64,000 nucleotides of DNA. Source: Alcanivoracaceae bacterium (GTDB taxonomy: Bacteria; Pseudomonadota; Gammaproteobacteria; Pseudomonadales; Alcanivoracaceae). The stretch covers positions 1-64,000 of the forward strand of contig JARGPU010000002.1 of the NCBI GenBank assembly GCA_029210325.1, written 5' to 3'. Below, one piece after another: positions 1-64,000 of this stretch. Below the pieces are notes generated by a model that ran no database searches, was not told the origin of the DNA, and saw only the letters and a program-made list of their open reading frames with translations. Positions within the stretch are counted from its first letter, which is position 1; each line of letters starts with the position of its first letter. Both the position numbers and the translations under genes were made by a program.

Positions 1-74
1 GCGGGTGTAGCTCAATGGTAGAGCAGAAGCTTCCCAAGCTTACGACGAGGGTTCGATTCCCTTCACCCGCTCCA
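1..74 (+). tRNA. tRNA-Gly (anticodon CCC)
   Basis: A complete cloverleaf can be folded. The 7-bp acceptor stem GCGGGTG/CACCCGC, D-arm GCTC/GAGC, anticodon loop TTCCCAA with CCC in the centre, and T-arm with the TTCGATT loop are all present, and TCCA closes the 3' end, so CCA is encoded. It closely resembles the E. coli glyU type. The anticodon stem has a G-A mismatch at its outer pair (27-43). The tRNA starts at base 1, so its promoter lies outside the window. Confidence 0.97.
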
Positions 75-88
75 TATTTGCCTCTGGC

Positions 89-568
89 TTAGTGGTGATG
101 ACCACCGACACCATGAGCGTGGCCGTGGGCCTTCTCGTCTGCCGTGGCATCGCGGATATCAACGATATCAACCACAAAGCGCAGTGTTTCGCCGGCCAGA
201 GGGTGGTTGCCATCGACGTCAACCGATTTCAGTCCTACTTTGACCACCGTAACCACCCGTGTCCCCTGATCAGTGCTTACCTGAACCTGCATCCCGGGTT
301 TCAGCTTCCCGGCGTGCTTGAGATATTTGGCTGATATTCGCTGCAGACGGTTCTCTTCACGCAGGCCATAGCCTTGTTCCGGGGCAATGGTGGTTTCGAC
401 ATGATCGCCGACCGTGTGCCCGGCCAAAGCTGTTTCCAGTCCGCTAATGATATTCTGCGCCCCATGCAGGTAGGCCATTGGCTCGCCAGAACGGGAGCTC
501 TCAATTTGGGTGTCGTTGATAAACAGGTCGTAATGGAATTGCACTACCTTGCCGGTTTCAATGCTCAT
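89..568 (-). CDS. slyD: FKBP-type peptidyl-prolyl isomerase SlyD
   Basis: The 159-residue protein starts MSIETGKVVQFHYDLF and has the SlyD layout. An FKBP core is split by an insert-in-flap chaperone domain (about residues 65-125, after the GYGLREENR segment), and a histidine-rich tail (HGHAHGVGGHHH) can bind nickel or other metals. Family members catalyse proline cis-trans isomerisation and act as cytosolic chaperones, and E. coli SlyD helps deliver nickel to hydrogenase. The tail here is short, as in Pseudomonas. The gene converges on tRNA-Gly and stands alone. The call is secure; which substrates matter here cannot be read from the sequence. Confidence 0.93.
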   Translation of the reverse strand: MSIETGKVVQFHYDLFINDTQIESSRSGEPMAYLHGAQNIISGLETALAGHTVGDHVETTIAPEQGYGLREENRLQRISAKYLKHAGKLKPGMQVQVSTDQGTRVVTVVKVGLKSVDVDGNHPLAGETLRFVVDIVDIRDATADEKAHGHAHGVGGHHH

Positions 569-647
569 AACGGGTCTCCGGGAATTCGGCCGGCATTATC
601 AGCTCAGCCCCTGGCGAGGGCAACCAGCATGTGGGGCAGGAGTCAGA

Positions 648-2963
648 TCACTTTTCCCGGCGTCCCTCCGAAGTTACCAGCTGCAGGCGCTTTTCCAGCC
701 CCAGTTCGGATAGCAGTTTTTGCACGGCATCCTTGCGCACGGGTTTGCTGAGGAACTGGTCCATACCTGCTTGTTGCATCTTGTCGCGTTGCTCCTGCAG
801 CACATGTGCAGTCAGGGCGACCACGGGGGTGCGCGGCAGGCCAGCGCGAGCTTCTATTTCGCGAATTTTTTCTGTCGCGGTAATACCGTCCATCACCGGC
901 ATCTCGCAGTCCATTAGCACCAGATCAAAAGCCCCGCCGGCAGCCCGGTAGGCGGCGGTGGCTTCCTCACCGTTGCGGCACAGCACTGGAGCTATGCGCA
1001 GGGCGCCCAGAATGGCACGGATAACATCTCTGTTAACGTCGTTGTCTTCTGCAACCAGCACACTCAGGTGATCAAAGCGGCTATGCTCGCTTATCTGGCT
1101 GGTCGGTAGCGTCTGACTGGCCATGGCACTGTCATTCAGAAATTGTCCCAGGGCACTGGGTGTCACCGGCTTGTTGAGAATCGGGTAGCCGTCAGTGCTC
1201 TGGTCGATGCTGGCTAGAAGGGTGACTTTACTACGCCAGTGTTGCAGGCGCTGACGTGTCTGTGCATCAGCTGCAATTACCAGGGCACTGTCCACCAGCA
1301 CATGATCGAAGCTCTCGGCCATTTCAATATGGGACAAGTCCGTGCCAGTGGTTACCGTGGCGCCAGCATGTTCGAGCATGTGTTGCAAAGCGCGCTGCTC
1401 CGCATCCGAACGAGTCAGTAAAAGAATATTGCGCAGTGATGGCTGGTGGGGTTCCGCCGATGCAGTGCTATAGGTGGGTAAAGGTAAGTCGAGCCAGAAA
1501 CAGGAGCCTTCTCCCGGGGAGCTGATGACACCAATCTGGCCGGACATCAGCTCGGTCAATCGGCGACACACTGCCAGTCCCAGACCGGTGCCGCCAAAGC
1601 GACGGGCAGTGGACTGGTCTGCCTGAGTGAATACCTCAAAAATACGTTCTTGCTGGTCAACGGAAATGCCGACGCCGGTGTCCTGAACCTCGACATGCAG
1701 GCCACGTTGCCCGCTGCCCAGTTGCTGCTCCGTGACTCGCACCAGCACATGACCTTCGCGGGTGAACTTGACCGCATTGTTAATCAGGTTGAGCAGGATC
1801 TGCCGCAGTCGGACCGGATCGCCATATACCCAGCGGAACTGGTCAACGGTGACATCCATGATCAAATCCAGAGACTGCTGCCTGGCAACACCGGCAAAAG
1901 CACTAATCGCATCTTCAGTAAGGGATTGGATATCGACTGGTGCCGACTCCAATGACAACTGGCCAGCTTCGATCTTGGAGAAATCCAGAATATCGTTGAG
2001 TACTGCAATAAGGTTGTCGCCGGAATGCTGCATCAGCTCAACATAATGACGTTGTCTTTCATTCAAGTCGCTGTTTGCCAGTAGGTCCAGCACGCCGATA
2101 ATTCCGTTCATCGGTGTGCGGATTTCGTGACTCATGGTGGCCAGAAACTCGCTTTTCGCCTGATTGGCGCTTTCCGCTCGGATACGCTGTTCTTCGTTTC
2201 GCTCGCGCTCAAGTCTCTCTGCATCGAGTGCTTCTTCGGTTTGTTCACGTTGGACTATGTCACTGCGTAGAGTCTCGCGCATTTCGTTGATGGCATCAGC
2301 GATATCCTGCAGTTCATCACGCTGCAGGTTCTGCCGTGGCAGTTCCAGCGGGTGATGCAGTTTGGTGATGGATAGTTCTCGGGCATATCGCGCGATAGCC
2401 CGTAGATGGCGACCAAGCATATGACGCATCAGCAGCATTATTACTGCAGCGATGATCAGAGTCTTGATGGTTTGGAACAGAATGATGAAAAGGGCGTGCT
2501 CGCCAACCCGTTGATATAGCGCATCACGGCTTAGCTGGATATACAACTCACCAAGTGGCTCTGCGCTGCCATCACGGCGACGATAGATGATCGGATAACT
2601 GTTGGTGCGTTGGCTCTCTGCGCTGCCCCGTGGATCTCCCACCAGCAGACTGCGAGTTTGACCATTCCAGTCCTGCCACTGCACTTCCGCTCCGGTCACC
2701 TCTGGCAGACGCACCAGAGCTTCCAGCTGAACACCTAATTGTTCCTCGTCGAAGTTCCACAGACTTCGAGTGATTCCGGGCAGAGTAGTTAGCTCAACTT
2801 GCTCGAGATTGCGCTCCATATCGGACAGGCCCTGATCGAACTCGCGTGCCAGTAGCAGCAGGATTGCGACAAGCGTGATTACCGAGCTGATCAGCAGGAT
2901 GGCGCCCATCAGGCGGAAGGCGAGGGGGTTGTCAGTATGGTAACGACGTAAGCGAGAAATCAT
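648..2963 (-). CDS. Membrane hybrid sensor histidine kinase with C-terminal receiver
   Basis: The start chosen is [18 protein letters not shown] at 2963 (771 residues). The open frame runs 70 codons further upstream, but that extension is low-complexity and lies before the membrane segment. Order: TM1 (about 20-40), a periplasmic CHASE-like sensor (about 45-155) with a [15 protein letters not shown] segment, TM2 (about 157-180), a HAMP-like linker and coiled coil, HisKA with His279 in [13 protein letters not shown], HATPase, a degenerate receiver-like stretch ([12 protein letters not shown]), and a true receiver with Asp685 in [13 protein letters not shown]. There is no HPt domain, so phosphate must leave through a separate HPt protein. 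A lone HPt gene is present at 26123-26470. The layout resembles Pseudomonas hybrid kinases that feed HptB, but no ortholog is claimed. Confidence 0.85.
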
Positions 2964-3187
2964 AGCCAGGACCCTCCGTGGACCTGTGGGAAAAGATAGC
3001 ACGAATACCCCGGGGGGATCAGCCTGCTGCCCCCTTGTCTTTGGTGATTCCGTGTCGTTGCGCACAGTCCTTGCACGCCACGCCTCCCGTCTAAGACTAT
3101 GTTCTGATCCTAGAGCTGGGCATGCTTCATCACAACCCCCCGCAATGGGGGTCCCGACGAGTGGTATACACAATATGCTTTGAGGGT

Positions 3188-4651
3188 TTACCCCTCTTTG
3201 CGAATCAGCCGTAAGTGGCGAAGTTTCTCGGTTTCGATACGGTCAAGACGCTGCAGGCAATTACGGAAAGTATGGCTGATCATAGTGGTGTTGCGGATCA
3301 GCTCGATTTTCGGCCAGGTAGCTTTCTCGCCGCTGCGAATAAAGTCCCGTACATCCTCCACAGAGGGGTTGCGCAGCACTTTGAGGATGTTGGTTGCCTG
3401 TCGCGGCGGGATAATGTTGATGTCGCCGAAATACTTCTGTTTGAGAATCGATTCTGCCTTATCAAGGATCAGACCAAGGTCATTTGACTGCACCTGTCGC
3501 TGGGCCAGATTCAAAACAAAGCGCGCATTCATAGTGAAGTTGCGCAGTGCCAGATTGCCCAGCGCCGGTAGCATGCGGCCGCCACCCTTGCGAGCCAGAA
3601 AGGGCACCACATGGGGGTTGGTCTGGCTGACGATCGAATGGTTGACGCCATATAGACGTGCCAAACGATGCACCGGAAGGTCGTCTTTGATGGAACCGTC
3701 GACCCATTTGCGACTGGGGATATAGGGTACCTTTTCGCCATCAATGTTCTTTGCCCATAACGTCACCGGGGGATAGATTCCGGGAATTGCACAAGACGCC
3801 AGTGAAGCCTTGCGAATTAGTACATTAGGAGACGTGCGCCAGTTTAGCAGGCGGGCATGCTGATGACGGTCGTAGGGGCTGACAGTGATATTGATTTCCC
3901 TGCCAGTCTTGCGATAGGCCTCTTCAAAGGTCAAATCATCAATGTTCTCTTCCAGACAGGCTTCCAGATAGTTGCCATCCAGCACAGGCTTGCCGCGCAA
4001 GGTGCCGTCCCAGCCCACTACCTTGAATGCCTCCAGATAGATGTTTTCCGGCTCCAGCTTGGTGAGTAGCTCCGAGTCGTCATGGGTGCCGACCACTGAG
4101 GCGATAATAGAGCCGGCGCTCGAGCCAGAAATGATCGGTGGCAGCAGACCTTGTTCCCACAGTGCCTTGGCGACACCAATATGGAATAAGCCAAGCGCGG
4201 CTCCTCCAGACATCATCAGGCAACTTTGCCCAAAGGCCTGACCAGTGGTTTGGAAAAAATCCAGCTTTTCCTTGAAGGGAAGCCCTTCAAATTCGTTGTC
4301 GCACAGGTAGTCCAAAGCGGCGGTGACTTCGGCCAGATAACGCTCTATCAGCCGTTTGGTGCCAACCCGGGCATGGCTGTACAGAGCCGGATTGGAAATA
4401 TTGCCAAGATTGCCATGCAGGCCCTCGTGCAAATGGAACACCAGCTTGTTGACGTCGTTACGCTCGCGGGCCTGACGGATCTGTGCCAGACGGTTGCGAA
4501 TCAATTCATAGTCATAATGCTGGGAGCGGTCTATTTCCTTCCAGGCGTCGGCGCCGGACAGGCGGTCGTGTTCAAGGCAGGCCTCACGCCACTCTTCATA
4601 GGTGGTGGCTTGATCAATGGCTCTTTCAAGTTGCTTCAGGGCGCGTTTCAT
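3188..4651 (-). CDS. Patatin-like phospholipase with DUF3336 N-terminus
   Basis: The 487-residue protein has the patatin catalytic dyad. The nucleophile elbow GSSAG lies at residues 176-180 (Ser178), an oxyanion-hole segment [17 protein letters not shown] precedes it, and the aspartate lies in [12 protein letters not shown]. The first 150 residues match the helical DUF3336 region found in front of bacterial and fungal patatin lipases (SDP1/TGL types). The family hydrolyses acyl esters of phospholipids or triacylglycerol. There is no signal peptide, so it is probably cytosolic or membrane-associated. The gene stands between the sensor kinase and an AraC-type regulator, all on the minus strand but with separate spacing. 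Substrate and biological role are not visible. Confidence 0.88.
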
Positions 4652-4705
4652 AGGGGCACCTGCTAATGTGACAGTGCCCGGAGTATAGCGACTAAGCGGT
4701 TCTGA

Positions 4706-5767
4706 TTATCCACTTTTGTCTGACAGGTTTTCTGAGCTTGGTAATGATTTGTTCTGATCTCGATATTCTCCGGGGGTCATCTGGTGGTGGCGCTTGAAGC
4801 TGCGCTGGAAAGAGCGGATATCTGAATATCCAAGTCTTTCGGCGATTTCGGTCTGCGCCATGGGGGTGTCGCGCAGGTAGGTTCTGGCCAGCTCCTGACG
4901 CAGGTTGTCGAGGATATCCTGCCAACTGGTGCCCTCATCCTGCAGGCGCCGGTGCAGGGTGCGGACGTTCAGACCCAGATCTTCCGCAACCTGTTCTTTA
5001 CGCGGCAAGCGCTCGGTCAATGACGACAGGATGCGGTTGCGCACCTTCTGTGTCAGAGTGGTTTCAATGCCCAGAGACTGTAGCTTGCGTGCCGCATGGG
5101 CCTCCAATGTGGAGTGCAGCTGTGGGTCAGGTTGACGCAGGCGGTGCTGCAGGGACATCGGCGAGGAAATAATTGCTGAGCAAGGCTGGTCAAAGCGCAC
5201 CTCGCAGCCAAATATCCTACGGTAGTCCTCGCGCAGGCGGCGATCCTCCGGTGCCCCATGCTCAAGCATGACCAGTTCGGGAGACAGGCCTGAATTGTCG
5301 GTCAGCCAGCGTGAGTACAGCACCCAGGAGCCGAGAACATTTTCGATCAGGTGACGGCGCGCGGGCTGCTTTTGGTGACGGCATATCCAGCGAACTTCAA
5401 CCAGCCCTTCATTCACCAGCGTTTCAGTAACGCCCATATCGCCGACCAGTTTTTCGTACAGGGCTACCTTGGACAACGCCTCGAACAGGGTCGAGGCACT
5501 CATTGCGATATAGCCCATGACGCTGTAAGAACCGGGCTGAACATATTGGGAAGTATGCAGCCCGAAAAGTGGGTCGCCGGAGGTCTCAATCAGCCAGATA
5601 AGCAGCTTTTCAAATTGCTCCCCGGGAATCCTTGCTTCCGGGTCGTCCGCCAGTGTGGGAGCAATGCCGGAGTGCAACAGGCCCTTTGATGGGTCAACGC
5701 CAGCGGCACGGGCGCTAACCAGATACTGGTTCAGTGCTGCGCCGGAAATGGTGCCCAGATCATTCAT
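4706..5767 (-). CDS. AraC family transcriptional regulator
   Basis: The 353-residue protein has an N-terminal arabinose-binding-like region of the PF12625 type (about 20-215) and a C-terminal double helix-turn-helix (about 240-340), including DTPMAQTEIAERLGYSDIRSFQRSFKRHHQMTPGEYR. This architecture is that of the OruR/ArgR-like and MmcR-like regulators that are numerous in Pseudomonas. The effector and target genes cannot be read from the sequence. Regulation of the adjacent patatin gene (same strand, downstream, 54-bp gap) is possible but unproved. ATG at 5767 is taken as the start because the conserved MNDLGTISGAALNQYLVSARAAG region begins there. Confidence 0.9.
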   Translation of the reverse strand: MNDLGTISGAALNQYLVSARAAGVDPSKGLLHSGIAPTLADDPEARIPGEQFEKLLIWLIETSGDPLFGLHTSQYVQPGSYSVMGYIAMSASTLFEALSKVALYEKLVGDMGVTETLVNEGLVEVRWICRHQKQPARRHLIENVLGSWVLYSRWLTDNSGLSPELVMLEHGAPEDRRLREDYRRIFGCEVRFDQPCSAIISSPMSLQHRLRQPDPQLHSTLEAHAARKLQSLGIETTLTQKVRNRILSSLTERLPRKEQVAEDLGLNVRTLHRRLQDEGTSWQDILDNLRQELARTYLRDTPMAQTEIAERLGYSDIRSFQRSFKRHHQMTPGEYRDQNKSLPSSENLSDKSG

Positions 5768-5786
5768 GGCAGACCCCGCCGTAAAA

Positions 5787-6491
5787 TCAGTCGAGAAGGA
5801 AACGTATCATTACTTGGCTACGTAAGGTGACTTCGCCGGCACTGTAGCTGGACTTGTCTGCCTGAGATTCCATGGCCATGGCGCGTAGCGGTTGTGGGCC
5901 TGGTAGCTGTGTTCCCTGCTCAATGATCATCAGCGCCGGGCCCAATTCGCGGCCGGCCGCGCTCGCAAGAATATCAGCACGATGACGGGCGTTGTGTACC
6001 GCTCGTTGCAGTACCTCGTCCTCCAGGGAGGCCAGATCACCGACTTCGGCGCCGGCTTGTTGTAGCTCGCTCGGCGATAGGGCCGTGAGCCGGTCAAGCA
6101 ACTCGATATAGTTATCCATGCCATCGACGCTGATCTGCACATCCCGCGATACCCGCTGGCCAATCAGTTTGCGTTCCGGCTGCCATTGCCATTCTGGCTG
6201 CACGTTCAGGGAGCTGGCCTGAATTTTCTTGTCCTCAATGCCAAGTGCCCGGGCAGCGGCCAGCGCTTGCGACATTTGCTGATCCAGCCTGGTTTTCATG
6301 GCCGCCACATCAGTGCCGACCTCACTGAACTTGGCACGAAGGCTAAAGCGGTCCGGCACGGCGCTAATCTCGGCGACGCCCTGTACTTCAATATGTGCCG
6401 GAGTAGTATCGGCGGCGGTGCTGTTGGCGATCTGATTGTCGCAGCCTGTCAGTAGGGCAAGGCAAAGTGAGGCAAGCAGGGCAAGGCGCAT
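5787..6491 (-). CDS. SIMPL (DUF541) domain lipoprotein
   Basis: The start at 6491 gives MRLALLASLCLALLTGCDNQ, a lipoprotein signal with a lipobox ending LTGC, and GGAG stands about 8 bases upstream. An ATG 63 bases further out would place the signal peptide internally. The 234-residue protein is a SIMPL/DUF541 domain (IEVQGVAEISAVPDRFSLRAKF onward), a family of periplasmic or lipid-anchored proteins related to E. coli YggE with ill-defined roles, sometimes linked to oxidative stress. The sequence lacks an Asp at +2 except for the weak CDN, so Lol avoidance is uncertain. It diverges from mrp with a gap of about 125 bp. Confidence 0.85.
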   Translation of the reverse strand: MRLALLASLCLALLTGCDNQIANSTAADTTPAHIEVQGVAEISAVPDRFSLRAKFSEVGTDVAAMKTRLDQQMSQALAAARALGIEDKKIQASSLNVQPEWQWQPERKLIGQRVSRDVQISVDGMDNYIELLDRLTALSPSELQQAGAEVGDLASLEDEVLQRAVHNARHRADILASAAGRELGPALMIIEQGTQLPGPQPLRAMAMESQADKSSYSAGEVTLRSQVMIRFLLD

Positions 6492-6617
6492 GAAAATATC
6501 TCCGATGGGCAGTGATGTGATTGTGCCGAATAAGATTGTCCGCTGCACGGGCACTGATAGGGCCGGTGACGTCGCCGGCCCGTCGGCCTATCATGTCGCC
6601 GGTTTCCGGGAGGAAGT

Positions 6618-7706
6618 ATGGCGATCAGTGAGCAGGTAATACGACAGGCTTTGGCGACCATCGTGCCGCAGGAACTGGCTACAGATCTAATTAGTGCTGG
6701 CTGTGTGCATCGGCTGGATGTCGCTGATGCCGGGGTGTTGCTGGAAGTTCGGCTGGGTTTCCCCTGTGATAGTCAGCTGGCCCGCTATCAAGCTCAGATC
6801 AGCGAGTCCCTGGCGCCCGTGCTTGGTGGAGTACCACTGCACCTTCGGGTCGATTGGCAGGCCTTGCCGCATCGTGCCCAGCAGAATATGGCGGCGCTTG
6901 ATCAGGTAAGTAACATTATTGCGGTGTCTTCGGGCAAGGGAGGGGTGGGTAAATCGACCACTGCCGTCAATCTGGCGCTGGCGCTGCAGGCGGAAGGCGC
7001 CCGCGTTGGAGTGCTCGATGCCGATGTGTTTGGCCCCAGTCTGCCGCTGATGCTCGGCGTGCCAGAGGGTCAGCGGCCTCAAGTGAAGGACGGCCGGCTG
7101 TTTATCCCGATCCAGGCCCATGGCCTGCAGACCATGTCCATGGGGTATCTGATTGATGAAGGCACGCCGGTGGTATTTCGCGGCCCCAAAGCCAGCGGTG
7201 CATTGCTTCAGCTGGTCGAGCAGACCCTGTGGGACCATCTGGATTACTTGATCATCGATATGCCGCCTGGCACCGGGGATATTCAGCTGACGCTGGCCCA
7301 GCGGGTGCCAGTGGCTGGTGCTGTGGTGGTCACCACGCCGCAGGATATCGCCCTGCTGGATGCCATCAAGGGTATTGAGATGTTCCGTAAAACGGATATT
7401 CGTGTGCTTGGCATTGTCGAGAACATGGCTATGCATGTGTGCAGTAGCTGTGGCCATGTTGAGCATATTTTTGGTGAGGGTGGCGGCGCCAGAGTGGCCG
7501 AGCGTTATGACACGGCACTGCTTGGTAGCCTGCCGCTGTCACGCGCTATTCGCGAGCAAGCTGATGGTGGTGCTCCGACAGTGGTGGCCGAGCCGGATAG
7601 TCCGGAGGCCGAGGTCTATCGACAGGTGGCCCGGCGCATGGCTGCCAGGCTGTCGCTGATTGGCGTCGGCCAGCGGGCTTTTCCGCGGGTCAAGATGGAA
7701 CACTGA
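6618..7706 (+). CDS. mrp: Iron-sulfur cluster carrier ATPase Mrp/ApbC
   Basis: The 362-residue protein has an N-terminal MIP18/DUF59 domain (about 1-80) and a deviant Walker A P-loop, SSGKGGVGKSTTAVNLA, around residue 110. Switch regions IIDMPPGTGD and a CSSCGH motif follow, the latter binding a bridging Fe-S cluster in the dimer. Mrp/ApbC proteins bind and transfer 4Fe-4S clusters to apoproteins in the cytosol. The neighbour dcd lies downstream on the same strand, as in Pseudomonas aeruginosa (recalled order), with a gap of about 78 bp. ATG at 6618 is preceded by GGGAGG at a good distance. Confidence 0.93.
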   Translation: MAISEQVIRQALATIVPQELATDLISAGCVHRLDVADAGVLLEVRLGFPCDSQLARYQAQISESLAPVLGGVPLHLRVDWQALPHRAQQNMAALDQVSNIIAVSSGKGGVGKSTTAVNLALALQAEGARVGVLDADVFGPSLPLMLGVPEGQRPQVKDGRLFIPIQAHGLQTMSMGYLIDEGTPVVFRGPKASGALLQLVEQTLWDHLDYLIIDMPPGTGDIQLTLAQRVPVAGAVVVTTPQDIALLDAIKGIEMFRKTDIRVLGIVENMAMHVCSSCGHVEHIFGEGGGARVAERYDTALLGSLPLSRAIREQADGGAPTVVAEPDSPEAEVYRQVARRMAARLSLIGVGQRAFPRVKMEH

Positions 7707-7784
7707 CAGGCCGCACTGCTGCGGTTAACATGCGCCCCTTGCCGGGGATAATCGGACGGGCATAACCAGACTGAGGGAGTCATC

Positions 7785-8354
7785 ATGAGTATCAAGTCAG
7801 ATCGCTGGATCCAGCGTATGGCCGAGCAGCACGGAATGATCGAGCCGTTTGAGGCCAAGCAGGTTCGGCAGGGCATGGATGGCGGTAAGGTGATTTCCTA
7901 CGGTGTGTCGAGTTATGGTTACGACGTGCGCTGTGCAGATGAATTCAAGGTATTCACCAATATCCATTCGGCCACCGTTGACCCCAAACACTTCGATGAA
8001 AAAAGCTTTGTCGATGTTCGCGGCGAGTATTGCATTATTCCGCCAAACTCCTTTGCGCTGGCGCGGACTGTTGAGTACTTCCGGATTCCGCGTAACGTGC
8101 TGACTATTTGTCTGGGTAAGTCTACCTATGCACGCTGTGGGATTATCGTCAATGTGACGCCACTGGAGCCTGAGTGGGAAGGACATGTCACGCTGGAGTT
8201 CTCAAACACCACGACGCTGCCGGCAAAGATCTATGCCAACGAAGGCGTCGCGCAAATGCTGTTCCTTGAGTCGGATGAGGTTTGTGAAGTGTCTTATAAG
8301 GACCGGGGCGGCAAGTATCAGGGGCAGCAAGGGGTAACACTGCCGAGGGCTTGA
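7785..8354 (+). CDS. dcd: dCTP deaminase
   Basis: The 189-residue protein is full length for Dcd and contains the conserved segments [66 protein letters not shown] (with the catalytic glutamate in [13 protein letters not shown]) and the C-terminal [12 protein letters not shown]. It converts dCTP to dUTP in the cytosol, feeding dTMP synthesis. GAGGGAG precedes the ATG. It follows mrp and converges with the DUF3108 gene. Confidence 0.97.
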
Positions 8355-8385
8355 TCGGAGCCTTTTCCGGGGGAGCAAGGCGCTA

Positions 8386-9138
8386 TTATGGGGTGGGAGC
8401 CGATTCTTCTTTGGACTCTTCCGGTTCTTCCACGGCAGCGGAATCAAGCGGGTCTGGCCCGTCATAACGTATCATCAACAGCTCGCCGAAAAGCGCCCGG
8501 TTTTCCACATGACGGGCCTTCACCAGCATGTACTGCAGTGACGGCGCCACCCAGAATATGGTGCGCCGTTGACTGTCCGCCTTGCGCTTTTTTTCGATAA
8601 TGATGGTGTCAATGTCGCCAGCCGGTGTAGACACGGTTTCTTCGCCAGTGACCATAAAGGTGTGGCTGCGCACCTTGTCACCGTAAGCCGCCTTCAGGGT
8701 GAACTCCTTTTGCCCTTCGGCCAGCAGGCATTGGGCTTTGAGCAGCATGGTCAGCTCGTCCAGCGTGCCGGGCTCGATCGGGTAATGGCCTTGTTCTTGA
8801 CCGTCATCGAACAGCACATCCTGAGTGTCCCAGTTGAAGGTCATGCTGTGCTCCCGGCGAATGCCGAAGCCGCGAAACTCGTGTTCATAACGATTGCTTC
8901 TAGGGGCGCAATCATTCCAGCTGAAGTAGCTTTGCTCCCGGTTCTTGATCAGAAAGGAGCGATTCTCCATCTGCATCCGGTATTCGTCCGGCTGGTCCGT
9001 CGGCCCCAGCTGCAGTGTTGCCTTAATGGTGGTCGGGATTCTGCTGACATGCAGGCGGAACTCAGCTTCAAAAGGCTGCAAGGGATCGGCACTGGCGGCG
9101 CCGGCGAGAATCAGCAAAGGCAATATAAGAGCGCGCAT
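8386..9138 (-). CDS. DUF3108 periplasmic protein (second of pair)
   Basis: The start at 9138 is set by the TAATG junction with the upstream DUF3108 gene: the stop TAA and this ATG share one base, indicating coupled translation. The product (250 residues) begins MRALILPLLILAGAASA, a classical signal peptide, and then carries a DUF3108 domain (PFEAEFRLHVSRIPTTIKATLQL onward) and an acidic, glutamate-rich tail (about 230-250). DUF3108 proteins are secreted beta-rich proteins of unknown function. It shares layout and similar segments with the neighbour at 9138-9842 (for example FSWNDCAPRSNRYEHEFRGFG against FSWHQCTPQTTRYSYLREGLG), so the two are tandem paralogs. Confidence 0.85.
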   Translation of the reverse strand: MRALILPLLILAGAASADPLQPFEAEFRLHVSRIPTTIKATLQLGPTDQPDEYRMQMENRSFLIKNREQSYFSWNDCAPRSNRYEHEFRGFGIRREHSMTFNWDTQDVLFDDGQEQGHYPIEPGTLDELTMLLKAQCLLAEGQKEFTLKAAYGDKVRSHTFMVTGEETVSTPAGDIDTIIIEKKRKADSQRRTIFWVAPSLQYMLVKARHVENRALFGELLMIRYDGPDPLDSAAVEEPEESKEESAPTP

Positions 9139-9842
9139 TAAAGAGACCGGATCACCATTTCGTGTCGCTGATTGTCTTCTTCTTGCACCAGTTTCACTAG
9201 TGAGAAATTGTGATCGGCGGCAAACCATAGCCAAGTCCTTCGTCCTTGATCTTCATCTTGCTCTCGCAGTAGCCGCACGGTGCGTAGTTGGCCGGCCGGG
9301 GTCTGCAGAATCTCCTCACCATCGCGGCTATAACGCTCCTGCTCGCGACCTTTTTCATCGGCCACATCCACCACCAGATCCTGATCGCCGCGCTGCAGCA
9401 TGCACTGCAGCGCGAGTGTCTGGGACAGTTTGTCTGTGGTGGTGATACTGATCGGGTACTCGCGAACTTTGCCGTTGGAGCGTGTCGACAGGGCCATGCC
9501 GGTGCTGCGGTCCAGAGTGAGTGTCGCTTCACGCTTCTGGCCAAGGCCTTCGCGCAAGTAGCTGTAGCGGGTGGTTTGCGGGGTGCATTGGTGCCAACTG
9601 AAGCGGGTCACTTCTCGAATGCGGCCGAGTAGATTGCCGGCCTCAACCTCCATCTGCCAGGTAGTGTCATCAATTTGCCGCAGACGACGTTCCGCGGTTA
9701 CTGACACAGGGGCCTGGCTGGTCGACAGGCGGAATTCCTGATTGAAGGATTGGTCAGGAGCGGCGTGGGCCTGCAGGGGCAGTAGTAAGCCCAGCAGGCA
9801 GCTGATCCAGATCGAAGCCGTCAGCGGGTATTGGTTGGCCAT
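9138..9842 (-). CDS. DUF3108 periplasmic protein (first of pair)
   Basis: The start at 9842 yields [27 protein letters not shown], a signal peptide with an AHA cleavage site; a start at 9866 would add eight residues. The 234-residue product has the DUF3108 pattern (FNQEFRLSTSQAPVSVTAERRLRQI..., FSWHQCTPQTTRYSYLREGLG, AGQLRTVRLLREQDEDQGRRTWLWFA). Its first 89 bases overlap the 3' end of purN in another frame, so it is probably read from the purMN transcript. Function unknown. The position next to purN-purM matches what is recalled from Pseudomonas. Confidence 0.82.
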   Translation of the reverse strand: MANQYPLTASIWISCLLGLLLPLQAHAAPDQSFNQEFRLSTSQAPVSVTAERRLRQIDDTTWQMEVEAGNLLGRIREVTRFSWHQCTPQTTRYSYLREGLGQKREATLTLDRSTGMALSTRSNGKVREYPISITTTDKLSQTLALQCMLQRGDQDLVVDVADEKGREQERYSRDGEEILQTPAGQLRTVRLLREQDEDQGRRTWLWFAADHNFSLVKLVQEEDNQRHEMVIRSL

Positions 9843-10443
9843 CAAGCTGTACTCCCCGTGGATCAAGCGTCAGGCGGCCAGCGGCACGCCACTCCAGCAC
9901 CCGGGGGTAAAGCTCATATTCCCGGGCCTGCACACGATTGGACAGGGTTTCTTCGTTATCGTTCGCCAGCACCGGCACCTGCGCCCTGGCGATTATCGGG
10001 CCGCCGTCCAGCTCATCGCTAACGAAATGAACGGAGCAGCCGTGCTCAGTATCGCCGGCCTCAATTGCATGTAAATGGGTGTGCAGGCCTTTATGGCGAG
10101 GCAGTAAGGAGGGGTGAATATTGATCAGTCGACCGCTGTAGTGATGCACAAAAGCAGGACTGAGAATGCGCATGAAGCCGGCCAGCACGATGGTATCCGG
10201 TTGAAACTGATCAAGTTCGGCGATCATGGCCTGATCAAAGGCGGCCCGGTCCGGGTAGTTTTCCTTATTCAGGGTGATCGTGGCGATCCCCGCGCGGATC
10301 GCCCTTTGCAGGCCTGCAGCGGTGGTTTTGTTGCTAAGCACCACGGCAATTGAGGCCGGCAACTGGCCAGCCTCGATGCTATCGATAATGGCCTGCAGGT
10401 TGGTGCCATTGCCACTGATCAGCACTGCCAGCCTGTGGGTCAC
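9754..10443 (-). CDS. purN: Phosphoribosylglycinamide formyltransferase (GAR transformylase)
   Basis: The 229-residue cytosolic enzyme uses 10-formyl-tetrahydrofolate to formylate GAR in purine synthesis. Visible motifs are [16 protein letters not shown] near the N-terminus, the [13 protein letters not shown] segment, and the catalytic Asn/His/Asp set in INIHPSLLP...[17 protein letters not shown]. The start is GTG, overlapping the purM stop by four bases (GTGA), a coupled arrangement. The last ~30 codons overlap the following DUF3108 gene in another frame, a tail of low similarity to the core fold. Confidence 0.95.
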
Positions 10444-11483
10444 TCGCTGACTCCACTAAGAATGACTTCAGCCTCGCCTTCAGCGGCGCGAATTTCGCCC
10501 AGCAACCAGGCATTTTCTCCATAGGCCTCAAGTAGTGCCAGTGCTTGATCTACCTGCGCTTCAGGAATCACTAGCACCATGCCGATACCGCAGTTGAAGG
10601 TGCGATACATTTCAAAATCTGCCACCTGGCCTTCGCGCTGCAGCCACTGGAACAGTTCCGGCATTTTCCAGCTGTCGGTGTCCACATAGGCTGTTGCTCC
10701 CTGTGGCAGGACGCGTGGGAGGTTTTCCGGTAGGCCGCCACCGGTGATGTGTGCCATGGCGCGAACATCGATCTGCTCAATCAGGGCTAGCAGGTTTTTT
10801 ACATAGATACGGGTTGGTTCAAGCAGCGCCTCGATCAGGGGCTTGCCGTTGATCATCACATCAGCTGGGCTGCTCTGCGTCAGAATCCGGCGAATCAGTG
10901 AATAGCCGTTGGAGTGAGCGCCAGAGGAGGCAAGGGCAATCAGCTTATCGCCAGCTTGAACGCGCTTGCCATCAATAATTTTTTCCTCCTCAACCACGCC
11001 CACACAGAAGCCGGCCAGATCGTAATCATCGCCCTCGTACATGCCCGGCATTTCTGCGGTTTCGCCGCCCACCAAGGCGCAACCCGCTTGTTCGCAGCCA
11101 AGCCCGATGCCCTCAACCACGCGGGCAGCAACTTCTACGTTCAGTTTGCCAGTGGCGTAATAGTCGAGGAAAAACAGCGGCTCAGCGCCGCCTACGATCA
11201 AGTCATTAACGCACATGGCGACCAGGTCCACCCCGATATGGTCGTGGCGGTTGTGTTCCATGGCAAGGCGAAGCTTGGTGCCGACACCGTCCGTGCCGGA
11301 TACCAGAATCGGATTACGATATTTGGAGGGAATCCGGCACATGGCGCCGAAACCGCCCAGGCCGCCCATGACTTCAGGTCGGCTAGTGCGCTTGGCTACC
11401 GGGCTGATACGTTTGACCAGAGCGTTGCCAGCATCAATATCGACTCCGGCATCGCGGTAGCTCAGGGGGCGTTTCTCTGTCAT
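10440..11483 (-). CDS. purM: Phosphoribosylformylglycinamidine cyclo-ligase (AIR synthetase)
   Basis: The 347-residue enzyme closes the imidazole ring of AIR using ATP. Conserved segments are [36 protein letters not shown]-like ([19 protein letters not shown]), [44 protein letters not shown] and [15 protein letters not shown]. Start ATG 11483 ([13 protein letters not shown]) is chosen over an upstream in-frame ATG at 11543, because the conserved family start is here. It forms an operon with purN and probably the two DUF3108 genes, and diverges from the DUF2066-hda pair over a gap of about 210 bp. Confidence 0.97.
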
Positions 11484-11694
11484 GGGGGACTCCGACTGGG
11501 CGAGGGCGGCTATTCTAGCAGCGGAAACCCCTCTGTGAGCCATGGGTTATGCCTGATTTGAACGTTTTTTGCCGATAGGGCTCTGATCAGGCGGCAACTT
11601 GGCCACAAACTTGATCCCTATCTTTAGTACAACGGCTGCACACACTGGCAGCGTTGTGGATAATGGCGCGCTTAGTCATTGCAGGCGGTGGTGC

Positions 11695-12768
11695 ATGAAA
11701 TATCTGTTGGCACGTTTCGGACTGGTCGCAGGATTGTTGTTGAGCTTGGCGCCGGCCTGGGGACAGGAGCTGGGAGATGTCCGGGTGGCGGTGGTCGATC
11801 GTACCCCCGAAGTCCGCCAGCAGGCGATTGCCGAGGGCCTTGACCAGGTGCTGGTGCGTCTGACCGGTGACAAAAACGGCGCTGCCGAGCCAGGCCTGGA
11901 AGCGGTTCGACGGGATCCATCACGCTGGCTTCAGCAGTTTTCTTATGAGTCACCTGATAACGAAGAGCTTGAACTGCTGATCCGCTTTGATGTGCCGATC
12001 CTGCTCAGGCAGCTTGAGCAAGGAGCAGTGCCGGTATGGACCACAACTCGCCCGGAGACTCTTTTCTGGCTGGTGGTGCAGCGCACTGCAGGTGGTGAAA
12101 TCCTGGCCGAGGGCAGCCAGGACCCGGCCGCTGCCGCACTGCTTCAGGCCGCCGAGCAGCGTGGCCTGCCTGCGCGGCTGCCTTTGATGGATGCTGAGGA
12201 TCAGGGGCGTATTCGTGCCGCCGATATTCGTGGCCACTTTGAGGAGGTATTGCGCCGCGCCGCCAGCCGTTACCAGAGTGCCTATAACATCAGTGCAGTG
12301 TTGTACCCGGGGGCGACGGTTCAGCTGCGCTGGCGCTTGCTGGAGCAGGGACGACTTCAGGAGACCGGCGAAATCAGTAGCGAGTCAGAACAGCAGGCCT
12401 TGGCCGAGCTGGTTGACCAGGTGACTGGTCGTATTGCGCCTCTTTATACGGTACGTGCTGGAGAGCCGCAGCCATATATTTTGCAGATTGAGGGCGTTAG
12501 CTCCCTGCAGGACTGGCAGGAGGTGACCACCCATATCGGCTCTCTGGCCGGAGTCCGGGATGTTAACGTCGGTGCCTTGGCCGCTAATAACCTGACGCTG
12601 GAGCTGAGTTTTAGCGGTGATGCCGAGCAGATCCGTGCCTTGTTGGCGTTGGAGCGCCGACTTGCCGAGTGCACCACTGCGTTTGATCCGGTAGATGAGA
12701 CTGCGCCGGGTGAACAGCAGGATCAGCCTGACCAGCTTAGCTTCTGCTGGCAGGGAGAGTCGCGGTAA
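11695..12768 (+). CDS. DUF2066 domain periplasmic protein
   Basis: The start at 11695 (MKYLLARFGLVAGLLLSLAPAWG) gives a clear signal peptide; upstream in-frame starts would bury it. The mature protein of about 335 residues carries DUF2066 (VRVAVVDRTPEVRQQAIAEGLDQVLVRLTGDK onward), a domain found next to hda in gamma-proteobacteria and of unknown function. Its stop shares one base with the hda ATG (TAATG), so the two are translationally coupled. The only clear hint of role is this conserved neighbourhood. Confidence 0.88.
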   Translation: MKYLLARFGLVAGLLLSLAPAWGQELGDVRVAVVDRTPEVRQQAIAEGLDQVLVRLTGDKNGAAEPGLEAVRRDPSRWLQQFSYESPDNEELELLIRFDVPILLRQLEQGAVPVWTTTRPETLFWLVVQRTAGGEILAEGSQDPAAAALLQAAEQRGLPARLPLMDAEDQGRIRAADIRGHFEEVLRRAASRYQSAYNISAVLYPGATVQLRWRLLEQGRLQETGEISSESEQQALAELVDQVTGRIAPLYTVRAGEPQPYILQIEGVSSLQDWQEVTTHIGSLAGVRDVNVGALAANNLTLELSFSGDAEQIRALLALERRLAECTTAFDPVDETAPGEQQDQPDQLSFCWQGESR

Positions 12769-13454
12769 TGATTGCGCCTGCGCAGCTGCCGCTAGCGCTC
12801 AAGTTGCGTGCCGGCAGCAGCCTGTCGTCCTTCATCACCGGTGACAATGCACTTCTGCTGGCGGCCCTGAATGAGCTGGGTGGCACTGAATCAGGGCAGC
12901 TTTACCTGTGGGGAGAGTCCGGCTCTGGCCGCAGTCATCTGCTGGAGGCCAAAGTCCGCGAGGCCGGGCGCGCAGGGTGCTTCCTTGCTGCGCAAGAGCT
13001 GATTTCACTTACCCCGGATATGCTAGAGGGCCTTGAGCAGTTCAGGGTGCTGGCGATCGACGATATTGACCTGCTGGCGGGCAGAGCGGATTGGGAGGCG
13101 GCATTGTTCCACCTCTATAACCGGCTGCGAGAGGCGGGCGGATCATTGCTGGTGTCAGCCCGGCAGCCACCGGGCGACAGCGGCTTTCAGCTTGCTGATC
13201 TGGCCTCCAGATTGGCCGCCGGGCCCGTTTGGCGGGTGGTGCCTCTGGCAGATGAGGGCCTGATCGAGCTGGTTCGCCAGCGCGGACGGGGTGTTGGGCT
13301 GGAGGTCGGTGATGATGTGGCGCGCTACCTGCTAGCCCGCTCGACCCGCTCGGCCGCAGCCATCACCGCGCTATTAGAGCAGCTAGATCAGCTGGCAATG
13401 GCTCATCAGCGCCGCCTGACCATTCCCTTTATCCGTAGCCTGCGGCTGGGCTGA
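12768..13454 (+). CDS. hda: DnaA inactivator Hda (DnaA-like AAA+ protein)
   Basis: The 228-residue protein is shaped like the DnaA ATPase domain without its DNA-binding part: QLPLALKLR (clamp-binding QLPL motif near the N-terminus), P-loop WGESGSGRSHLLEA, Walker B VLAIDDIDLLAG, and sensor segments near RSAAAITALLEQLD. Hda binds the DNA sliding clamp through the N-terminal QLSLPL-like motif and stimulates DnaA-ATP hydrolysis after initiation. The P-loop has GRS instead of GKS: the usual lysine is an arginine, which is worth noting for nucleotide binding. It is coupled to the DUF2066 gene. The spacing to the next gene suggests transcription ends here. Confidence 0.92.
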   Translation: MIAPAQLPLALKLRAGSSLSSFITGDNALLLAALNELGGTESGQLYLWGESGSGRSHLLEAKVREAGRAGCFLAAQELISLTPDMLEGLEQFRVLAIDDIDLLAGRADWEAALFHLYNRLREAGGSLLVSARQPPGDSGFQLADLASRLAAGPVWRVVPLADEGLIELVRQRGRGVGLEVGDDVARYLLARSTRSAAAITALLEQLDQLAMAHQRRLTIPFIRSLRLG

Positions 13455-13594
13455 CGGCCTTACAAAACTATAACAGCCGGCGAATGGCGCCACGGCTACA
13501 CTCGTGTTCGCTAACTCTGTGTGCTGTAAGGCTTTAATAGTCGGATTTCACTCAATAACAACCAGAACAGGCCGGTGACGGTCGGAGTTGAAGC

Positions 13595-16500
13595 ATGTTC
13601 CACCGCAGTTCAGTTTCTCTTGTCGCTGTTACCCTTATGGCCCTGTCCGCAACCGCGTCGGCCACTAACTATGACATCGGCACCCGTAGTGATCTGGTCG
13701 CCGCAGACGGGCTGTGCTCGGTGCGCGAGGCCGTAAATGCGATCAACACGCAACGCGGCTACATTGGCGATGTGGCGTCGGATGAACGTGGCGTGACGCT
13801 GGCCGCCAGTGCTGGCGGTGTAAGCCAGCTATCGTTTGTTAAAGAGGTTCGCAACGTCAGCAATAACGGCTCGTTTCTGCCGGTCGGTAGCCGACTGCTG
13901 GCGGAGCGGGGTGATCTGCTTGAGTACCGCATCACTGTTGAGGCCGATGAAGCCGGTGGTGATATTGAAGGTGTGACGCTGCAATTCCTGTTCCCTCATG
14001 AAGACGCCACCGTAATCGACCCGCTCACCGGAACATGGAGAAGCTATGTCTCCAGCTATGTGGCTGGCAGCACCTTGCTTAACGGTGTTGTGGTGGAGGA
14101 TGTGGCAGATAGTTTCCCGTTGGCAAATCCCGCAGCTATTAATGATGCAAATGCTGGTGAAGATGATCTGACCTTTGCAGAGGGCAAAATTCGCGAAGGT
14201 AATAAGGCAGAGATCGTTTTCCGGGCGAGAGTAGAAGCAGGTGATGATGAAGCGGTTTCCGAAGATTTGCCTGAAGTAGAAAACGAGATTGATACAGAAT
14301 ACCTGGTTGAGGCTGAGTGTCCGGCCGGGACCATCGCTAATACTATTTTTCTCAAGTCAGTTCTCGCGGACTCGGAAGATCCAGCGGTGGTTTATCAGCT
14401 TTGTGATGATCCCGGTGCGGTATGTGCCGGTGCTCTGGTGTTAGGAGGTGGACAGGACCGCGATGGCCGTGCGGTGAATCCTGGAATTACCTTCGAGCCA
14501 ATGAGGGAAGATGCCTTTGATCGTGAGGAAAAGAAAAACGTACAGATCAAGGCGGCAGCGAATCGGCGTGTATTCGATGTTCGCAGCGGTGCTACGTTGA
14601 CACTTAAGTTCATGTCGGTAGTTGGTGCCGGCGTTTTGCCGGCAGGCCAGAACGGTGGCCTGATGCTTGTTCTTGGAACGGTCAATATTAACGAAGGTTC
14701 CCTGCTTACTGGCGGTGAAGCTGAGAATGGCGGGGCCATCTATCTGGATGGCAACAGAACCGTGAGTTTCTCCCGTGCTCGCTTTGAGAATAACCATGCG
14801 ACAGCAAATGGTGGCGCGATTGCCTCAGCTAGTACGTTCCGGGGTGGGATTAGCGGTAGTCGCTTCCATTTTATTGGTAACAGTGCGGATGGTGATGGCG
14901 GCGCGATCTACCTTGATGGTCAGGCGCCGTCGATTTTCGCTGATAATGGTACCTTCTATGACAATAGTGCGGTCGATGGTTCTGCCATTCGTATAGCCAC
15001 TGATGAGCGTAGTAGTGGTCTTAATAACGTCACTATTGTTGCCAATGATGCCAGCGCAGGTGCAGCGCTTTCTTATCGGACAGCTGCGACAACAACGGTG
15101 CTTTATGACGAGCTTTATAACTCGGCAGTGCTAGGCAATATCGGCGGCGATTGCGCGGCAGATGATGGCCCCGCTACGGCGGGTAGTGATCTGACCCTTG
15201 ATCTGGCGCAGATTGCCTATGTTGTCAGTACGGGTGCTGCGGATGCTCCAACCTGTGGACCGCTTGATGCGGAATACCTTGATCCATTCAGCGGCGAGCC
15301 GTTTGATTACAGTCTGGTAGATTTCTCTCTTTTACTAGGCAACAACCCAGCCATTACTGACCCGCTGAATCCGGCTTTTGATGACCGGTTTGAGTGTGGG
15401 CCGGCGGCCGGTGCTACCAGCTGTCGGCCGATGACTTTTGATGACGGCCTGCAAGGGTTCTTGCCAAATAATGGCGTTACTCTGCCGGCACCGACGGCAG
15501 GCCATATTGAGCCATCTTTGGTCAGTGCAGGTAGCCCGGAAGATGCTGTTTTCTTTGTCTGTGCGTCGACAGACCAGCGTGAGCTGAATCGAGAGCCGCG
15601 CTGTGATGCAGGTTCAGTTGAGCTGCAGATTGCTGCCGGTACGGATGAGGAATTCAGGCTGGTGCAGGGTCAGGAGGTGCTGCTGGATGTGCTCGCCAAT
15701 GATATGGGCGATCTGGTGGTGGACTGTACGCCTCTTACTGACCCGCTGGCCTGCCTCCAGTTCTTTTTGCCCCCCAGACAGACTGAGGTAGTGCCACTTA
15801 ACTGGGTTAGTGGTCTGGTCAGTCCTGCTAACCCGGATGGAGAAACCAGAGTCACTGTGGTGCCGGACCGTGAAGGCGTTTATTTAAACCGGCTGCCGCT
15901 TGCGGACGAAGAGGAAATGATTTTCCCCGCCGGCTATCCGCTGATACTGCATACGCCGCTGCAGTCATTCCATGGCGTTGATCAGTTCCGTTATTACCTT
16001 GATTCGGATGCGGTTGATGGCCCTACCTATGCGGCAGCTGACCCTTCCGCCAACTCTAATCTTGTGGTTGAGGCCGAATCGGGCCTGAGCAAGAAAGAAG
16101 ATATTACAACGCTTGGCTCTTTTGGTTGGTTAGGGCTTATTTCGCTAATGTCGTTGCTGCTCCGTCGGCTGCGTATTCTGCTGCCTTTGCCTGTTTTGCT
16201 GTTTGCTGCGCAGGTTCAGGCGGCGGATATTATCGTTAACACCTTGGAGGATTCTGCCGATCTGAATGCTCTGGATGGCGATGGAAATCCCTACTCCAAT
16301 AATAAGAAGTGCAGCCTCAGGGAAGCGCTTTTTGTCAGCATTGATCGATCGCCATTTTTCTTCCCGGATTGTATCTCGGGGGAAACGGGGCGTGATCGGA
16401 TTATTATCGATCTGGAAGGTGATATTGAGCTTGAGGCCGTGCTTGATATTTTCAGCTCGAATATTGATATCGAAGGGCAGGGCCCGGGCAAGACTGTCAT

Positions 16501-18832
16501 TCGTCCAGCTCCGGGTAATCAGCATCGAGTTATTCAGGCGACCTCTCTACTTACCCTGCGTAATCTGACCATTGCTGATGGCTATACGACGGATAACGGC
16601 GGCGCTATTTTTACCAACGCATCGTTAACCCTCGAAAACGTTGAGCTGCGTGATAACCAGGCACTTGGTAATGGTGGTGCAATCTATCTTAACTACAACG
16701 CTGAGTTAAGCCGCACTTTTACCATGAACCGCAGTTATGCCCACGGTAATCAGGCTGGTATTAACGGCGGTGTGTTTTCCATGGTTGGTCAGAACCGTGG
16801 CCATGATGTTGTCTTTGATGGAGTGACTTTTTCTGACAATACCGCGCCCAATGGTGCCGGTGGTGCGCTGGATATCAATCTGCCGTTCGCCGGTAGCGCC
16901 CGTATTGTGAATAGCACCTTTGTTGAGAATGACGCGCTTGCTGGTGCAGCGATCGATCTGCAGCAGATGGACTCGGCAGTTAATGTCTACATTATTAACA
17001 GTACAGTTCTGGATGCGGCCGCACCTGTAGCCCCCGGCGCGGGAGTGATTGAGCTGGGCGACAACTCCGGCAGAATATCTCTCTCTAACAGTACCTATGT
17101 TGGCTCGCGGGAATGCACCACTGGCACTAAAGCGTTTGAGCGCCTTTACTACAACTTGTTTTCTGCGCCAACGCCAGCCACCTGCACTGCCGAGTTGCCT
17201 GCAAATGATGTAGCTAACAACGAAGCGAATAGTGCGGACATTCTTGATGTTCTGAATGATGGGGTGCTGGCTGGCGAGCAGTTTGCCGATGATCGCTATA
17301 TTCCACCGCATTTGCCCATTGTTGCCGAGGCTCTGGATAACCCGCTTACCTATCCCGCAGGCCCCTTCATTATTGATGCGGGCAATACGGAGGAGCTGGT
17401 CTCCGGTAATAATTCTCCCCGTGCATGCCGAACCCTTGATCTGCGCGGTACATCTCGGGAGTCCGGCGGTCGCTGTGATATTGGTGCCTATGAACTACAG
17501 GTTCCAACGGCGATCGATGACAGCACTACCAATAAAACCAACTCCGCTCGTGTTGCACGGGTTGATGTGTTGTTCAATGATCTCCCCGGTGATGGTGTAC
17601 CGGATGTGGCTGATGAGATTGTCGACAATGAGGTTTTGCGAGGCACCATTGATCTGGACCCCTCTAATCCTGCGGTAACGCCAAGTAACTCAATTGTGGT
17701 TCCTGTGGAAGGCGGAGGATCGCGTACCTTCACCGTTAGCAAGGTGTTCGACGGTCAATGGCAGTTCGATAATAGTGCCGACGTGCTTGAACCTGGCGTT
17801 TATGAGATCGGTGCAGTGGTCTATAACAGCAATGATGTGTTCGTTGCTAATGCCAGACAGACTCTGATCGTCCGAGACCCTGACCCGGAGTCAGATTTAG
17901 ATGAAGATGCCGTTGAGTTTGTTACCACCGGTGGTTCGGCGCTGCAGATTCAGACCGTTTCTGGTGACGCTGATGGTGACTTTATCGTTGATGATGGTGG
18001 CCTGATTATTAGTGGCCGCAGCGATTCTGAAGATGGCTCCAGAGTCGAGTTGTTTATCGATGATCGCGAGCTTGGCGAGGTAGATCTTTCTCGTGACCCG
18101 GGTGCCTGCGGTGGTGAATCAGGAGCCGCTGTCGACGAAGCCTGTATCGTTTTGGTTGAACCTGTAGATGCCCTGCAGTGTTCGGACTTTGAAGAGGGCG
18201 GTTTTGAGGTGGTATTCCCGTACACCTTTATGGTCTTCAATCAGGAGTCTAACCAGTTAACCACATCCACCAGTGCAGAAGTTACGGTCACTTTTGATAA
18301 TGTTAGCCCACTAATGGAAAGTGAGAGCATTCGTTCGAAGCCCGGGCGCACCGAGGTATTTACTCTTGATATTAACGATCCCGATGGTGTCGTAGAGCTG
18401 CTGGATACCACCGGCGCTGCCCCGGTGCCGCGTATCACGCTGGAAACGCCACCCAAATTTGCCTCCTCAGTTTTGCGTGAGGTGGATACTGGAGAGGGCG
18501 TGGAGTTTTTGCCGCAGGTATTCGGTATCGAAGGTTATGGCACGGTGGACCCGGAGTTTGGCCGGTTGTCAGGGGTGCCTGATGGGCTCGGTCTGGTGGT
18601 GCGCGAGGATGCTGGCGTGATTACCGTGACTTATACCCCGCGTGACAGCCTTGGCCAGTTCAACGATCGATTCGTGCTTGGCTATCGGGATCAGTGCGGT
18701 GCCGAGAGATCCGCTGAGTTCAGAGTGCTGTATCCGGATGCGGAAGCTAATGCTGGTAGTGTCGGTTATTGGTGGATGATGGCAATGATATTGCTGGTCG
18801 GTGGTCGTACTCGGCGCTTATCCCAAGGTTGA
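13595..18832 (+). CDS. Giant CSLREA-domain surface protein; in-frame double precursor
   Basis: The 1745-residue product begins with a signal peptide (MFHRSSVSLVAVTLMALSATASA). The first half has a CSVREA motif (41-46), a right-handed beta-helix stretch with GGAIYLDG repeats (about 370-470) and a cadherin-like LLDVLANDMGD segment. At about 835-850 it has a GlyGly-CTERM-like tail, LGSFGWLGLISLMSLLLRRLR. Directly in frame, Met852 opens a second typical signal peptide (MSLLLRRLRILLPLPVLLFA, then AQVQA before AD), followed by a second CSLREA (906-911), beta-helix repeats, a second VLFNDLPGDG segment, and a final sorting-like tail (SVGYWWMMAMILLVGGRTRR). The halves are 851 and 894 residues. The family is secreted or surface-anchored; its function is unknown. 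No rhombosortase gene is in the window. Confidence 0.85.
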   Translation: MFHRSSVSLVAVTLMALSATASATNYDIGTRSDLVAADGLCSVREAVNAINTQRGYIGDVASDERGVTLAASAGGVSQLSFVKEVRNVSNNGSFLPVGSRLLAERGDLLEYRITVEADEAGGDIEGVTLQFLFPHEDATVIDPLTGTWRSYVSSYVAGSTLLNGVVVEDVADSFPLANPAAINDANAGEDDLTFAEGKIREGNKAEIVFRARVEAGDDEAVSEDLPEVENEIDTEYLVEAECPAGTIANTIFLKSVLADSEDPAVVYQLCDDPGAVCAGALVLGGGQDRDGRAVNPGITFEPMREDAFDREEKKNVQIKAAANRRVFDVRSGATLTLKFMSVVGAGVLPAGQNGGLMLVLGTVNINEGSLLTGGEAENGGAIYLDGNRTVSFSRARFENNHATANGGAIASASTFRGGISGSRFHFIGNSADGDGGAIYLDGQAPSIFADNGTFYDNSAVDGSAIRIATDERSSGLNNVTIVANDASAGAALSYRTAATTTVLYDELYNSAVLGNIGGDCAADDGPATAGSDLTLDLAQIAYVVSTGAADAPTCGPLDAEYLDPFSGEPFDYSLVDFSLLLGNNPAITDPLNPAFDDRFECGPAAGATSCRPMTFDDGLQGFLPNNGVTLPAPTAGHIEPSLVSAGSPEDAVFFVCASTDQRELNREPRCDAGSVELQIAAGTDEEFRLVQGQEVLLDVLANDMGDLVVDCTPLTDPLACLQFFLPPRQTEVVPLNWVSGLVSPANPDGETRVTVVPDREGVYLNRLPLADEEEMIFPAGYPLILHTPLQSFHGVDQFRYYLDSDAVDGPTYAAADPSANSNLVVEAESGLSKKEDITTLGSFGWLGLISLMSLLLRRLRILLPLPVLLFAAQVQAADIIVNTLEDSADLNALDGDGNPYSNNKKCSLREALFVSIDRSPFFFPDCISGETGRDRIIIDLEGDIELEAVLDIFSSNIDIEGQGPGKTVIRPAPGNQHRVIQATSLLTLRNLTIADGYTTDNGGAIFTNASLTLENVELRDNQALGNGGAIYLNYNAELSRTFTMNRSYAHGNQAGINGGVFSMVGQNRGHDVVFDGVTFSDNTAPNGAGGALDINLPFAGSARIVNSTFVENDALAGAAIDLQQMDSAVNVYIINSTVLDAAAPVAPGAGVIELGDNSGRISLSNSTYVGSRECTTGTKAFERLYYNLFSAPTPATCTAELPANDVANNEANSADILDVLNDGVLAGEQFADDRYIPPHLPIVAEALDNPLTYPAGPFIIDAGNTEELVSGNNSPRACRTLDLRGTSRESGGRCDIGAYELQVPTAIDDSTTNKTNSARVARVDVLFNDLPGDGVPDVADEIVDNEVLRGTIDLDPSNPAVTPSNSIVVPVEGGGSRTFTVSKVFDGQWQFDNSADVLEPGVYEIGAVVYNSNDVFVANARQTLIVRDPDPESDLDEDAVEFVTTGGSALQIQTVSGDADGDFIVDDGGLIISGRSDSEDGSRVELFIDDRELGEVDLSRDPGACGGESGAAVDEACIVLVEPVDALQCSDFEEGGFEVVFPYTFMVFNQESNQLTTSTSAEVTVTFDNVSPLMESESIRSKPGRTEVFTLDINDPDGVVELLDTTGAAPVPRITLETPPKFASSVLREVDTGEGVEFLPQVFGIEGYGTVDPEFGRLSGVPDGLGLVVREDAGVITVTYTPRDSLGQFNDRFVLGYRDQCGAERSAEFRVLYPDAEANAGSVGYWWMMAMILLVGGRTRRLSQG

Positions 18833-18852
18833 TGCAGTTTCCCTAGTGAGCG

Positions 18853-18884
18853 GCTGTGAGGTATAACGCCCTCACAGCAACTTT
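18853..18884 (+). terminator. Intrinsic terminator after the CSLREA gene
   Basis: A 9-bp perfect stem GCTGTGAGG/CCTCACAGC with an 8-base loop is followed by AACTTTTC. It lies 20 bases beyond the CSLREA stop and just before sthA, so it probably separates the two transcripts. Confidence 0.7.
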
Positions 18885-18896
18885 TCAGGGTGGTTT

Positions 18897-20294
18897 ATGG
18901 ATATCTCGGGTGGTTGGGACTTGGTGGTGATTGGCACCGGTCCCGCCGGTGAGGCGGCAGCAATGCGGGCCGTTAAAAGTGGTCGTCGTGTTGCCGTCGT
19001 TGAAAATCAGCAAACAGTTGGTGGAAGTTGCACCCATCTCGGTACCATTCCTTCTAAAGCACTACGTCATCTGATTCGTCAGGTTATTCGGCACCACCGA
19101 AACCCCCTGCTGCAGGATATGCGCGCCCCGGTAGAGAATCGTTGGGAGCGCATGGTGGCCCGCGCCAGTGAGGTCATCGATGCGCAGGTCAGCGTGCGTA
19201 CCGACTATTACCTGCGTAACCGCATTCCGGTATTCAGTGGTCATGGTCAGCTTGATGGGCCGGGCAGGGTGCGTGTGGAAGATGATAGTGGCCGTCAATG
19301 GCTATTGGAGAGCCAACATATCATTCTGGCTACTGGTTCACGGCCATACCGCCCCAAGGATGTGGACTTTAGCCATCCTGGTATCTATGACAGCGATACA
19401 ATTTTGAGCATGAACTCAACGCCGCGGCACCTGATTATCTATGGTGCAGGTGTTATCGGTTGTGAATATGCGTCCATGTTTGCCGGCCTTGGTATTCAAG
19501 TAGATTTGGTTGACAGTCGTTCCCATCTGCTGGATTTTCTCGATGCGGAAATTTCCGACGCCCTGAGCTACCACCTGCGTGAGCAGGGAGCCACCATTCG
19601 CCATGACGAGCATTACGCCAAGGTGGAAGCAGATGATCAGGGAGTCACGCTGCATCTGCAGTCTGGCAAGAGTATTCGCGCTGATGCGTTGCTATGGTCG
19701 AACGGCCGCACGGGTAACAGCGACGGGCTAGGTTTGGACAGTGTTGGCCTTGAAGCCGATGGTCGAGGCCATCTACGGGTTGACGAGTGTTATCAGACAG
19801 ACTGTGAAGGCATCTATGCGGTGGGTGATCTTATTGGCTGGCCGTCACTGGCCAGCGCAGCCTACGACCAAGGGCGTTTCTGCGCAGGCATGATCTGTGG
19901 TGATGCGCCGCATCAGGTCACCGACGTGCCAACCGGAATCTACACCATTCCGGGGATTAGCTCTGTTGGTCAAACGGAGCAGGAGCTGACCCGACAGCAA
20001 ATTCCTTATGAAGTAGGGCAGGCATTCTTCCGTAATCTGGCGCGGGCTCAGATCACCGCAGAAAAAGTGGGCGTGCTTAAAATCCTGTTTCACCGTGACA
20101 CACTGGCCGTGCTGGGCATTCATTGCTTTGGCTATCAGGCCACCGAAATTGTTCATGTCGGTCAGGCGATCATGCGTCAGCCGGCACCCAACAATACCCT
20201 TAACTATTTTCTTGAAACGACCTTTAATTATCCAACCATGGCAGAGGCGTACCGGGTTGCTGCAATCAATGGTATGAATCGCTTGCGACGCTGA
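18897..20294 (+). CDS. sthA: Soluble pyridine nucleotide transhydrogenase (NAD(P)+ transhydrogenase)
   Basis: The 465-residue flavoprotein exchanges hydride between NADPH and NAD+. The FAD-binding GxGxxG motif is [14 protein letters not shown] near the N-terminus. The active-site region reads [18 protein letters not shown], with only one cysteine where dithiol family members have two; this is the hallmark of SthA. A second GxGxx[21 protein letters not shown], binds NAD(P)H, and [21 protein letters not shown] binds FAD. The dimerisation domain closes the chain. It ends in a hairpin shared with the convergent smr gene. Length matches Pseudomonas SthA. Confidence 0.95.
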
Positions 20295-20308
20295 GCGGCG
20301 CGCTCAGC
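20290..20308. terminator. Hairpin spanning the sthA and smr stop codons
   Basis: GCTGAGCG and CGCTCAGC form a perfect 8-bp stem with a 3-base loop. It overlaps both stop codons of the convergent genes, sthA TGA at 20292-20294 and smr TGA at 20304-20306 (minus strand). There is no T run, so it is only a possible bidirectional terminator. Confidence 0.4.
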
Positions 20309-20888
20309 GCCCCTGAGTATATTGCTCGCGATTACGCAGGCTGGCGTCCGGTGCTTTACGCAGCAGCACATAGGTGGCCCCAGCCCCACCATGCCACGGT
20401 TTGGCGCTGTGGAAAGCCAGCACCAGATCCCACTCCTCCAGCCAGTGCAGCACATAGCTTTTCATGCGGCCCGGGGTGACGCTGTGGTGGCCCTTGCCAT
20501 GGGTGATTAGTACAGTGCGCAAGCCGTGTTGATAGCCAGTGTTGAGAAAGTCGATCACCTGAACGCGGGCATCACGCAGGGTGACGCGGTGCAGATCAAG
20601 CCGGGACTGTGGCTCGTATTTGCCAAGTCGTAACTTACGATAGACACCCTCCTGTACACCGTTCTTTTTCAGCCCCACCAGATCGTGGGGGCCGACTTCA
20701 GTGACCTGCTCTGGCAGGCTCAGCGGCTCCCGTGGGGCACCGGCCAGATCACTATCGGCGGCCTGTCTGCGGGCCAACTGGGACAGGGTTGGTGAGCTCC
20801 GGGTAGGGGTCACGACCACGGGTTCATCAGGCAAACGCCTAACGCCTCGCATTTCGCGCAGAAAAATATCTTCATCCTGCTGTGACAT
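20304..20888 (-). CDS. Smr-domain endonuclease (SmrA/YdaL type)
   Basis: The 194-residue protein begins MSQQDEDIFLREMRGVRRL, with GGAGGTGTTT just upstream. The Smr domain fills the C-terminal half: SRLDLHRVTLRDARVQVIDFL, then LITHGKGHHS (HGKG motif) and a C-terminal KPWHGGAGATYVLLRK. The Smr fold is the MutS2-type nicking nuclease, and stand-alone members such as YdaL and SmrA have DNA nicking activity. It lacks the long MutS2 ATPase, so recombination suppression as in MutS2 is not implied. It converges with sthA. Confidence 0.85.
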   Translation of the reverse strand: MSQQDEDIFLREMRGVRRLPDEPVVVTPTRSSPTLSQLARRQAADSDLAGAPREPLSLPEQVTEVGPHDLVGLKKNGVQEGVYRKLRLGKYEPQSRLDLHRVTLRDARVQVIDFLNTGYQHGLRTVLITHGKGHHSVTPGRMKSYVLHWLEEWDLVLAFHSAKPWHGGAGATYVLLRKAPDASLRNREQYTQGR

Positions 20889-20957
20889 AAACACCTCCGA
20901 TTGCATGGTACCTGAAGCTGACGCAGACTGGATGCCTGCCGACTTCAGGAGTCAGGG

Positions 20958-21305
20958 ATGAAGCATCGCTCAAAGCGGGGTCCTCTGAACGTCAACGTCC
21001 GAGTGCGTGAGCCCGGTGCGGCGGAGCCCTTTGGCCATATTATTGACCTGTCTATGCGTGGTTTAAGCGTCTCCGGGCAAGGACAGCCTCTATCGGCAGA
21101 TGCCCGTATTGTCGAACTGCAGCTGCCCTGGAACATGCATGGTATGGATCTGATTGTGCTTGAAGTAGACCAGCGATGGCTCGATTTTACTGATACCGGG
21201 CGCTGGCATGCCGGTTATCAGATCGTCTCTTGCCCGGACGAAGCAGTGCTGGCACTGGAACATCTGTCGGCTAGCTTTGCCGACCACCAGGAGCGGGGGA
21301 TTTAG
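20958..21305 (+). CDS. PilZ domain protein (candidate c-di-GMP effector)
   Basis: The 115-residue single-domain protein shows a basic N-terminus (MKHRSKRGPLNVNVRV) and the PilZ core motif DLSMRGLSVSG, matching D/NxSxxG. The upstream RxxxR signature of c-di-GMP binders appears only as RSKRG, so nucleotide binding is uncertain. PilZ proteins are cytosolic regulators of motility, adhesion or polysaccharide production. Its stop lies five bases before the probable TTG start of the cardiolipin synthase, so the two may be co-transcribed, which would link a possible c-di-GMP effector with membrane lipid synthesis. Confidence 0.75.
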   Translation: MKHRSKRGPLNVNVRVREPGAAEPFGHIIDLSMRGLSVSGQGQPLSADARIVELQLPWNMHGMDLIVLEVDQRWLDFTDTGRWHAGYQIVSCPDEAVLALEHLSASFADHQERGI

Positions 21306-21309
21306 GGAA

Positions 21310-22746
21310 TTGCTTTCGGCAACAGATCCGCTTGATCTTGCCTTCCTCTGGGAGCAGTACTGGCCTGGGGTGTTGGCAGTGCTTGGCGTTTTGCTGGCCG
21401 CCGGGACCACCGTCCATATTGTTCTGCACAAGCGAGAGTCGCGCGCAGCGGCGGCATGGACCGGACTGGTCTGGCTGGTGCCGTTTGTCGGTTTTGTCCT
21501 GTATTTGATGATCGGTGTGAATCGTATCCGCCGCCGCGCCCGGCAGCTCACCGGTGGCCGGCTGGACATTGTCAGTGGCTGGCGTCCCGCTGCGGAGCCG
21601 CAGCCTCCGCAAAGTAATATGCAGTCTCTGGCGGGCCTGGTGGCGCGGCTTACCGGGCTGCCGCTTACCGCTGGTAATGACATCCGGGTATTGCAGGCCA
21701 ATGAGGCTCTGACGGCCATGATTGAGGCGATTCACGGGGCCCGTGAATCGGTTTATCTGTGCACCTATATCTTCGGCAATGATGAGGCTGGGAAACGCAT
21801 GGTTGCTGCCCTGGAGGCCGCCTGTCAGCGCGGCGTTCGGGTGCGAGTGCTGGTGGATGGAATGGGGCTGCTGTATTCGTTTCCCACCATCCGCCGTCGC
21901 TTGACAGATGCAGGCATTCCACATGGCCGTTTTCTGTATTCGCTTGCCCCTTGGCGGATGCCTTATCTGAATATGCGCAACCACCGCAAGATTCTGGTGG
22001 TTGATCGCTGCCTTGGCTTTACCGGTGGGATGAATCTGCGCGCCGGCTACCTGAGCAAGCCACCCATTGTTCATGATCTGCACTTCGCCGTCAGAGGCCC
22101 CGCGGTGGGCCACCTGCTGCACAGCGTGGCCACAGACTGGCATTTCACCAGCGGTGAACTGCTTGACGATGCCTACCGAGGGCCGGCGGTACAGGGCGCG
22201 GTGATGGCCAGGGGGATTAGCGCCGGGCCGGACGCGGACTTTGAAAAGCGGCGCCTGACTTTGCTTGCCGCAATTGGTAGTGCAGAGCAAGAGATCCGCA
22301 TTATGACCCCTTATTTTGTCCCTGATCAGAGCATTCAGATGGCATTGCAACTGGCCTGTCTGCGAGGAGTGCGGGTCAGAATCCTGCTGCCGCAACAGAA
22401 TAACCTGCGTGTGGTTCACTGGGCCTCGCTGCATATTCTGCCGTGGCTGGTATCCAAGGGCTGTGAGGTGGGCCTTTCCACGGGGGCCTTTGACCATGGC
22501 AAGCTGATGACGGTGGATGGTTGCTGGTCGATGATCGGCTCGGGTAATTGGGATGCGCGCAGCTTGCGGCTTAATTTCGAGTTCGATATGGAGTGCTATG
22601 GCGAAGGCCTGGCTGCTCAGCTGAACCATTGTTTTGATATGCGGGAGGTTAACGCTCAGCGACTGAGCTCAGCATTGATATCCGAATGGTCCGCATTGCG
22701 CCGGGTGCGGAATGCTCTGGCGCATATTTTAGAGCCCTATCTTTGA
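21310..22746 (+). CDS. cls: Cardiolipin synthase (phospholipase D family)
   Basis: Two HxKxxxxD catalytic motifs are present, HRKILVVD and HGKLMTVD, typical of class-I bacterial cardiolipin synthases that join two phosphatidylglycerols. Two N-terminal transmembrane segments (about 10-30 and 40-60) precede the catalytic domains. The proposed TTG start at 21310 lies just after the PilZ stop and gives 478 residues; an in-frame ATG at 21208 would run through the PilZ coding region and is rejected. GGAGCGGGGG lies about 10 bases ahead of TTG. The start codon is the least certain part. Confidence 0.88.
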   Translation: MLSATDPLDLAFLWEQYWPGVLAVLGVLLAAGTTVHIVLHKRESRAAAAWTGLVWLVPFVGFVLYLMIGVNRIRRRARQLTGGRLDIVSGWRPAAEPQPPQSNMQSLAGLVARLTGLPLTAGNDIRVLQANEALTAMIEAIHGARESVYLCTYIFGNDEAGKRMVAALEAACQRGVRVRVLVDGMGLLYSFPTIRRRLTDAGIPHGRFLYSLAPWRMPYLNMRNHRKILVVDRCLGFTGGMNLRAGYLSKPPIVHDLHFAVRGPAVGHLLHSVATDWHFTSGELLDDAYRGPAVQGAVMARGISAGPDADFEKRRLTLLAAIGSAEQEIRIMTPYFVPDQSIQMALQLACLRGVRVRILLPQQNNLRVVHWASLHILPWLVSKGCEVGLSTGAFDHGKLMTVDGCWSMIGSGNWDARSLRLNFEFDMECYGEGLAAQLNHCFDMREVNAQRLSSALISEWSALRRVRNALAHILEPYL

Positions 22747-22852
22747 TTTGTTGTGTTTTGGTTTTATTTGTCCACTTTGAGCATTTCTGTCCTACGCTGG
22801 TATCCTCAGGCGTCGCATAATCATCAAGCTAATCACTTTTCAAGGAGCACAC

Positions 22853-23539
22853 ATGACAGGTCGGCTATCGGTATGGGTTTTGCTGGCCACGGTCCTGCTA
22901 TCTCCCCTGGCGGCTCAGGCGGATGAGCGTGATTGGCGCTTGGTGACAGACCGCGACGGTGTGCTGGTTTATATGTCACACAACGACGACTCATCCATTA
23001 AAACCTTCCGCGGTGAGGCGGTGGTGCCTATGTCTGATTTACGCGCCATCGGCAATCAGGTTGAGGACTATGAGTTTGTCGTCAGCTGGATGCACATGAT
23101 TTCATCCATATCGGAGATAAGTCGAGAGTCCGGTGTGGAACGCAAGATATGGGTCACCACTCGGCTGCCCTGGCCAGTCAGCAACCGCGATGCCGCGCTA
23201 GACTTGCATATTAGTCAGGAGCCAGATACTGGTACCGTAGTGGTGTCCTATGAAGCAAATGACAACCTGCTTGAGCCTCAGGCAGGTTATGTACGCATGC
23301 CGGCGTTAAAAGGAATGCTGCGCTTTACCCCAGTGGCGCCTGGTGAAGTTCACCTGACATTTGAAGTGGTGCTGGATCCGGGCGGTTATATCCCGGCATG
23401 GATTGCCAATCTGATTCTGCGCGATATCCCCTATTTTTCCCTGCGCCGTTATCAGCGAGTGTCCGACCAAGAGCGTTTTCAAGGCACCGATCGTGGCTAT
23501 TACCGGATTCCGGCCGGCTGGCCCGGGGCGAGTCAATAA
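22853..23539 (+). CDS. Exported START-domain protein
   Basis: A signal peptide (MTGRLSVWVLLATVLLSPLAAQA) is followed by a START-like domain: RDGVLVYMSHNDDSSIKTFRGEAVVPMSDLRAI, WVTTRLPWPVSNRDAALDLHI, LTFEVVLDPGGYIPAWIANLIL and SLRRYQRVSDQERFQG. The family binds lipids in a deep pocket. Here it is 228 residues and exported, a common layout in gamma-proteobacteria (PA-type START proteins of unknown function). AAGGAG lies seven bases before ATG. Ligand and role are unknown. Confidence 0.85.
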   Translation: MTGRLSVWVLLATVLLSPLAAQADERDWRLVTDRDGVLVYMSHNDDSSIKTFRGEAVVPMSDLRAIGNQVEDYEFVVSWMHMISSISEISRESGVERKIWVTTRLPWPVSNRDAALDLHISQEPDTGTVVVSYEANDNLLEPQAGYVRMPALKGMLRFTPVAPGEVHLTFEVVLDPGGYIPAWIANLILRDIPYFSLRRYQRVSDQERFQGTDRGYYRIPAGWPGASQ

Positions 23540-23641
23540 GCCAATCAATAAGCAGCTGGACTGTTTAGCTTTATGCGTTCACGGCTGAGTCACCCACCTA
23601 TGGATTAAGCTTGTCTCCCAAACGTTTACAGGAGGCATGTG

Positions 23642-24514
23642 ATGACTTTTATCCGATGGGCTGCTCTGGTTTTATGCGGCTTGCCTTCGCTCGCCGTTGC
23701 GGAATTAGTTGTTGAAGGCTTGCAGTACCCTGCGTGGGTACAGAAAGACGGCACCAACATCGCTTTGGCGCCAGGTAACACAGTCTTTGCAGGCGAGCAG
23801 ATTATTACCGGGGCTGGCGGCAAGGTCTGGCTAAAGATGCCCGATCACGCCAGAGTCAAGGTTGGTCCGGAGGCTACGTTGAATGTTGGCCTGACGACTG
23901 TATCTTCAGCGGCAGCTCAGGATATGGAGGGCTCTCTACAAGGTGCTTTGGAGGTTGTGCGCGGCGCATTTCGCTACACCACCACGGAGCTAAGCAAATT
24001 CTGGCGACGCGACGTGAATCTGCAGCTCGGTAACACGGCCACCATTGGTATTCGGGGTACCGACTTGTGGGGGCAAGTGGATAGTAGCAATCAATTTGTT
24101 GTGCTGATTGAGGGAAGGATTACTGTCCAGCCGCGAGATGCTACTGACGCCATTATGCTAACTAATCCATTGCAGATTTACCGTGCCGGCGAGCAAGAAA
24201 CGGGCTCGGTTGATATGCAGACAGTGCAGTCACTTGCTCCAATAACGGAGTTGGATGCCGGCTCTGGAGTGATGCGACAGGGTGGGCAATATAGCCTGAA
24301 CCTGGCGTCATTCTCGTCAGTTGATCAGGCCCGGTTGTTTTCTCAAGTGCTCGACAAAGCCGGACTGGCCAGCACGATAACTCAGGTAAATATCTCAGAC
24401 ACCCTTTGGTGGCGCGTATCAATCGTCGCACTTGCGTCCTTGCAGGATGCGCGGTCTTTGCGGGAACGGCTGTCGGGGTTCAGACAGGTATCGTCACCGT
24501 GGATAAGTACTTAG
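23642..24514 (+). CDS. Exported FecR-domain protein with C-terminal SPOR-like domain
   Basis: The start at 23642 (ATG) has AGGAGG six bases upstream. The 290-residue product has a signal peptide ending AVA, an N-terminal FecR-type beta domain (about 25-165: TVFAGEQIITGAGGKVWLKM ... ATIGIRGTDLWGQV, the NxATIGIRGT element) and a C-terminal segment of about 70 residues, QYSLNLASFSSVDQARLFSQ ... WWRVSIVALASLQDARSLRERL. The latter reads like a SPOR domain, which binds septal peptidoglycan. There is no transmembrane helix typical of FecR anti-sigma proteins, so it is probably a secreted peptidoglycan-associated protein, not a sigma regulator. Confidence 0.72.
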   Translation: MTFIRWAALVLCGLPSLAVAELVVEGLQYPAWVQKDGTNIALAPGNTVFAGEQIITGAGGKVWLKMPDHARVKVGPEATLNVGLTTVSSAAAQDMEGSLQGALEVVRGAFRYTTTELSKFWRRDVNLQLGNTATIGIRGTDLWGQVDSSNQFVVLIEGRITVQPRDATDAIMLTNPLQIYRAGEQETGSVDMQTVQSLAPITELDAGSGVMRQGGQYSLNLASFSSVDQARLFSQVLDKAGLASTITQVNISDTLWWRVSIVALASLQDARSLRERLSGFRQVSSPWIST

Positions 24515-24533
24515 TGGTTTAAGCGAGGAAAAT

Positions 24534-24610
24534 TGGTGCTCCCGGCAGGACTCGAACCTGCCACCTTCCCCTTAGGAGGGGGACGCTCTATCCAGATGAG
24601 CTACGGGAGC
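24534..24610 (-). tRNA. tRNA-Arg (anticodon CCT)
   Basis: On the minus strand a complete cloverleaf reads GCTCCCG...CGGGAGC with an anticodon loop CTCCTAA (anticodon CCT, reading AGG), a TTCGAGT T-loop, and CCA at the 3' end encoded at 24534-24536. It lies between the FecR gene and the glycosyltransferase pair. tRNA-Arg genes are common integration sites, but no integrase lies beside it. Confidence 0.95.
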
Positions 24611-24658
24611 ATTGCAGGGCAGTTCGCATTATACCCGCCAGTATTCTGCCGTCACCTT

Positions 24659-24697
24659 CTATGCAGTACCCTGTTGGCTATGCAGTACCCTGTTGGC
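24659..24697. repeat. 19-bp tandem duplication before the glycosyltransferase start
   Basis: The unit ATGCAGTACCCTGTTGGCT occurs at 24661-24679 and again from 24680, a direct tandem repeat with a 19-bp period. It sits in the leader of the glycosyltransferase gene; the longer in-frame ORF runs through it. Confidence 0.85.
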
Positions 24698-24705
24698 AGG
24701 TAATC

Positions 24706-25437
24706 ATGGTGGCGGAGAGATGTGTGGACAGCGCAGAGTGCTGGCTTAGCATTATTATTCCAACTTTAGACGAAGCTCACGGTATCGTCCGGCTGCTGCA
24801 GACCATGCAGCCATGGCGAGCGCAGGGCGTAGAGCTGATCGTTGTGGATGGCGGCAGTCGTGACAACACAGTTGCTTTGGCCGATCCATTCACCGACCAG
24901 ATATTGATCAGTAACCCAGGCAGAGCTTTGCAAATGAATGTTGGCGCGGCCAGTGCCAGAGGCCGCGTGCTATGGTTTGTGCATGCCGATTCTTATCTCG
25001 CAGGGAATGAAATCCACATACTGAAAGGTTGTTTGCCCAAGCTGGTAAGCGGCGGCTGGGGGCGCTTTGATGTGATGCTCAGTGGCGCCGACTGGCGCTT
25101 GCGCGTGGTTGCCACGATGATGAACTTGCGCTCCCGGATCACTGCTATCGCCACTGGTGACCAGGGTATTTTTATCAGCCGCTGCTGGTTTGACAGTGTT
25201 GCAGGTTTTCCTGTGCAGCCACTCATGGAAGATGTGGAAATCAGCGCTCGGTTGCGACGGCTGGGGCGCCCTGTTTGTCTGCGACAGACGATTACTACTG
25301 ATAGCCGGCGTTGGCAGCGTCATGGTGTGTGGCGCACCATTTGTCTCATGTGGTGGTTGCGCTGGCGTTATTTTCGGGGCGCATCTGCTGACGAATTACA
25401 TCGTTACTACTACGCAGCGGAGCCATCAGATGGTTGA
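24706..25437 (+). CDS. TIGR04283-type family 2 glycosyltransferase
   Basis: The start at 24706 (MVAERCVDSAECWLSIIIPT) with GCAGG upstream gives 243 residues. The GT-A signature LSIIIPTLDEAHGIVRLL, a LIVVDGGSRDNTVALAD nucleotide-binding segment, WFVHADSYL and GDQGIFISR match the TIGR04283 glycosyltransferase family, often found in arsenosugar clusters together with TIGR04282. Here no arsS radical-SAM gene is present, so an arsenic role is not supported by neighbours. It overlaps the next gene by eight bases in another frame. An alternative start lies at 24661 within the tandem repeat. Confidence 0.82.
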   Translation: MVAERCVDSAECWLSIIIPTLDEAHGIVRLLQTMQPWRAQGVELIVVDGGSRDNTVALADPFTDQILISNPGRALQMNVGAASARGRVLWFVHADSYLAGNEIHILKGCLPKLVSGGWGRFDVMLSGADWRLRVVATMMNLRSRITAIATGDQGIFISRCWFDSVAGFPVQPLMEDVEISARLRRLGRPVCLRQTITTDSRRWQRHGVWRTICLMWWLRWRYFRGASADELHRYYYAAEPSDG

Positions 25438-26092
25438 TTCTGATTGCAACTCCGCCGTAGTGGCAGTATTTGCTCGGCCGCCACTGGCCGGGCAGGTCAA
25501 AACCCGTCTGGCAGCCACCTTGGGAGATGAGACGGCACTGGATGTCTATCGTCGTCTGCTGGCCATGACATTGAAAAGTGCTAAAGCTAGTGGTTATCCG
25601 TGTGTTCTGTTTGCAGCAGCACCATCAGCAGAACTTTCTGCAATTGCAGACAGCTACGGCGTTAGCGTGCGTGTGCAACAGGGCGACGGGTTGGGCGAGA
25701 GAATGGTTCGAGCGATTGCCGAGCTGCATCGACAATACCAGCGGGTGCTGCTGATTGGTTCTGACTGCCCGGCATTGGCACCGCGACATCTGCAGCAAGG
25801 CTATGCAGCATTGCAGGATTCAGCGGTAGTACTGGGGCCAGCAGAAGATGGGGGCTACTGGTTGATTGGCAGTGCCGAGCCTGAGTGCTGGCACGATCAT
25901 CATTTTCTGGACGCAGTGCCTTTTGGCGGTGACGAGGCGCTGGCCATGACATTGCGCTGCCTGGAGTCCTGCATGCAATCCCGTTTGCAGTATCATGGAG
26001 CGTCCATCGCCATGCTGGCAGCGTTGTGGGACCTTGATACCGAGGCGGATTATCGTCGGGCGGTATCAGCCGGCTTGCTCGGCAAACACTGA
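25430..26092 (+). CDS. TIGR04282-type glycosyltransferase (DUF2064)
   Basis: The start at 25430 gives MVDSDCNSAVVAVFARPPLAGQVKTRLA, with the family VFARxPxxGxxKTRL motif right after the start. The longer open frame begins inside the preceding gene. Other family segments are VLLIGSDCPALAP and VLGPAEDGGYWLIG. The enzyme is a MobA-like nucleotide-diphospho-sugar transferase fold, 220 residues, cytosolic. It overlaps the TIGR04283 gene by eight bases, so the pair is one operon. The sugar and acceptor cannot be read. Confidence 0.85.
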   Translation: MVDSDCNSAVVAVFARPPLAGQVKTRLAATLGDETALDVYRRLLAMTLKSAKASGYPCVLFAAAPSAELSAIADSYGVSVRVQQGDGLGERMVRAIAELHRQYQRVLLIGSDCPALAPRHLQQGYAALQDSAVVLGPAEDGGYWLIGSAEPECWHDHHFLDAVPFGGDEALAMTLRCLESCMQSRLQYHGASIAMLAALWDLDTEADYRRAVSAGLLGKH

Positions 26093-26122
26093 AATCATGG
26101 AAAGCGAAATCAAGGAGAAAGG

Positions 26123-26470
26123 ATGAATGCTTCAGCGTCTCTCGACTGGGAACTGGTCGGGGAACTCAAGGAAATCATGGCAGAGGGCTTCATCACTTTG
26201 GTGGAGTCTTATGAGCGTGATACCGGCAAACGCCTTACTGAGATGTATCGAGCCATGGAGCAAGGTGACCGTACCTTGTTGCGGCAGTTGGCTCACAGCC
26301 TGAAGGGTAGCAGCAGCAATCTGGGGGCGGTTGAAGTCACGGCGCACTGTGTAGCGCTGGAGCATGGCGCGGCGGGGGCGGCACAGGAGGACCTCCTCAG
26401 TCTGATTGGCAGGCTGGAGGCATCCCACGATCAGGCCCTTGCGGCGCTGCGGAGCTGCGTTGATGGCTGA
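26123..26470 (+). CDS. Stand-alone HPt phosphotransfer protein
   Basis: The 115-residue single HPt domain has the phosphorylated histidine in LAHSLKGSSSNLG (His58). The preceding AAGGAGAAAGG is a strong ribosome site. It is full length for HptB-type proteins (about 116 residues), which take phosphate from hybrid kinases lacking their own HPt. It is the last gene before rsmZ, which lies about 440 bases downstream. Its position next to a Gac-regulated small RNA is suggestive of a role in the Gac/Rsm network, as Pseudomonas HptB signals to RsmY/RsmZ; this is inference. Confidence 0.85.
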   Translation: MNASASLDWELVGELKEIMAEGFITLVESYERDTGKRLTEMYRAMEQGDRTLLRQLAHSLKGSSSNLGAVEVTAHCVALEHGAAGAAQEDLLSLIGRLEASHDQALAALRSCVDG

Positions 26471-26492
26471 AGTCTCGGCAGCTAAAAATGAA

Positions 26493-26526
26493 ACACCCCG
26501 CTGCCAGTGAAATCGGAGCGGGGTGT
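26493..26526. terminator. Perfect 10-bp hairpin after the HPt gene
   Basis: ACACCCCGCT and AGCGGGGTGT pair perfectly across a 14-base loop, 23 bases beyond the HPt stop. There is no T run, so termination efficiency is uncertain; the location fits the end of the HPt transcript. Confidence 0.5.
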
Positions 26527-26723
26527 CAGGCTGCTTGATGGCAGCATATGGGTCGTTACTGAGCGCTTGGCGGGTGGTTCTTGAGGGGGCGGTATCCTGC
26601 CAGCCCCTCCGTGCTGTGTCTTGCTGTCACGTAACTATGCTAGATCAGCAGGCCGGCATTGGTCTGTAAAAACCCTGACGGGTATGTAAAATCATCGATC
26701 ACCCTCCGGTTAACCCATGGTCT

Positions 26724-26741
26724 TGTAAGAGATATCCTACA
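26724..26741. promoter_or_regulatory. GacA-type upstream activating sequence for rsmZ
   Basis: TGTAAGAGATATCCTACA is an 18-bp near-palindrome with six of six bases matching the left half (TGTAAG) and five of six the right half (CTTACA) of the published GacA consensus TGTAAG-N6-CTTACA. It stands about 185 bases upstream of the proposed rsmZ start, the distance typical in Pseudomonas. It is the main reason for placing the RNA below under GacA control. Confidence 0.85.
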
Positions 26742-26910
26742 AATGCGTAGGATAACCACAGAAAAGACACTCGGAAAATGCCCTCTCTTAGCCTGATTTA
26801 TAGGCCAATCCTTTGACAACAAAGGATTTTCTCTTTGGGGCTCGTTTTTCTGCCCCTATCCCCCTGTTTTGGGGCGTCCGCAGGGTGTTGGGCTTTGCTA
26901 GACTGGCTTC

Positions 26911-27029
26911 GTGTACAGGGAGTGCTTCACAAGGAACTGCAAGGATCGCAGACATGGAGGTCAACTGAGCGCAATTAGGGTAAGGATGCTCGACAAAAAA
27001 GGGTGGCAGGATGCCACCCTTTTTTCTTT
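26911..27029 (+). ncRNA. rsmZ: RsmZ-type CsrA/RsmA-sequestering small RNA
   Basis: An extended -10 (TGCTAGACT, 26896-26904) sets a start near 26911. The transcript of about 119 bases contains six GGA motifs, at 26919, 26933, 26943, 26956, 26984 and in the terminator loop at 27009, most preceded by A or C as in RsmA/CsrA target sites. It ends in a strong Rho-independent terminator at 27001-27029. The family titrates RsmA in the cytosol, relieving translational repression of secondary metabolism and biofilm genes. The location next to fdxA and the GacA box upstream support rsmZ. rpoS, the usual neighbour on the other side, is not found here. Confidence 0.88.
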
Positions 27030-27030
27030 T
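26995..27030. terminator. Bidirectional terminator shared by rsmZ and fdxA
   Basis: AAAAAA precedes GGGTGGCA, loop GGA, TGCCACCC and then TTTTTTCTTTT. The A run and T run make it a good terminator in both directions, for rsmZ on the plus strand and for fdxA on the minus strand, whose stop is about 50 bases away. Confidence 0.9.
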
Positions 27031-27079
27031 GCGGATTCGTTCAATCCGTCATTGGCCCCGCAGGGCCGGGTATTACTGA

Positions 27080-27403
27080 TTAACGAACCAGCTTTTCACG
27101 TTTGTTCGCCACACCATCCCACTGCTCGGCATCCGGCAAAGCGTCTTTCATTTCCGTGATGTTCGGCCAAGTCTCAGCTAGCTCGGCATTGATGGCGACG
27201 AATTCCTTCTGATCATCCGGCAGCTCGTCCTCAGAGAAGATGGCATTTACCGGGCACTCGGGCTCGCACAGTGCGCAATCGATGCATTCGTCCGGGTGAA
27301 TTACCAGAAAGTTGGGGCCTTCATAAAAACAGTCTACCGGACACACTTCTACGCAATCAGTGTGCTTGCAGTTAATGCAGTTCTCACCTACTACAAAGGT
27401 CAT
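27080..27403 (-). CDS. fdxA: Seven-iron ferredoxin FdxA
   Basis: The start at 27403 ([25 protein letters not shown]) follows the family pattern; the upstream in-frame extension is not conserved. The 107-residue protein has two clusters of cysteines: [17 protein letters not shown] and [17 protein letters not shown]. These bind one 3Fe-4S and one 4Fe-4S cluster, and the acidic C-terminal tail is typical of FdxA. It carries electrons in the cytosol. It lies between mutS and rsmZ, the recalled Pseudomonas arrangement. Confidence 0.96.
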
Positions 27404-27507
27404 CTGTTGGTCCTCAATCGGGCTCAATTCCGGGGGGCTGGGTATCCTCAGGCGCGCTAGTCTACTGGCAGTGCCGGGGGCAGGCAAATCACTATATAGC
27501 CCAGTGG

Positions 27508-30084
27508 TCAGACATCTTGGTGCAGTGCCTTGAGCTGGTAAAGGGCTTGCAGGGCATCTCTGGGACTCATGTTGTCGGGGTCCAGCTCGCTGAGCTGCTG
27601 TTCCAGCGCTGATGGCGAGCTGTTGAACAGGTCCGCCTGTGCCGGGTGGGTGCCAATGGAGGCAGAACCTTGCGGGCCAACGGAGACCGTCTGGCCGCTT
27701 TCCAGTTGCGCCAGCCTTGCCCTTGCGGCGCGGATCACACTGGCAGGCACACCGGCCAGCTGCGCCACCTGCAGGCCGTAGCTGCGACTGGCAGGCCCCT
27801 CTTGAACCCGGTGCAGGAAGACAATGCCATCACCATGTTCGCTGGCAGTCAGGTGGGCATTGCGCACCGTCGTCAGTTCGTCCGGTAGGCGGGTCAATTC
27901 GAAGTAGTGAGTGGCGAACAGGGTAAACGACTGCTGTTCGCTAGCCAGTCGGGTAGCCGCTGCCCAGGCAAGGGCCAGGCCATCGAAGGTACTGGTGCCG
28001 CGGCCGATCTCATCCATAAGCACCAGCGATTTGCTGGTGGCATTGTTGAGAATATTGGCGGTCTCGGTCATTTCCACCATAAAGGTAGAGCGTCCCCCGG
28101 CCAGATCATCGGCGGAGCCAATGCGGGTAAAGATTCGGTCGATGGGGCCGATGCTGGCACTGGCTGCAGGTACACAGCAGCCGATATGAGCCAGCAGCAC
28201 GATTAAAGCAGTCTGCCGCATGTAAGTGGATTTACCGCCCATATTCGGGCCGGTGATGATCAGCATGCGGCGCTGGTTATCCAGATGCAGACTGTTAGGC
28301 ACGAAGGCTTCTTCCAGCACCTGTTCTACTACCGGATGACGGCCATCAATAATTTCTACAATCGGTTCATCTACCAGTGACGCGGGGACCAGATTCAGAG
28401 CTTCTGCGCGTTCGGCAAAGCAGGCCAGCACGTCTAGCTCGGCCAACGCTGCGGCACTGCGTTGCAAATCACCGAGTTGCTCGTTCAGGCGATCAAGTAA
28501 CTCTTCATACAGGGCTTTCTCCAGCGCCAGTGCCTTACTTGAAGCAGACAGTGCCTTGTCTTCAAAGGTTTTCAATTCGGGAGTGATAAATCGCTCGGTA
28601 TTTTTCATCGTCTGTCGACGAATATAGTCCGCAGGGACCTGCTCGGCATCACGGCGCGACAGCTCAATGTAGTAGCCATGCACGCGGTTGTATTTCACTC
28701 GCAAGGTGGCAAGGCTGGTGCGCGCACGCTCCCGTTCTTCAATATCTACCAGAATGCTGCCAGCGTCTTCGCTGATGCTGCGCAGTTCGTCCAGATCACT
28801 GTTATAGCCTTCCGCAATTACGCCACCATCGCGCATTAACATGGGCGGGTTTTCAACGATGGCTTTTTGCAGTAACTCACATTGCTCCGGGAAAACACCC
28901 AGCTTGTCGCGCAACGCCGCTAGTGAGCCGGTGGCCGGCAGAGTGTCCTGCAGGGCGGGTAGGGCGGCAAGACTGCGAGCCAGTCGGGTTAAATCCCGTG
29001 GTCTTGCCGAGCGCAGTGCCACTCGACCAAGGATGCGTTCCATGTCACCGATGTCATCAAGCAGTGTGCGGATGTTTTCGAACTGCCAGCCTTCGCGCAG
29101 TATGGTGATTCGCTCACTACGCTCGTTAATACGCTCTTTTCTACGCAACGGCTGATGTAACCAGCGGCGCAACAGACGCGCGCCCATGGCGGTAATGGTG
29201 CTGTCCAGAACCCACGCCAACGTATGGCTGTCGCGACCATCCAGAGTCTGCGTCAGCTCAAGATTGCGACGCGTGGCCGCATCCATATGGATGCCATCAT
29301 CATGGGACTCAATCGACATGCTATTAAGATGGGGCAGGGCGTTGCGCTGGGTTTCACGGGCATAGCCAAGCAGGCTGCCGGCGGCGGCAATTTCCAGCGC
29401 CGAAGGGTTACCAAAACCTGCCAGATCATGCGTGCCAAATTGCTTGCATAACAAACGCTGAGCGGTGTCCGGATCAAACTCCCATACCGGTCGGGCACGT
29501 GCGCCAGCACGCTTGCGCACTGACTCGGGCAAAGCGGCGCTTTCGTCATACAGCAGTTCCGCAGGTTGAAGTCGCTCGATAATGGCCAGCAGGGCTTCAC
29601 GTCCCTCGACCCGGGTTACCGTCAGTCTGCCAGCCGCCAGATCCAGCGATGCGGCGCCATAGTGTTCGCCATTCGCCGCTACGGCGCACAGCAGCGTGTC
29701 GCGGCGCTCATCCAGCAAGGCTTCATCACTGACGGTGCCAGGGGTGACGATTCGGGCAACTCGCCGCTCCACCGGGCCCTTGCTGGTAGCCGGGTCACCA
29801 AACTGCTCACAGATCACCACCGATTCACCAAGGCGCACCAGTCGTCCCAGATAACCTTCGGCGGCATGGTGGGGCAGGCCTGCCATGGCAATGGGTCGGC
29901 CAGCACTCTGGCCCCGGGAGGTCAGGGTGATATCCAGCAACCGCGCAGCTTTTTCGGCATCGCCATAGAACAGCTCGTAAAAGTCGCCCATGCGGTAGAA
30001 CACCAGATGATCCGGGTGCTCGGCTTTGATGCGCAGGTACTGCTGCATCATTGGGGTGTGTTGCGAAAAATCGTCACTTTTCAT
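27508..30084 (-). CDS. mutS: DNA mismatch repair ATPase MutS
   Basis: The full-length 858-residue protein has the mismatch-reading Phe-Tyr-Glu in [19 protein letters not shown] near the N-terminus, the connector, lever and clamp domains, and the ABC-type ATPase with P-loop [15 protein letters not shown], Walker [17 protein letters not shown] and the [13 protein letters not shown] segment. It recognises base mismatches and small loops in DNA and calls in MutL. The C-terminus (about 800-858) carries the tetramerisation tail. Downstream is fdxA; upstream lies the left end of the island, so the mutS promoter may have been replaced by island DNA. The gene itself is intact. Confidence 0.97.
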
Positions 30085-30203
30085 ATCAAGGCTCTAGCCC
30101 CGTTTTTGGGGTATAAAACAAATAAAAACAATAAGTTAATTTAATTTTGGGGCTTTCGTCTTGGTTCGCACGTTTCCGTCAAAGTGCTCCCCAAGTCGCA
30201 AAT

Positions 30204-30280
30204 CTAGTATAGGTTCTAGTATAGCTTTTTGAGCTTGGCCCGATATGACGTGTTATACTGCCCCGAACCTATACTGGTTC
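30204..30280. repeat. Left island end: repeats around TAGTATAG
   Basis: The motif TAGTATAG occurs twice in direct orientation (30205-30212 and 30217-30224), and a 16-bp palindrome GAACCTATACTGGTTC lies at 30265-30280. The 13-base stretch TAGTATAGCTTTT (30217-30229) recurs exactly at 40580-40592, beyond the YnfA gene. The cluster lies between mutS and the integrase start and fits an attachment or integrase arm-binding site. The 300 bases between mutS and the integrase hold no gene. Confidence 0.6.
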
Positions 30281-30386
30281 AGCTGCAGGCCAGGCCAGCC
30301 CTGATTATCCGCGTTTGGCTTGAAATCATGGGTGTGCGTCAAATCGAGAGTGTGTGTAAATCAAAGTGCGGGAGCATAGCAAACCC

Positions 30387-31727
30387 ATGACTACGCCTCT
30401 ATCCGTCAGGGCCATCGAGTCCATGCGTCCTGGTGATAAGCCGAAGACTGATGCCGGCGAAACATTAGGGCTACGGGTGTCCTGTGCCGAGTCCGGAGTA
30501 CGCACCTTCATCTACCGCTACCGTAGCCCGGAGACGGGAAAGCTCGTGCAGCTCAAGCTTGGTCACTACCCCGGCCTGAAACTGGCGGAAGCCAGAATGC
30601 AGGTTGTCAGGATGAAGGAGCTCCAGCGTGCTGGCGTGTGCCCCAAGGCCCGGCAGGAAAGGGATCTCGCCGCGAAGCTGGAAGAGGAGAAGCGTGCCCT
30701 GCAAGAGCAGGAGGCCGCAGCTTTCTCCGTTGCGGATCTGATCGAGCTGTATCTGACCGAGGTAATAGAGGATCGGATGATCCAGGATGCCCGCACGGGC
30801 AAGCCAAGACGTATGACCGGCGCCAGAAAGCCCAAGGGGCAGGCGGAAGTTCGCCGCATGCTTTACAGCGACCCTGTCCGGGTGCTCGGAGGTACACCTG
30901 CTAACGAGATTACCCGCAAGCATGTGGTTGATCTGATCCGAGAGATTCTGGCTCGTGGCGCCAACGTTCAGGCGGGCAGTGTGCTGAGGGAGCTGACAGC
31001 TGCCTTCGAGTACACCATCGCCATGGGCAAGCTGCCAGATGACTTTGCCAATCCGGCGCTGCTGGCCAAGAGCAGCCTAAGAACGGCCAGGGTGAAACTG
31101 AGTCCCGAGAAAGGGCGCCGGGCGCTGTCCGATGAGGATCTCCGCGCCTTGCTGGCCTGGCTGCCAGGCTCCGGGTTCTCCGTCACCCAGAAGAACGTCA
31201 TTCGTCTGACTCTGTGGACCGGCTGTCGCACCGGTGAGGTCTGCGGGGCCCAGTGGCGGGACGTCGACCTGAAGAAGGGTGTCTGGCATATGCGGGACTC
31301 CAAGAACGGAGCGGAGCGTCATGTCCAGCTATCTCGTCAGGCTGTTGCTTTCCTGACGCAACTCAAGCTAAACGCTACCACCTACCTGTTCCCGTCCTCT
31401 CGCTCCGGCAAGCCGATCCAGCAGAAGTCACTAACGGAAGCCAAGTGGCAGCTCAGGCACCCGGAGCAGGTGCAGAATCGGCGCGTATACCAGCCGGAGC
31501 AGCGGTGGCTGACGACTATTGATGACTGGTCACCCCATGACCTGCGCCGCACCGTCCGGACCGGGCTGTCGCGTCTTGGCTGCCCCAGCGAAGTGGCTGA
31601 GGCGATCCTGGGGCACTCCCGCAAGGGCATTGAAGGTACGTATGACCTGCACCGCTACGAGGAGCAGTGCCAGGTCTGGCTGCAGAAATGGGCTGATCAC
31701 CTGGATGGGTTGATTTCGATTACTTGA
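30387..31727 (+). CDS. P4-type tyrosine recombinase / integrase
   Basis: The product (446 residues from the ATG at 30387; an ATG seven codons upstream is possible) has an N-terminal DUF4102-like arm-binding domain (LSVRAIESMRPGDKPKTDAGETLGLRVSCAESGVRTFIYRYRSP...), a core-binding domain, and a catalytic domain with the recombinase residues Arg (LTLWTGCRTGEVCG), Lys (SKNGAERHV), His-x-x-Arg (HDLRRTVRTGL), His (LGHSRKG) and Tyr (EGTYDLHRYEEQ). It catalyses site-specific insertion and excision of the island. The length suits P4-type integrases. It reads towards the metal-resistance genes, standing at the left end as is usual. Catalytic residues are all present, so it may be active. Confidence 0.93.
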   Translation: MTTPLSVRAIESMRPGDKPKTDAGETLGLRVSCAESGVRTFIYRYRSPETGKLVQLKLGHYPGLKLAEARMQVVRMKELQRAGVCPKARQERDLAAKLEEEKRALQEQEAAAFSVADLIELYLTEVIEDRMIQDARTGKPRRMTGARKPKGQAEVRRMLYSDPVRVLGGTPANEITRKHVVDLIREILARGANVQAGSVLRELTAAFEYTIAMGKLPDDFANPALLAKSSLRTARVKLSPEKGRRALSDEDLRALLAWLPGSGFSVTQKNVIRLTLWTGCRTGEVCGAQWRDVDLKKGVWHMRDSKNGAERHVQLSRQAVAFLTQLKLNATTYLFPSSRSGKPIQQKSLTEAKWQLRHPEQVQNRRVYQPEQRWLTTIDDWSPHDLRRTVRTGLSRLGCPSEVAEAILGHSRKGIEGTYDLHRYEEQCQVWLQKWADHLDGLISIT

Positions 31728-31884
31728 GTAGTCGTTCTTGAAGGCGCTTTTTGCGACATTCCAGAGATTCTTTCGCAGATCCTTTTTCAAAGCGTAGGTG
31801 CTTTGTTGCTTGCTGTATCTCCACCTGATGGCGATTCACTTTACGATAAAGCTTTCTATACCCGCTAGTCACTTTACGCTGTCG

Positions 31885-32053
31885 TTAAGCAGAGTGCCCC
31901 GTGGCGTCTGGAATCAGGGCTAACATAGATGATCGCTGTGCCCTGATGGGCACGCTCTGCGGGAGTCACACCTCTACAATTCTTGGTGGACGGACACAAG
32001 GGGTGAAACCTTGAAGGCGGAGCCCGCCCTGCTCAAAGACGGGCTCCTTTTTT
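31885..32053 (+). ncRNA. Candidate structured RNA between integrase and PII gene
   Basis: This gene-free stretch of about 170 bases contains nested stems. AGAGTGCCC (31891) can pair with GGGCACGCTCT (31949), enclosing AGGGC/GCCCT. CACACCTC (31968) nearly pairs with the AGGGGTG at 31999, and a GGAGCCCG/CGGGCTCC terminator stem at 32019-32047 is followed by TTTTTT. The terminator faces away from the integrase, 290 bases beyond its stop, so it may end an independent small RNA. No promoter is obvious and I recognise no family. The 326 bases between the integrase and the PII gene hold nothing else. Confidence 0.4.
32019..32053 (+). terminator. Rho-independent terminator facing the czc operon
   Basis: The stem GGAGCCCG/CGGGCTCC (32019-32026 and 32040-32047) has a 13-base loop and is followed by six T. 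The T run is on the plus strand only, so it terminates rightward transcription and shields the convergent PII-czc operon. Confidence 0.8.
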
Positions 32054-32394
32054 CATACAACCGAACTGTCCTCAACACCATCTTCGATCCGGATCGCGCG
32101 GCGGACATCGCTGACAAAAATGCGGCCATCGCCGCGTAGTCCGGTATGCGCTTCGGTTTTCAACACCTGGATCACTTCATCCACGTACTGATCGTGACAG
32201 ATGATTTCCACTTTTACGTGTTTGACAAAATCGCCAGCACCGTCAATCGGGTTGGTGGCACTGGTGTTGACCTTGCTCCTGCCGAAGCCGACGACGTGGG
32301 CGACACTCATGCCGGTGACGCCCTGCACGCGATGCAGGGCCAGGGTCACGGCTTCCAGCTTGCGGTGTTTGATATAGGCTGTGATCTCTTGCAT
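32053..32394 (-). CDS. PII-like signalling protein in the czc operon
   Basis: The 113-residue protein has the compact PII fold pattern (MQEITAYIKHRKLEAVTLALHRV ... GMSVAHVVGFGRSK ... VEIICHDQYVDEVIQVLKTEAHTGLRGDGRIFVSDVRRAIRIEDG). The GDGRIFV segment is characteristic of the PII B-loop and C-terminal strand. PII-like proteins placed next to RND metal efflux genes are known in several gamma-proteobacteria; what they sense there is unresolved. The typical T-loop uridylylated tyrosine region is not evident, so standard nitrogen signalling is unlikely. It is the last gene of the operon that starts with CzcI/CzcC. Confidence 0.8.
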   Translation of the reverse strand: MQEITAYIKHRKLEAVTLALHRVQGVTGMSVAHVVGFGRSKVNTSATNPIDGAGDFVKHVKVEIICHDQYVDEVIQVLKTEAHTGLRGDGRIFVSDVRRAIRIEDGVEDSSVV

Positions 32395-32409
32395 GTCAGT
32401 TGCTCCAGA

Positions 32410-35400
32410 TTAGTGTGATTCGCTCATGTCGGCGGGCTTGTCGGCAAACCAGTGGTACAGCGCGGGAATAACCAGCAGGGTCAATATGGTGGCTGTGACC
32501 AGACCACCAACGACGACAGTGGCCAGTGGTCGCTGCACCTCACTGCCAGTGCCGGTGGCGAACAACAGCGGAAACAACCCAAGGGCGGTTGTGACAGCAG
32601 TCATGATCACCGCGCGTAGTCTGGCGCAGGCGGCGCGCACACTGGCTTCGGCAATGGACATCCCGTCCTTGACCAGTTCATTGAGGTAACTGACCAGTAC
32701 CAGTCCGTTCTCGAGAGCGATACCAAAGAGGGCGATGAAGCCGACCGAGGCAGGCACTGAAAGGCTCTGGCCGCTTAACCACAGCGCGACGATACCGCCG
32801 ACCAGGGCCAGCGGGATATTGAGCATGATAAGCAGTGCGTTTCGCAGGGACCGGAAATTGACGAACAGCATGAGAAAGACCAGCGCCAGGGTAATAGGAA
32901 CCACAATCATTAGACGCTTGTTCGCCTGCTGCTGAAGTTCGAACTGTCCTCCCCATTTGAGGAAATACCCCGGTGGCAAGTCCACTTGCGCGGCGATGGC
33001 AGCATCGGCCTCGGCCACGAAGGAACCGATATCCCGGTCGCGGACATTGGTCTGGATGGTGATAAAGCGCTGATTGTTTTCCCTGGTGATCTGGCGCGGC
33101 CCCACCACCTCCTCGATGTCTGCCAGTTCCTCCAGGGGGATACGCTGGCCAGAAGCGTTTTCGATAATGAGCTGCCCGATGACATCGGCCCGGTTGCGAG
33201 CGGACTCTTCAAGCCGGACATAGATGTCAAAACGGCGGATGCCCTCGAATACCTGTCCGGCCTCGCCGCCGCCCACGGCGACGCTCAAGGTGCGCTGCAC
33301 ATCGCTGACATTCAGGCCATAGCGGGCGATGGCATCCCGATTCAGCGTGATACGCAGTTGCGGCGTGCCGCCAATTTGATCGCGCTGGACATCCTGAGCA
33401 CCTTGAACAGTGCGTATTACCTGTTCGATAGCCTGTGCTTTCTCGGCCAGAACATCCAGGTCGTCGCCAAACAGCTTGGCGGCAAGCTCGGCCTTTGTGC
33501 CGGTCAGCAATTCATCTACAGCCGCCGCGATGGGCTGGGTGAAGTTGAACTGTGCGCCAGGAAAGTCTGCGAATTTTTCGCCCATTGCTGCATAGAGGCC
33601 GTCGAGTGTCTCTGCGCTCTGCCATTCGTCCTGGGGCTTCAGCGCCACGAAAATTTCCGCGTTATTCACCGGGTCGGCGTGCGCACCGACTTCACCACGA
33701 CCAATCCGTGATACCACTTGAGTGACTTCAGGGAATGCGGCTATCAGTTGTCGCTCGAATACACCGATTGTTGTCTCGGCTTTTTCCAGCGAAATGGATG
33801 GCGCCATGGTGGCACGAATCAGTAGATCACCCTCATTGAAGCGCGGGACGAACTCCGATCCCAGCCGTGGAGCGACCAAAATGCCAATAAGTAAAACCAC
33901 AGCCGCAATCGTCAGCGCCACGCCACGGCGGGCGACCATGGTCTCTACCAGCGGTTGGTATCCTTTCAGCAGCAGGCTGACAATATCCTTTTGGGGTTTG
34001 TCAGCATCTTCCTGGGGACGCCTCATCAGCAGGGACGAGGCCACCGGCGCCACGATCAAGGCAAAGACGAGTGAGCCGAGCATGGCTACCGCCACGGTAT
34101 AGGCCAGTGGCCGGAAGGTCGCTCCTTCTACACCCTGAAGGGTAAACAACGGCAAAAACACAATAATGATAATACTGATGGCAAACAGAATAGGGCGCGC
34201 CACGGCCTGACAGGCTCTGGCCACCAGATGCAGGCGCGATTCGTCCGGGGAGGATTCACGCAACATCCGGTCGATGTTCTCTACCACCACGACCGCGCCA
34301 TCCACCATCATGCCGATCGCGATGGCAATCCCGCCCAGCGACATCAGGTTGGCGGAGATATCGAAGAATTTCATGGCGAGAAACGTGAAGCCGACGGAAA
34401 ACGGGATCGACAGTGCCACCACGATGCTGGGTCGGAGCCCTCCCATAAACGCCAGTAACACCAGCGCTACCAGAATGATTCCTTGCAACAAGGCATTGAT
34501 AACCGTGCTCACCGCCGCCTTGACCAATGTCGCCTGGTCGTAATAGGGCTGGACCTCGATGCCCTCGGGCAGGTTCTCGTTGATCGTGGCAAGTTCCTCC
34601 TTGACGGCGGCGATGACCTGGGAGGTATTGCTGCCGATCAGTTTCAGCACCATCCCTACAACCACTTCTCCTTCGCCGTCCTTGGTGGTGAGTCCGCGCC
34701 TGATTTCGCCACCTATGTCCAATTCACCCAGCTGGTGCAGATAAACGGGCGTGCCGTCGATGGTTTTCACTACGATATTGCGCAGTGCCTCAAGGTCCGT
34801 GGCCAGACCGACGGAGCGCACGATGTACTCTTCATCATTCTTGACGATGAACTGTGCCCCGGCGTTGGCATTGTTGGCCTCTATGCGCTCCTTGATGTCG
34901 GGCAGTGACACGTCATATCGAAGCAGGGCGTTGGGGGCGATGCGTACCTGGAATTGCTTGACCTCACCGCCGATGGAAAGGACTTCCGTCACGCCTTTGA
35001 CTGTCTGCAGGTTGAACTTGATGATCCAGTCTTGGACCTCGCGCAATTCCGTGTTGCTGTATTGTCCGCTGGTGTCCTCCAGCACGTAGAAAAGAATCTG
35101 TCCAAGCCCGGTGGTAATGGGGCCCATAACCGGCTCACCGAAGCCGTCGGGAATAGTCTCCCGGGCCACCTGCAACCGTTCCCCCACTAACTGTCGGGCA
35201 AAGTAGATGTCAGTGCCATCCTCGAAATAAATGTTAACCACCGACAGGCCAAAGTTGGAGATCGACCGCACATGGTCCAGTTGCGGCAAGCCATTCATGG
35301 CGCTTTCGATGGGATAAGTGACGTACTTTTCTACCTCTTCCGGCGCCAGACCTTCAGTTTCCACAAACACCTGCACCAAAGACGGTGAGATGTCCGGGTA

Positions 35401-35511
35401 GGCGTCAACAGGCAGGGTTCGGTAGGCGGAGTACCCGCCGATAAGCATTGCCAGAGAGATCACGACAACCAGCAGTCGGTTCTCCAGCGCAAAACGAATA
35501 AGGGTTTGCAT
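32410..35511 (-). CDS. czcA: Heavy-metal RND efflux pump CzcA
   Basis: The 1033-residue inner-membrane pump has the 12-TM RND design of two halves, with TM1 at the start (FALENRLLVVVISLAMLIGG), a large periplasmic loop, the TM4 proton-relay region (LMSLGGIAIAIGMMVDGAVVVVENI, containing GGIAIAIGMMVDGAVV), a repeat around residue 525 and a second loop. It is of the HME subfamily (divalent metal export) and works with CzcB and CzcC. Neighbours (PII-like, CDF transporter) suggest Zn/Cd/Co; Cu/Ag is less likely because CusA-type methionine residues are not the obvious feature here. Confidence 0.9.
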   Translation of the reverse strand: MQTLIRFALENRLLVVVISLAMLIGGYSAYRTLPVDAYPDISPSLVQVFVETEGLAPEEVEKYVTYPIESAMNGLPQLDHVRSISNFGLSVVNIYFEDGTDIYFARQLVGERLQVARETIPDGFGEPVMGPITTGLGQILFYVLEDTSGQYSNTELREVQDWIIKFNLQTVKGVTEVLSIGGEVKQFQVRIAPNALLRYDVSLPDIKERIEANNANAGAQFIVKNDEEYIVRSVGLATDLEALRNIVVKTIDGTPVYLHQLGELDIGGEIRRGLTTKDGEGEVVVGMVLKLIGSNTSQVIAAVKEELATINENLPEGIEVQPYYDQATLVKAAVSTVINALLQGIILVALVLLAFMGGLRPSIVVALSIPFSVGFTFLAMKFFDISANLMSLGGIAIAIGMMVDGAVVVVENIDRMLRESSPDESRLHLVARACQAVARPILFAISIIIIVFLPLFTLQGVEGATFRPLAYTVAVAMLGSLVFALIVAPVASSLLMRRPQEDADKPQKDIVSLLLKGYQPLVETMVARRGVALTIAAVVLLIGILVAPRLGSEFVPRFNEGDLLIRATMAPSISLEKAETTIGVFERQLIAAFPEVTQVVSRIGRGEVGAHADPVNNAEIFVALKPQDEWQSAETLDGLYAAMGEKFADFPGAQFNFTQPIAAAVDELLTGTKAELAAKLFGDDLDVLAEKAQAIEQVIRTVQGAQDVQRDQIGGTPQLRITLNRDAIARYGLNVSDVQRTLSVAVGGGEAGQVFEGIRRFDIYVRLEESARNRADVIGQLIIENASGQRIPLEELADIEEVVGPRQITRENNQRFITIQTNVRDRDIGSFVAEADAAIAAQVDLPPGYFLKWGGQFELQQQANKRLMIVVPITLALVFLMLFVNFRSLRNALLIMLNIPLALVGGIVALWLSGQSLSVPASVGFIALFGIALENGLVLVSYLNELVKDGMSIAEASVRAACARLRAVIMTAVTTALGLFPLLFATGTGSEVQRPLATVVVGGLVTATILTLLVIPALYHWFADKPADMSESH

Positions 35512-35526
35512 ACTGTTTTCCCGCGA

Positions 35527-36642
35527 TTAGTGGTTGTGGCCGGATTCAAATTCGCTTTTCTGAAGCTCCGCCTTGAGCACAAAGCCACCCTTGGATACAT
35601 ACTTTTCGCCAGCACTAAGGCCTGCCAGAATCTCGACCTGATCACTGTCGTTGCGGCCGACCTTTACCGCCCGTGGCTGCCAGGTTTCGCCTTGTTGCAC
35701 AAAAATGGTCGGCTGGCTTTCAACATCGATGACGGCGCTTTGGGGGACTACGACGGCGGCAGGGAATTCGTCGAGGGTAATGTTAGCCCTGACGAACATG
35801 CCGGGCTTCCATTCCAGATTCTCATTGGCCAGAAAAACGCGCGCCAGGCCGGTGCGTGTGCCTTCGTCCACAAGGGGGGCCACATAGTCGATAGTGGCGT
35901 TGACTGACTCAGGTCCGTGAGTGGTCGTGATGCGCACGGGCTGCCCCGCTTTTACACGCGATATTTGTTTCGGATAGAGGGAGATGTCTACCCAGAGAGT
36001 TGATAAATCCGCGATAACGAAAGCAGTATCGTCTGGGGACAGATGTTCTCCCTGTGCCACCTGACGTTTGATGACGACGCCATCTATCAGGGACTTCAGC
36101 GAAAAGCGTACGAGTGTGTCTGAGCTCTCTGCTTCCGCGAGAGTGTCTCCCGCCTTGATGTGGTCGCCAATCCTGGCTCGTATCTTGGTGATTTTTGCTG
36201 CAAAACGCGGTGTGATTTGTGCCACAGCTTCCTCGTTGAGCCGTACTTCCCCAGGAAGAGATGCCTGTTGGCGAATGACGCCGGTCTGGGCAGACGCGAT
36301 TTCGCCTCCGAACTCACGCAGAAGTTCGGCGCTGAAGGTCAGTTCTGGCTCTTCATTTTCCTCATGACCTTCATGGCCTTCATGGCCTTTTTCTGCGGCA
36401 TGACCCTCATCTTCGTGAGCATCAGGGCCATCCTTGCCGTGCTCCGCTTCGTCATGGTCTTCTTCGTGCTTTTCGTCGTGGTCCTCCTCATGATCTTCAT
36501 CATGGTCATCATGGAGAGGGCCTGGTTCATGCTGCGCTTTTTCCAGGGTGTCCTGCTTACTTGAATTGGCCTCTGACGCAAACAAGGTAGTGGAACTGGT
36601 CAGGAGCAAAATCACCATCAGGTTCGGGATTACTTTTTTCAT
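35527..36642 (-). CDS. czcB: Periplasmic adaptor CzcB (membrane fusion protein)
   Basis: The 371-residue adaptor has a signal peptide (MKKVIPNLMVILLLTSSTTLFA), a region rich in His, Asp and Glu (about 35-100, HEPGPLHDDHDEDHEEDHDEKHEEDHDEAEHGKDG) that may hold metal, and then barrel-sandwich and lipoyl-like domains. It links CzcA to the outer-membrane channel. Its start overlaps the czcC stop by four bases (ATGA), so the operon reads C-B-A. The tail FESGHNH is also metal-friendly. The start at 36642 is set by the overlap. Confidence 0.88.
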   Translation of the reverse strand: MKKVIPNLMVILLLTSSTTLFASEANSSKQDTLEKAQHEPGPLHDDHDEDHEEDHDEKHEEDHDEAEHGKDGPDAHEDEGHAAEKGHEGHEGHEENEEPELTFSAELLREFGGEIASAQTGVIRQQASLPGEVRLNEEAVAQITPRFAAKITKIRARIGDHIKAGDTLAEAESSDTLVRFSLKSLIDGVVIKRQVAQGEHLSPDDTAFVIADLSTLWVDISLYPKQISRVKAGQPVRITTTHGPESVNATIDYVAPLVDEGTRTGLARVFLANENLEWKPGMFVRANITLDEFPAAVVVPQSAVIDVESQPTIFVQQGETWQPRAVKVGRNDSDQVEILAGLSAGEKYVSKGGFVLKAELQKSEFESGHNH

Positions 36643-37937
36643 TGTGCGATCTCCTGCTCACCGCTGAGGGACAGGCTCAGGCCGGTGAGGCGTTCAATTT
36701 CGTTACGGTGCTGGTGGAAGCGGGCGGCGAGTTCAATGGCCTGCTGTTCGAGAGCAATCTGTTCCTGCTGTGCGCTGGTCAGGTCAAGCAGGCTGTAGCG
36801 GCCGACGCGGTAGCCTTTCTCGATGTCACGGTAAAGTTGACGGGCGAGAGGCAAAGCACTGTCCTCGACGAGGGCAAGCTCCTCGCGAACCAGTGACAGG
36901 TTCCGATACAGGGCTTGCAGAGCCGAGATCAGCTCTATCCGGCGGGCGTTCAGCTGTGCCTCGCTTTCGGCAAGCTGAGCCTGGGCGCGGGCAATATTGC
37001 CGCGATTGGGATTGCGCAGGTTCAGCGGAATGGACAGGCCCGCCACCAGGGTGTTGTCGTCGGTGAGTCGGTCGTGGCGCGCACCCAGCGTGATCTCTAC
37101 GTCCCGCCGACCATTGGCCTTGGCAAGACGCATCTGGGCCTCCTGTAGCCGGGCTTCGTTGGCAAGACGCATCAGGTCGGGTGCCTGATCAAGCTGCGCG
37201 TTGATTGCCTGCAGCGTGGGCAATTCAGGCAGCGGACGGAGGGCAGTCACTGGCACCAGATCCACAACATCGGCTTCACCCCAGAGTGCCGCCAGCTGCT
37301 GACTGGCTGCATCGCGCTCCACTTGGGCCCGCTGTAACGCAATATCGGCTTGCTGGGAGGCCAGCGTCAGGCGGGTAAGATCTGCCTGGGGCGCGGCGCC
37401 GGCACGTACCCGCTGGCGGGCAGCGGACTCCGATTGCCGTGTGAGTGCAAGGCTGCGCTGCGCCAGCTCGACCTGCTCCTGCAGGGTTGCCAGAAGGATG
37501 TATCGGCTGACTGCCTCGCCGAGTATGTCCAGCCGGGCCTGTTCGTAGGCCAGGTGCGAGTCGTCGCGCGCAAGGCTGGCTACCGCCATACGCTCGCGGC
37601 GCTTTCCGCCCAGCTCGATGACCTGGCTCAGCGCCAGCGTCAGCTCGGCGCCGTTAACGCCATCAGCCGGTGCCTTGCCGGCCAGGTTTTCTGCTTCCAG
37701 TGTCAGCGTGGGTTGTGGCCCCAGTGCCGCCTGTAGCCGGTCGGCATCCGCGGCCCTGAGGCGGTACGGAAACGTTGCCAGGGTTGGATTGCGCTCCAGC
37801 GTGAGGTTCAGCGCCTCAGCAAGGGCAACAGGTTTCCCATCCGTTTGTGGCTTGGTGTCTGCCAAAGCCATCTGGCTGGCAAAAGCGCCCGCCATGGCCA
37901 GCGCCCACAGGCGGCGGCCGAGTATTCGGAAATGCAT
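36639..37937 (-). CDS. czcC: Outer-membrane efflux channel CzcC (TolC family)
   Basis: The 432-residue protein has a signal peptide (MHFRILGRRLWALAMAGAFASQMALA) and two repeats of the TolC/OEP long alpha-helical barrel (heptad-rich helices such as AYEQARLDILGEAVSRYILLATLQEQVELAQRSLALTRQ). Function is export of metal across the outer membrane together with CzcAB. The stop overlaps the czcB start. It is smaller than typical TolC but fits CzcC. Confidence 0.87.
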   Translation of the reverse strand: MHFRILGRRLWALAMAGAFASQMALADTKPQTDGKPVALAEALNLTLERNPTLATFPYRLRAADADRLQAALGPQPTLTLEAENLAGKAPADGVNGAELTLALSQVIELGGKRRERMAVASLARDDSHLAYEQARLDILGEAVSRYILLATLQEQVELAQRSLALTRQSESAARQRVRAGAAPQADLTRLTLASQQADIALQRAQVERDAASQQLAALWGEADVVDLVPVTALRPLPELPTLQAINAQLDQAPDLMRLANEARLQEAQMRLAKANGRRDVEITLGARHDRLTDDNTLVAGLSIPLNLRNPNRGNIARAQAQLAESEAQLNARRIELISALQALYRNLSLVREELALVEDSALPLARQLYRDIEKGYRVGRYSLLDLTSAQQEQIALEQQAIELAARFHQHRNEIERLTGLSLSLSGEQEIAQ

Positions 37938-37988
37938 GTGTTACTCCCGTTACGACAGTCACAGCGGCACGAGGCCGCAAAGAAAGGG

Positions 37989-38351
37989 TCAGGACTGCAA
38001 CGGGCTATCCGGAGGGGGGACCGGGGGGCTGTAGGAGGGGGAGTCAGGTGTCACCCCGTTCAGGGGTAACCAGTCCCGGGTCGGCCCCGGGACGGGTATG
38101 CCGATGTCATCACCAGCGAGAACCAGTGGACTGTGGCTGTGGCAGCTGTGATGAGAGGCACAATCTGCTTTTTCAGTATCGTGGCCCTGAACATGCTCGG
38201 CGAGATGCCCGTCATGATGCGTTTGGGCAAGTACCTCTTCCTGCACGGAATGAATCGCCTCTTCTCCCAGAACTACCACCGCATTCACCAGCATGAACAC
38301 GGCCAGTATCAAGGCCGTGACAGCAGTTCTTGTGGGTGAATGGTGGGTCAT
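37989..38351 (-). CDS. CzcI-like small exported His/Cys-rich protein
   Basis: The 120-residue protein starts at MTHHSPTRTAVTALILAVFMLVNA (signal peptide or N-terminal anchor). After this comes a stretch with His and Cys (HHDGHLAEHVQGHDTEKADCASHHSCHSHSP), and a proline-rich tail with PSYSPPVPPPDSPLQS. Small proteins of this kind stand ahead of czcC in czc operons (CzcI), possibly regulatory or metal-binding. A start at 38372 is possible but the ribosome site is weaker. It probably begins the czc operon. Confidence 0.55.
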   Translation of the reverse strand: MTHHSPTRTAVTALILAVFMLVNAVVVLGEEAIHSVQEEVLAQTHHDGHLAEHVQGHDTEKADCASHHSCHSHSPLVLAGDDIGIPVPGPTRDWLPLNGVTPDSPSYSPPVPPPDSPLQS

Positions 38352-38415
38352 TCGCAGCGGTTTCCGAGTCATTTGCGATGAATGCGCATAGATACTAGCA
38401 GCCCACTGGGCTGCG

Positions 38416-39042
38416 TCAATGTGTGCTATCCGTCGGCTGCGATGCTTCCTGGCGAGCCTGGCGTAATATGGACACGGCACTGTGAGTGAACAGACTGGCC
38501 ATGATCAGGGCAAAAATCAGGTCCGGCCAGGGGGAGTCCAGCCACGCGACGAGCACGGCGGCTACCAGCACACCCAGGTTGCCGATGGCGTCGTTCCGCG
38601 AACACAACCACACGGAGCGGACGTTGGCGTCACCATCGCGAAAGCGCATCAGCAACAAGGCACTGACCACGTTGGCTACCAGTGCCAGCACCGCGACACT
38701 GCCCATCCATAGCGCCACCGGCGGTTCCGGTCGCATGGATGCCTGCAGCGTCATGATCAGGACCGTGGCGCCCATGACCAGCAGCGACAGGCCTTTGAAG
38801 GTCGCCGCGCGACTGCGCCACAGCAGCGGCTTGCCGATCACCCACAGGCTGAGCGCATAGGTTGCCGTGTCGCCGGCGAAATCCAGTGCATCAGCCTGCA
38901 GTGCCTGTGAGCCTGACAGCGCGCCGGTGACCATCTCGACAGCGAACATGATCGCGTTAATGCCGATAACGATCCAGAGTGTCCGGCGATAGGCTGGCGA
39001 CTGACCATCAAAGCCTGTCGTGTTGTTGCAGCAGTCCGCCAT
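38416..39042 (-). CDS. Cation diffusion facilitator (metal exporter)
   Basis: The 208-residue protein starts MADCCNNTTGF, with GGAGC seven bases upstream. It has six transmembrane helices, and the metal site pattern is visible as DALDFAGDTATY (TM2) and SRNDAIGNLGVLVAAVLVAW (TM5). CDF proteins export Zn, Co, Ni, Fe or Cd by proton antiport across the inner membrane. It lacks the C-terminal cytosolic domain of most CDFs. The Cys pair near the start may bind metal. It is read from the MerR-type promoter at 39091-39121, divergent from merR. Confidence 0.85.
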   Translation of the reverse strand: MADCCNNTTGFDGQSPAYRRTLWIVIGINAIMFAVEMVTGALSGSQALQADALDFAGDTATYALSLWVIGKPLLWRSRAATFKGLSLLVMGATVLIMTLQASMRPEPPVALWMGSVAVLALVANVVSALLLMRFRDGDANVRSVWLCSRNDAIGNLGVLVAAVLVAWLDSPWPDLIFALIMASLFTHSAVSILRQARQEASQPTDSTH

Positions 39043-39090
39043 GTGGGAGCTCCTTGTGCGGTTCAGTTGTACTGGTCGGGATTCCATGCA

Positions 39091-39121
39091 AGCATAAAAC
39101 CTGTAGTCATTGTAGGTTCAA
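39091..39121 (-). promoter_or_regulatory. MerR-type promoter of the CDF gene (19-bp spacer)
   Basis: On the minus strand TTGAAC (-35) and TATGCT (-10) are separated by exactly 19 bases. Inside the spacer lies the dyad AACCT-N11-AGGTT. A spacer two bases longer than normal with a dyad between -35 and -10 is the hallmark of MerR-family activation. The MerR gene starts only 5 bases from the -35. Confidence 0.85.
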
Positions 39122-39125
39122 GCCT

Positions 39126-39563
39126 ATGTCCACCATCGGAAAACTGGCCCGTGATGCCGGCTGTACAGTCAGCCTGATCCGGCACTATGAACGCGAAGGG
39201 CTGATGCCGGAGCCAGCACGTACGGAGGGTAATCAGCGCCGCTATGGTGACGCCCACCGTCGGCGCCTGTTGTTCATTCGTCATGCCCGAGAGTTGGGCT
39301 TCAATCTCTCTGATATCCGCAGCCTGCTGGGAATGGCCACCGATCCCGGTGCTTCCTGTGCCGAAGTTGACGCCCTGGCGCGCCAGCACCTGGCTCGGGT
39401 TGAGGAGCGTATTGGTCGCCTGCAGAGCATGCAGCGAGAGCTGAGTCGCGTAATAGCTGAATGCGGTGCCGGAGAGATTGGCCAGTGCCGAATTATCGAA
39501 GCGTTGTCGGACCACAGCCTGTGCGATCACCAGCATGCGGAACCCGACGAGGTATTCCGCTGA
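39126..39563 (+). CDS. MerR family metal-responsive regulator (CadR/ZntR-like)
   Basis: The 145-residue protein starts at 39126 (MSTIGKLARDAGCTVSLIRHYEREGLMPEPARTEGN), the canonical MerR winged helix, followed by a long dimerisation helix. Metal-binding cysteines are DPGASC (linker, the ZntR/CadR Cys near residue 78) and C-terminal CRIIEALSDHSLCDHQH. CadR/ZntR proteins switch on efflux genes by distorting a long-spacer promoter when Zn, Cd or Pb binds. Two such promoters flank it here. Effector is inferred. Confidence 0.88.
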   Translation: MSTIGKLARDAGCTVSLIRHYEREGLMPEPARTEGNQRRYGDAHRRRLLFIRHARELGFNLSDIRSLLGMATDPGASCAEVDALARQHLARVEERIGRLQSMQRELSRVIAECGAGEIGQCRIIEALSDHSLCDHQHAEPDEVFR

Positions 39564-39576
39564 GCACGATGCCTGC

Positions 39577-39933
39577 TCACTCGTTGCGTTCCAGGATTGT
39601 TCTCAAATCCTCTGGAACAGGCATCGGACGGAACGCGTTGACGTTTGCCCCGCCTGTGTTACCCATTGGAAGCTTGCCTGTTATATGGCCCAGTGGTGTC
39701 AGCGCCAGACGCGCTATCTGCCCGAGTATTTCGCGCAAATCCTTGCGCTGAAAGGCCACCATCAACATGTGCCAGTGGGTTCTCAGGTGGAGTGAAAACC
39801 AGCGTTGGCCGAGAATGTGCGCGCGCTCCAGATGCTGAAATGCCGTTCCTGCGTCACCTGTGATCCGTGCCTGTAAAACACTGGACATTTCCTGCTCGAA
39901 CGCAGTCTTGACATGTGTTGGCAATTTTCCCAT
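39577..39933 (-). CDS. DUF3703 protein
   Basis: The 118-residue soluble protein reads MGKLPTHVKTAFEQEMSSVL ... AHILGQRWFSLHLRTHWHMLMVAFQRKDLREILGQIARL, which matches the DUF3703 family often found near metal-responsive MerR genes in Pseudomonas-type bacteria. The conserved HILGQRW and THWHML segments hold several histidines. Function unknown. It converges with the MerR gene (14-bp gap) and is read from a second MerR-type promoter, so it is likely part of the metal response. Confidence 0.78.
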   Translation of the reverse strand: MGKLPTHVKTAFEQEMSSVLQARITGDAGTAFQHLERAHILGQRWFSLHLRTHWHMLMVAFQRKDLREILGQIARLALTPLGHITGKLPMGNTGGANVNAFRPMPVPEDLRTILERNE

Positions 39934-39968
39934 GGCGTTTCTCCAGTGAGGGACCAGACAGAGCCACC

Positions 39969-39999
39969 ATTGAAAAACATGTCATGGTTGTAGGTTCAA
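39969..39999 (-). promoter_or_regulatory. Second MerR-type promoter, in front of the DUF3703 gene
   Basis: On the minus strand TTGAAC (-35) is followed after exactly 19 bases by TTCAAT (-10, four of six matches). Twelve bases, TTGAACCTACAA, are identical to the CDF promoter. The left half of the dyad (ACCTACAA) is shared; the right half is weaker (ATGACATGTT). Confidence 0.7.
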
Positions 40000-40011
40000 G
40001 TCCTGTTTGGG

Positions 40012-40347
40012 TCAGGAATGATGTGCCATTGAAGGACCAAAAAAGATCAGGCTTGCGCCGACGAGGCACAGCGCGGCACCGACCATGTCCAGAGACGATG
40101 GCGTTTGCTTTTCCACCACGGCGCCCCATAGCAAGGATGCGATGATGTAAACGCCGCCGTAGGCTGCGTAGGCGCGACCAGCAAAGCTCGCTTCGATCTG
40201 GGTAAGCGCCCAGGCGAAGCCGGCCAGGGCCAGCATGCCGGGAATCAGCCAGAGGGCAGACTTGTCCAGCCTGAGCCATGCCCAGAATGAAAAGCAGCCG
40301 GCAATTTCCAGTAATGCGGCAAGGGGAAACCAGTAAACAGACGACAT
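40012..40347 (-). CDS. ynfA: YnfA family small membrane protein (UPF0060)
   Basis: The 111-residue protein has four transmembrane helices ([76 protein letters not shown]). The family motif [17 protein letters not shown] and [11 protein letters not shown] match YnfA/UPF0060. YnfA in Shigella has been linked to small multidrug efflux. Function in a metal island is unknown. It is close to the second MerR-type promoter but upstream of it on the same strand. Confidence 0.85.
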
Positions 40348-40488
40348 GATTATTCCTTGTAATCAGGGCGATTTGATTCGCCCCTGGAGGATCTCTTACC
40401 GGCTGTGTCCCAGCGCAAAATTTCCGTGTGGGATATTCTGGCCGGATGATGTTAAGCCGTTTTGTTGCTGCCTGAGCGAGTTGTCTTG

Positions 40489-40505
40489 AGATTGCTTTGC
40501 AATCT
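40489..40505. repeat. 17-bp palindrome near island end
   Basis: AGATTGC-TTT-GCAATCT is a perfect inverted repeat with a 3-base centre. It has no T tail. It may be a protein-binding site or hairpin near the right end of the first island. The surrounding 40348-40580 holds no gene that I can support. Confidence 0.45.
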
Positions 40506-40570
40506 GTCTGGAAACGGCAAAAGTTCGTTCGCTATGGTTCGCAGATACTCATGGAAATCCGGCGCGCTGG

Positions 40571-40592
40571 TATAGCTTTTAGTATAGCTTTT
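40571..40592. repeat. Right island end: 13-bp direct repeat
   Basis: TAGTATAGCTTTT at 40580-40592 is identical to 30217-30229 near mutS, and TATAGCTTTT also stands just before it (40571-40580). With the integrase at the other end, this pair is the best candidate for att-like ends of an island of about 10.4 kb (30217-40592). The match is short, so it is a working proposal. Confidence 0.5.
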
Positions 40593-40612
40593 CACCCTCT
40601 AAAACAAATTAA

Positions 40613-40792
40613 GTCATTGAAAATCAAGGAACACGCACTGCTGCCTCATTAACGTCTATCTGGGAGCTGGCCCAAACTCTGGAAACCAAGCCATCGGATC
40701 TATGGTTGGTTGCTGAGCGCCTCTACGAAACTGCCTGTGGTTCTAAGAAGGGCGTTAGTAGGAAGCAGGCTCCTGACGACATGCCAGCTTGA
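40613..40792 (+). pseudogene. Remnant of a helix-turn-helix (XRE-type) regulator
   Basis: An open frame of 59 codons directly follows a stop. It reads GTRTAASLTSIWELAQTLET, then KPSDLWLVAERLYETACGSKK, resembling the C-terminal helices of an XRE HTH domain (SLxTIxxLAxALxxKPSDL). The front half of the domain with the recognition helix is absent, so the gene is decayed or cut by the insertion at 40592. Confidence 0.5.
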
Positions 40793-41025
40793 TTGCTCGT
40801 CGTATTTTAAAGAATGAGTGTTCTTGGATCGAAAGTTAAAGATGTAAAGGGGAAATGCATGGAAGCGAGCATTACCAAGCATGATCGGCAGCTCTCCAAT
40901 GGGCGATGGGCTGGAATATTGCCGGGCGACGCGAGTTGGGTTTATTCCCTGAGAAAGTGATTAAGATATCGAGGATTGCCGAGGTGCTAGACCTGCCCGG
41001 CTAGTGTGCCAGCCGGGTGCTGTGT
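40793..41025. other. Gene-poor segment with a second possible HTH remnant
   Basis: Frame 40888-41004 on the plus strand reads AALQWAMGWNIAGRRELGLF, then PEKVIKISRIAEVLDLPG and a stop. RRELGL and ISRIAEVLDLP look like scattered parts of an XRE helix-turn-helix, but the piece is too short to be called a gene. Nothing else is seen before the minus-strand TIM-barrel gene. Confidence 0.3.
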
Positions 41026-41805
41026 TCAGGAAGGGACGGTTTCTAGGATGGACGATGTAATCCGGCCCTCGGAGAAGATCACTGCCTGAGTGGCATTATG
41101 CTGTAGCACCGGCAACCACCAAGGCAGGTGCACTAGCGGTAGATGCTGATCGCGCTGACCATCGTTATGACTGACATGCACTTCAATACACCGCTCACAC
41201 GCCAGCATCTCCATCACAAGCTCGGTCTCGATCATGCGGGTGCGAGAGGCGATGATATTCAAGTGCGACAAGTCCAGCGCGTAATAAGCATCTGACTCCA
41301 GCAAGTGCTGGTACTCCTGCCAGGTGCTGAACAGCCAGCGGTTATCCGGCATTGGGTAGTGGCCTTCAATGGCTACGGGTATCCCGAACAGGTCGGTCAG
41401 TTGGCGACTATAGTTGATCACTTCCGACACGCTGGCTTCACTCCGTTTACCTGCATGGGCCGAGTAAGCCGGAGCCGCCAGTGCGTCGGATAGTTTGGCC
41501 AGTTCCCGAAAATAGCTTCGATGTTCCGGCCAATCAGCCAGATCAATAAAGCCATGCTCCTTCCGTGTTCGCACATTGGCATGCAGCCGCCATTCAATAT
41601 CCGGATACAGCGCCCGTAACTGCTGGCACCAATCCAGATCCAGCGCCCCGGTATTCTGTGGGCAGAGCTGCATCCGAGTAGTGTCTAGCTGGCCGAGTAA
41701 TGGATCACTCGGCGGGTCGGCTAGAGCGTCGGCAATGGCAACCAGATGCGGCACCCGTCCATAGGCGCCGAGAGAGATATGCACAGGCTTAGATAACATG
41801 CTCAT
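41026..41805 (-). CDS. Sugar isomerase/AP endonuclease-like TIM-barrel protein
   Basis: The 259-residue protein shows the pattern of a xylose-isomerase-like TIM barrel: PVHISLGAYGRVPHLVAI, WRLHANV, AYSAHAG, PVAIEGHYP, YALDLSHLNII, IEVHVSHNDG and AVIFSEG. His, Glu and Asp residues at strand ends are placed as metal ligands in the AP-endonuclease-2 family. No specific substrate can be named. It overlaps the neighbour at 41789 by 17 bases and sits among integrative-element accessory genes, where such a barrel is unusual. Confidence 0.6.
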   Translation of the reverse strand: MSMLSKPVHISLGAYGRVPHLVAIADALADPPSDPLLGQLDTTRMQLCPQNTGALDLDWCQQLRALYPDIEWRLHANVRTRKEHGFIDLADWPEHRSYFRELAKLSDALAAPAYSAHAGKRSEASVSEVINYSRQLTDLFGIPVAIEGHYPMPDNRWLFSTWQEYQHLLESDAYYALDLSHLNIIASRTRMIETELVMEMLACERCIEVHVSHNDGQRDQHLPLVHLPWWLPVLQHNATQAVIFSEGRITSSILETVPS

Positions 41806-42226
41806 GGCAGCTGCTCTCCGTGTAGTACTCAGTGTGGTTCAAGGTGCAGGTGTCTGCTTTGACGTCGAAGATCACTTCGCCGGAACTGCCGTCGTTGATC
41901 TCCCAGCCGCCATGGCGGATCTCCACCCAGTTAAAGGTAAAGGCTCGCAGGGCATCGATAATCGGCTGCTCGACGTCTTCTTTTCGGTAGATGTACTGGC
42001 CATCGACGAACTCACCCTTCGGTAGGCGCATGGTGACTTTGCTGGTTTCGAGTGCCTTGATCGCTTCCTGTGGAATGGTCTCCACGCCATCCACATCACC
42101 AGAGTCACCGGCACCGGAGTAGGTGACGATAGCGGTCTTGACGTTATGTTCTTTCAGGGCTGCCATCAGGGCAGCCCGGTTATGCCCGAGGGTTTCGGTT
42201 ACAAGCATTCGGTATTCCACAATCAT
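41789..42226 (-). CDS. Conserved mobile-element protein of unknown function
   Basis: The 145-residue protein (MIVEYRMLVTETLGHNRAALMAALKEHNV ... VTYSGAGDSGDVDGVETIP ... RHGGWEINDGSSGEVIFDV) resembles a small family I recall as DUF6878, carried next to DUF932 and RadC genes on integrative elements; the assignment is from memory. It is acidic, has no signal or membrane segment, and is probably cytosolic. GGAG stands eight bases before the start. It ends inside the start of the TIM-barrel gene, so the two are translationally coupled. Confidence 0.55.
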   Translation of the reverse strand: MIVEYRMLVTETLGHNRAALMAALKEHNVKTAIVTYSGAGDSGDVDGVETIPQEAIKALETSKVTMRLPKGEFVDGQYIYRKEDVEQPIIDALRAFTFNWVEIRHGGWEINDGSSGEVIFDVKADTCTLNHTEYYTESSCHEHVI

Positions 42227-42268
42227 GGGAATCTCCTTTCGCCATTAAGAAAAGTACAAATAGAGAAA

Positions 42269-42290
42269 GCCCGGCAGTGTTTTGCCGGGC
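42269..42290 (-). terminator. Rho-independent terminator after the DUF932 gene
   Basis: On the minus strand GCCCGGCA/TGCCGGGC forms an 8-bp stem with a 6-base loop, followed by TTTCTCTATTTG. It lies between the DUF932 stop and the start of the next gene, separating the two transcripts. Confidence 0.75.
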
Positions 42291-42316
42291 AGAAGGTTCG
42301 GTGCGTTGGGTGTAGA

Positions 42317-43276
42317 TCAGGCAGCCAGCGCGAGCGCCTGACTGAGTGCCTGTTGCTTCAAGCTGGCGCCCTGACCAAACCAGGCGGAGTCCAGCCGGTG
42401 ATCATCACTGCGCGCCCGTCGCTCGTGATCGATGAACTCGGTGACGGCATTGAGCAGGCCATAAGCAGTGCCGTAGGAAGAGGGCAGATGCGCCCCGCGT
42501 CCTGCACCATCGAACAGCGCACGAACTTTGCCCATGGCTCGCTCGTTGGACTTCTGCTCGACCTGCTCGGGACGCGGCTGGAACAGTGAGCGGATGAACT
42601 TCTCCGCTTCCGACTGTTTCACCCTGCGCTCGCTCAGGGTCTTCAGGCTGTACATGAAGTCGTCCCAGGCGGACACGGAAATGCCCAGCTGCTTTTTAAC
42701 CGCCTCCGCATCGAACACACTGCGGTGTGACACCTTCACGCACTGCGACTGCCCATTGAGCGCCACTGCCAGAGTGTTGTTGCACACCACCCGAACACTG
42801 GTGAACTGCGCCGTGGTGGCCAGCGTGCCGTCACAGGCGGTGGCCAGCAGGACATAGGCATCGGTGCGATCATTGCCCTTGAGCACACCGCTTTGGCCGG
42901 TTCTGGCCAGTGCCCAGATCTTGCGGCCGCCTTTGAGGCTGCCAGCAGTCTCCAGCTCGAAGCCTGACTTCTCGGTGAGGTCGCGGTAGAACTCCATGAT
43001 TTCTCGGGGTTGCACCACCTGATAGCGCTGGCTGACCACCGACAGCGGGGCATGGGTGTCCGAGCGGTACAGCACCTTGTGGTCATCGAACGAAAGGATC
43101 TCGCCCAGATGGCCCTTGTTGCCGTTGATGAATCGCACCGGGGTTTCATGGATGGTCCAGTCCAGACCGGCCTGCTGCATCCAGACTTCCAGCGGTTGCT
43201 GTTCCGGCAGCTTGTTGCCCAGGCCATGCCAGGGCGTGCGGCCGACATAGGCCATTTGTTCCACTTGATGTGCCAT
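42317..43276 (-). CDS. DUF932 (phage/plasmid-like, TIGR03299) protein
   Basis: The 319-residue protein has the DUF932 signature: MAHQVEQMAYVGRTPWHGLGNKL, LYRSDTHAPLSVVSQRYQVVQPREIMEFYRDL, GGRKIWALARTG, DAYVLLATACDGTLATTAQFTSVRVVCNNTLAVAL. The family is widely carried by plasmids, phages and integrative elements; its function is unknown. ATG is preceded by AGGAG. It belongs with RadC and the neighbouring small gene to an accessory set. Confidence 0.88.
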   Translation of the reverse strand: MAHQVEQMAYVGRTPWHGLGNKLPEQQPLEVWMQQAGLDWTIHETPVRFINGNKGHLGEILSFDDHKVLYRSDTHAPLSVVSQRYQVVQPREIMEFYRDLTEKSGFELETAGSLKGGRKIWALARTGQSGVLKGNDRTDAYVLLATACDGTLATTAQFTSVRVVCNNTLAVALNGQSQCVKVSHRSVFDAEAVKKQLGISVSAWDDFMYSLKTLSERRVKQSEAEKFIRSLFQPRPEQVEQKSNERAMGKVRALFDGAGRGAHLPSSYGTAYGLLNAVTEFIDHERRARSDDHRLDSAWFGQGASLKQQALSQALALAA

Positions 43277-43369
43277 GGTGAATCTCCTGAATCAGGCGAC
43301 CAGCAACGACGGATACCCAGCATGACAGGGCATCACGACGAAATTGGTCGTATTGGGGGAAAGGGAGGG

Positions 43370-43864
43370 TTAGATCCAGCCGCGTTCGGCCAGGCTGACC
43401 CAATGGGTTTGGGATACGACAAAGTGATCCAGTACGCGCACGTCGACGAGGCTGAGTGCATCGGTCAGGCGCCGGGTAATAGAGCGATCTGCCTCGGACG
43501 GCTCGGCGCAGCCGGACGGGTGGTTGTGAGAGAAGATCACGGCAGCTGCGTTGTGCTCCAGCGCCCGCTGCACGACCACTCGTGGATACACGGCGGCGCC
43601 ATCAATGGTGCCGGTGAACATTCGCTCGAAGCTGATTACCTGGTGCTTGTTGTTCAGGAACAGAACACCGAAGTGCTCGTTCTTCTCGTTTGCCAGTGAC
43701 AGCTGCAGAAAGCGGGCCGCATCCTCAGGCCGGGAAAGATTCTCTTGTCCGGCGAGGTTCTCCAGAAGGATGTCTGCAGCGATTTGTATCAGGGTTTCCG
43801 GGCTGACATAGCCCCTGACTCGATACATCCCCTGGTCATTCTTGACGTAGGGCGTCTTGGCCAT
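43370..43864 (-). CDS. radC: RadC/JAB-domain protein of a mobile element
   Basis: The 164-residue protein contains the JAMM metalloprotease-like motif SHNHPSGCAEPSEAD (HxHPSG plus a downstream Asp), with the glutamate in NEKNEHFGVLF. This RadC/DUF2466 form, shorter than the chromosomal protein of about 220 residues, lacks the helix-hairpin-helix front and is typical of genomic islands. Its role in DNA repair has been disputed. It is flanked by short gaps and accessory genes. Confidence 0.9.
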   Translation of the reverse strand: MAKTPYVKNDQGMYRVRGYVSPETLIQIAADILLENLAGQENLSRPEDAARFLQLSLANEKNEHFGVLFLNNKHQVISFERMFTGTIDGAAVYPRVVVQRALEHNAAAVIFSHNHPSGCAEPSEADRSITRRLTDALSLVDVRVLDHFVVSQTHWVSLAERGWI

Positions 43865-43884
43865 ATGGTCCTCCAGACGGCATA

Positions 43885-43905
43885 AAGCCCGCGCGCGGCG
43901 GGCTT
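43885..43905 (-). terminator. Hairpin terminator after the glycine-zipper gene
   Basis: On the minus strand AAGCCCGC/GCGGGCTT forms a perfect 8-bp stem with a 5-base loop, followed by TTATG. It lies between the glycine-zipper gene and radC. Confidence 0.6.
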
Positions 43906-43949
43906 AAGGATTGGTGTGGTAGAGAAGAAGCTGACAGCGATAACTAGGA

Positions 43950-44282
43950 TCAGTCCGTTTCAACGCTGAACGCGTGTCCGCATTCCAGACACTGGAAGTT
44001 GTCGAGGACGTTCTCATCCAGGAAGTCGCCGAGCGCAGCTCCCGCTGTGCCGCCGGCAATTGCGCCAACTACGCCGCTGACGATCGCTCCGGCAATGCTG
44101 CCAGCGACTGCTCCACCAGGGCCTGCGAAGGAGCCTGCAATGGCGCCGATACGAGCGCCGGAGGACGCAGCAGTGAATGCGCTTGCTGCCCCGGCAACGG
44201 TTCCGACTGACGTACAGACCTTGCGGCCTGTGTGACTAGCTGCGATCCGCACGGATTTACAGCTGGGACAATGAAGAATCAT
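43950..44282 (-). CDS. Glycine-zipper protein with a split zinc ribbon
   Basis: The 110-residue protein has CPSC at the N-terminus (MILHCPSCKSVRIAASHTGR) and CLECGH at the C-terminus (FQCLECGHAFSVETD). Between them lie about 70 residues of Gly/Ala zipper (AGSFAGPGGAVAGSIAGAIV, GVVGAIAGGTAGAALGDFLD). CPSC and CLECGH together look like a zinc ribbon whose two knuckles are separated by a membrane-inserting hairpin. I recognise no named family. It may be a small membrane protein of the integrative element. Confidence 0.55.
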   Translation of the reverse strand: MILHCPSCKSVRIAASHTGRKVCTSVGTVAGAASAFTAASSGARIGAIAGSFAGPGGAVAGSIAGAIVSGVVGAIAGGTAGAALGDFLDENVLDNFQCLECGHAFSVETD

Positions 44283-44360
44283 GGGGGCTCCTGAATTGGC
44301 TATGCGCCAGATGGGCTGGGGCGCATAAAGGGATTGGGTGTCCAGCCTCAGGAGGGTGAT

Positions 44361-44558
44361 ATGTATTCGAATAATCGTGGAATGATGGTTGGGAGAGCGT
44401 CTCGTGGTTTTTTTGAGCTAGATCGGCGGGAATGTACTTACGAGCGTCTCCTTGCTCGAGATTGCCCGGGCATGGCCGGATTTGGCTGTGTGAGATATTT
44501 ACTATATCGCTGTAAGCTGCTGATAAGGTTAGTATTGGAGGCAATTATAAGTCGATGA
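44361..44558 (+). CDS. Possible small cationic protein (65 residues)
   Basis: An ATG with an ideal AGGAGG site six bases upstream opens a 65-codon frame (MYSNNRGMMVGRASRGFFELD..., C-terminus YLLYRCKLLIRLVLEAIISR). It is basic with five cysteines and a hydrophobic tail. It is on the opposite strand from its neighbours, and no homolog is recognised. Confidence 0.3.
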   Translation: MYSNNRGMMVGRASRGFFELDRRECTYERLLARDCPGMAGFGCVRYLLYRCKLLIRLVLEAIISR

Positions 44559-44639
44559 GGCCGGGATAATCAGCGGGATTATGTCGACCTTTCTAATGAA
44601 TAAAGATGTTAGCATTCCATGAGATATCCGAGTGACCCT

Positions 44640-44845
44640 ATGAGAAAGGAAATTCCAGCTTCAGTAATAGCCGTGCTTTCTGAGAATATGTCGATCCTTG
44701 AAACGCATGCCAGCTTGGACAATCTTTTTTCATATGCCGAAGCTCCTGGCGAGCCACCCGAAGGTTCAAAGCCTGTTAAAGTCCAATCATGGCTTCGGCG
44801 AGTCAATAAGGAATCGGATTTCCCCTTGGTCGTACTGGGGCGCAC
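44640..44845 (+). pseudogene. 5' end of a truncated abortive-infection-like gene
   Basis: The first 70 codons read [20 protein letters not shown], then [20 protein letters not shown] and [13 protein letters not shown]. From memory this resembles the N-terminal domain of AbiJ-type defence proteins (a pattern of a helical start, a THxxLDxLF segment, AGAPGxxPxGSKxxKxxxWLRxxN). The frame continues at 44845 into an IS3-like sequence on the other strand, so the gene is cut there. An ATG at 44619 is an alternative start. The loss of about 80-90 percent of the gene makes it non-functional. Confidence 0.45.
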
Positions 44846-45178
44846 GGATGAGCGTTTCGATCCACGGCCTTTCTTACGCGGCCAGCCTTGTAGCCCATGT
44901 TTAACCATCAGCCTGGCAACACGATTCAGGCTCAGCTTTTCACCTTCTGACTGCAGATCTTCATGCATACGGGGAGCGCCGATCACGCCGCCGCTGTCGG
45001 TGTGAATCTCCTTCATCCGGACAGCGATGCGGGCATTCTCGGTCTGCCGCTTGCTGGGTATACGTGATTCCCAGGCGTAATAACCACTGGCTGATACCTT
45101 CAGGCATCGGCACATTAGGCGTATAGGATAAGACTCGCGACAGCGTTGAATAGGCTGATATTTCAGGTCTAGCCCTTG
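44840..45178 (-). pseudogene. IS3-family transposase orfB, 3'-truncated
   Basis: The frame carries the start of an IS3 OrfB ([85 protein letters not shown]), the helix-turn-helix part before the DDE domain. About 95-115 residues remain of about 280; the DDE catalytic core is absent. The break coincides with the end of the plus-strand gene fragment near 44840. OrfB opens in the -1 frame relative to OrfA, as expected for programmed frameshifting. Confidence 0.85.
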
Positions 45179-45450
45179 GCGAAGTACGCTGCCGCTTCCC
45201 GCAAAAAATCGCGATCCTTGGTGACTCTTACGAGCTCACGTTTAAGGCGCGCAACTTCTTCATCCCGTGGATTGCCACTGCCCTGGAAGGCTTTGCTGCG
45301 GATAGCTTCTGCTTCGCGCTTCCAGCGGCTCAGGAGGTTGGGGGCAACACCGATTTCGAGGGCAACTTGGCTACAACTGATACCCGGCTGCTGGGTCAGT
45401 TTGACAGCTTCTCGCTTGAACTCTGGACTGAATTTTCTTCGTTTGGTCAT
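45169..45450 (-). CDS. IS3-family transposase OrfA
   Basis: The start at [20 protein letters not shown] gives 93 residues and opens the IS3 OrfA helix-turn-helix ([40 protein letters not shown]), followed by the leucine-zipper part ([31 protein letters not shown]). It binds the terminal repeats. It is intact but its partner orfB is truncated. Confidence 0.92.
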
Positions 45451-45522
45451 GAACACTCCTTACAGGCACATTATGCCTCTTTTAGATGTGTCCGTGAAAA
45501 CAGGGTAGAACCCGGCTCCAAC

Positions 45523-45539
45523 ATGACATGACTGTAATG
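45523..45539. promoter_or_regulatory. CusR/CopR-like box, orphan copy
   Basis: ATGACATGACTGTAATG fits the ATGAC-N5-TGTAATG pattern shared by five other sites in the island. It lies between the IS3 element and the cusA 3' end. No copper gene starts here, so it may once have driven a gene removed by the IS-linked rearrangement. Confidence 0.6.
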
Positions 45540-45631
45540 TTTAGGTGTTTTGATTGATTCAGATCAACCAAATAGCATTAACCTATTTGTGCATTTGGTG
45601 CTTTATTGGTTTATACCACAGAGCTCCGGCA

Positions 45632-45651
45632 GGGGCAGACAAGTCTGCCCC
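45632..45651. terminator. Hairpin after cusA
   Basis: GGGGCAGAC and GTCTGCCCC form a perfect 9-bp stem with a two-base loop, 17 bases beyond the cusA stop. There is no T run on the minus strand, so it is a probable transcript-end structure only. Confidence 0.55.
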
Positions 45652-45667
45652 ATTTAGTTTGGCAATA

Positions 45668-48600
45668 TTATGCTTTCAGCGAGCGGGTGCGCCATAGGTA
45701 ATACACGACGGGTAATACCAACAACGTTAAAATCACAGCACTCACCATTCCGCCCACCATAGGCGCCGCAATCCGGCTAACAACTTCCGCACCTGTTCCG
45801 GAACTGAACATAATGGGCAACAATCCAGCGATAGTGGAGACCGTAGTCATCATTACGGGTCTTACACGAAGTCCCGCGCCCTGTGTCACAGCTTCGAGCA
45901 AATCTTCTTTTAATGGTTGCACTCCACGCTCACGACAGGTATCTATCAATTGGTGATATGCTTGGTTAAGATAAGTTAACATGATGATACCTATTTCCAC
46001 CGTAACCCCCGCCAGTGCAATAAAACCAACCGCAACCGCGACAGAAAAATTATAGCCAAGCAGGTACATCAGCCAGATTGAACCAATTACCGCCAGTGGT
46101 AGTGTTCCCAGAATAATGGCTATTTCAGTGAAGTTACGAAAATTCATGTATAACAGAATGATAATGATGGCAAGCGTCAAAGGAACCACATAGGTCAGTT
46201 TCTCTTTGGCGCGCAGCATGTATTCGTACTGACCGGACCAGGCCACCGAGTAACCGGCCGGTAAATCCAATTGCTGCTCGACCGTTGCCATGGCCGCTTG
46301 TACATAGCTGCCCACGTCCACCCCATCGATATCTACAAAGGTCCAGCCATTCAGCCTGGCGTTCTCGCTCTTGATCGCTGGCGGGCCGTCCTCCACATAG
46401 ACATTGGCCACATCGGCGAGCGCAATGCGTTGGCCGTTGGGCGTAACGATGGGCAGCAGCGCCAGCTGTTCTGGCGAGTCTCGATAGTCCTGCGGGTAGC
46501 GCAGATTGATCGGATAACGCTCCAGCCCCTCAATGGTCTGCGCCACATTCATTCCCCCAATGGCCGTGGCTATTACCTGCTGCACATCAGCAATATTGAG
46601 GCCATAGCGCGCCGCCTGTGCACGCTGAATATCCACCTTGATGTAACGCCCACCGGCCACCCTTTCGGAATACACCGAGGCTGTGCCGGGTACATCCTTG
46701 AGGATCTGCTCTAGTCGCTGCCCAATCTTCTGAATTTCTCGCAGATCCTCGCCCGCCACCTTGATGCCTACCGGCGTCTTGATACCGGTGGCCAGCATGT
46801 CGATGCGAGTCTTGATCGGCATCACCCAAGCGTTGGTTAGACCGGGGAATTTCACTAGCGCATCCAGCTCCTTCTTGAGCTTCTCCGTGGTCATGCCCTC
46901 GCGCCATTCCTCTTTGGGCTTGAGCTGAATAAAGGTCTCGATCATGGTCAGCGGAGCGGGATCCGTGGCTGTCTCGGCACGGCCGATTTTGCCAAACACG
47001 GTTTTTACCTCAGGCACTGTCGCGATCAGCTTGTCGGTCTGTTGAAGCAATTCCCTGGCCTTACCAATAGATAGCCCCGGATAAGTGGTGGGCATATACA
47101 TCAGATCACCTTCATCCAGATCGGGGATGAATTCACTACCAATCTTGTTAACCGGCCAGATCCCAACGAGGAAAATCACAACCGCAATGGCAAGTGTGAT
47201 TTTCGGAAAACGCAATACGGTTTTCAGCAGGGGCATGTACCCGGCAATCAGTAATCGATTAACGGGATTCTTGTTTTCCGCTACCACCTTGCCTCTGATG
47301 AAATATCCCATCAAAACCGGCACCACTGTGATAGCAAGCGCCGCACTGGCTGCCATGGCATAGGTTTTGGTAAAGGCCAACGGGCTGAACATCCGGCCCT
47401 CCTGGGCTTCCAGGGTGAATACTGGTACAAAGCTCACAGTGATAATAAGCAAACTGAAAAACAGCGCCGGACCGACTTCACTGGCTGACGCCGCCACGAT
47501 TTTCCAACGGTTCTCTGGCGTCAAGGGCGTACGTTCCATATGCTTATGCATGTTTTCGATCATGACAATCGCGCCATCAATCATGGCGCCTATCGCAATC
47601 GCTATACCGCCTAATGACATGATATTGGCATTGAGACCTTGCCAATACATCACGGTAAAAGCCGTGAGTATACCTAGCGGCAGACTGAAGACCGCCACCA
47701 GTGAGGACCTGACATGAAATAGGAAAATGACACAGATCAACGCCACAATGGCGAGTTCTTCGGCCAGACTTTTCCACAAACTGTCAATGGCGCGAGATAT
47801 CAGCCCTGAACGATCATAAACGGTTACGATCTCCACGCCATCGGGCAAACCCGCCTTGAGTTTTTCCAGCTTGGCCTTGACCCCATCAATGGTTTTCTGG
47901 GCGTTCTCACCGAAACGCATCACCACAATACCGCCCACCACTTCACCTTCGCCGTTCAACTCGGCGATGCCACGGCGCATTTGCGGCCCCAACTCGATAT
48001 CCGCCACATCCTTGAGCAACAGCGGCGTACCGTTAACATCCAACCCTAACGGAATGTTGGCCAGATCATCGATACCCTGGATGTAGCCGCTGGCGCGCAC
48101 CATGTACTCGGCTTCGGCCATTTCCACCACCGAGGCGCCCACTTCCTGGTTGCCGCGCTGGATAGCCATCTGGATAAGAGACAGGGGAATACCGAAGGCG
48201 CGCAGTTTCTCCGGGTTTACCTTCACTTGATACTGCTTGACCATGCCACCGAGCGCCGAGACTTCGGAAACACCCGGCACGGTTTGCAGCTCGTATTTCA
48301 GGAACCAGTCCTGCAGGCTGCGCAGCTGACTGATGTCATGCTGACCGCTGCGATCCACCAAGGCATAGAGGTAGACCCAGCCGACACCGGTGGCGTCCGG
48401 TCCCAGTTGCGGCCGGGCGCTGGGCGGTAATGTGGGCGCGACCTGAGACAGGTACTCCAGCACCCGGGAACGTGCCCAGTAGGCATCGGTATCCTCGTCG
48501 AAAATGACATACACAAAGGAATCGCCAAAAAAGGAATAACCGCGCACGGTAACCGCACCGGGTACCGACAACATGGCAGTAGTCAGTGGATACGTGACCT

Positions 48601-48790
48601 GGTCCTCCACCACCTGCGGTGCCTGCCCAGGAAAACTGGTCTTAATAATGACCTGTACATCGGACAGATCGGGAATGGCGTCCACCGGGGTGTTTTTCAG
48701 CGAATAGAGACCCATCCCCACCAGCATCAAAGTAGCCAGCAGCACGAAGAAACGGTTACCGATGGACCAACGGATTATCGATTCAATCAT
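45668..48790 (-). CDS. cusA: Copper/silver RND efflux pump CusA
   Basis: The 1040-residue pump has the RND 12-helix layout. In E. coli CusA three methionines (M573, M623, M672) bind Cu(I)/Ag(I); the matching segments here are YMPTTYPG, LTMIETFIQLKP and RIDMLATGIKTPVGIKVAG, so all three are conserved. It exports Cu(I)/Ag(I) across the inner membrane with CusB and CusC, driven by protons. It is the last gene in the operon; the start overlaps cusB by eight bases. Confidence 0.95.
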   Translation of the reverse strand: MIESIIRWSIGNRFFVLLATLMLVGMGLYSLKNTPVDAIPDLSDVQVIIKTSFPGQAPQVVEDQVTYPLTTAMLSVPGAVTVRGYSFFGDSFVYVIFDEDTDAYWARSRVLEYLSQVAPTLPPSARPQLGPDATGVGWVYLYALVDRSGQHDISQLRSLQDWFLKYELQTVPGVSEVSALGGMVKQYQVKVNPEKLRAFGIPLSLIQMAIQRGNQEVGASVVEMAEAEYMVRASGYIQGIDDLANIPLGLDVNGTPLLLKDVADIELGPQMRRGIAELNGEGEVVGGIVVMRFGENAQKTIDGVKAKLEKLKAGLPDGVEIVTVYDRSGLISRAIDSLWKSLAEELAIVALICVIFLFHVRSSLVAVFSLPLGILTAFTVMYWQGLNANIMSLGGIAIAIGAMIDGAIVMIENMHKHMERTPLTPENRWKIVAASASEVGPALFFSLLIITVSFVPVFTLEAQEGRMFSPLAFTKTYAMAASAALAITVVPVLMGYFIRGKVVAENKNPVNRLLIAGYMPLLKTVLRFPKITLAIAVVIFLVGIWPVNKIGSEFIPDLDEGDLMYMPTTYPGLSIGKARELLQQTDKLIATVPEVKTVFGKIGRAETATDPAPLTMIETFIQLKPKEEWREGMTTEKLKKELDALVKFPGLTNAWVMPIKTRIDMLATGIKTPVGIKVAGEDLREIQKIGQRLEQILKDVPGTASVYSERVAGGRYIKVDIQRAQAARYGLNIADVQQVIATAIGGMNVAQTIEGLERYPINLRYPQDYRDSPEQLALLPIVTPNGQRIALADVANVYVEDGPPAIKSENARLNGWTFVDIDGVDVGSYVQAAMATVEQQLDLPAGYSVAWSGQYEYMLRAKEKLTYVVPLTLAIIIILLYMNFRNFTEIAIILGTLPLAVIGSIWLMYLLGYNFSVAVAVGFIALAGVTVEIGIIMLTYLNQAYHQLIDTCRERGVQPLKEDLLEAVTQGAGLRVRPVMMTTVSTIAGLLPIMFSSGTGAEVVSRIAAPMVGGMVSAVILTLLVLPVVYYLWRTRSLKA

Positions 48791-50408
48791 GATTGTGCTC
48801 CTTTTGATCGTGACCGCCGTGGTTCATGCCCTGGTGTTCGCTGTGCTCCGGCATCGACATATCACCGTGATCCATACCCTCGTGCTGACCGTGATCCATT
48901 CCTGCAGGCATGGCATCATTGCCTTGCTCATTGGGAATATGCACTTGGGTAATCTGGTATCCACCACTGTTGTTATTGGTGATCTGCACATGCAGGCGCA
49001 TTCCCTGTTTGAGCGCATCCATGTCCACAGCCTCAGCGACGGTGAAATCCATGGTCATGGTGGGCCATTGCCAGTCCGGGATGGCCTCGTGCTCCAGGGT
49101 CACCATGCGGTGATCCGGCATCAGGCTGTCGATACGTGCGGCCACCCAGACTGAGCGGGAATCAGCGTCTGCCTTTACATCCATTGATTCGCCTTGCTGA
49201 TCGCGCTTGGCCATGCGCTTGAAGTCCGACGTCTTGCTGGATTCCGAGTCGATCAGGAACTGAGCAGAGGTCACAATGCGTTCCCCTTCTTTGAGTCCCG
49301 ACTGAATTTCCACCTGCCGTTCGCCCACACGCCCGACCTCAACGGCCACCGATTTGAATTTGCCATCACCCAGCGCCAACACCACGCGCGCCTGGCTGCC
49401 GGTACGGATCAGCGCTTCTCGCGGGATTAACAGTGCTTCAGCCCCCGCCTGGGTCTCAATGACCATCTGCGCGAACATGCCCGGCTTGAGGAAGTCGTCC
49501 GGGTTGTCGAAATGCACCCGGATTTGCGCGGTACGTGTCTTGGCATTCAAAGACGGATAGACATAGTCCACCTGGCCCAACCAATCCCGACCGGGCAGGT
49601 AATCGAGCCGCATCCGCACCTGGTCGCCGGTCTTGACCAGGCTTGCCTGTCGTTCGAACACCTCACCGATCACCCAGATATGCTCCAGTTGGCCGATGCT
49701 CATCAGACTCAAGCCAGGCTTGACGAACATGCCCTCACGCACCGCGAGATTGTCCAGTACCCCGGACTGCGGCGCGGCAACGGTGATGGTCTGGCTGACC
49801 TTGCGGGTTTTACGCAGCCGGTCGATATCTGCCCGCGGCACCTGCAATGCCAATAACCGTTCCACGGCAGCGCCGATCAACACCGGATTGTCGCGTTTCA
49901 ACGCCAACAACAATTCCTCCTGGGCGTTGACCAGGGTGGGTGAATAGAGGGCGTACAGGGGGTCGCCCTGTCTGACCGGATCCCCGGCGGCCTTGACATG
50001 GAGCTTCTCGATCCAGCCTTCCACGCGCGGGCTGATATGCACCAGCCGGTTCTCATCGTATTGCACGTAACCGACGGTTTTGACATCCAGATTCAGAGAC
50101 CCGGACCCAACCGTGGCGGTGCGCACGCCGAGATTGTTGACGACCTCGGGCGATATCTTGACGGTGCCGGCTTCATCCTCTCCGGCGGATTTCTCGTACA
50201 CAGGGATCAGATCCATGCCCATGGGCGATTTGCCAGGCTTGTCGCGCTTGTAGTTGGGATCCATGGGCGCCACCCAGTAAAGTGGCTTGCGTTCACCGCC
50301 GGTTGCTGTCATATCCCCCTCATCGGGGTTGCCGAGTAGCCAGACGCCGGATGCGCCGAGCAGCGCGCCGACGGCCGTGCCCAGCAAGGTTTTGGTGAAT
50401 GTATTCAT
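48783..50408 (-). CDS. cusB: CusB adaptor fused to a C-terminal CusF copper-binding domain
   Basis: The 541-residue protein starts with a membrane anchor and a heavy-metal-binding segment (YWVAPMDPNYKRDKPGKSPM, about 44-63). The adaptor domains follow. The C-terminus is unlike E. coli CusB: about residues 420-495 contain MVTLEHEAIPDWQWPTMTMD, matching the CusF Cu(I) site (His, Trp, Met, Met), and then a Met/His tail, MPAGMDHGQHEGMDHGDMSM onward. So a CusF chaperone is fused to the adaptor. It passes copper to CusA in the periplasm and joins CusA to CusC. Confidence 0.93.
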   Translation of the reverse strand: MNTFTKTLLGTAVGALLGASGVWLLGNPDEGDMTATGGERKPLYWVAPMDPNYKRDKPGKSPMGMDLIPVYEKSAGEDEAGTVKISPEVVNNLGVRTATVGSGSLNLDVKTVGYVQYDENRLVHISPRVEGWIEKLHVKAAGDPVRQGDPLYALYSPTLVNAQEELLLALKRDNPVLIGAAVERLLALQVPRADIDRLRKTRKVSQTITVAAPQSGVLDNLAVREGMFVKPGLSLMSIGQLEHIWVIGEVFERQASLVKTGDQVRMRLDYLPGRDWLGQVDYVYPSLNAKTRTAQIRVHFDNPDDFLKPGMFAQMVIETQAGAEALLIPREALIRTGSQARVVLALGDGKFKSVAVEVGRVGERQVEIQSGLKEGERIVTSAQFLIDSESSKTSDFKRMAKRDQQGESMDVKADADSRSVWVAARIDSLMPDHRMVTLEHEAIPDWQWPTMTMDFTVAEAVDMDALKQGMRLHVQITNNNSGGYQITQVHIPNEQGNDAMPAGMDHGQHEGMDHGDMSMPEHSEHQGMNHGGHDQKEHNHD

Positions 50409-50419
50409 GTTGAACCCCT

Positions 50420-51748
50420 TTAAAACGGTTTCGCCGGCCGTGCATCGTCGAACGACGCCTCGGCGAGCAGGTAATTGATTTGGGCGATGGTCTTCTGCCG
50501 ATCCACGGCAATGGCGAGCGCGTCGATCTTGGTATTCAATTCGGCAATGCGGGCACGCACGGCTTCGGCGAAGTCGCCGTCGTCGTTGTTGTAGGCCGAA
50601 AGTGAAGCCTCTGCCTGCTCGGCCATTTGCGGCAACAGCTGATCGGTGTATAACGCCTGGCGTTCATCGAGACGTGCCAGTTGTACGCTCGCGGTTTCCA
50701 GTTCCGCCATTAGCCGACGACCAAGCAAGTACTTTTCGGTTTTGATGGCCTCGGTTCGATTTACGGCGGCGCTGACTTCCTTGTCCTGCCGGTTACCGGT
50801 GAAAAGGGGCAGATCGAAGGTGACGCCAACGGAGAACAGATCGGCCCGGTCGCGCCCCATGGGATCGCTGTCGCGATAGCCGTATTGGGCGGTCAGGCCC
50901 CATTCGGGCTTGTATTTCTGTTTTGCCAGATCCACACCGGTTTGCGTTGCGTCGATACGCTGGTCCAGTGCCCGTAGCGCGGGATGATGGCGGATCCATT
51001 CGTAGCGCGTATGCTCGCTGGCCTGCTTAATGGTCGGTACCGACAGTGGCCTGGAAAGAGACTGTGTCGGTAGTACCGGAGCCAGAGGGACAGTGGCAGG
51101 CGCACCGATCCATTCGGTCAGACGCTTTTGTGCGGCTTGCTGTTGCTGCCTGAGCATCGTCAGTCTGTCTTCAAGACGAATCAGCTCCAACTGCGCGCGA
51201 ATTACGTCCTGCTGACGTGCCCTGCCCAGCGCCGAGGAGTAACCCGCTTTGGCGGCATCCACCAACTGCTCAAACAGTGCGCGATCCTGTTCGATCAGCC
51301 GGATACTCTCCTGCGCCTTGAAGGCTTCCAACCACAACTGGCTGACCGTGACGCTTACTTTGGCCCGGCGATCCAGCCTTAGTAAGGGATGCTGCTCGGC
51401 TAGCTGCTGCTTTTGTCGGCGGGTGAGCGACAGACTGTCACCCCGGGGAAACATCTGACTGATCCCCACCGACAACTGGGTCATGGCTTCCTGGTTGAGG
51501 TCGAAAGTGTCCACGGGAAAATTGCCAGCCATCAGGCTCATGCGGGGATCCGGCAAGGTCGCCGCGGCGGTCGCTTCGTCGGTAAGGGCCTGCTGAGTGT
51601 ACTGGCTACCGGTGAGCCAGGGATCGGTATCTATGGCGAGGGTTATCGCCTCGTCCAGCGTCAGGGTCTCGGGAAGGGATTGCGCAAAGGCTATGACACT
51701 GCCTATACCGAGCGGCAGGATAAAAAGCATGGTGACGAATATTTTCAT
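50420..51748 (-). CDS. cusC: Outer-membrane copper efflux channel CusC (TolC family)
   Basis: The 442-residue protein has a signal peptide (MKIFVTMLFILPLGIGSVIAFA) and TolC-like long helices in two repeats (LTLDEAITLAIDTDPWLTGSQYTQQALTDEA..., then a second segment after about 210). It exports copper through the outer membrane. The start overlaps the DUF411 gene stop (ATGA overlap). The lipoprotein cysteine of E. coli CusC is not seen after this signal. Confidence 0.87.
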   Translation of the reverse strand: MKIFVTMLFILPLGIGSVIAFAQSLPETLTLDEAITLAIDTDPWLTGSQYTQQALTDEATAAATLPDPRMSLMAGNFPVDTFDLNQEAMTQLSVGISQMFPRGDSLSLTRRQKQQLAEQHPLLRLDRRAKVSVTVSQLWLEAFKAQESIRLIEQDRALFEQLVDAAKAGYSSALGRARQQDVIRAQLELIRLEDRLTMLRQQQQAAQKRLTEWIGAPATVPLAPVLPTQSLSRPLSVPTIKQASEHTRYEWIRHHPALRALDQRIDATQTGVDLAKQKYKPEWGLTAQYGYRDSDPMGRDRADLFSVGVTFDLPLFTGNRQDKEVSAAVNRTEAIKTEKYLLGRRLMAELETASVQLARLDERQALYTDQLLPQMAEQAEASLSAYNNDDGDFAEAVRARIAELNTKIDALAIAVDRQKTIAQINYLLAEASFDDARPAKPF

Positions 51749-52287
51749 GGCTGCGCTTCCGGTTGTTGGAGTGGCTGAACCTGTTGAGCCGCGCTCTCGA
51801 CACTGGCAAACACTTCAGTGCTGCCGTCTTTTTTCATCAGCAGAACCCGGTATGGCATGAACTTGTCACCCACCTCCATACCCGGACTGCCAACGGGCAT
51901 GGCGGGCACTGTCAGCCCAATCCCGTCGGCTGGCGGATTAGCCAGAAACTGATGAATATAGCGGGCCGGGATATGCCCCTCAAAGGCATAGCCTTGTGAC
52001 GACACCGCTGTGTGGCAGGAACGCAGGTTGTTTGCGATTCGATAGCGATCCTTGATGGCGTCCAGATTAGCCGGGTGTTCGACACTGGCCTCAAAGCCCT
52101 CGGCTTCAAGGTGACCTATCCATTTTTTACAGCAGCCACAGGTAGGGCTTTTGTAGACGGTAAGCGTTTCAACTGCACCAGCGGATGGGTCAGATGTTTT
52201 TGGGTTTTTAGGCCCATCATTACAGGCCGCGATCAAGGGCAGCGTCAACAGCCCCAACACCAAGCCCGTTAATTTAAATCGATACAT
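51745..52287 (-). CDS. DUF411 copper-linked lipoprotein
   Basis: The start at 52287 (MYRFKLTGLVLGLLTLPLIAACNDG) gives a lipobox IAAC. The 180-residue product has a DUF411 domain with a redox-like motif VYKSPTCGCCKKWIGHLEAEGF, LRSCHTAV and GYAFEGHIPARYIHQFL. DUF411 proteins are found in metal-resistance clusters (CopG-like); CopG is thought to take part in copper redox chemistry in the periplasm. It is the gene before cusC and shares its stop with it. Confidence 0.85.
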   Translation of the reverse strand: MYRFKLTGLVLGLLTLPLIAACNDGPKNPKTSDPSAGAVETLTVYKSPTCGCCKKWIGHLEAEGFEASVEHPANLDAIKDRYRIANNLRSCHTAVSSQGYAFEGHIPARYIHQFLANPPADGIGLTVPAMPVGSPGMEVGDKFMPYRVLLMKKDGSTEVFASVESAAQQVQPLQQPEAQP

Positions 52288-52319
52288 AGTTGCCTCCGAA
52301 GACAATTGAATATTTGCCG

Positions 52320-52904
52320 CTAATGGTGCCCGGCGTCATCGGCGTCGCGCGCGGTCAGGATCTGGTATTGCTGCGGCGACAACTCGGGTAGGCGCTGCAG
52401 GAACGCCACCATGTTCCAGATGCGCTGATCGTCATGACCCGGCCCCCAGGCCGGCATCCCGGAAGCCTTGATGCCATGTTTAATAATCCAGAATTGTCGC
52501 TTAATGGCCTCGTCATCATTATCAGTGTCACCGGCATGCTCATGCCCATGCCTATCACCCGTCAGTGTTAGATTGGGCGGCGCGGGATACAGCCCCAGGG
52601 TAAAATCACTTTCGGTCTTGCCCGGTTTGAGATGGCAGCCGGCACACATGTCGTTGTAGTCGGCGCCACCTGCCAGCAGCCGCTCGGACGAATTCAGGTC
52701 GGTCGGCACCTCGATGTCGTTTGATGCGCGGGCGATGGATCGCTCGCGCAGGGTTTCCAGCGCCCAATAAGTCAAGTCGTTGTGATGGTCATCGGCTCCC
52801 ATCGGATAGAGACCCGAATAGAGGAACCCCACACCGGTCACCGCCGCCACGCCTGCCGCGACGGCGAGGCATTTAAAGCAGGATAAAAACTTAAAGGACG
52901 TCAT
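52320..52904 (-). CDS. Membrane-anchored cytochrome c in the cus operon
   Basis: The 194-residue protein has an N-terminal anchor (FLSCFKCLAVAAGVAAVTGVGFLYSGLYP) and one haem motif CAGCHLKPGKTESD (about 86-90) with Met ligand candidates such as GIKASGMPAWGPGHD. It is a single-haem periplasmic cytochrome. It occurs within the copper operon 32 bases from the DUF411 gene. Role inferred: passing electrons to or from the copper proteins, for example during Cu(I) oxidation. Confidence 0.85.
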   Translation of the reverse strand: MTSFKFLSCFKCLAVAAGVAAVTGVGFLYSGLYPMGADDHHNDLTYWALETLRERSIARASNDIEVPTDLNSSERLLAGGADYNDMCAGCHLKPGKTESDFTLGLYPAPPNLTLTGDRHGHEHAGDTDNDDEAIKRQFWIIKHGIKASGMPAWGPGHDDQRIWNMVAFLQRLPELSPQQYQILTARDADDAGHH

Positions 52905-52930
52905 GTTATCTCCTCAGGAATGGCTACCCG

Positions 52931-53248
52931 TTATTTTTTGTGCTGGTGTTTGGCCGGCTTTTTTTCATCGGATTTTTCGTCATGGTTACCGTGATCGGTA
53001 TGGCCTTTGTCCCCATGAGCTTCATGCGATCCTTCTTCATCCTTGTGCATGGCCTTCATGCATTTTTTCATCATGGCCTGCATGACCGGATCTTTCATGT
53101 CCATTTTGGAATGATCCATGTCTTTCATGGCCGCACAGTCCGGCGCCTGCGCCTCCTTCATGTGCTCCTTGGGATCGTGGGCCTGGGCTGACAGGGCAAG
53201 CAATAATGCCGGCAGGGCGACGAAATAGCTGAGTGATTGGCGTTTCAT
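52931..53248 (-). CDS. Met/His-rich periplasmic protein in the cus operon
   Basis: The start at 53248 yields MKRQSLSYFVALPALLLALSAQA with a cleavable signal, giving 105 residues. The mature part is full of Met and His pairs: CAAMKDMDHSKMDMKDPVMQ, AMMKKCMKAMHKDEEGSHEA, HGDKGHTDHGNHDEKSDEKK. These ligate Cu(I). It is likely a periplasmic copper buffer or chaperone and stands first in the cus operon. No family name is certain. Confidence 0.7.
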   Translation of the reverse strand: MKRQSLSYFVALPALLLALSAQAHDPKEHMKEAQAPDCAAMKDMDHSKMDMKDPVMQAMMKKCMKAMHKDEEGSHEAHGDKGHTDHGNHDEKSDEKKPAKHQHKK

Positions 53249-53289
53249 AATGTGACTCCTAGGTTGTGTTAAAAACATAAGTCGTTTGA

Positions 53290-53574
53290 TTAAAACCAGA
53301 ACCGGATCCCGGCGACGTACCGGGTATCCTTGGTGGCATCGCCGTTGGCCCGCGCCTGATCGGCGGTGGCGCCAAAGGTGCCGTTCCACTCGATACCGAC
53401 ATAAGGGGCGAACTGGCGTGAAAACTCGTAGCGCAATCGCAGTCCCAGGGCGACATCGGACAAACCGCTACCCAGTCCGTTAACCGCATCGTCTTTGCCA
53501 TAGGCGGTCAGTTCAGCCCGAGGCTGTAAAATCAGGCGCTGGGTGAGTAGCAATTCGTATTCCGCTTCCTTCAT
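53290..53574 (-). pseudogene. copB 3' fragment
   Basis: The 94-codon piece EAEYELLLTQRLILQPRAEL, FAPYVGIEWNGTFGATADQA, RANGDATKDTRYVAGIRFWF matches the C-terminus of CopB, including the 60164-61228 copy in this window (QLVPYVGVEWASKFSKTADY, ARAAGESRQETRFVTGLSFRF). The first ~250 residues are absent, so it is a truncated CopB beta-barrel pseudogene. It lies between a CopR-type box and the Met/His-rich gene. Confidence 0.85.
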
Positions 53575-53677
53575 AGCTAATCCATAAGCAGCTAAACCAC
53601 GATGTAACCCTCCTATGGTTCTTGCCGTATTTACACAGAGTATATGGAAAATAACCTGACTTGAGCCTGACCTGAAA

Positions 53678-53693
53678 ATGACATTTATGTCAG
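53678..53693. promoter_or_regulatory. CusR/CopR-like box before the copB fragment/cus operon
   Basis: ATGAC-ATTTA-TGTCAG matches the ATGAC-N5-TGTAAT pattern, the right half TGTCA being the E. coli CusR form (ATGACA-N4-TGTCAT). It lies 104 bases upstream of the remaining copB ATG and could drive the minus-strand cus operon through the fragment. Confidence 0.65.
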
Positions 53694-53767
53694 AGATCGG
53701 GGTTGGGCCATCCGTCACTACAAAACGCACCGAGATACTTCTGAAATAAAAGCGAAGGGTTATGTTC

Positions 53768-53784
53768 CTTACAGAATTGTAATG
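53768..53784. promoter_or_regulatory. CusR/CopR-like box before the copper-storage gene
   Basis: CTTAC-AGAAT-TGTAATG has the right half intact and three of five left-half bases. It lies 113 bases upstream of the cysteine-rich copper-storage gene. The region 53575-53896 holds no gene, only these two sites. Confidence 0.5.
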
Positions 53785-53896
53785 AAGATCGCCTGAACGG
53801 GGTCAGTTCATGTCGGTCGTATTTCATGTGGGCGACTCTTGAAGGAGCTCTCAAGCAACTATGTTTAACGATGGAACAACGATTCCGGAGAACGCA

Positions 53897-54226
53897 ATGA
53901 CTAATTCCATGTATCAGTCCTGTATCCAGGCATGTTGGACATGTGCTCAGGCATGCGAAATGTGCGCTTCCGCGTGTCTGCGTGAGGAAGACGTGAAAGC
54001 GATGGCTCGTTGCATTGAGCTTGATCGGGACTGCGCAGATATTTGTTCGCTGGCGGCCGTATTAATGAGCCGTGATAGTGAACTGGCCAGGGAGTTTTGT
54101 GCGCTGTGTGCGAAGGTGTGCCGGGCCTGTGCGGAGGAATGCGGGAAACATCAGATGGATCACTGTCAAGAATGCGCGGAAGCTTGCAGGAAATGTGCAG
54201 AGGAATGCGAGCGGATGGCAGCGTAA
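53897..54226 (+). CDS. Cys-rich four-helix copper-storage protein (Csp-like)
   Basis: Start ATG 53897 is preceded by GGAG seven bases upstream; an ATG at 53861 has a poorer site. The 109-residue mature protein has 19 cysteines in CxxC and CxxxC spacing (SCIQACWTCAQACEMCASAC, REFCALCAKVCRACAEECGK, DHCQECAEACRKCAEECERM). This matches the DUF326/Csp four-helix bundle, which stores many Cu(I) ions in its core. There is no signal peptide, so it is a cytosolic copper store (Csp3-like). Confidence 0.88.
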   Translation: MTNSMYQSCIQACWTCAQACEMCASACLREEDVKAMARCIELDRDCADICSLAAVLMSRDSELAREFCALCAKVCRACAEECGKHQMDHCQECAEACRKCAEECERMAA

Positions 54227-54278
54227 TTCCTGGCCGCTGCCCTGTGGTTGCGGAGCTCCAGGGCAGCAATGTCGTCAT

Positions 54279-55685
54279 CTACTCCATTTTTAGAGGTAAT
54301 TGAACCTCAAACGTGGTTGCCTCCGTTGTGGAGAACGCTCTGATCTTCCCGCCGTGGGCTTCGATAATCGATTTCGTGATGGCCAAGCCCAGCCCGGCAC
54401 CTTCGCTGCTACGTTGGCGGGATGCGTCGAGCCTGTAGAATCGTTCAAAAATATGATTCAAATGCTCTTCAGGTATAGGTGGCCCTGGGTTCTGTATGCG
54501 GATTCTTACGTTACCGGAGTTCACTTGAAGGGTTGTGGTTACGCTCTGCCCCTCTGGCGTATGCCGGACTGCATTGGACAGCAAGTTACTCAAGGCGCGA
54601 CGGATCATTAGTCGGTCGCCATGGACATGAACTTGCTCTCCGGTATTTTCTAACAGCACCTCCCGCTCTTCTGCCCAGGCGCTGAAATAATCGAACAGGT
54701 TTCTCAGCTCTGACTGAAGATCGATATCGACCAGTTCCGGTTTCAGCAGCTGATTATCAGCCTGAGCCAGAAAAAGCATGTCACCGACCATCTTGGCCAT
54801 GCGATCATATTCTTCGAGGTTTGAATACAGCACTTCCCGGTACTGCTCCACGCTGCGCGCCTGGGTTAGCGCTACCTCAGTATGGGTTCTCAAATTGGTA
54901 ATGGGTGTGCGCAGTTCGTGCGCGATGTCACCGGAAAAATCCGATAGGCGTCGGAATACATCTTCAAGCCTACCAATCATTTCATTGAAGGAAATCGTCA
55001 GCTCTACCAACTCGGCGGGGACGGATCGCGGTTCAAGGCGAAAATCCATCTGATCAGACCTGATGCGTCTCATCTCTCGGCTGATACGTCGAATAGGAGC
55101 GTGTCCCTGGTAAACCGCGAACCAGGTTGCCAGAAGAACTATCAAGCACGCGGCAAGGGTGACAATCCGAAGGTGGTTCCGAAAGCCGTCCAGGTAATGC
55201 AGATGAAAGTCGATTCCTGTGGCGACCGCGAGTCTGAACCTGGCTTTGCCTTCAAGCCTGTCTGATTCAATCCACAAGACCGCACCACGAAAGGCTTCTT
55301 GATGATCATTCCAGCTCTCAACCGTATCGATAGTGATTTCTTCTACAGGTCGGGCAGTGCGGGCGAACGTGTCCAGATTGAAACCCGGTGTTGAGTAGAT
55401 CAATGACCCGCTATCGGTACTGATTCGGTATTGGGCGTTACGATGGCCTGTTACCACGCTAGCGAGACGCTGATGCAGTTCGTCGGCGGGTATATCGGCC
55501 GGTACGGTCGCGAGGAGGTATTGCAACGCCTGAACTACTGAATTGAGCTCATCCACATCCTGCTGGACGAAATGATTATTGATAGAGCGCTCCATCATCC
55601 AGCCAAAGGTGAGGAGAACAGCGGTTATCACAGCGCCAATGGAGACGGTGAGTCTAACGACCAGAGATAGCGGGCGTCTTTTCAT
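54279..55685 (-). CDS. copS: Copper-sensing histidine kinase CopS/CusS
   Basis: The 468-residue kinase has TM1 (LSLVVRLTVSIGAVITAVLLTF), a periplasmic sensor (about 35-175), TM2 (LRIVTLAACLIVLLATWFAVY), HAMP, HisKA with DFSGDIAHELRTPITNLRTH (His in GDIAHELRTP), and a C-terminal ATPase (GAGLGLAITKSIIEAHGGKI). It belongs to the heavy-metal sensor kinase family, is inner-membrane located, and senses periplasmic copper or silver. It follows copR by three bases, forming a two-gene operon. Confidence 0.93.
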   Translation of the reverse strand: MKRRPLSLVVRLTVSIGAVITAVLLTFGWMMERSINNHFVQQDVDELNSVVQALQYLLATVPADIPADELHQRLASVVTGHRNAQYRISTDSGSLIYSTPGFNLDTFARTARPVEEITIDTVESWNDHQEAFRGAVLWIESDRLEGKARFRLAVATGIDFHLHYLDGFRNHLRIVTLAACLIVLLATWFAVYQGHAPIRRISREMRRIRSDQMDFRLEPRSVPAELVELTISFNEMIGRLEDVFRRLSDFSGDIAHELRTPITNLRTHTEVALTQARSVEQYREVLYSNLEEYDRMAKMVGDMLFLAQADNQLLKPELVDIDLQSELRNLFDYFSAWAEEREVLLENTGEQVHVHGDRLMIRRALSNLLSNAVRHTPEGQSVTTTLQVNSGNVRIRIQNPGPPIPEEHLNHIFERFYRLDASRQRSSEGAGLGLAITKSIIEAHGGKIRAFSTTEATTFEVQLPLKME

Positions 55686-55688
55686 GGG

Positions 55689-56372
55689 CTAGCCTGGCTG
55701 TGTCACGTCAAGCATATAACCCATGCCGCGTACGGTATGAATCAGCTTTGGTTCAAAATCATCATCGATCTTCGCGCGCAGCCGCCGGATAGCAACATCG
55801 ATGACATTGGTGTCACTGTCAAAATTCATGTCCCACACCTGGGAAGCGATCAATGAGCGTGGTAACACTTCCCCTTGGCGCCGCACAAGGAGTTCAAGTA
55901 GGGTGAACTCCTTGTTGGTCAAGTTGATCCTCACGCCATGTCGCTGTGCGCGACGGCGAGGTATATCCAGCATCAGGTCAGCCACCTGGAGTTGATCCTG
56001 AAAAACCGGCGCAGCACCGCGCCGTAACAATGTACGTACTCGTGCCAGCAGCTCCGAAAAAGCAAAAGGCTTGACCAGATAGTCGTCCGCTCCCAATTCC
56101 AGACCCTTGACCCGGTCTTCTACACTGTCCCTTGCGGTGAGAAATAACACAGGCGTGGTGGATCTGGCCTCTCTCAATGACTGCATAATTCGCCAGCCAT
56201 CCACATCAGGCAGCATTACATCAAGGACAATCAAGTCATACGAGCCGGTAAGCGCCAGGTGGTGACCATCGAGCCCGGTCCGGGCGAGATCTACCACAAA
56301 GCCGGATTCCATGAGGCCCTGCCGGATATAATCCCCAGTTTTCACTTCATCTTCTACGATGAGAATCTTCAT
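55689..56372 (-). CDS. copR: Copper response regulator CopR/CusR (OmpR family)
   Basis: The 227-residue protein has an OmpR-type receiver with Asp51 in [16 protein letters not shown], then a winged-helix DNA-binding domain ([58 protein letters not shown]). Phosphorylated by CopS, it probably binds the ATGAC-N5-TGTAATG boxes listed here. One such box is about 100 bases upstream of its own gene. Confidence 0.95.
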
Positions 56373-56474
56373 CGTTCCACTCCGCTCTACAGTTCAGGCC
56401 AAGGAAGCCAGTCCATTTCATTGTCGTCAATATCAATTTTATAGTCTGAAATCTGCCCACAACATGACCAGAAA

Positions 56475-56491
56475 ATGACAAATATGTAATG
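56475..56491. promoter_or_regulatory. CusR/CopR-like box before copR
   Basis: ATGAC-AAATA-TGTAATG matches the shared pattern in full. It lies 103 bases upstream of the copR start and in the 317-base space between copR and the copper ATPase gene. That space holds no gene. Confidence 0.8.
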
Positions 56492-56543
56492 TTGGTGGCC
56501 GGAAGCTAGGTTATATCGGTGAGAAAAGCGTTGTTCGCATAAC

Positions 56544-56560
56544 ATGACTAAAATGTAATG
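56544..56560. promoter_or_regulatory. CusR/CopR-like box before the copper ATPase
   Basis: ATGAC-TAAAA-TGTAATG matches in full. It is 129 bases upstream of the ATPase ATG and 52 bases from the copR-proximal box, so the divergent pair has two sites. Confidence 0.8.
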
Positions 56561-56688
56561 CTTGCGGGAGCAGCCTGGTCATCTTTAACTAATAAGCTTA
56601 TGGCATCATGATTCATGTAATCTCCTCCTTTAAGAAGCCGCAAAAAACGCGGCGCAAATTGCCTGCTTATTTGAAAAGGTGCTTATCC

Positions 56689-59013
56689 ATGGTTCACGAT
56701 AATTCTGAGTCTCATTGTCATCACCATACACCCTCCCACACGGGCTCAGGGCTTACAGACCCGGTCTGCGGCATGGGTGTAACGGCAGACTCTGCCCAGC
56801 ATGTTGAGCATGCGGGTAAAACTTACTACTTCTGCAGCACCAAATGCATGAATAGATTCCAGCATGACCCTGAGAAGTTTCTTTCACCAACCCCGCCACC
56901 TCCCTCGGAAGCGGTCAAAGGCACAATTTATACGTGCCCGATGCATCCGGAAATACGTCAGGACAACCCCGGAACCTGCCCTAAATGCGGCATGGCACTT
57001 GAACCCCTGATGCCCAGTCTGGAAGATGACAATCCCGAGCTGGACGATTTTTCCAGGCGATTCTGGTGGACATTGCCTTTTACCGTCATTGTCACGGTGC
57101 TTGCCATGTTTGGGCCACAGCTTGGCTGGTTCGAGATGGCGACGCAAACGTGGATAGAGCTTGTACTGTCGCTTCCCGTGGTGCTGTGGGCCGGACAGCC
57201 GTTCTTCGTACGGGGTTGGCAATCAGTGGTCAACCGCAGTCCCAACATGTGGACGCTCATCGGCTTGGGTACCGGTGCCGCCTTCGTCTACAGCACGCTG
57301 GCAACCGTAGCTCCCGGTATATTTCCGGAAACATTCATGTCCATGGGGCGTGTGGCGGTTTATTTCGAAGCCGCAGTGGTGATCATTTCCCTTACGCTGT
57401 TTGGTCAGGTGCTGGAGCTTCGCGCGCGTTCCCAGACATCCGCTGCCATCCGGTCATTGCTCGGTCTGGCGCCCAAGACGGCCCGCCGTATCAATGCAGA
57501 CGGAACAGAAGAAGATGTACCGCTGACGCATGTGCATGAAGGTGATCGTTTACGCGTACGTCCCGGTGAGAAAGTTCCTGTCGATGGCATTGTTGAAGAG
57601 GGTGCAAGTTCTCTCGATGAATCCATGTTGACTGGTGAATCGTTACCCATCAGCAAGCGCCCGGGTGACAAGGTCATAGGGGCAACGATGAACACCTCTG
57701 GTGCACTTGTGATCCGGGCGGAGAAAGTCGGCTCGGCCACTGTGTTGTCACAAATTGTCCAGTTGGTGGCTCAGGCCCAACGCTCTCGGGCGCCGATGCA
57801 ACGGATGGCTGATTTGGTGGCGGGTTACTTTGTCATGGCGGTGGTAGCCATCGCCATCCTCACCTTGGTCGTGTGGGGCATGTTCGGCCCGCAGCCAAGC
57901 TGGGTCTATGGCCTGATCAATGCGGTCGCTGTTCTGATCATCGCTTGCCCTTGTGCGCTGGGGCTCGCAACGCCCATGTCAGTCATGGTTGCTACCGGAC
58001 GAGGCGCAACCCAGGGTGTTCTGTTTCGTGATGCAGCAGCAATAGAAAATCTGCGCAAAGTCGATACGCTCATCGTAGACAAGACCGGCACCTTGACAGA
58101 AGGCCGACCCGCATTCGATCAGGCTGTTTCCGCTGGCGAGTTGGACGCCGATGAAATCTTGCGCCTGGCTGCCAGCCTCGATCAAGGCAGCGAGCATCCT
58201 TTGGCTGACGCTATTGTCAGCGCTGCGCGCGAACGTAATTTGGTGCTCAGCCCAGTGGACGACTTTGACTCGGGTAGCGGCATAGGCGTACGGGGCAAGG
58301 TTGAAGGCAAAACACTGCTGTTGGGCAACACTGCGTTCATGCAGCAGGATAACGTCAATGTTGATGGCCTGGCTGCCACCGCTGAGGGATGGAGGACAAA
58401 GGGTGCGAGTGTGATGTACCTGGCGGTTGACGGCACACTGGTCGGCCTACTCGCCGTTTCCGACCCCATCAAACAGAGCACCCCTGAAGCGGTACAGGCG
58501 CTCAAGGCCGCGGGAATCAGGGTCATCATGGCTACTGGTGACGGTATTTCAACGGCAAAAGCGGTCGCCGAACAACTAGGCATAGACGAAGTTCATGGCG
58601 AAGTGAAACCGGCCGACAAGCTGAATCTGGTTGATAAGCTTCAATCAGAAGGTTGCATCGTTGCGATGGCGGGCGACGGCATCAATGATGCTCCGGCACT
58701 GGCCAAGGCGAATGTCGGTATTGCTATGGGAACCGGGACGGACGTAGCGATGAACAGTGCGCAAGTCACCTTGGTAAAAGGAGACCTGCGGGGTATCTCG
58801 ATTGCCCGGGATCTGTCAAACAAGACTGTTCTTAATATGAAGCAGAACCTGGGTTTTGCGTTTATTTATAATGCGCTAGGCGTTCCGCTGGCCGCTGGCG
58901 TTCTGTACCCGTTTGCCGAGCTGCTTCTGTCACCGATGTTTGCAGCCCTGGCGATGAGTCTGAGTTCAGCGTCCGTTGTATTCAACTCACTGCGGCTTCG
59001 CGGTTCGGTTTAA
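56689..59013 (+). CDS. Copper-exporting P-type ATPase (YHS/HMBD N-terminus)
   Basis: The start at 56689 ([15 protein letters not shown]) is preferred over 56608 because it begins the His-rich part. Instead of HMA domains, the N-terminus has a YHS domain ([40 protein letters not shown]) and a heavy-metal-binding segment ([20 protein letters not shown]). The transport core has TGESLP, the CPC motif in [32 protein letters not shown] and [20 protein letters not shown]. It pumps Cu(I) out of the cytosol. It is 774 residues, and a terminator follows. Confidence 0.95.
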
Positions 59014-59036
59014 GCTGGATACGTCGAGGGGGTAGC

Positions 59037-59070
59037 GGAAAATGGCGAGTCTCTACTCGCCATTTTTCTT
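59037..59070 (+). terminator. Rho-independent terminator after the copper ATPase
   Basis: AATGGCGAGT and ACTCGCCATT form a perfect 10-bp stem with a 4-base loop, followed by TTTCTTCGG and preceded by an A run. It ends the ATPase transcript, 27 bases after the stop. Confidence 0.88.
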
Positions 59071-59116
59071 CGGTTTTTCTAGCTATAAGAAAGTACCCCG
59101 TATCGCACACCCTGCG

Positions 59117-59587
59117 TCATTGATGACGCAGGGTGGTTTGTTTCTGCGCCTGTAGAACCTCAGCTGGCCAGGTACTTTTGATGTAAGCCAGCACCGCGAC
59201 AATATCTTCATCAGTCAAAATATTTCGGTATGCGGGCATATCGCTTTCGTAGTCGGGCGGTGCGGTTCTGCCGGGTACCAGGCCATTTTTCACCATATCC
59301 ACCAGCATGGCATCCGAGTGGTGCCACGTGTGCCCGGTTTGATCATGGGGCGGGGCAGGTAATCTCCCATTGGGTAGACGTTGACGCCAGTTTTCCTGCC
59401 CTTGCAGCGACTCTCCATGACACACCGCGCAATGTATTGTGTAGATGGACTGGCCAAGCGTGACCTGATTCTGATCGGCTGGATCTATAAACTCGGGTCC
59501 AGACACATGTGTGGCCGTATAAAGGAAGGCGACGGCGCCAACTATCGCAACGCCGATCGCTCCGAAGACTTGATTTCTTCCAGGCAT
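59117..59587 (-). CDS. Cytochrome c of the cop operon
   Basis: The 156-residue protein has an N-terminal anchor (QVFGAIGVAIVGAVAFLYTATHV) and one haem motif IHCAVCHGESLQGQENWRQR. The Met ligand candidate is YESDMPAYRNIL. It is the last gene of the cop operon, adjacent to the cupredoxin (the two abut). Role inferred: electron carrier for the multicopper oxidase/cupredoxin pair. Confidence 0.85.
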   Translation of the reverse strand: MPGRNQVFGAIGVAIVGAVAFLYTATHVSGPEFIDPADQNQVTLGQSIYTIHCAVCHGESLQGQENWRQRLPNGRLPAPPHDQTGHTWHHSDAMLVDMVKNGLVPGRTAPPDYESDMPAYRNILTDEDIVAVLAYIKSTWPAEVLQAQKQTTLRHQ

Positions 59588-60097
59588 CTATCTATCTCTG
59601 ATGACTTCGACTGTGCCTACCATCCCCGCCTCGGTATGGCCTGGAATGAGGCATGCAAAATCAACCTTGCCCGGCTGATCAAACTGCCACACCAGACCGC
59701 CTACCTTGCCTGGTTGTAGAGTAATCATGTTCGGCTCTTCGTGTTCCATACCAGGTGCTGCCAGCATTTCAGCTGCATGCGCCTTGAGCTCTTCTATTGA
59801 GCCAATCACCATTTCATGCGGCACCTGTCCTACGTTCTTGATAAAAAAACGAACTGTTTCGCCCGCTTCAACCTGGATATTGCTGGGAGTGAAGCGCATG
59901 TGGTCATCCATGATGATGTCAATCGTCCGGGAAACGTTCGCCGGATCGCCGGGCTGACCCACTGTAGAAGTAGCGTGCGACATGGTCGACATGTCATGTC
60001 CGTGCATTCCGTGCATGTCGTGCCCGGAGTGGTCAACTGCTGCGATAGCAAAGGCTGGCAGCAGACTGAACGCGAGAATGGTAAAAGTCTTTTTCAT
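59588..60097 (-). CDS. Periplasmic cupredoxin (type 1 copper, CopI-like)
   Basis: The 169-residue protein has a signal peptide (MKKTFTILAFSLLPAFAIAA), a Met/His-rich start (DHSGHDMHGMHGHDMSTMSH) and a cupredoxin domain. Type 1 copper ligands are visible: His in NVGQVPHEMVIG, then Cys-His-Met in DFACLIPGHTEAGMVGT. It is a soluble periplasmic electron or copper carrier. It stands 66 bases after copB and directly before cytochrome c in the same operon. CopI-like proteins are known from copper islands. Confidence 0.88.
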   Translation of the reverse strand: MKKTFTILAFSLLPAFAIAAVDHSGHDMHGMHGHDMSTMSHATSTVGQPGDPANVSRTIDIIMDDHMRFTPSNIQVEAGETVRFFIKNVGQVPHEMVIGSIEELKAHAAEMLAAPGMEHEEPNMITLQPGKVGGLVWQFDQPGKVDFACLIPGHTEAGMVGTVEVIRDR

Positions 60098-60163
60098 AGT
60101 GAATGCTCTCCAAGAGTCGATTAATGGGGTAGCTGATAGAACTACCCAGTTAAAAAGCCGTTG

Positions 60164-61228
60164 TTAGAAGCGGAAGCTCAGGCCAGTCACAAAGCGGGTT
60201 TCCTGTCTGGACTCTCCCGCTGCCCGGGCGTAATCCGCTGTTTTACTGAATTTGCTAGCCCATTCCACACCAACATAAGGGACCAGCTGTCGAGTTATTT
60301 CGTATTTAACGCGTAATCCAGCAGTGCCATCGGTCAAACCACTGCCGATTCCCCAGCGCTCATCGTCTTTGCCATGAAAGTTCACTTCCATCCGCGGTTG
60401 CAAGTAGAGCTTCTGGGTTAGTCTGATGTCGTATTCCGCTTCCAGGGCCAGGGCAGTACGTCCGCTCGGGCCGACGTAAGCGGTTGCATCTACTTCAAAC
60501 CAATAGGGCGCCAGTCCTTTGAAGCCGAATGCCAGCCACTCTCGATTCGGCGCGCCGTCTGCATGGTCAAACCGAAAACCAAGCTCGGTATCCCAAAAGG
60601 TAGAAACTGCATGGCGCCATAGCAGTTGCGTCTCGGACTCCTGTAGCTTACCGCCAGCCACGTCACCTTCTGCCTTGATCACAGCGCGGTTATAGGTGCT
60701 GCCATACCAGGCCTCGCCCTCATATGCCGCCCATTCCTCGCCTCGCGCCTTGACGTACTCCAACCGGTCGAAGTAAACGGAACCGAAGTTATGCATGTCC
60801 GACATGATTAGCGCATCTGCTGGGGGTAGAGCATATTGACCCGCATTGCGCACATAGCCATCGGAGTAGGCATCGGGATCGCGAGCATCTGCCGGGGCCG
60901 AACCGCCTTGCATCTGCATATCGCCGTGATCCATTTCGCCACTGCCGTGATCCATATCTGACATTGAGCCATGGTCCATACCTGTCATGTCCATGGAACT
61001 ATGATCCATATCCGACATGTTCATGGTTTCATGATTCATGCCAGCGGCCTCCGCAGGTACGCTGGACTCCGGCGCGACAGGCATGTGGTCTGCGTGTCCT
61101 GCATGTTGGGTTTGCCCATAGGCAAAAACGGGCATCACAGCTCCTGTAGCCATCACTGCGGCAAGGAGTTTCTTTTTCAAGGGATTGTTCATGATCCGGA
61201 TGCCTGATGTGTTAAGCGTTGTTTTCAT
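60164..61228 (-). CDS. copB: Copper resistance outer-membrane protein CopB
   Basis: Start ATG 61228 overlaps the copA stop (ATGA), so translation is coupled; MNNPLKKKLLAAVMATGAVM at 61192 is an alternative. The 354-residue protein has an N-terminal Met/His region (MNHETMNMSDMDHSSMDMTG, MDHGSMSDMDHGSGEMDHGD) and a C-terminal outer-membrane beta-barrel typical of CopB/PcoB. The C-terminus matches the truncated copy at 53290-53574. It works with CopA in copper sequestering in the outer membrane. Confidence 0.92.
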   Translation of the reverse strand: MKTTLNTSGIRIMNNPLKKKLLAAVMATGAVMPVFAYGQTQHAGHADHMPVAPESSVPAEAAGMNHETMNMSDMDHSSMDMTGMDHGSMSDMDHGSGEMDHGDMQMQGGSAPADARDPDAYSDGYVRNAGQYALPPADALIMSDMHNFGSVYFDRLEYVKARGEEWAAYEGEAWYGSTYNRAVIKAEGDVAGGKLQESETQLLWRHAVSTFWDTELGFRFDHADGAPNREWLAFGFKGLAPYWFEVDATAYVGPSGRTALALEAEYDIRLTQKLYLQPRMEVNFHGKDDERWGIGSGLTDGTAGLRVKYEITRQLVPYVGVEWASKFSKTADYARAAGESRQETRFVTGLSFRF

Positions 61229-63063
61229 GCCACCACCACTTCACGGAACATCCCCGCATCCATGTGCAGCATCAGGTGGCAGTGCCACGCCCATCGCCCA
61301 AGCGCATCAGCTGTCACGAGAAAGCTGATGCGCTGAGCAGGCTGCACAGGAATTGTGTGGCGTCGTGCTAGAAACTGTCCGTCAGGCGTTTCCAGCTCAC
61401 TCCACATGCCGTGCAAATGCATGGGGTGTGTCATCATGGTGTCGTTGTGCAATATGACCCTGACCCGCTCGCCGTAATGAAAGCGCACCGGCGTCGATTT
61501 ACCATACTCCACACCGTCGAACGACCAGGTATAGCGCTCCATATTTCCAGTCAGATGGAGCTCGATCTCACGCTCTGCACCGCGCGGATCCATCGGTCCA
61601 CCGACGGTGCGCAAGTCGGCGAGCGTGAGCACGCGCCGCCCGTTATTGCGCAAACCAATACCAGGGTCGTCCAGGTTGGTACGCGGCATATCGACTCGCA
61701 TATCAATACTGGCCCCGTATTCGGTCCTGGCGTGGCGTACTTCGGTACTGGCACCAGCCGCTGCCATTGCGCCATGATCCATGCCGGCGTGATTCATGCC
61801 CTGCATGCTGCCGTGATCCATTCCCGACATATCACCGTGTCTCATGCCGGCCATGGCGCCATGGTCCATGCCGGCGCCATGACTCATACCCGCCATGCCA
61901 CTACCCATGGCGCCCATCATATCTCCCATGGAAAGCCATTCGACTGGATCAATCGCCGGGACTGGCGCTTCGAGACCGGCATGCGTAGCCAAGGTGCCGC
62001 GTGCGTAACCTGTACGATCCATGGCTTGAGCAAAGATGGTGTGAGCGTCATCCTTTGGTTGCACCAGAACGTCGTAGGTTTCCCCCGGCCCGAACCGGAA
62101 CTCATCAACGGCTACGGGTTCGACGTTGACGCCATCGGCCTGAACAACGGTTAGCTCAAGACCCGGTATGCGGACATCGTAAAAGGTATTGGCGGCACCG
62201 TTGATGAAGCGCAAGCGGATGCGCTCACCGGGCCGAAACAGCCCCGTCCAGTTGCCTGCGGGAGTAGTGCCGTTCATTAAATAGGTGAGTACGTCCGCTG
62301 ACAAGTCGGCCAGGTCCGTGGGGCTCATCCGCATTTCATTCCACATCTTGCGCTTATCAATGGCTGCTTTCAGTCCAATGCGTGAGGCATCCTGAAAGAA
62401 ATCCACTGCGGTAGGCTGGTTGTAGTTGTAGTAATCACCCTGCATTTTGAGCTTCGCCAGTACGCGCATTGGGTCTTCATCAGTCCAGTCAGACAACTGC
62501 ACTACATAATCGCGGTCTGCACGAATAGGGTCGTCTTGAGCGGGATCGATAATGATCGCGCCGTAGACCCCGGTCGCCTCCTGCATTCCAGAATGCGAGT
62601 GGTACCAGTACGTACCGCTTTGCTGCACTTTGAACTGGTAGGTGAAGGTCTCGCCAGGCTGAATGCCTCGAAAGCTGATGCCCGGTACGCCATCCATTTC
62701 AAATGGCAGAATGATGCCGTGCCAATGAATAGATGTGGTTTCCTTCAGCCGGTTCGTCACTCGAATGGTGATGGTATCGCCTTCACGCCAGCGTAATGTT
62801 GGGGCTGGCAGTGATCCGTTAATGGTCGTGGCTATGCGGGGGTTGCCCGTAAAGTTGACAGCGGACTCACCTATCTCTAAATCGAACTGGGTACCGCTCA
62901 GAATATTTGCCGTACCCGTTTTCGTGCCCGCAGCTGATAGCAGGCCTGTAGCGCGCGCCAATGGAGAAAGGGCCAGCAATACACCACCGGCTGCCAGGCC
63001 TTGAACAAAACGGCGTCGAGACAAGCCCGGGTTAAGAATGGGGAGTTCAGTTAAGTGTTTCAC
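61225..63063 (-). CDS. copA: Copper resistance multicopper oxidase CopA
   Basis: The 612-residue oxidase has a twin-arginine signal (LSRRRFVQGLAAGGVLLALSP). The cupredoxin domains carry copper motifs: TSIHWHG (type 2/3), GTYWYHSHSGMQE, HPMHLHGMWS, and the C-terminal RWAWHCHLMLHMDAGMF (HCHxxxHxxxGM, type 1/3). A Met/His-rich insert (about 390-440, SHGAGMDHGAMAGMRHGDMS, GMDHGSMQGMNHAGMDHGAM) binds Cu(I). It is exported folded, oxidises Cu(I), and starts the copA-copB-cupredoxin-cytochrome operon. Confidence 0.96.
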   Translation of the reverse strand: MKHLTELPILNPGLSRRRFVQGLAAGGVLLALSPLARATGLLSAAGTKTGTANILSGTQFDLEIGESAVNFTGNPRIATTINGSLPAPTLRWREGDTITIRVTNRLKETTSIHWHGIILPFEMDGVPGISFRGIQPGETFTYQFKVQQSGTYWYHSHSGMQEATGVYGAIIIDPAQDDPIRADRDYVVQLSDWTDEDPMRVLAKLKMQGDYYNYNQPTAVDFFQDASRIGLKAAIDKRKMWNEMRMSPTDLADLSADVLTYLMNGTTPAGNWTGLFRPGERIRLRFINGAANTFYDVRIPGLELTVVQADGVNVEPVAVDEFRFGPGETYDVLVQPKDDAHTIFAQAMDRTGYARGTLATHAGLEAPVPAIDPVEWLSMGDMMGAMGSGMAGMSHGAGMDHGAMAGMRHGDMSGMDHGSMQGMNHAGMDHGAMAAAGASTEVRHARTEYGASIDMRVDMPRTNLDDPGIGLRNNGRRVLTLADLRTVGGPMDPRGAEREIELHLTGNMERYTWSFDGVEYGKSTPVRFHYGERVRVILHNDTMMTHPMHLHGMWSELETPDGQFLARRHTIPVQPAQRISFLVTADALGRWAWHCHLMLHMDAGMFREVVVA

Positions 63064-63180
63064 GCAATGAGAATCCTTTATCAGGTAGTTCGATGACTCA
63101 ATGAGATACGCTGGGACTGGACCATCGGCAGCGGTTACTTGACTCTAGTCAAATAGAGCTGTCGCACGCGTGACGCCTGC

Positions 63181-63197
63181 ATTACTTTTCTGTAATC
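63181..63197. promoter_or_regulatory. CusR/CopR-like box before the copA operon
   Basis: ATTAC-TTTTC-TGTAATC matches the ATGAC-N5-TGTAAT pattern except for one base in the left half. It is 118 bases upstream of the copA start. It probably links the copA operon to CopRS. Confidence 0.65.
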
Positions 63198-63336
63198 CCG
63201 GCGTCAGGAATACGGGGCGTATTCAAAGCAAATAACCGAAAACTGGATTGAGTTATATAACACTGAACGACCACACGACTCACTGAATGACATGACGCCG
63301 TTAGAGTACCGAAATGCGGCATAAATTCTCTACGAG

Positions 63337-63939
63337 ATGACTGAGTTCCTGGAGAGCGCAAACCACTACGCCGATCTTGGCGAGCATCGGCAGCAATTCT
63401 CGGCGTTCCTAACCTATGCAGCATTGGGTCCGACCGAGGAATACGCTGCAGATGAGTTCCGATCCGCGATTGGTGAGCTTCCGCAAGAAGGCCTGGAGGA
63501 ATCCGCGCAGGCGCTTTTCCAAGCGCTTGAAGGTGCAGGCGATCAGCGTGAGGACTACTGGAAAAATCGTGTCCAGCCGTTCTGGAAACAGATCTGGCCA
63601 AAGTCCCGCGACTTGGCCACCCCGCGAATCGCCGAGTCCTTGACCCGGTTGGTCATTGCTGCTCGAGGCGAGTTTCCGGCGGCCTTGGCTGCGGTGCGGG
63701 ACTGGTTGCAACCCATTGAACACCCTGACTACGTCGTTCATCTACTTGCCGAATCTGGCCTGTGCAAACGATTCCCAGCGGAGGCACTGTTGCTGTTGAA
63801 TTCAGTGATTGGCGACCAACAGTGGGCGCCACGGGAGTTGGGGCAATGCTTGGACGACATCGTGCAAGCTGATCCACAGCTTGGGCAAGATGCTCGATAC
63901 CAGCGACTAAGAGAATACTTTCGAAGGCGCGGCGTGTGA
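63337..63939 (+). CDS. Uncharacterised protein (200 residues), possible 3' remnant
   Basis: The ATG at 63337 follows a stop closely, and the frame runs 200 codons. The protein is helical, rich in Leu/Ala and Trp (FWKQIWPKSRDLATPRIAES, PAALAAVRDWLQPIEHPDYV, RYQRLREYFRRRGV), with no signal or membrane segment. It reads like the C-terminal repeat region of large defence or ATPase proteins, so it may be the tail of a longer gene whose front is missing, or a cassette gene. I recognise no family with confidence. It is followed by the attC-like sequence. Confidence 0.5.
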   Translation: MTEFLESANHYADLGEHRQQFSAFLTYAALGPTEEYAADEFRSAIGELPQEGLEESAQALFQALEGAGDQREDYWKNRVQPFWKQIWPKSRDLATPRIAESLTRLVIAARGEFPAALAAVRDWLQPIEHPDYVVHLLAESGLCKRFPAEALLLLNSVIGDQQWAPRELGQCLDDIVQADPQLGQDARYQRLREYFRRRGV

Positions 63940-63973
63940 AAGTGACGGGAGTGGCGTCACACGATCGATGGGG

Positions 63974-64000
63974 TCTAACAAGTGCACTCGGACGGCAGAA
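63974..64000 (+). other. Left half of a possible integron attC site
   Basis: TCTAACAAGTGCACTCGGAC begins 35 bases after the 63337-63939 gene. It has the inverse core TCTAAC and the following AAGTGC/CGGAC pattern of attC left halves. The window ends before the right half, so the pairing arm and the GTTRRRY core cannot be checked. Confidence 0.45.

Follow-up and report, generated by a model that had tools for sequence, protein, structure and literature searches.

Two tandem RbtA-like preproteins in a single reading frame of Alcanivoracaceae, joined through a conserved internal sorting-like tail: a probable secretory polyprotein

The window, that is, the whole stretch of 64,000 nucleotides analysed here, carries on its forward strand, at positions 13595–18832, a single frame of 1745 amino acids that opens with an ATG, has no internal stop codon, and consists of two mutually homologous preproteins in tandem, each with a signal peptide, a CSLREA motif, a beta-helix and a GlyGly-CTERM-like tail. 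The start is preceded by a Shine-Dalgarno-like GGAG (13584–13587) and followed by signal peptide 1 (residues 1–23, 13595–13663), MFHRSSVSLVAVTLMALSATASA, which ends in ATASA before T. After this come the CSVREA motif of the first half (residues 41–46, 13715–13732), an extra block of some 185 residues delimited by alignment (about 55–240, 13757–14314), and a beta-helix (about 310–522, 14522–15160) recognized as RbtA-like by a profile match to the RbtA crystal and by a fold match; a signal peptide, CSVREA and beta-helix at the head of one stop-free frame is what the earlier sequence-only reading of this DNA had described. The extra block is found only in the three members of the window's genus among the 22 aligned sequences, and has a dN/dS of 0.15.

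The first half ends in an internal GlyGly-CTERM-like tail (829–860, 16079–16174), SGLSKKEDITTLGSFGWLGLISLMSLLLRRLR, made up of a linker motif, GSFG, a hydrophobic stretch and RRLR (857–860), and this tail reads on without a stop into signal peptide 2 (857–876, 16163–16222), where the same RRLR is the n-region, followed by an h-region and AAQVQA (871–876) before AD (RRLR-ILLPLPVLLFAAQVQA, then AD). The basic n-region, short h-region and AxA-like site fit the signal peptidase I type, and from the position of AAQVQA the mature second half is predicted to begin at Ala877 and to run to about residue 1718 (16223–18748), with the cleavage site, after 876, where the sequence-only reading had placed it. 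That reading had also pointed to an ATG at 16148 (Met852, 16148–16150), which is indeed in frame and has no Shine-Dalgarno-like sequence before it. The second half contains its CSLREA motif (906–911, 16310–16327), a beta-helix taken from an AlphaFold model (about 934–1210, 16394–17224), and a C-terminal sorting-like tail (1719–1745, 18749–18829), NAGSVGYWWMMAMILLVGGRTRRLSQG. The internal tail is not at the extreme C-terminus, as a further 885 residues follow it. Pfam gives no family over its cut-off in the extra block or in the stretches before both tails, and Rfam gives no regulatory RNA at 13300–19000; a promoter scan finds 0 sites (shuffle mean 4.4), and there are 8 terminator-like sites (shuffle mean 5.5, sd 2.3).

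When the halves are compared with each other, as had been proposed, their profiles (18 and 19 rows) match from CSLREA to a VLxND motif with an hhalign E-value of 3.8e-39, which identifies them as paralogous preproteins and rules out chance similarity. The cut-off of the RbtA equivalog model TIGR04212 (295 bits) is reached neither by the whole frame (58.9 bits), nor by half 1 (39.8) or half 2 (27.7), nor by two other fused frames (97.2 in G430, 51 in G060). The CSLREA domain model TIGR04214 (cut-off 25 bits) is reached by the whole frame with 29.4 bits drawn from two stretches; half 2 alone gives 21.6 bits, and half 1 alone is not listed. With regard to the fold, the profile of half 1 matches the RbtA crystal 9cdu with an E-value of 2.6e-26, and Foldseek places RbtA (9cdv_A) first for the model of this half (E 5.2e-7). 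For half 2, VIA-align 2 also places 9cdv_A first, with Z 29.8 over 329 aligned residues at 3.0 A, ahead of a PL6 alginate lyase (24.8); Foldseek ranks RbtA only ninth, and the sequence profile of this half has as its sole match in the PDB a repeat match to 7w5z, RbtA being absent. According to the models, whose mean pLDDT is 60 and 61 and better in the helices, both halves have the RbtA fold. Since many beta-helix enzymes and adhesins are among the further fold matches, the fold tells no function.

The protein query matches 24 of the 57 genomes searched, its own included, and one open frame with both halves is present in 22 of the 36 Alcanivoracaceae genomes (in one of them, G002, the frame ends at the contig end after the second CSLREA), and the fused layout is conserved across genera. 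The two remaining matches are a decayed copy (G008) and a partial match (G038). The protein query finds nothing in thirteen genomes of the family, including all ten of genus g3; in one of these ten (G004) there is a partial profile match in another frame, of 2346 amino acids. Two CSLREA motifs in one frame are found in 20 of the 20 Alcanivoracaceae-type loci, one of them (L073) cut at a contig end; these loci overlap the 22 fused-frame genomes, and the scan count covers L072–L091. The copy in G008 (L051, about 5000–8900) is a tandem with stops and frameshifts, flanked by the same neighbouring genes as in the window; it was considered as a split form and rejected on account of that decay. A frame of 2563 amino acids in another locus of the family (L169 in G005, 931–8619) closes with a clear GGGS tail and RRRR, and is a second large candidate for a sorting tail. 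Profile searches were extended to 390 genomes of the order, 61 of family f36, one of f26 and 369 of the class; in all, 45 of the 390 genomes of the order and 58 of the 369 of the class match, the weaker partial matches having been examined in part. A fused frame, of 1613 amino acids, is also present in another family (G060).

The 22 junctions align with one another as a Gly/Ser stretch, a hydrophobic stretch, a basic cluster in which R857 is invariant, a second hydrophobic stretch and an AxA-like site. The linker varies in the relatives from a few to roughly 35–40 residues, and therefore the double use of RRLR as both end of the tail and n-region, proposed in the sequence-only reading, applies to the short-linker members and is not a conserved requirement. 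Between the window's own genome (G000) and G001, which belongs to the same genus, dN/dS is 0.09 over the whole frame and 0.20 in the 47 junction codons, so the frame, junction included, is under purifying selection in this pair. That reading had offered a lost stop codon as its alternative, either as a real event or as a sequencing or assembly error hiding a stop; the error is refuted by 30 loci from several genera in which the junction is likewise open, and hardly any probability can be left to it. The loss of a stop codon as an evolutionary route, by contrast, is likely and does not compete with the reading as a precursor.

The pair also occurs in f36, which is probably Moraxellaceae. Of its genomes, 34 match: 30 carry 31 split loci, three of a single genus (G408, G420, G430) carry fused frames of 1488–1520 amino acids, and one with a single weak match (G409) stands outside both counts. 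In the split loci, ORF1 ends in a sorting tail and a stop, the corresponding tail being the end of the protein in all 31, and ORF2 opens with its own signal peptide, with a Shine-Dalgarno-like start positioned between −4 and +23 nt relative to the first stop in 30 of the 31; in two of the loci the ORFs share one frame and are separated by a stop codon. Three genomes were tested for the identity of the members: in each, ORF1 passes the curated RbtA cut-off (676, 725 and 381 bits against 295) and ORF2 is a CSLREA protein. ORF1 of G456 matches the RbtA crystal chain of A. baumannii with an E-value of 7.4e-78. The split boundary coincides with the position of the fused junction; the split neighbours for which one would look, with the junction at the same place, thus exist as adjacent or overlapping genes.

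In a quick tree of half 2, in which G060 is a long branch of unsure placement, the fused genus of f36 is nested in the split clade, and the fused state requires two changes. A single fused clade is rejected by an AU test on 58 rows (p 2.7e-56), a set that leaves out G002, G436, G417 and the outgroups, and hence there have been two or more changes of state, all of them at one and the same boundary. The gene is best explained as the fused form of a pair that exists in the relatives as two overlapping genes, and both of its processing signals have stayed in place; that the change went in this direction is what we infer.

With an HMM built on the C-termini of ORF1 in the 31 split loci, 28 of the 30 fused junctions outscore every one of 600 shuffles (best 6.7 bits), a control in which shuffling breaks up hydrophobic runs as well; as three of the 30 junctions belong to f36 itself, 25 of 27 is the fairer count. 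The window's internal tail reaches 19.1 bits, and the junctions of G025 and G012 lie within the shuffle range, up to 6.7 bits. This value is exceeded by none of 92 N-terminal signal-peptide stretches and by none of 64 hydrophobic stretches taken from the window's other frames; three of the 30 reversed junctions do exceed it, the best with 10.1 bits, which 26 of the 30 real junctions surpass. When the whole fused proteins are scanned, 24 of the 30 have their best match at the internal tail and six at the final one. TIGR03501 gives the internal tail of the window 13.5 bits, under its cut-off of 15.5, and in a genome-wide search at E up to 10 this tail is one of the two matches (12.2 bits there). 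The GlyGly-CTERM-like tail of the sequence-only reading is in place, with GS..G where a GG pair was to be expected. The second sorting-like tail of that reading is likewise present, weaker than the internal one, and TIGR03501 reports no match for it. At the same E limit this model matches 13 of the 22 internal tails and 14 of the 20 final ones, the latter set being without G002 (contig end) and G016 (identical to G005), and MYXO-CTERM models match seven of 22 and 14 of 20, respectively. As the MYXO-CTERM models match such tails too, the type of the tail rests on the rhombosortase of the genome and not on the motif.

For the signal peptide on the far side of the junction the comparison is less sharp. 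With an HMM of the split ORF2 signal peptides, the window gives 16.0 bits, against 6.1 for the best of 600 shuffles and 10.8 for the best reversed junction; 20 of the 30 fused junctions exceed the best shuffle, as do two of the 30 reversed ones, and this profile was set aside as too weak to prove the signal peptide on its own. An AxA-like site is present in all 30 junctions, a count inflated because the site was picked by pattern, and in 22 of 30 when the pattern is strict. The in-frame ATG at 16148 and the overlapping start used by the split relatives might suggest that ribosomes also start inside the frame, at Met852 or close to it, and so produce protein 2 on its own as well. There is, however, no Shine-Dalgarno-like sequence near Met852, and with the same pattern that finds such a start in 30 of 31 split pairs, only three of the 30 fused junctions have one in frame (two with a stricter pattern), which makes a separate product of this kind very improbable.

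The enzyme that would act on the tail is encoded in the same genome, where the sequence-only reading had suggested looking for it: a rhombosortase (TIGR03902, cut-off 84 bits) at G000:C5:56738–57193, with 154.3 bits. Rhombosortase over the cut-off is found in 35 of the 36 family genomes, including all 22 with the fused form, and in none of 14 control genomes; being nearly universal in the window's family, it is uninformative there with respect to the tandem. It is in f36 where the association can be seen, with rhombosortase in 31 of the 34 genomes that have the RbtA-pair family against none of the 27 without it (Fisher p 2.6e-14, not corrected for relatedness), the exceptions being G412, G420 and G430, the last two with the fused form. 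The assemblies of G420 (L225) and G430 (L214) are 94% and 91% complete, and the loss of rhombosortase could be real. Within genus g118 of f36, pair and rhombosortase are both present in G351, G428, G446, G451 and G456, and both absent from G282 and G438. The type II secretion system secretin GspD is over the cut-off in the window's own genome and in 32 of 34 genomes searched.

If only one of the two internal sites were cut, for example by signal peptidase I alone, protein 1 would stay anchored with an extended hairpin, and two observations agree with this: the window's tail has no GG and lies below the TIGR03501 cut-off, and two fused-form genomes of f36 have no detectable rhombosortase. Against it stand the similarity to the natural tail kept in 28 of the 30 fused junctions and the rhombosortase in all 22 fused-form genomes of the family, and we consider a single cut improbable. 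Somewhat less improbable, and still unlikely, is that the protein is not cut at all, its internal hydrophobic pair forming a stable hairpin in the membrane that anchors two outside beta-helix domains. Two short hydrophobic stretches with an RR turn are compatible with such an anchor, as are the weak internal tails of G025 and G012; yet in f36 the homologues of this tail and of this signal peptide are divided between two distinct proteins, the junction retains its similarity to a sorting tail, and six of seven other long relatives have no such pair. By the same plain rule that detects a hydrophobic pair at the junction of 23 of the 30 fused frames, these six of seven frames over 900 amino acids (those held by seven of the 11 loci chosen) have none, a result that also led us to reject the pair as a common property of long proteins of the CSLREA type. 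In G710 (L234), a frame of 1517 amino acids with three CSLREA motifs, there is no hydrophobic pair between the CSLREA units, and two weak ones lie near the C-terminal end.

The reading we prefer, and hold to be probable from the comparison of these sequences, is that of a secretory polyprotein that signal peptidase I and rhombosortase would cut into two RbtA-like proteins. The precursor for two processing enzymes proposed in the sequence-only reading thus has strong comparative support, from the separate genes of the relatives with the same boundary and from the rhombosortase and GspD in the genome, and cleavage itself is what we infer. The steps could have been: (i) Sec export would begin at signal peptide 1, the internal tail would halt transfer, its RR cluster staying on the cytoplasmic side, and export would then be restarted by signal peptide 2 and halted once more by the last tail; (ii) signal peptidase I would cut after about residues 23 and 876; (iii) and finally, rhombosortase would cut at the glycine ends of both tails (about 841 and 1721), so that a short hairpin would be left in the membrane. 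The output would be two separate proteins of about 86 and 90 kDa, the first rhombotarget A-like and the second a paralogous RbtA-like protein, which would probably be lipid-tagged, handed to the type II secretion system and displayed on the surface.

A precursor with an internal signal sequence has a parallel in FbcH, the cytochrome b/c1 polyprotein of Bradyrhizobium, where a cut by signal peptidase is expected as it is in the window's frame; in FbcH, however, a membrane protein precedes the signal sequence, and no C-terminal sorting signal is known to be involved. The closest relatives by content are RbtA (TIGR04212; 9CDU/9CDV) and the CSLREA gene adjoining it in f36, which share with the window's frame the CSLREA N-terminus, the beta-helix and the GlyGly-type tail; unlike that pair, both members are here in one frame, and neither half reaches the RbtA cut-off. 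With the GlyGly-CTERM/rhombosortase system of Vibrio cholerae, represented by VesB, the frame has in common the tripartite tail and a genome with rhombosortase and the type II secretin (PMC3237569, PMC6219818, PMC13393428); the difference is that, as far as the accessible text of these sources goes, the signal is terminal there, whereas the window's copy lies in mid-chain, with a signal peptide and then another whole protein behind it. In the accessible parts of the literature, GlyGly-CTERM tails are described as exchangeable, and passage through the outer membrane as dependent on a secondary signal for secretion, for example the Ig fold in VesB (PMC13393428). The same partial sources present RbtA as a surface protein of A. 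baumannii with a solved beta-helix domain (PMC12643943) and list it as a substrate of the type II secretion system (PMC5861075), count a CSLREA protein among the Acinetobacter type II effectors (PMC9245377), and include among the secreted proteins of one Acinetobacter a neighbouring pair named GlyGly-CTERM and rhombosortase (PMC4713064). In term searches of a mostly open-access literature, neither a GlyGly-CTERM inside a protein nor an RbtA pair in fused form is mentioned in the portions of text available.

By definition, a sorting signal of the CTERM type is the last element of its protein, and the window's frame offers a candidate for a conserved internal one. It is possible, although the full statement is less probable than the two cuts considered above, that this is a conserved and repeatedly evolved polyprotein with a sorting signal in mid-chain, in which rhombosortase would cut a hairpin that has the signal peptide of the following cargo on its far side; a single round of translation would then give two partner surface proteins at a fixed 1:1 ratio. 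If so, an intramembrane sortase-like protease could act on hairpins from which the chain runs on into a further cargo. The finding ties RbtA, known from Acinetobacter as a surface protein of solved structure to which the accessible text assigns no function, to a neighbour that split and fused relatives alike have kept, and since nature supplies a series of both split and fused versions, the question is open to direct tests.
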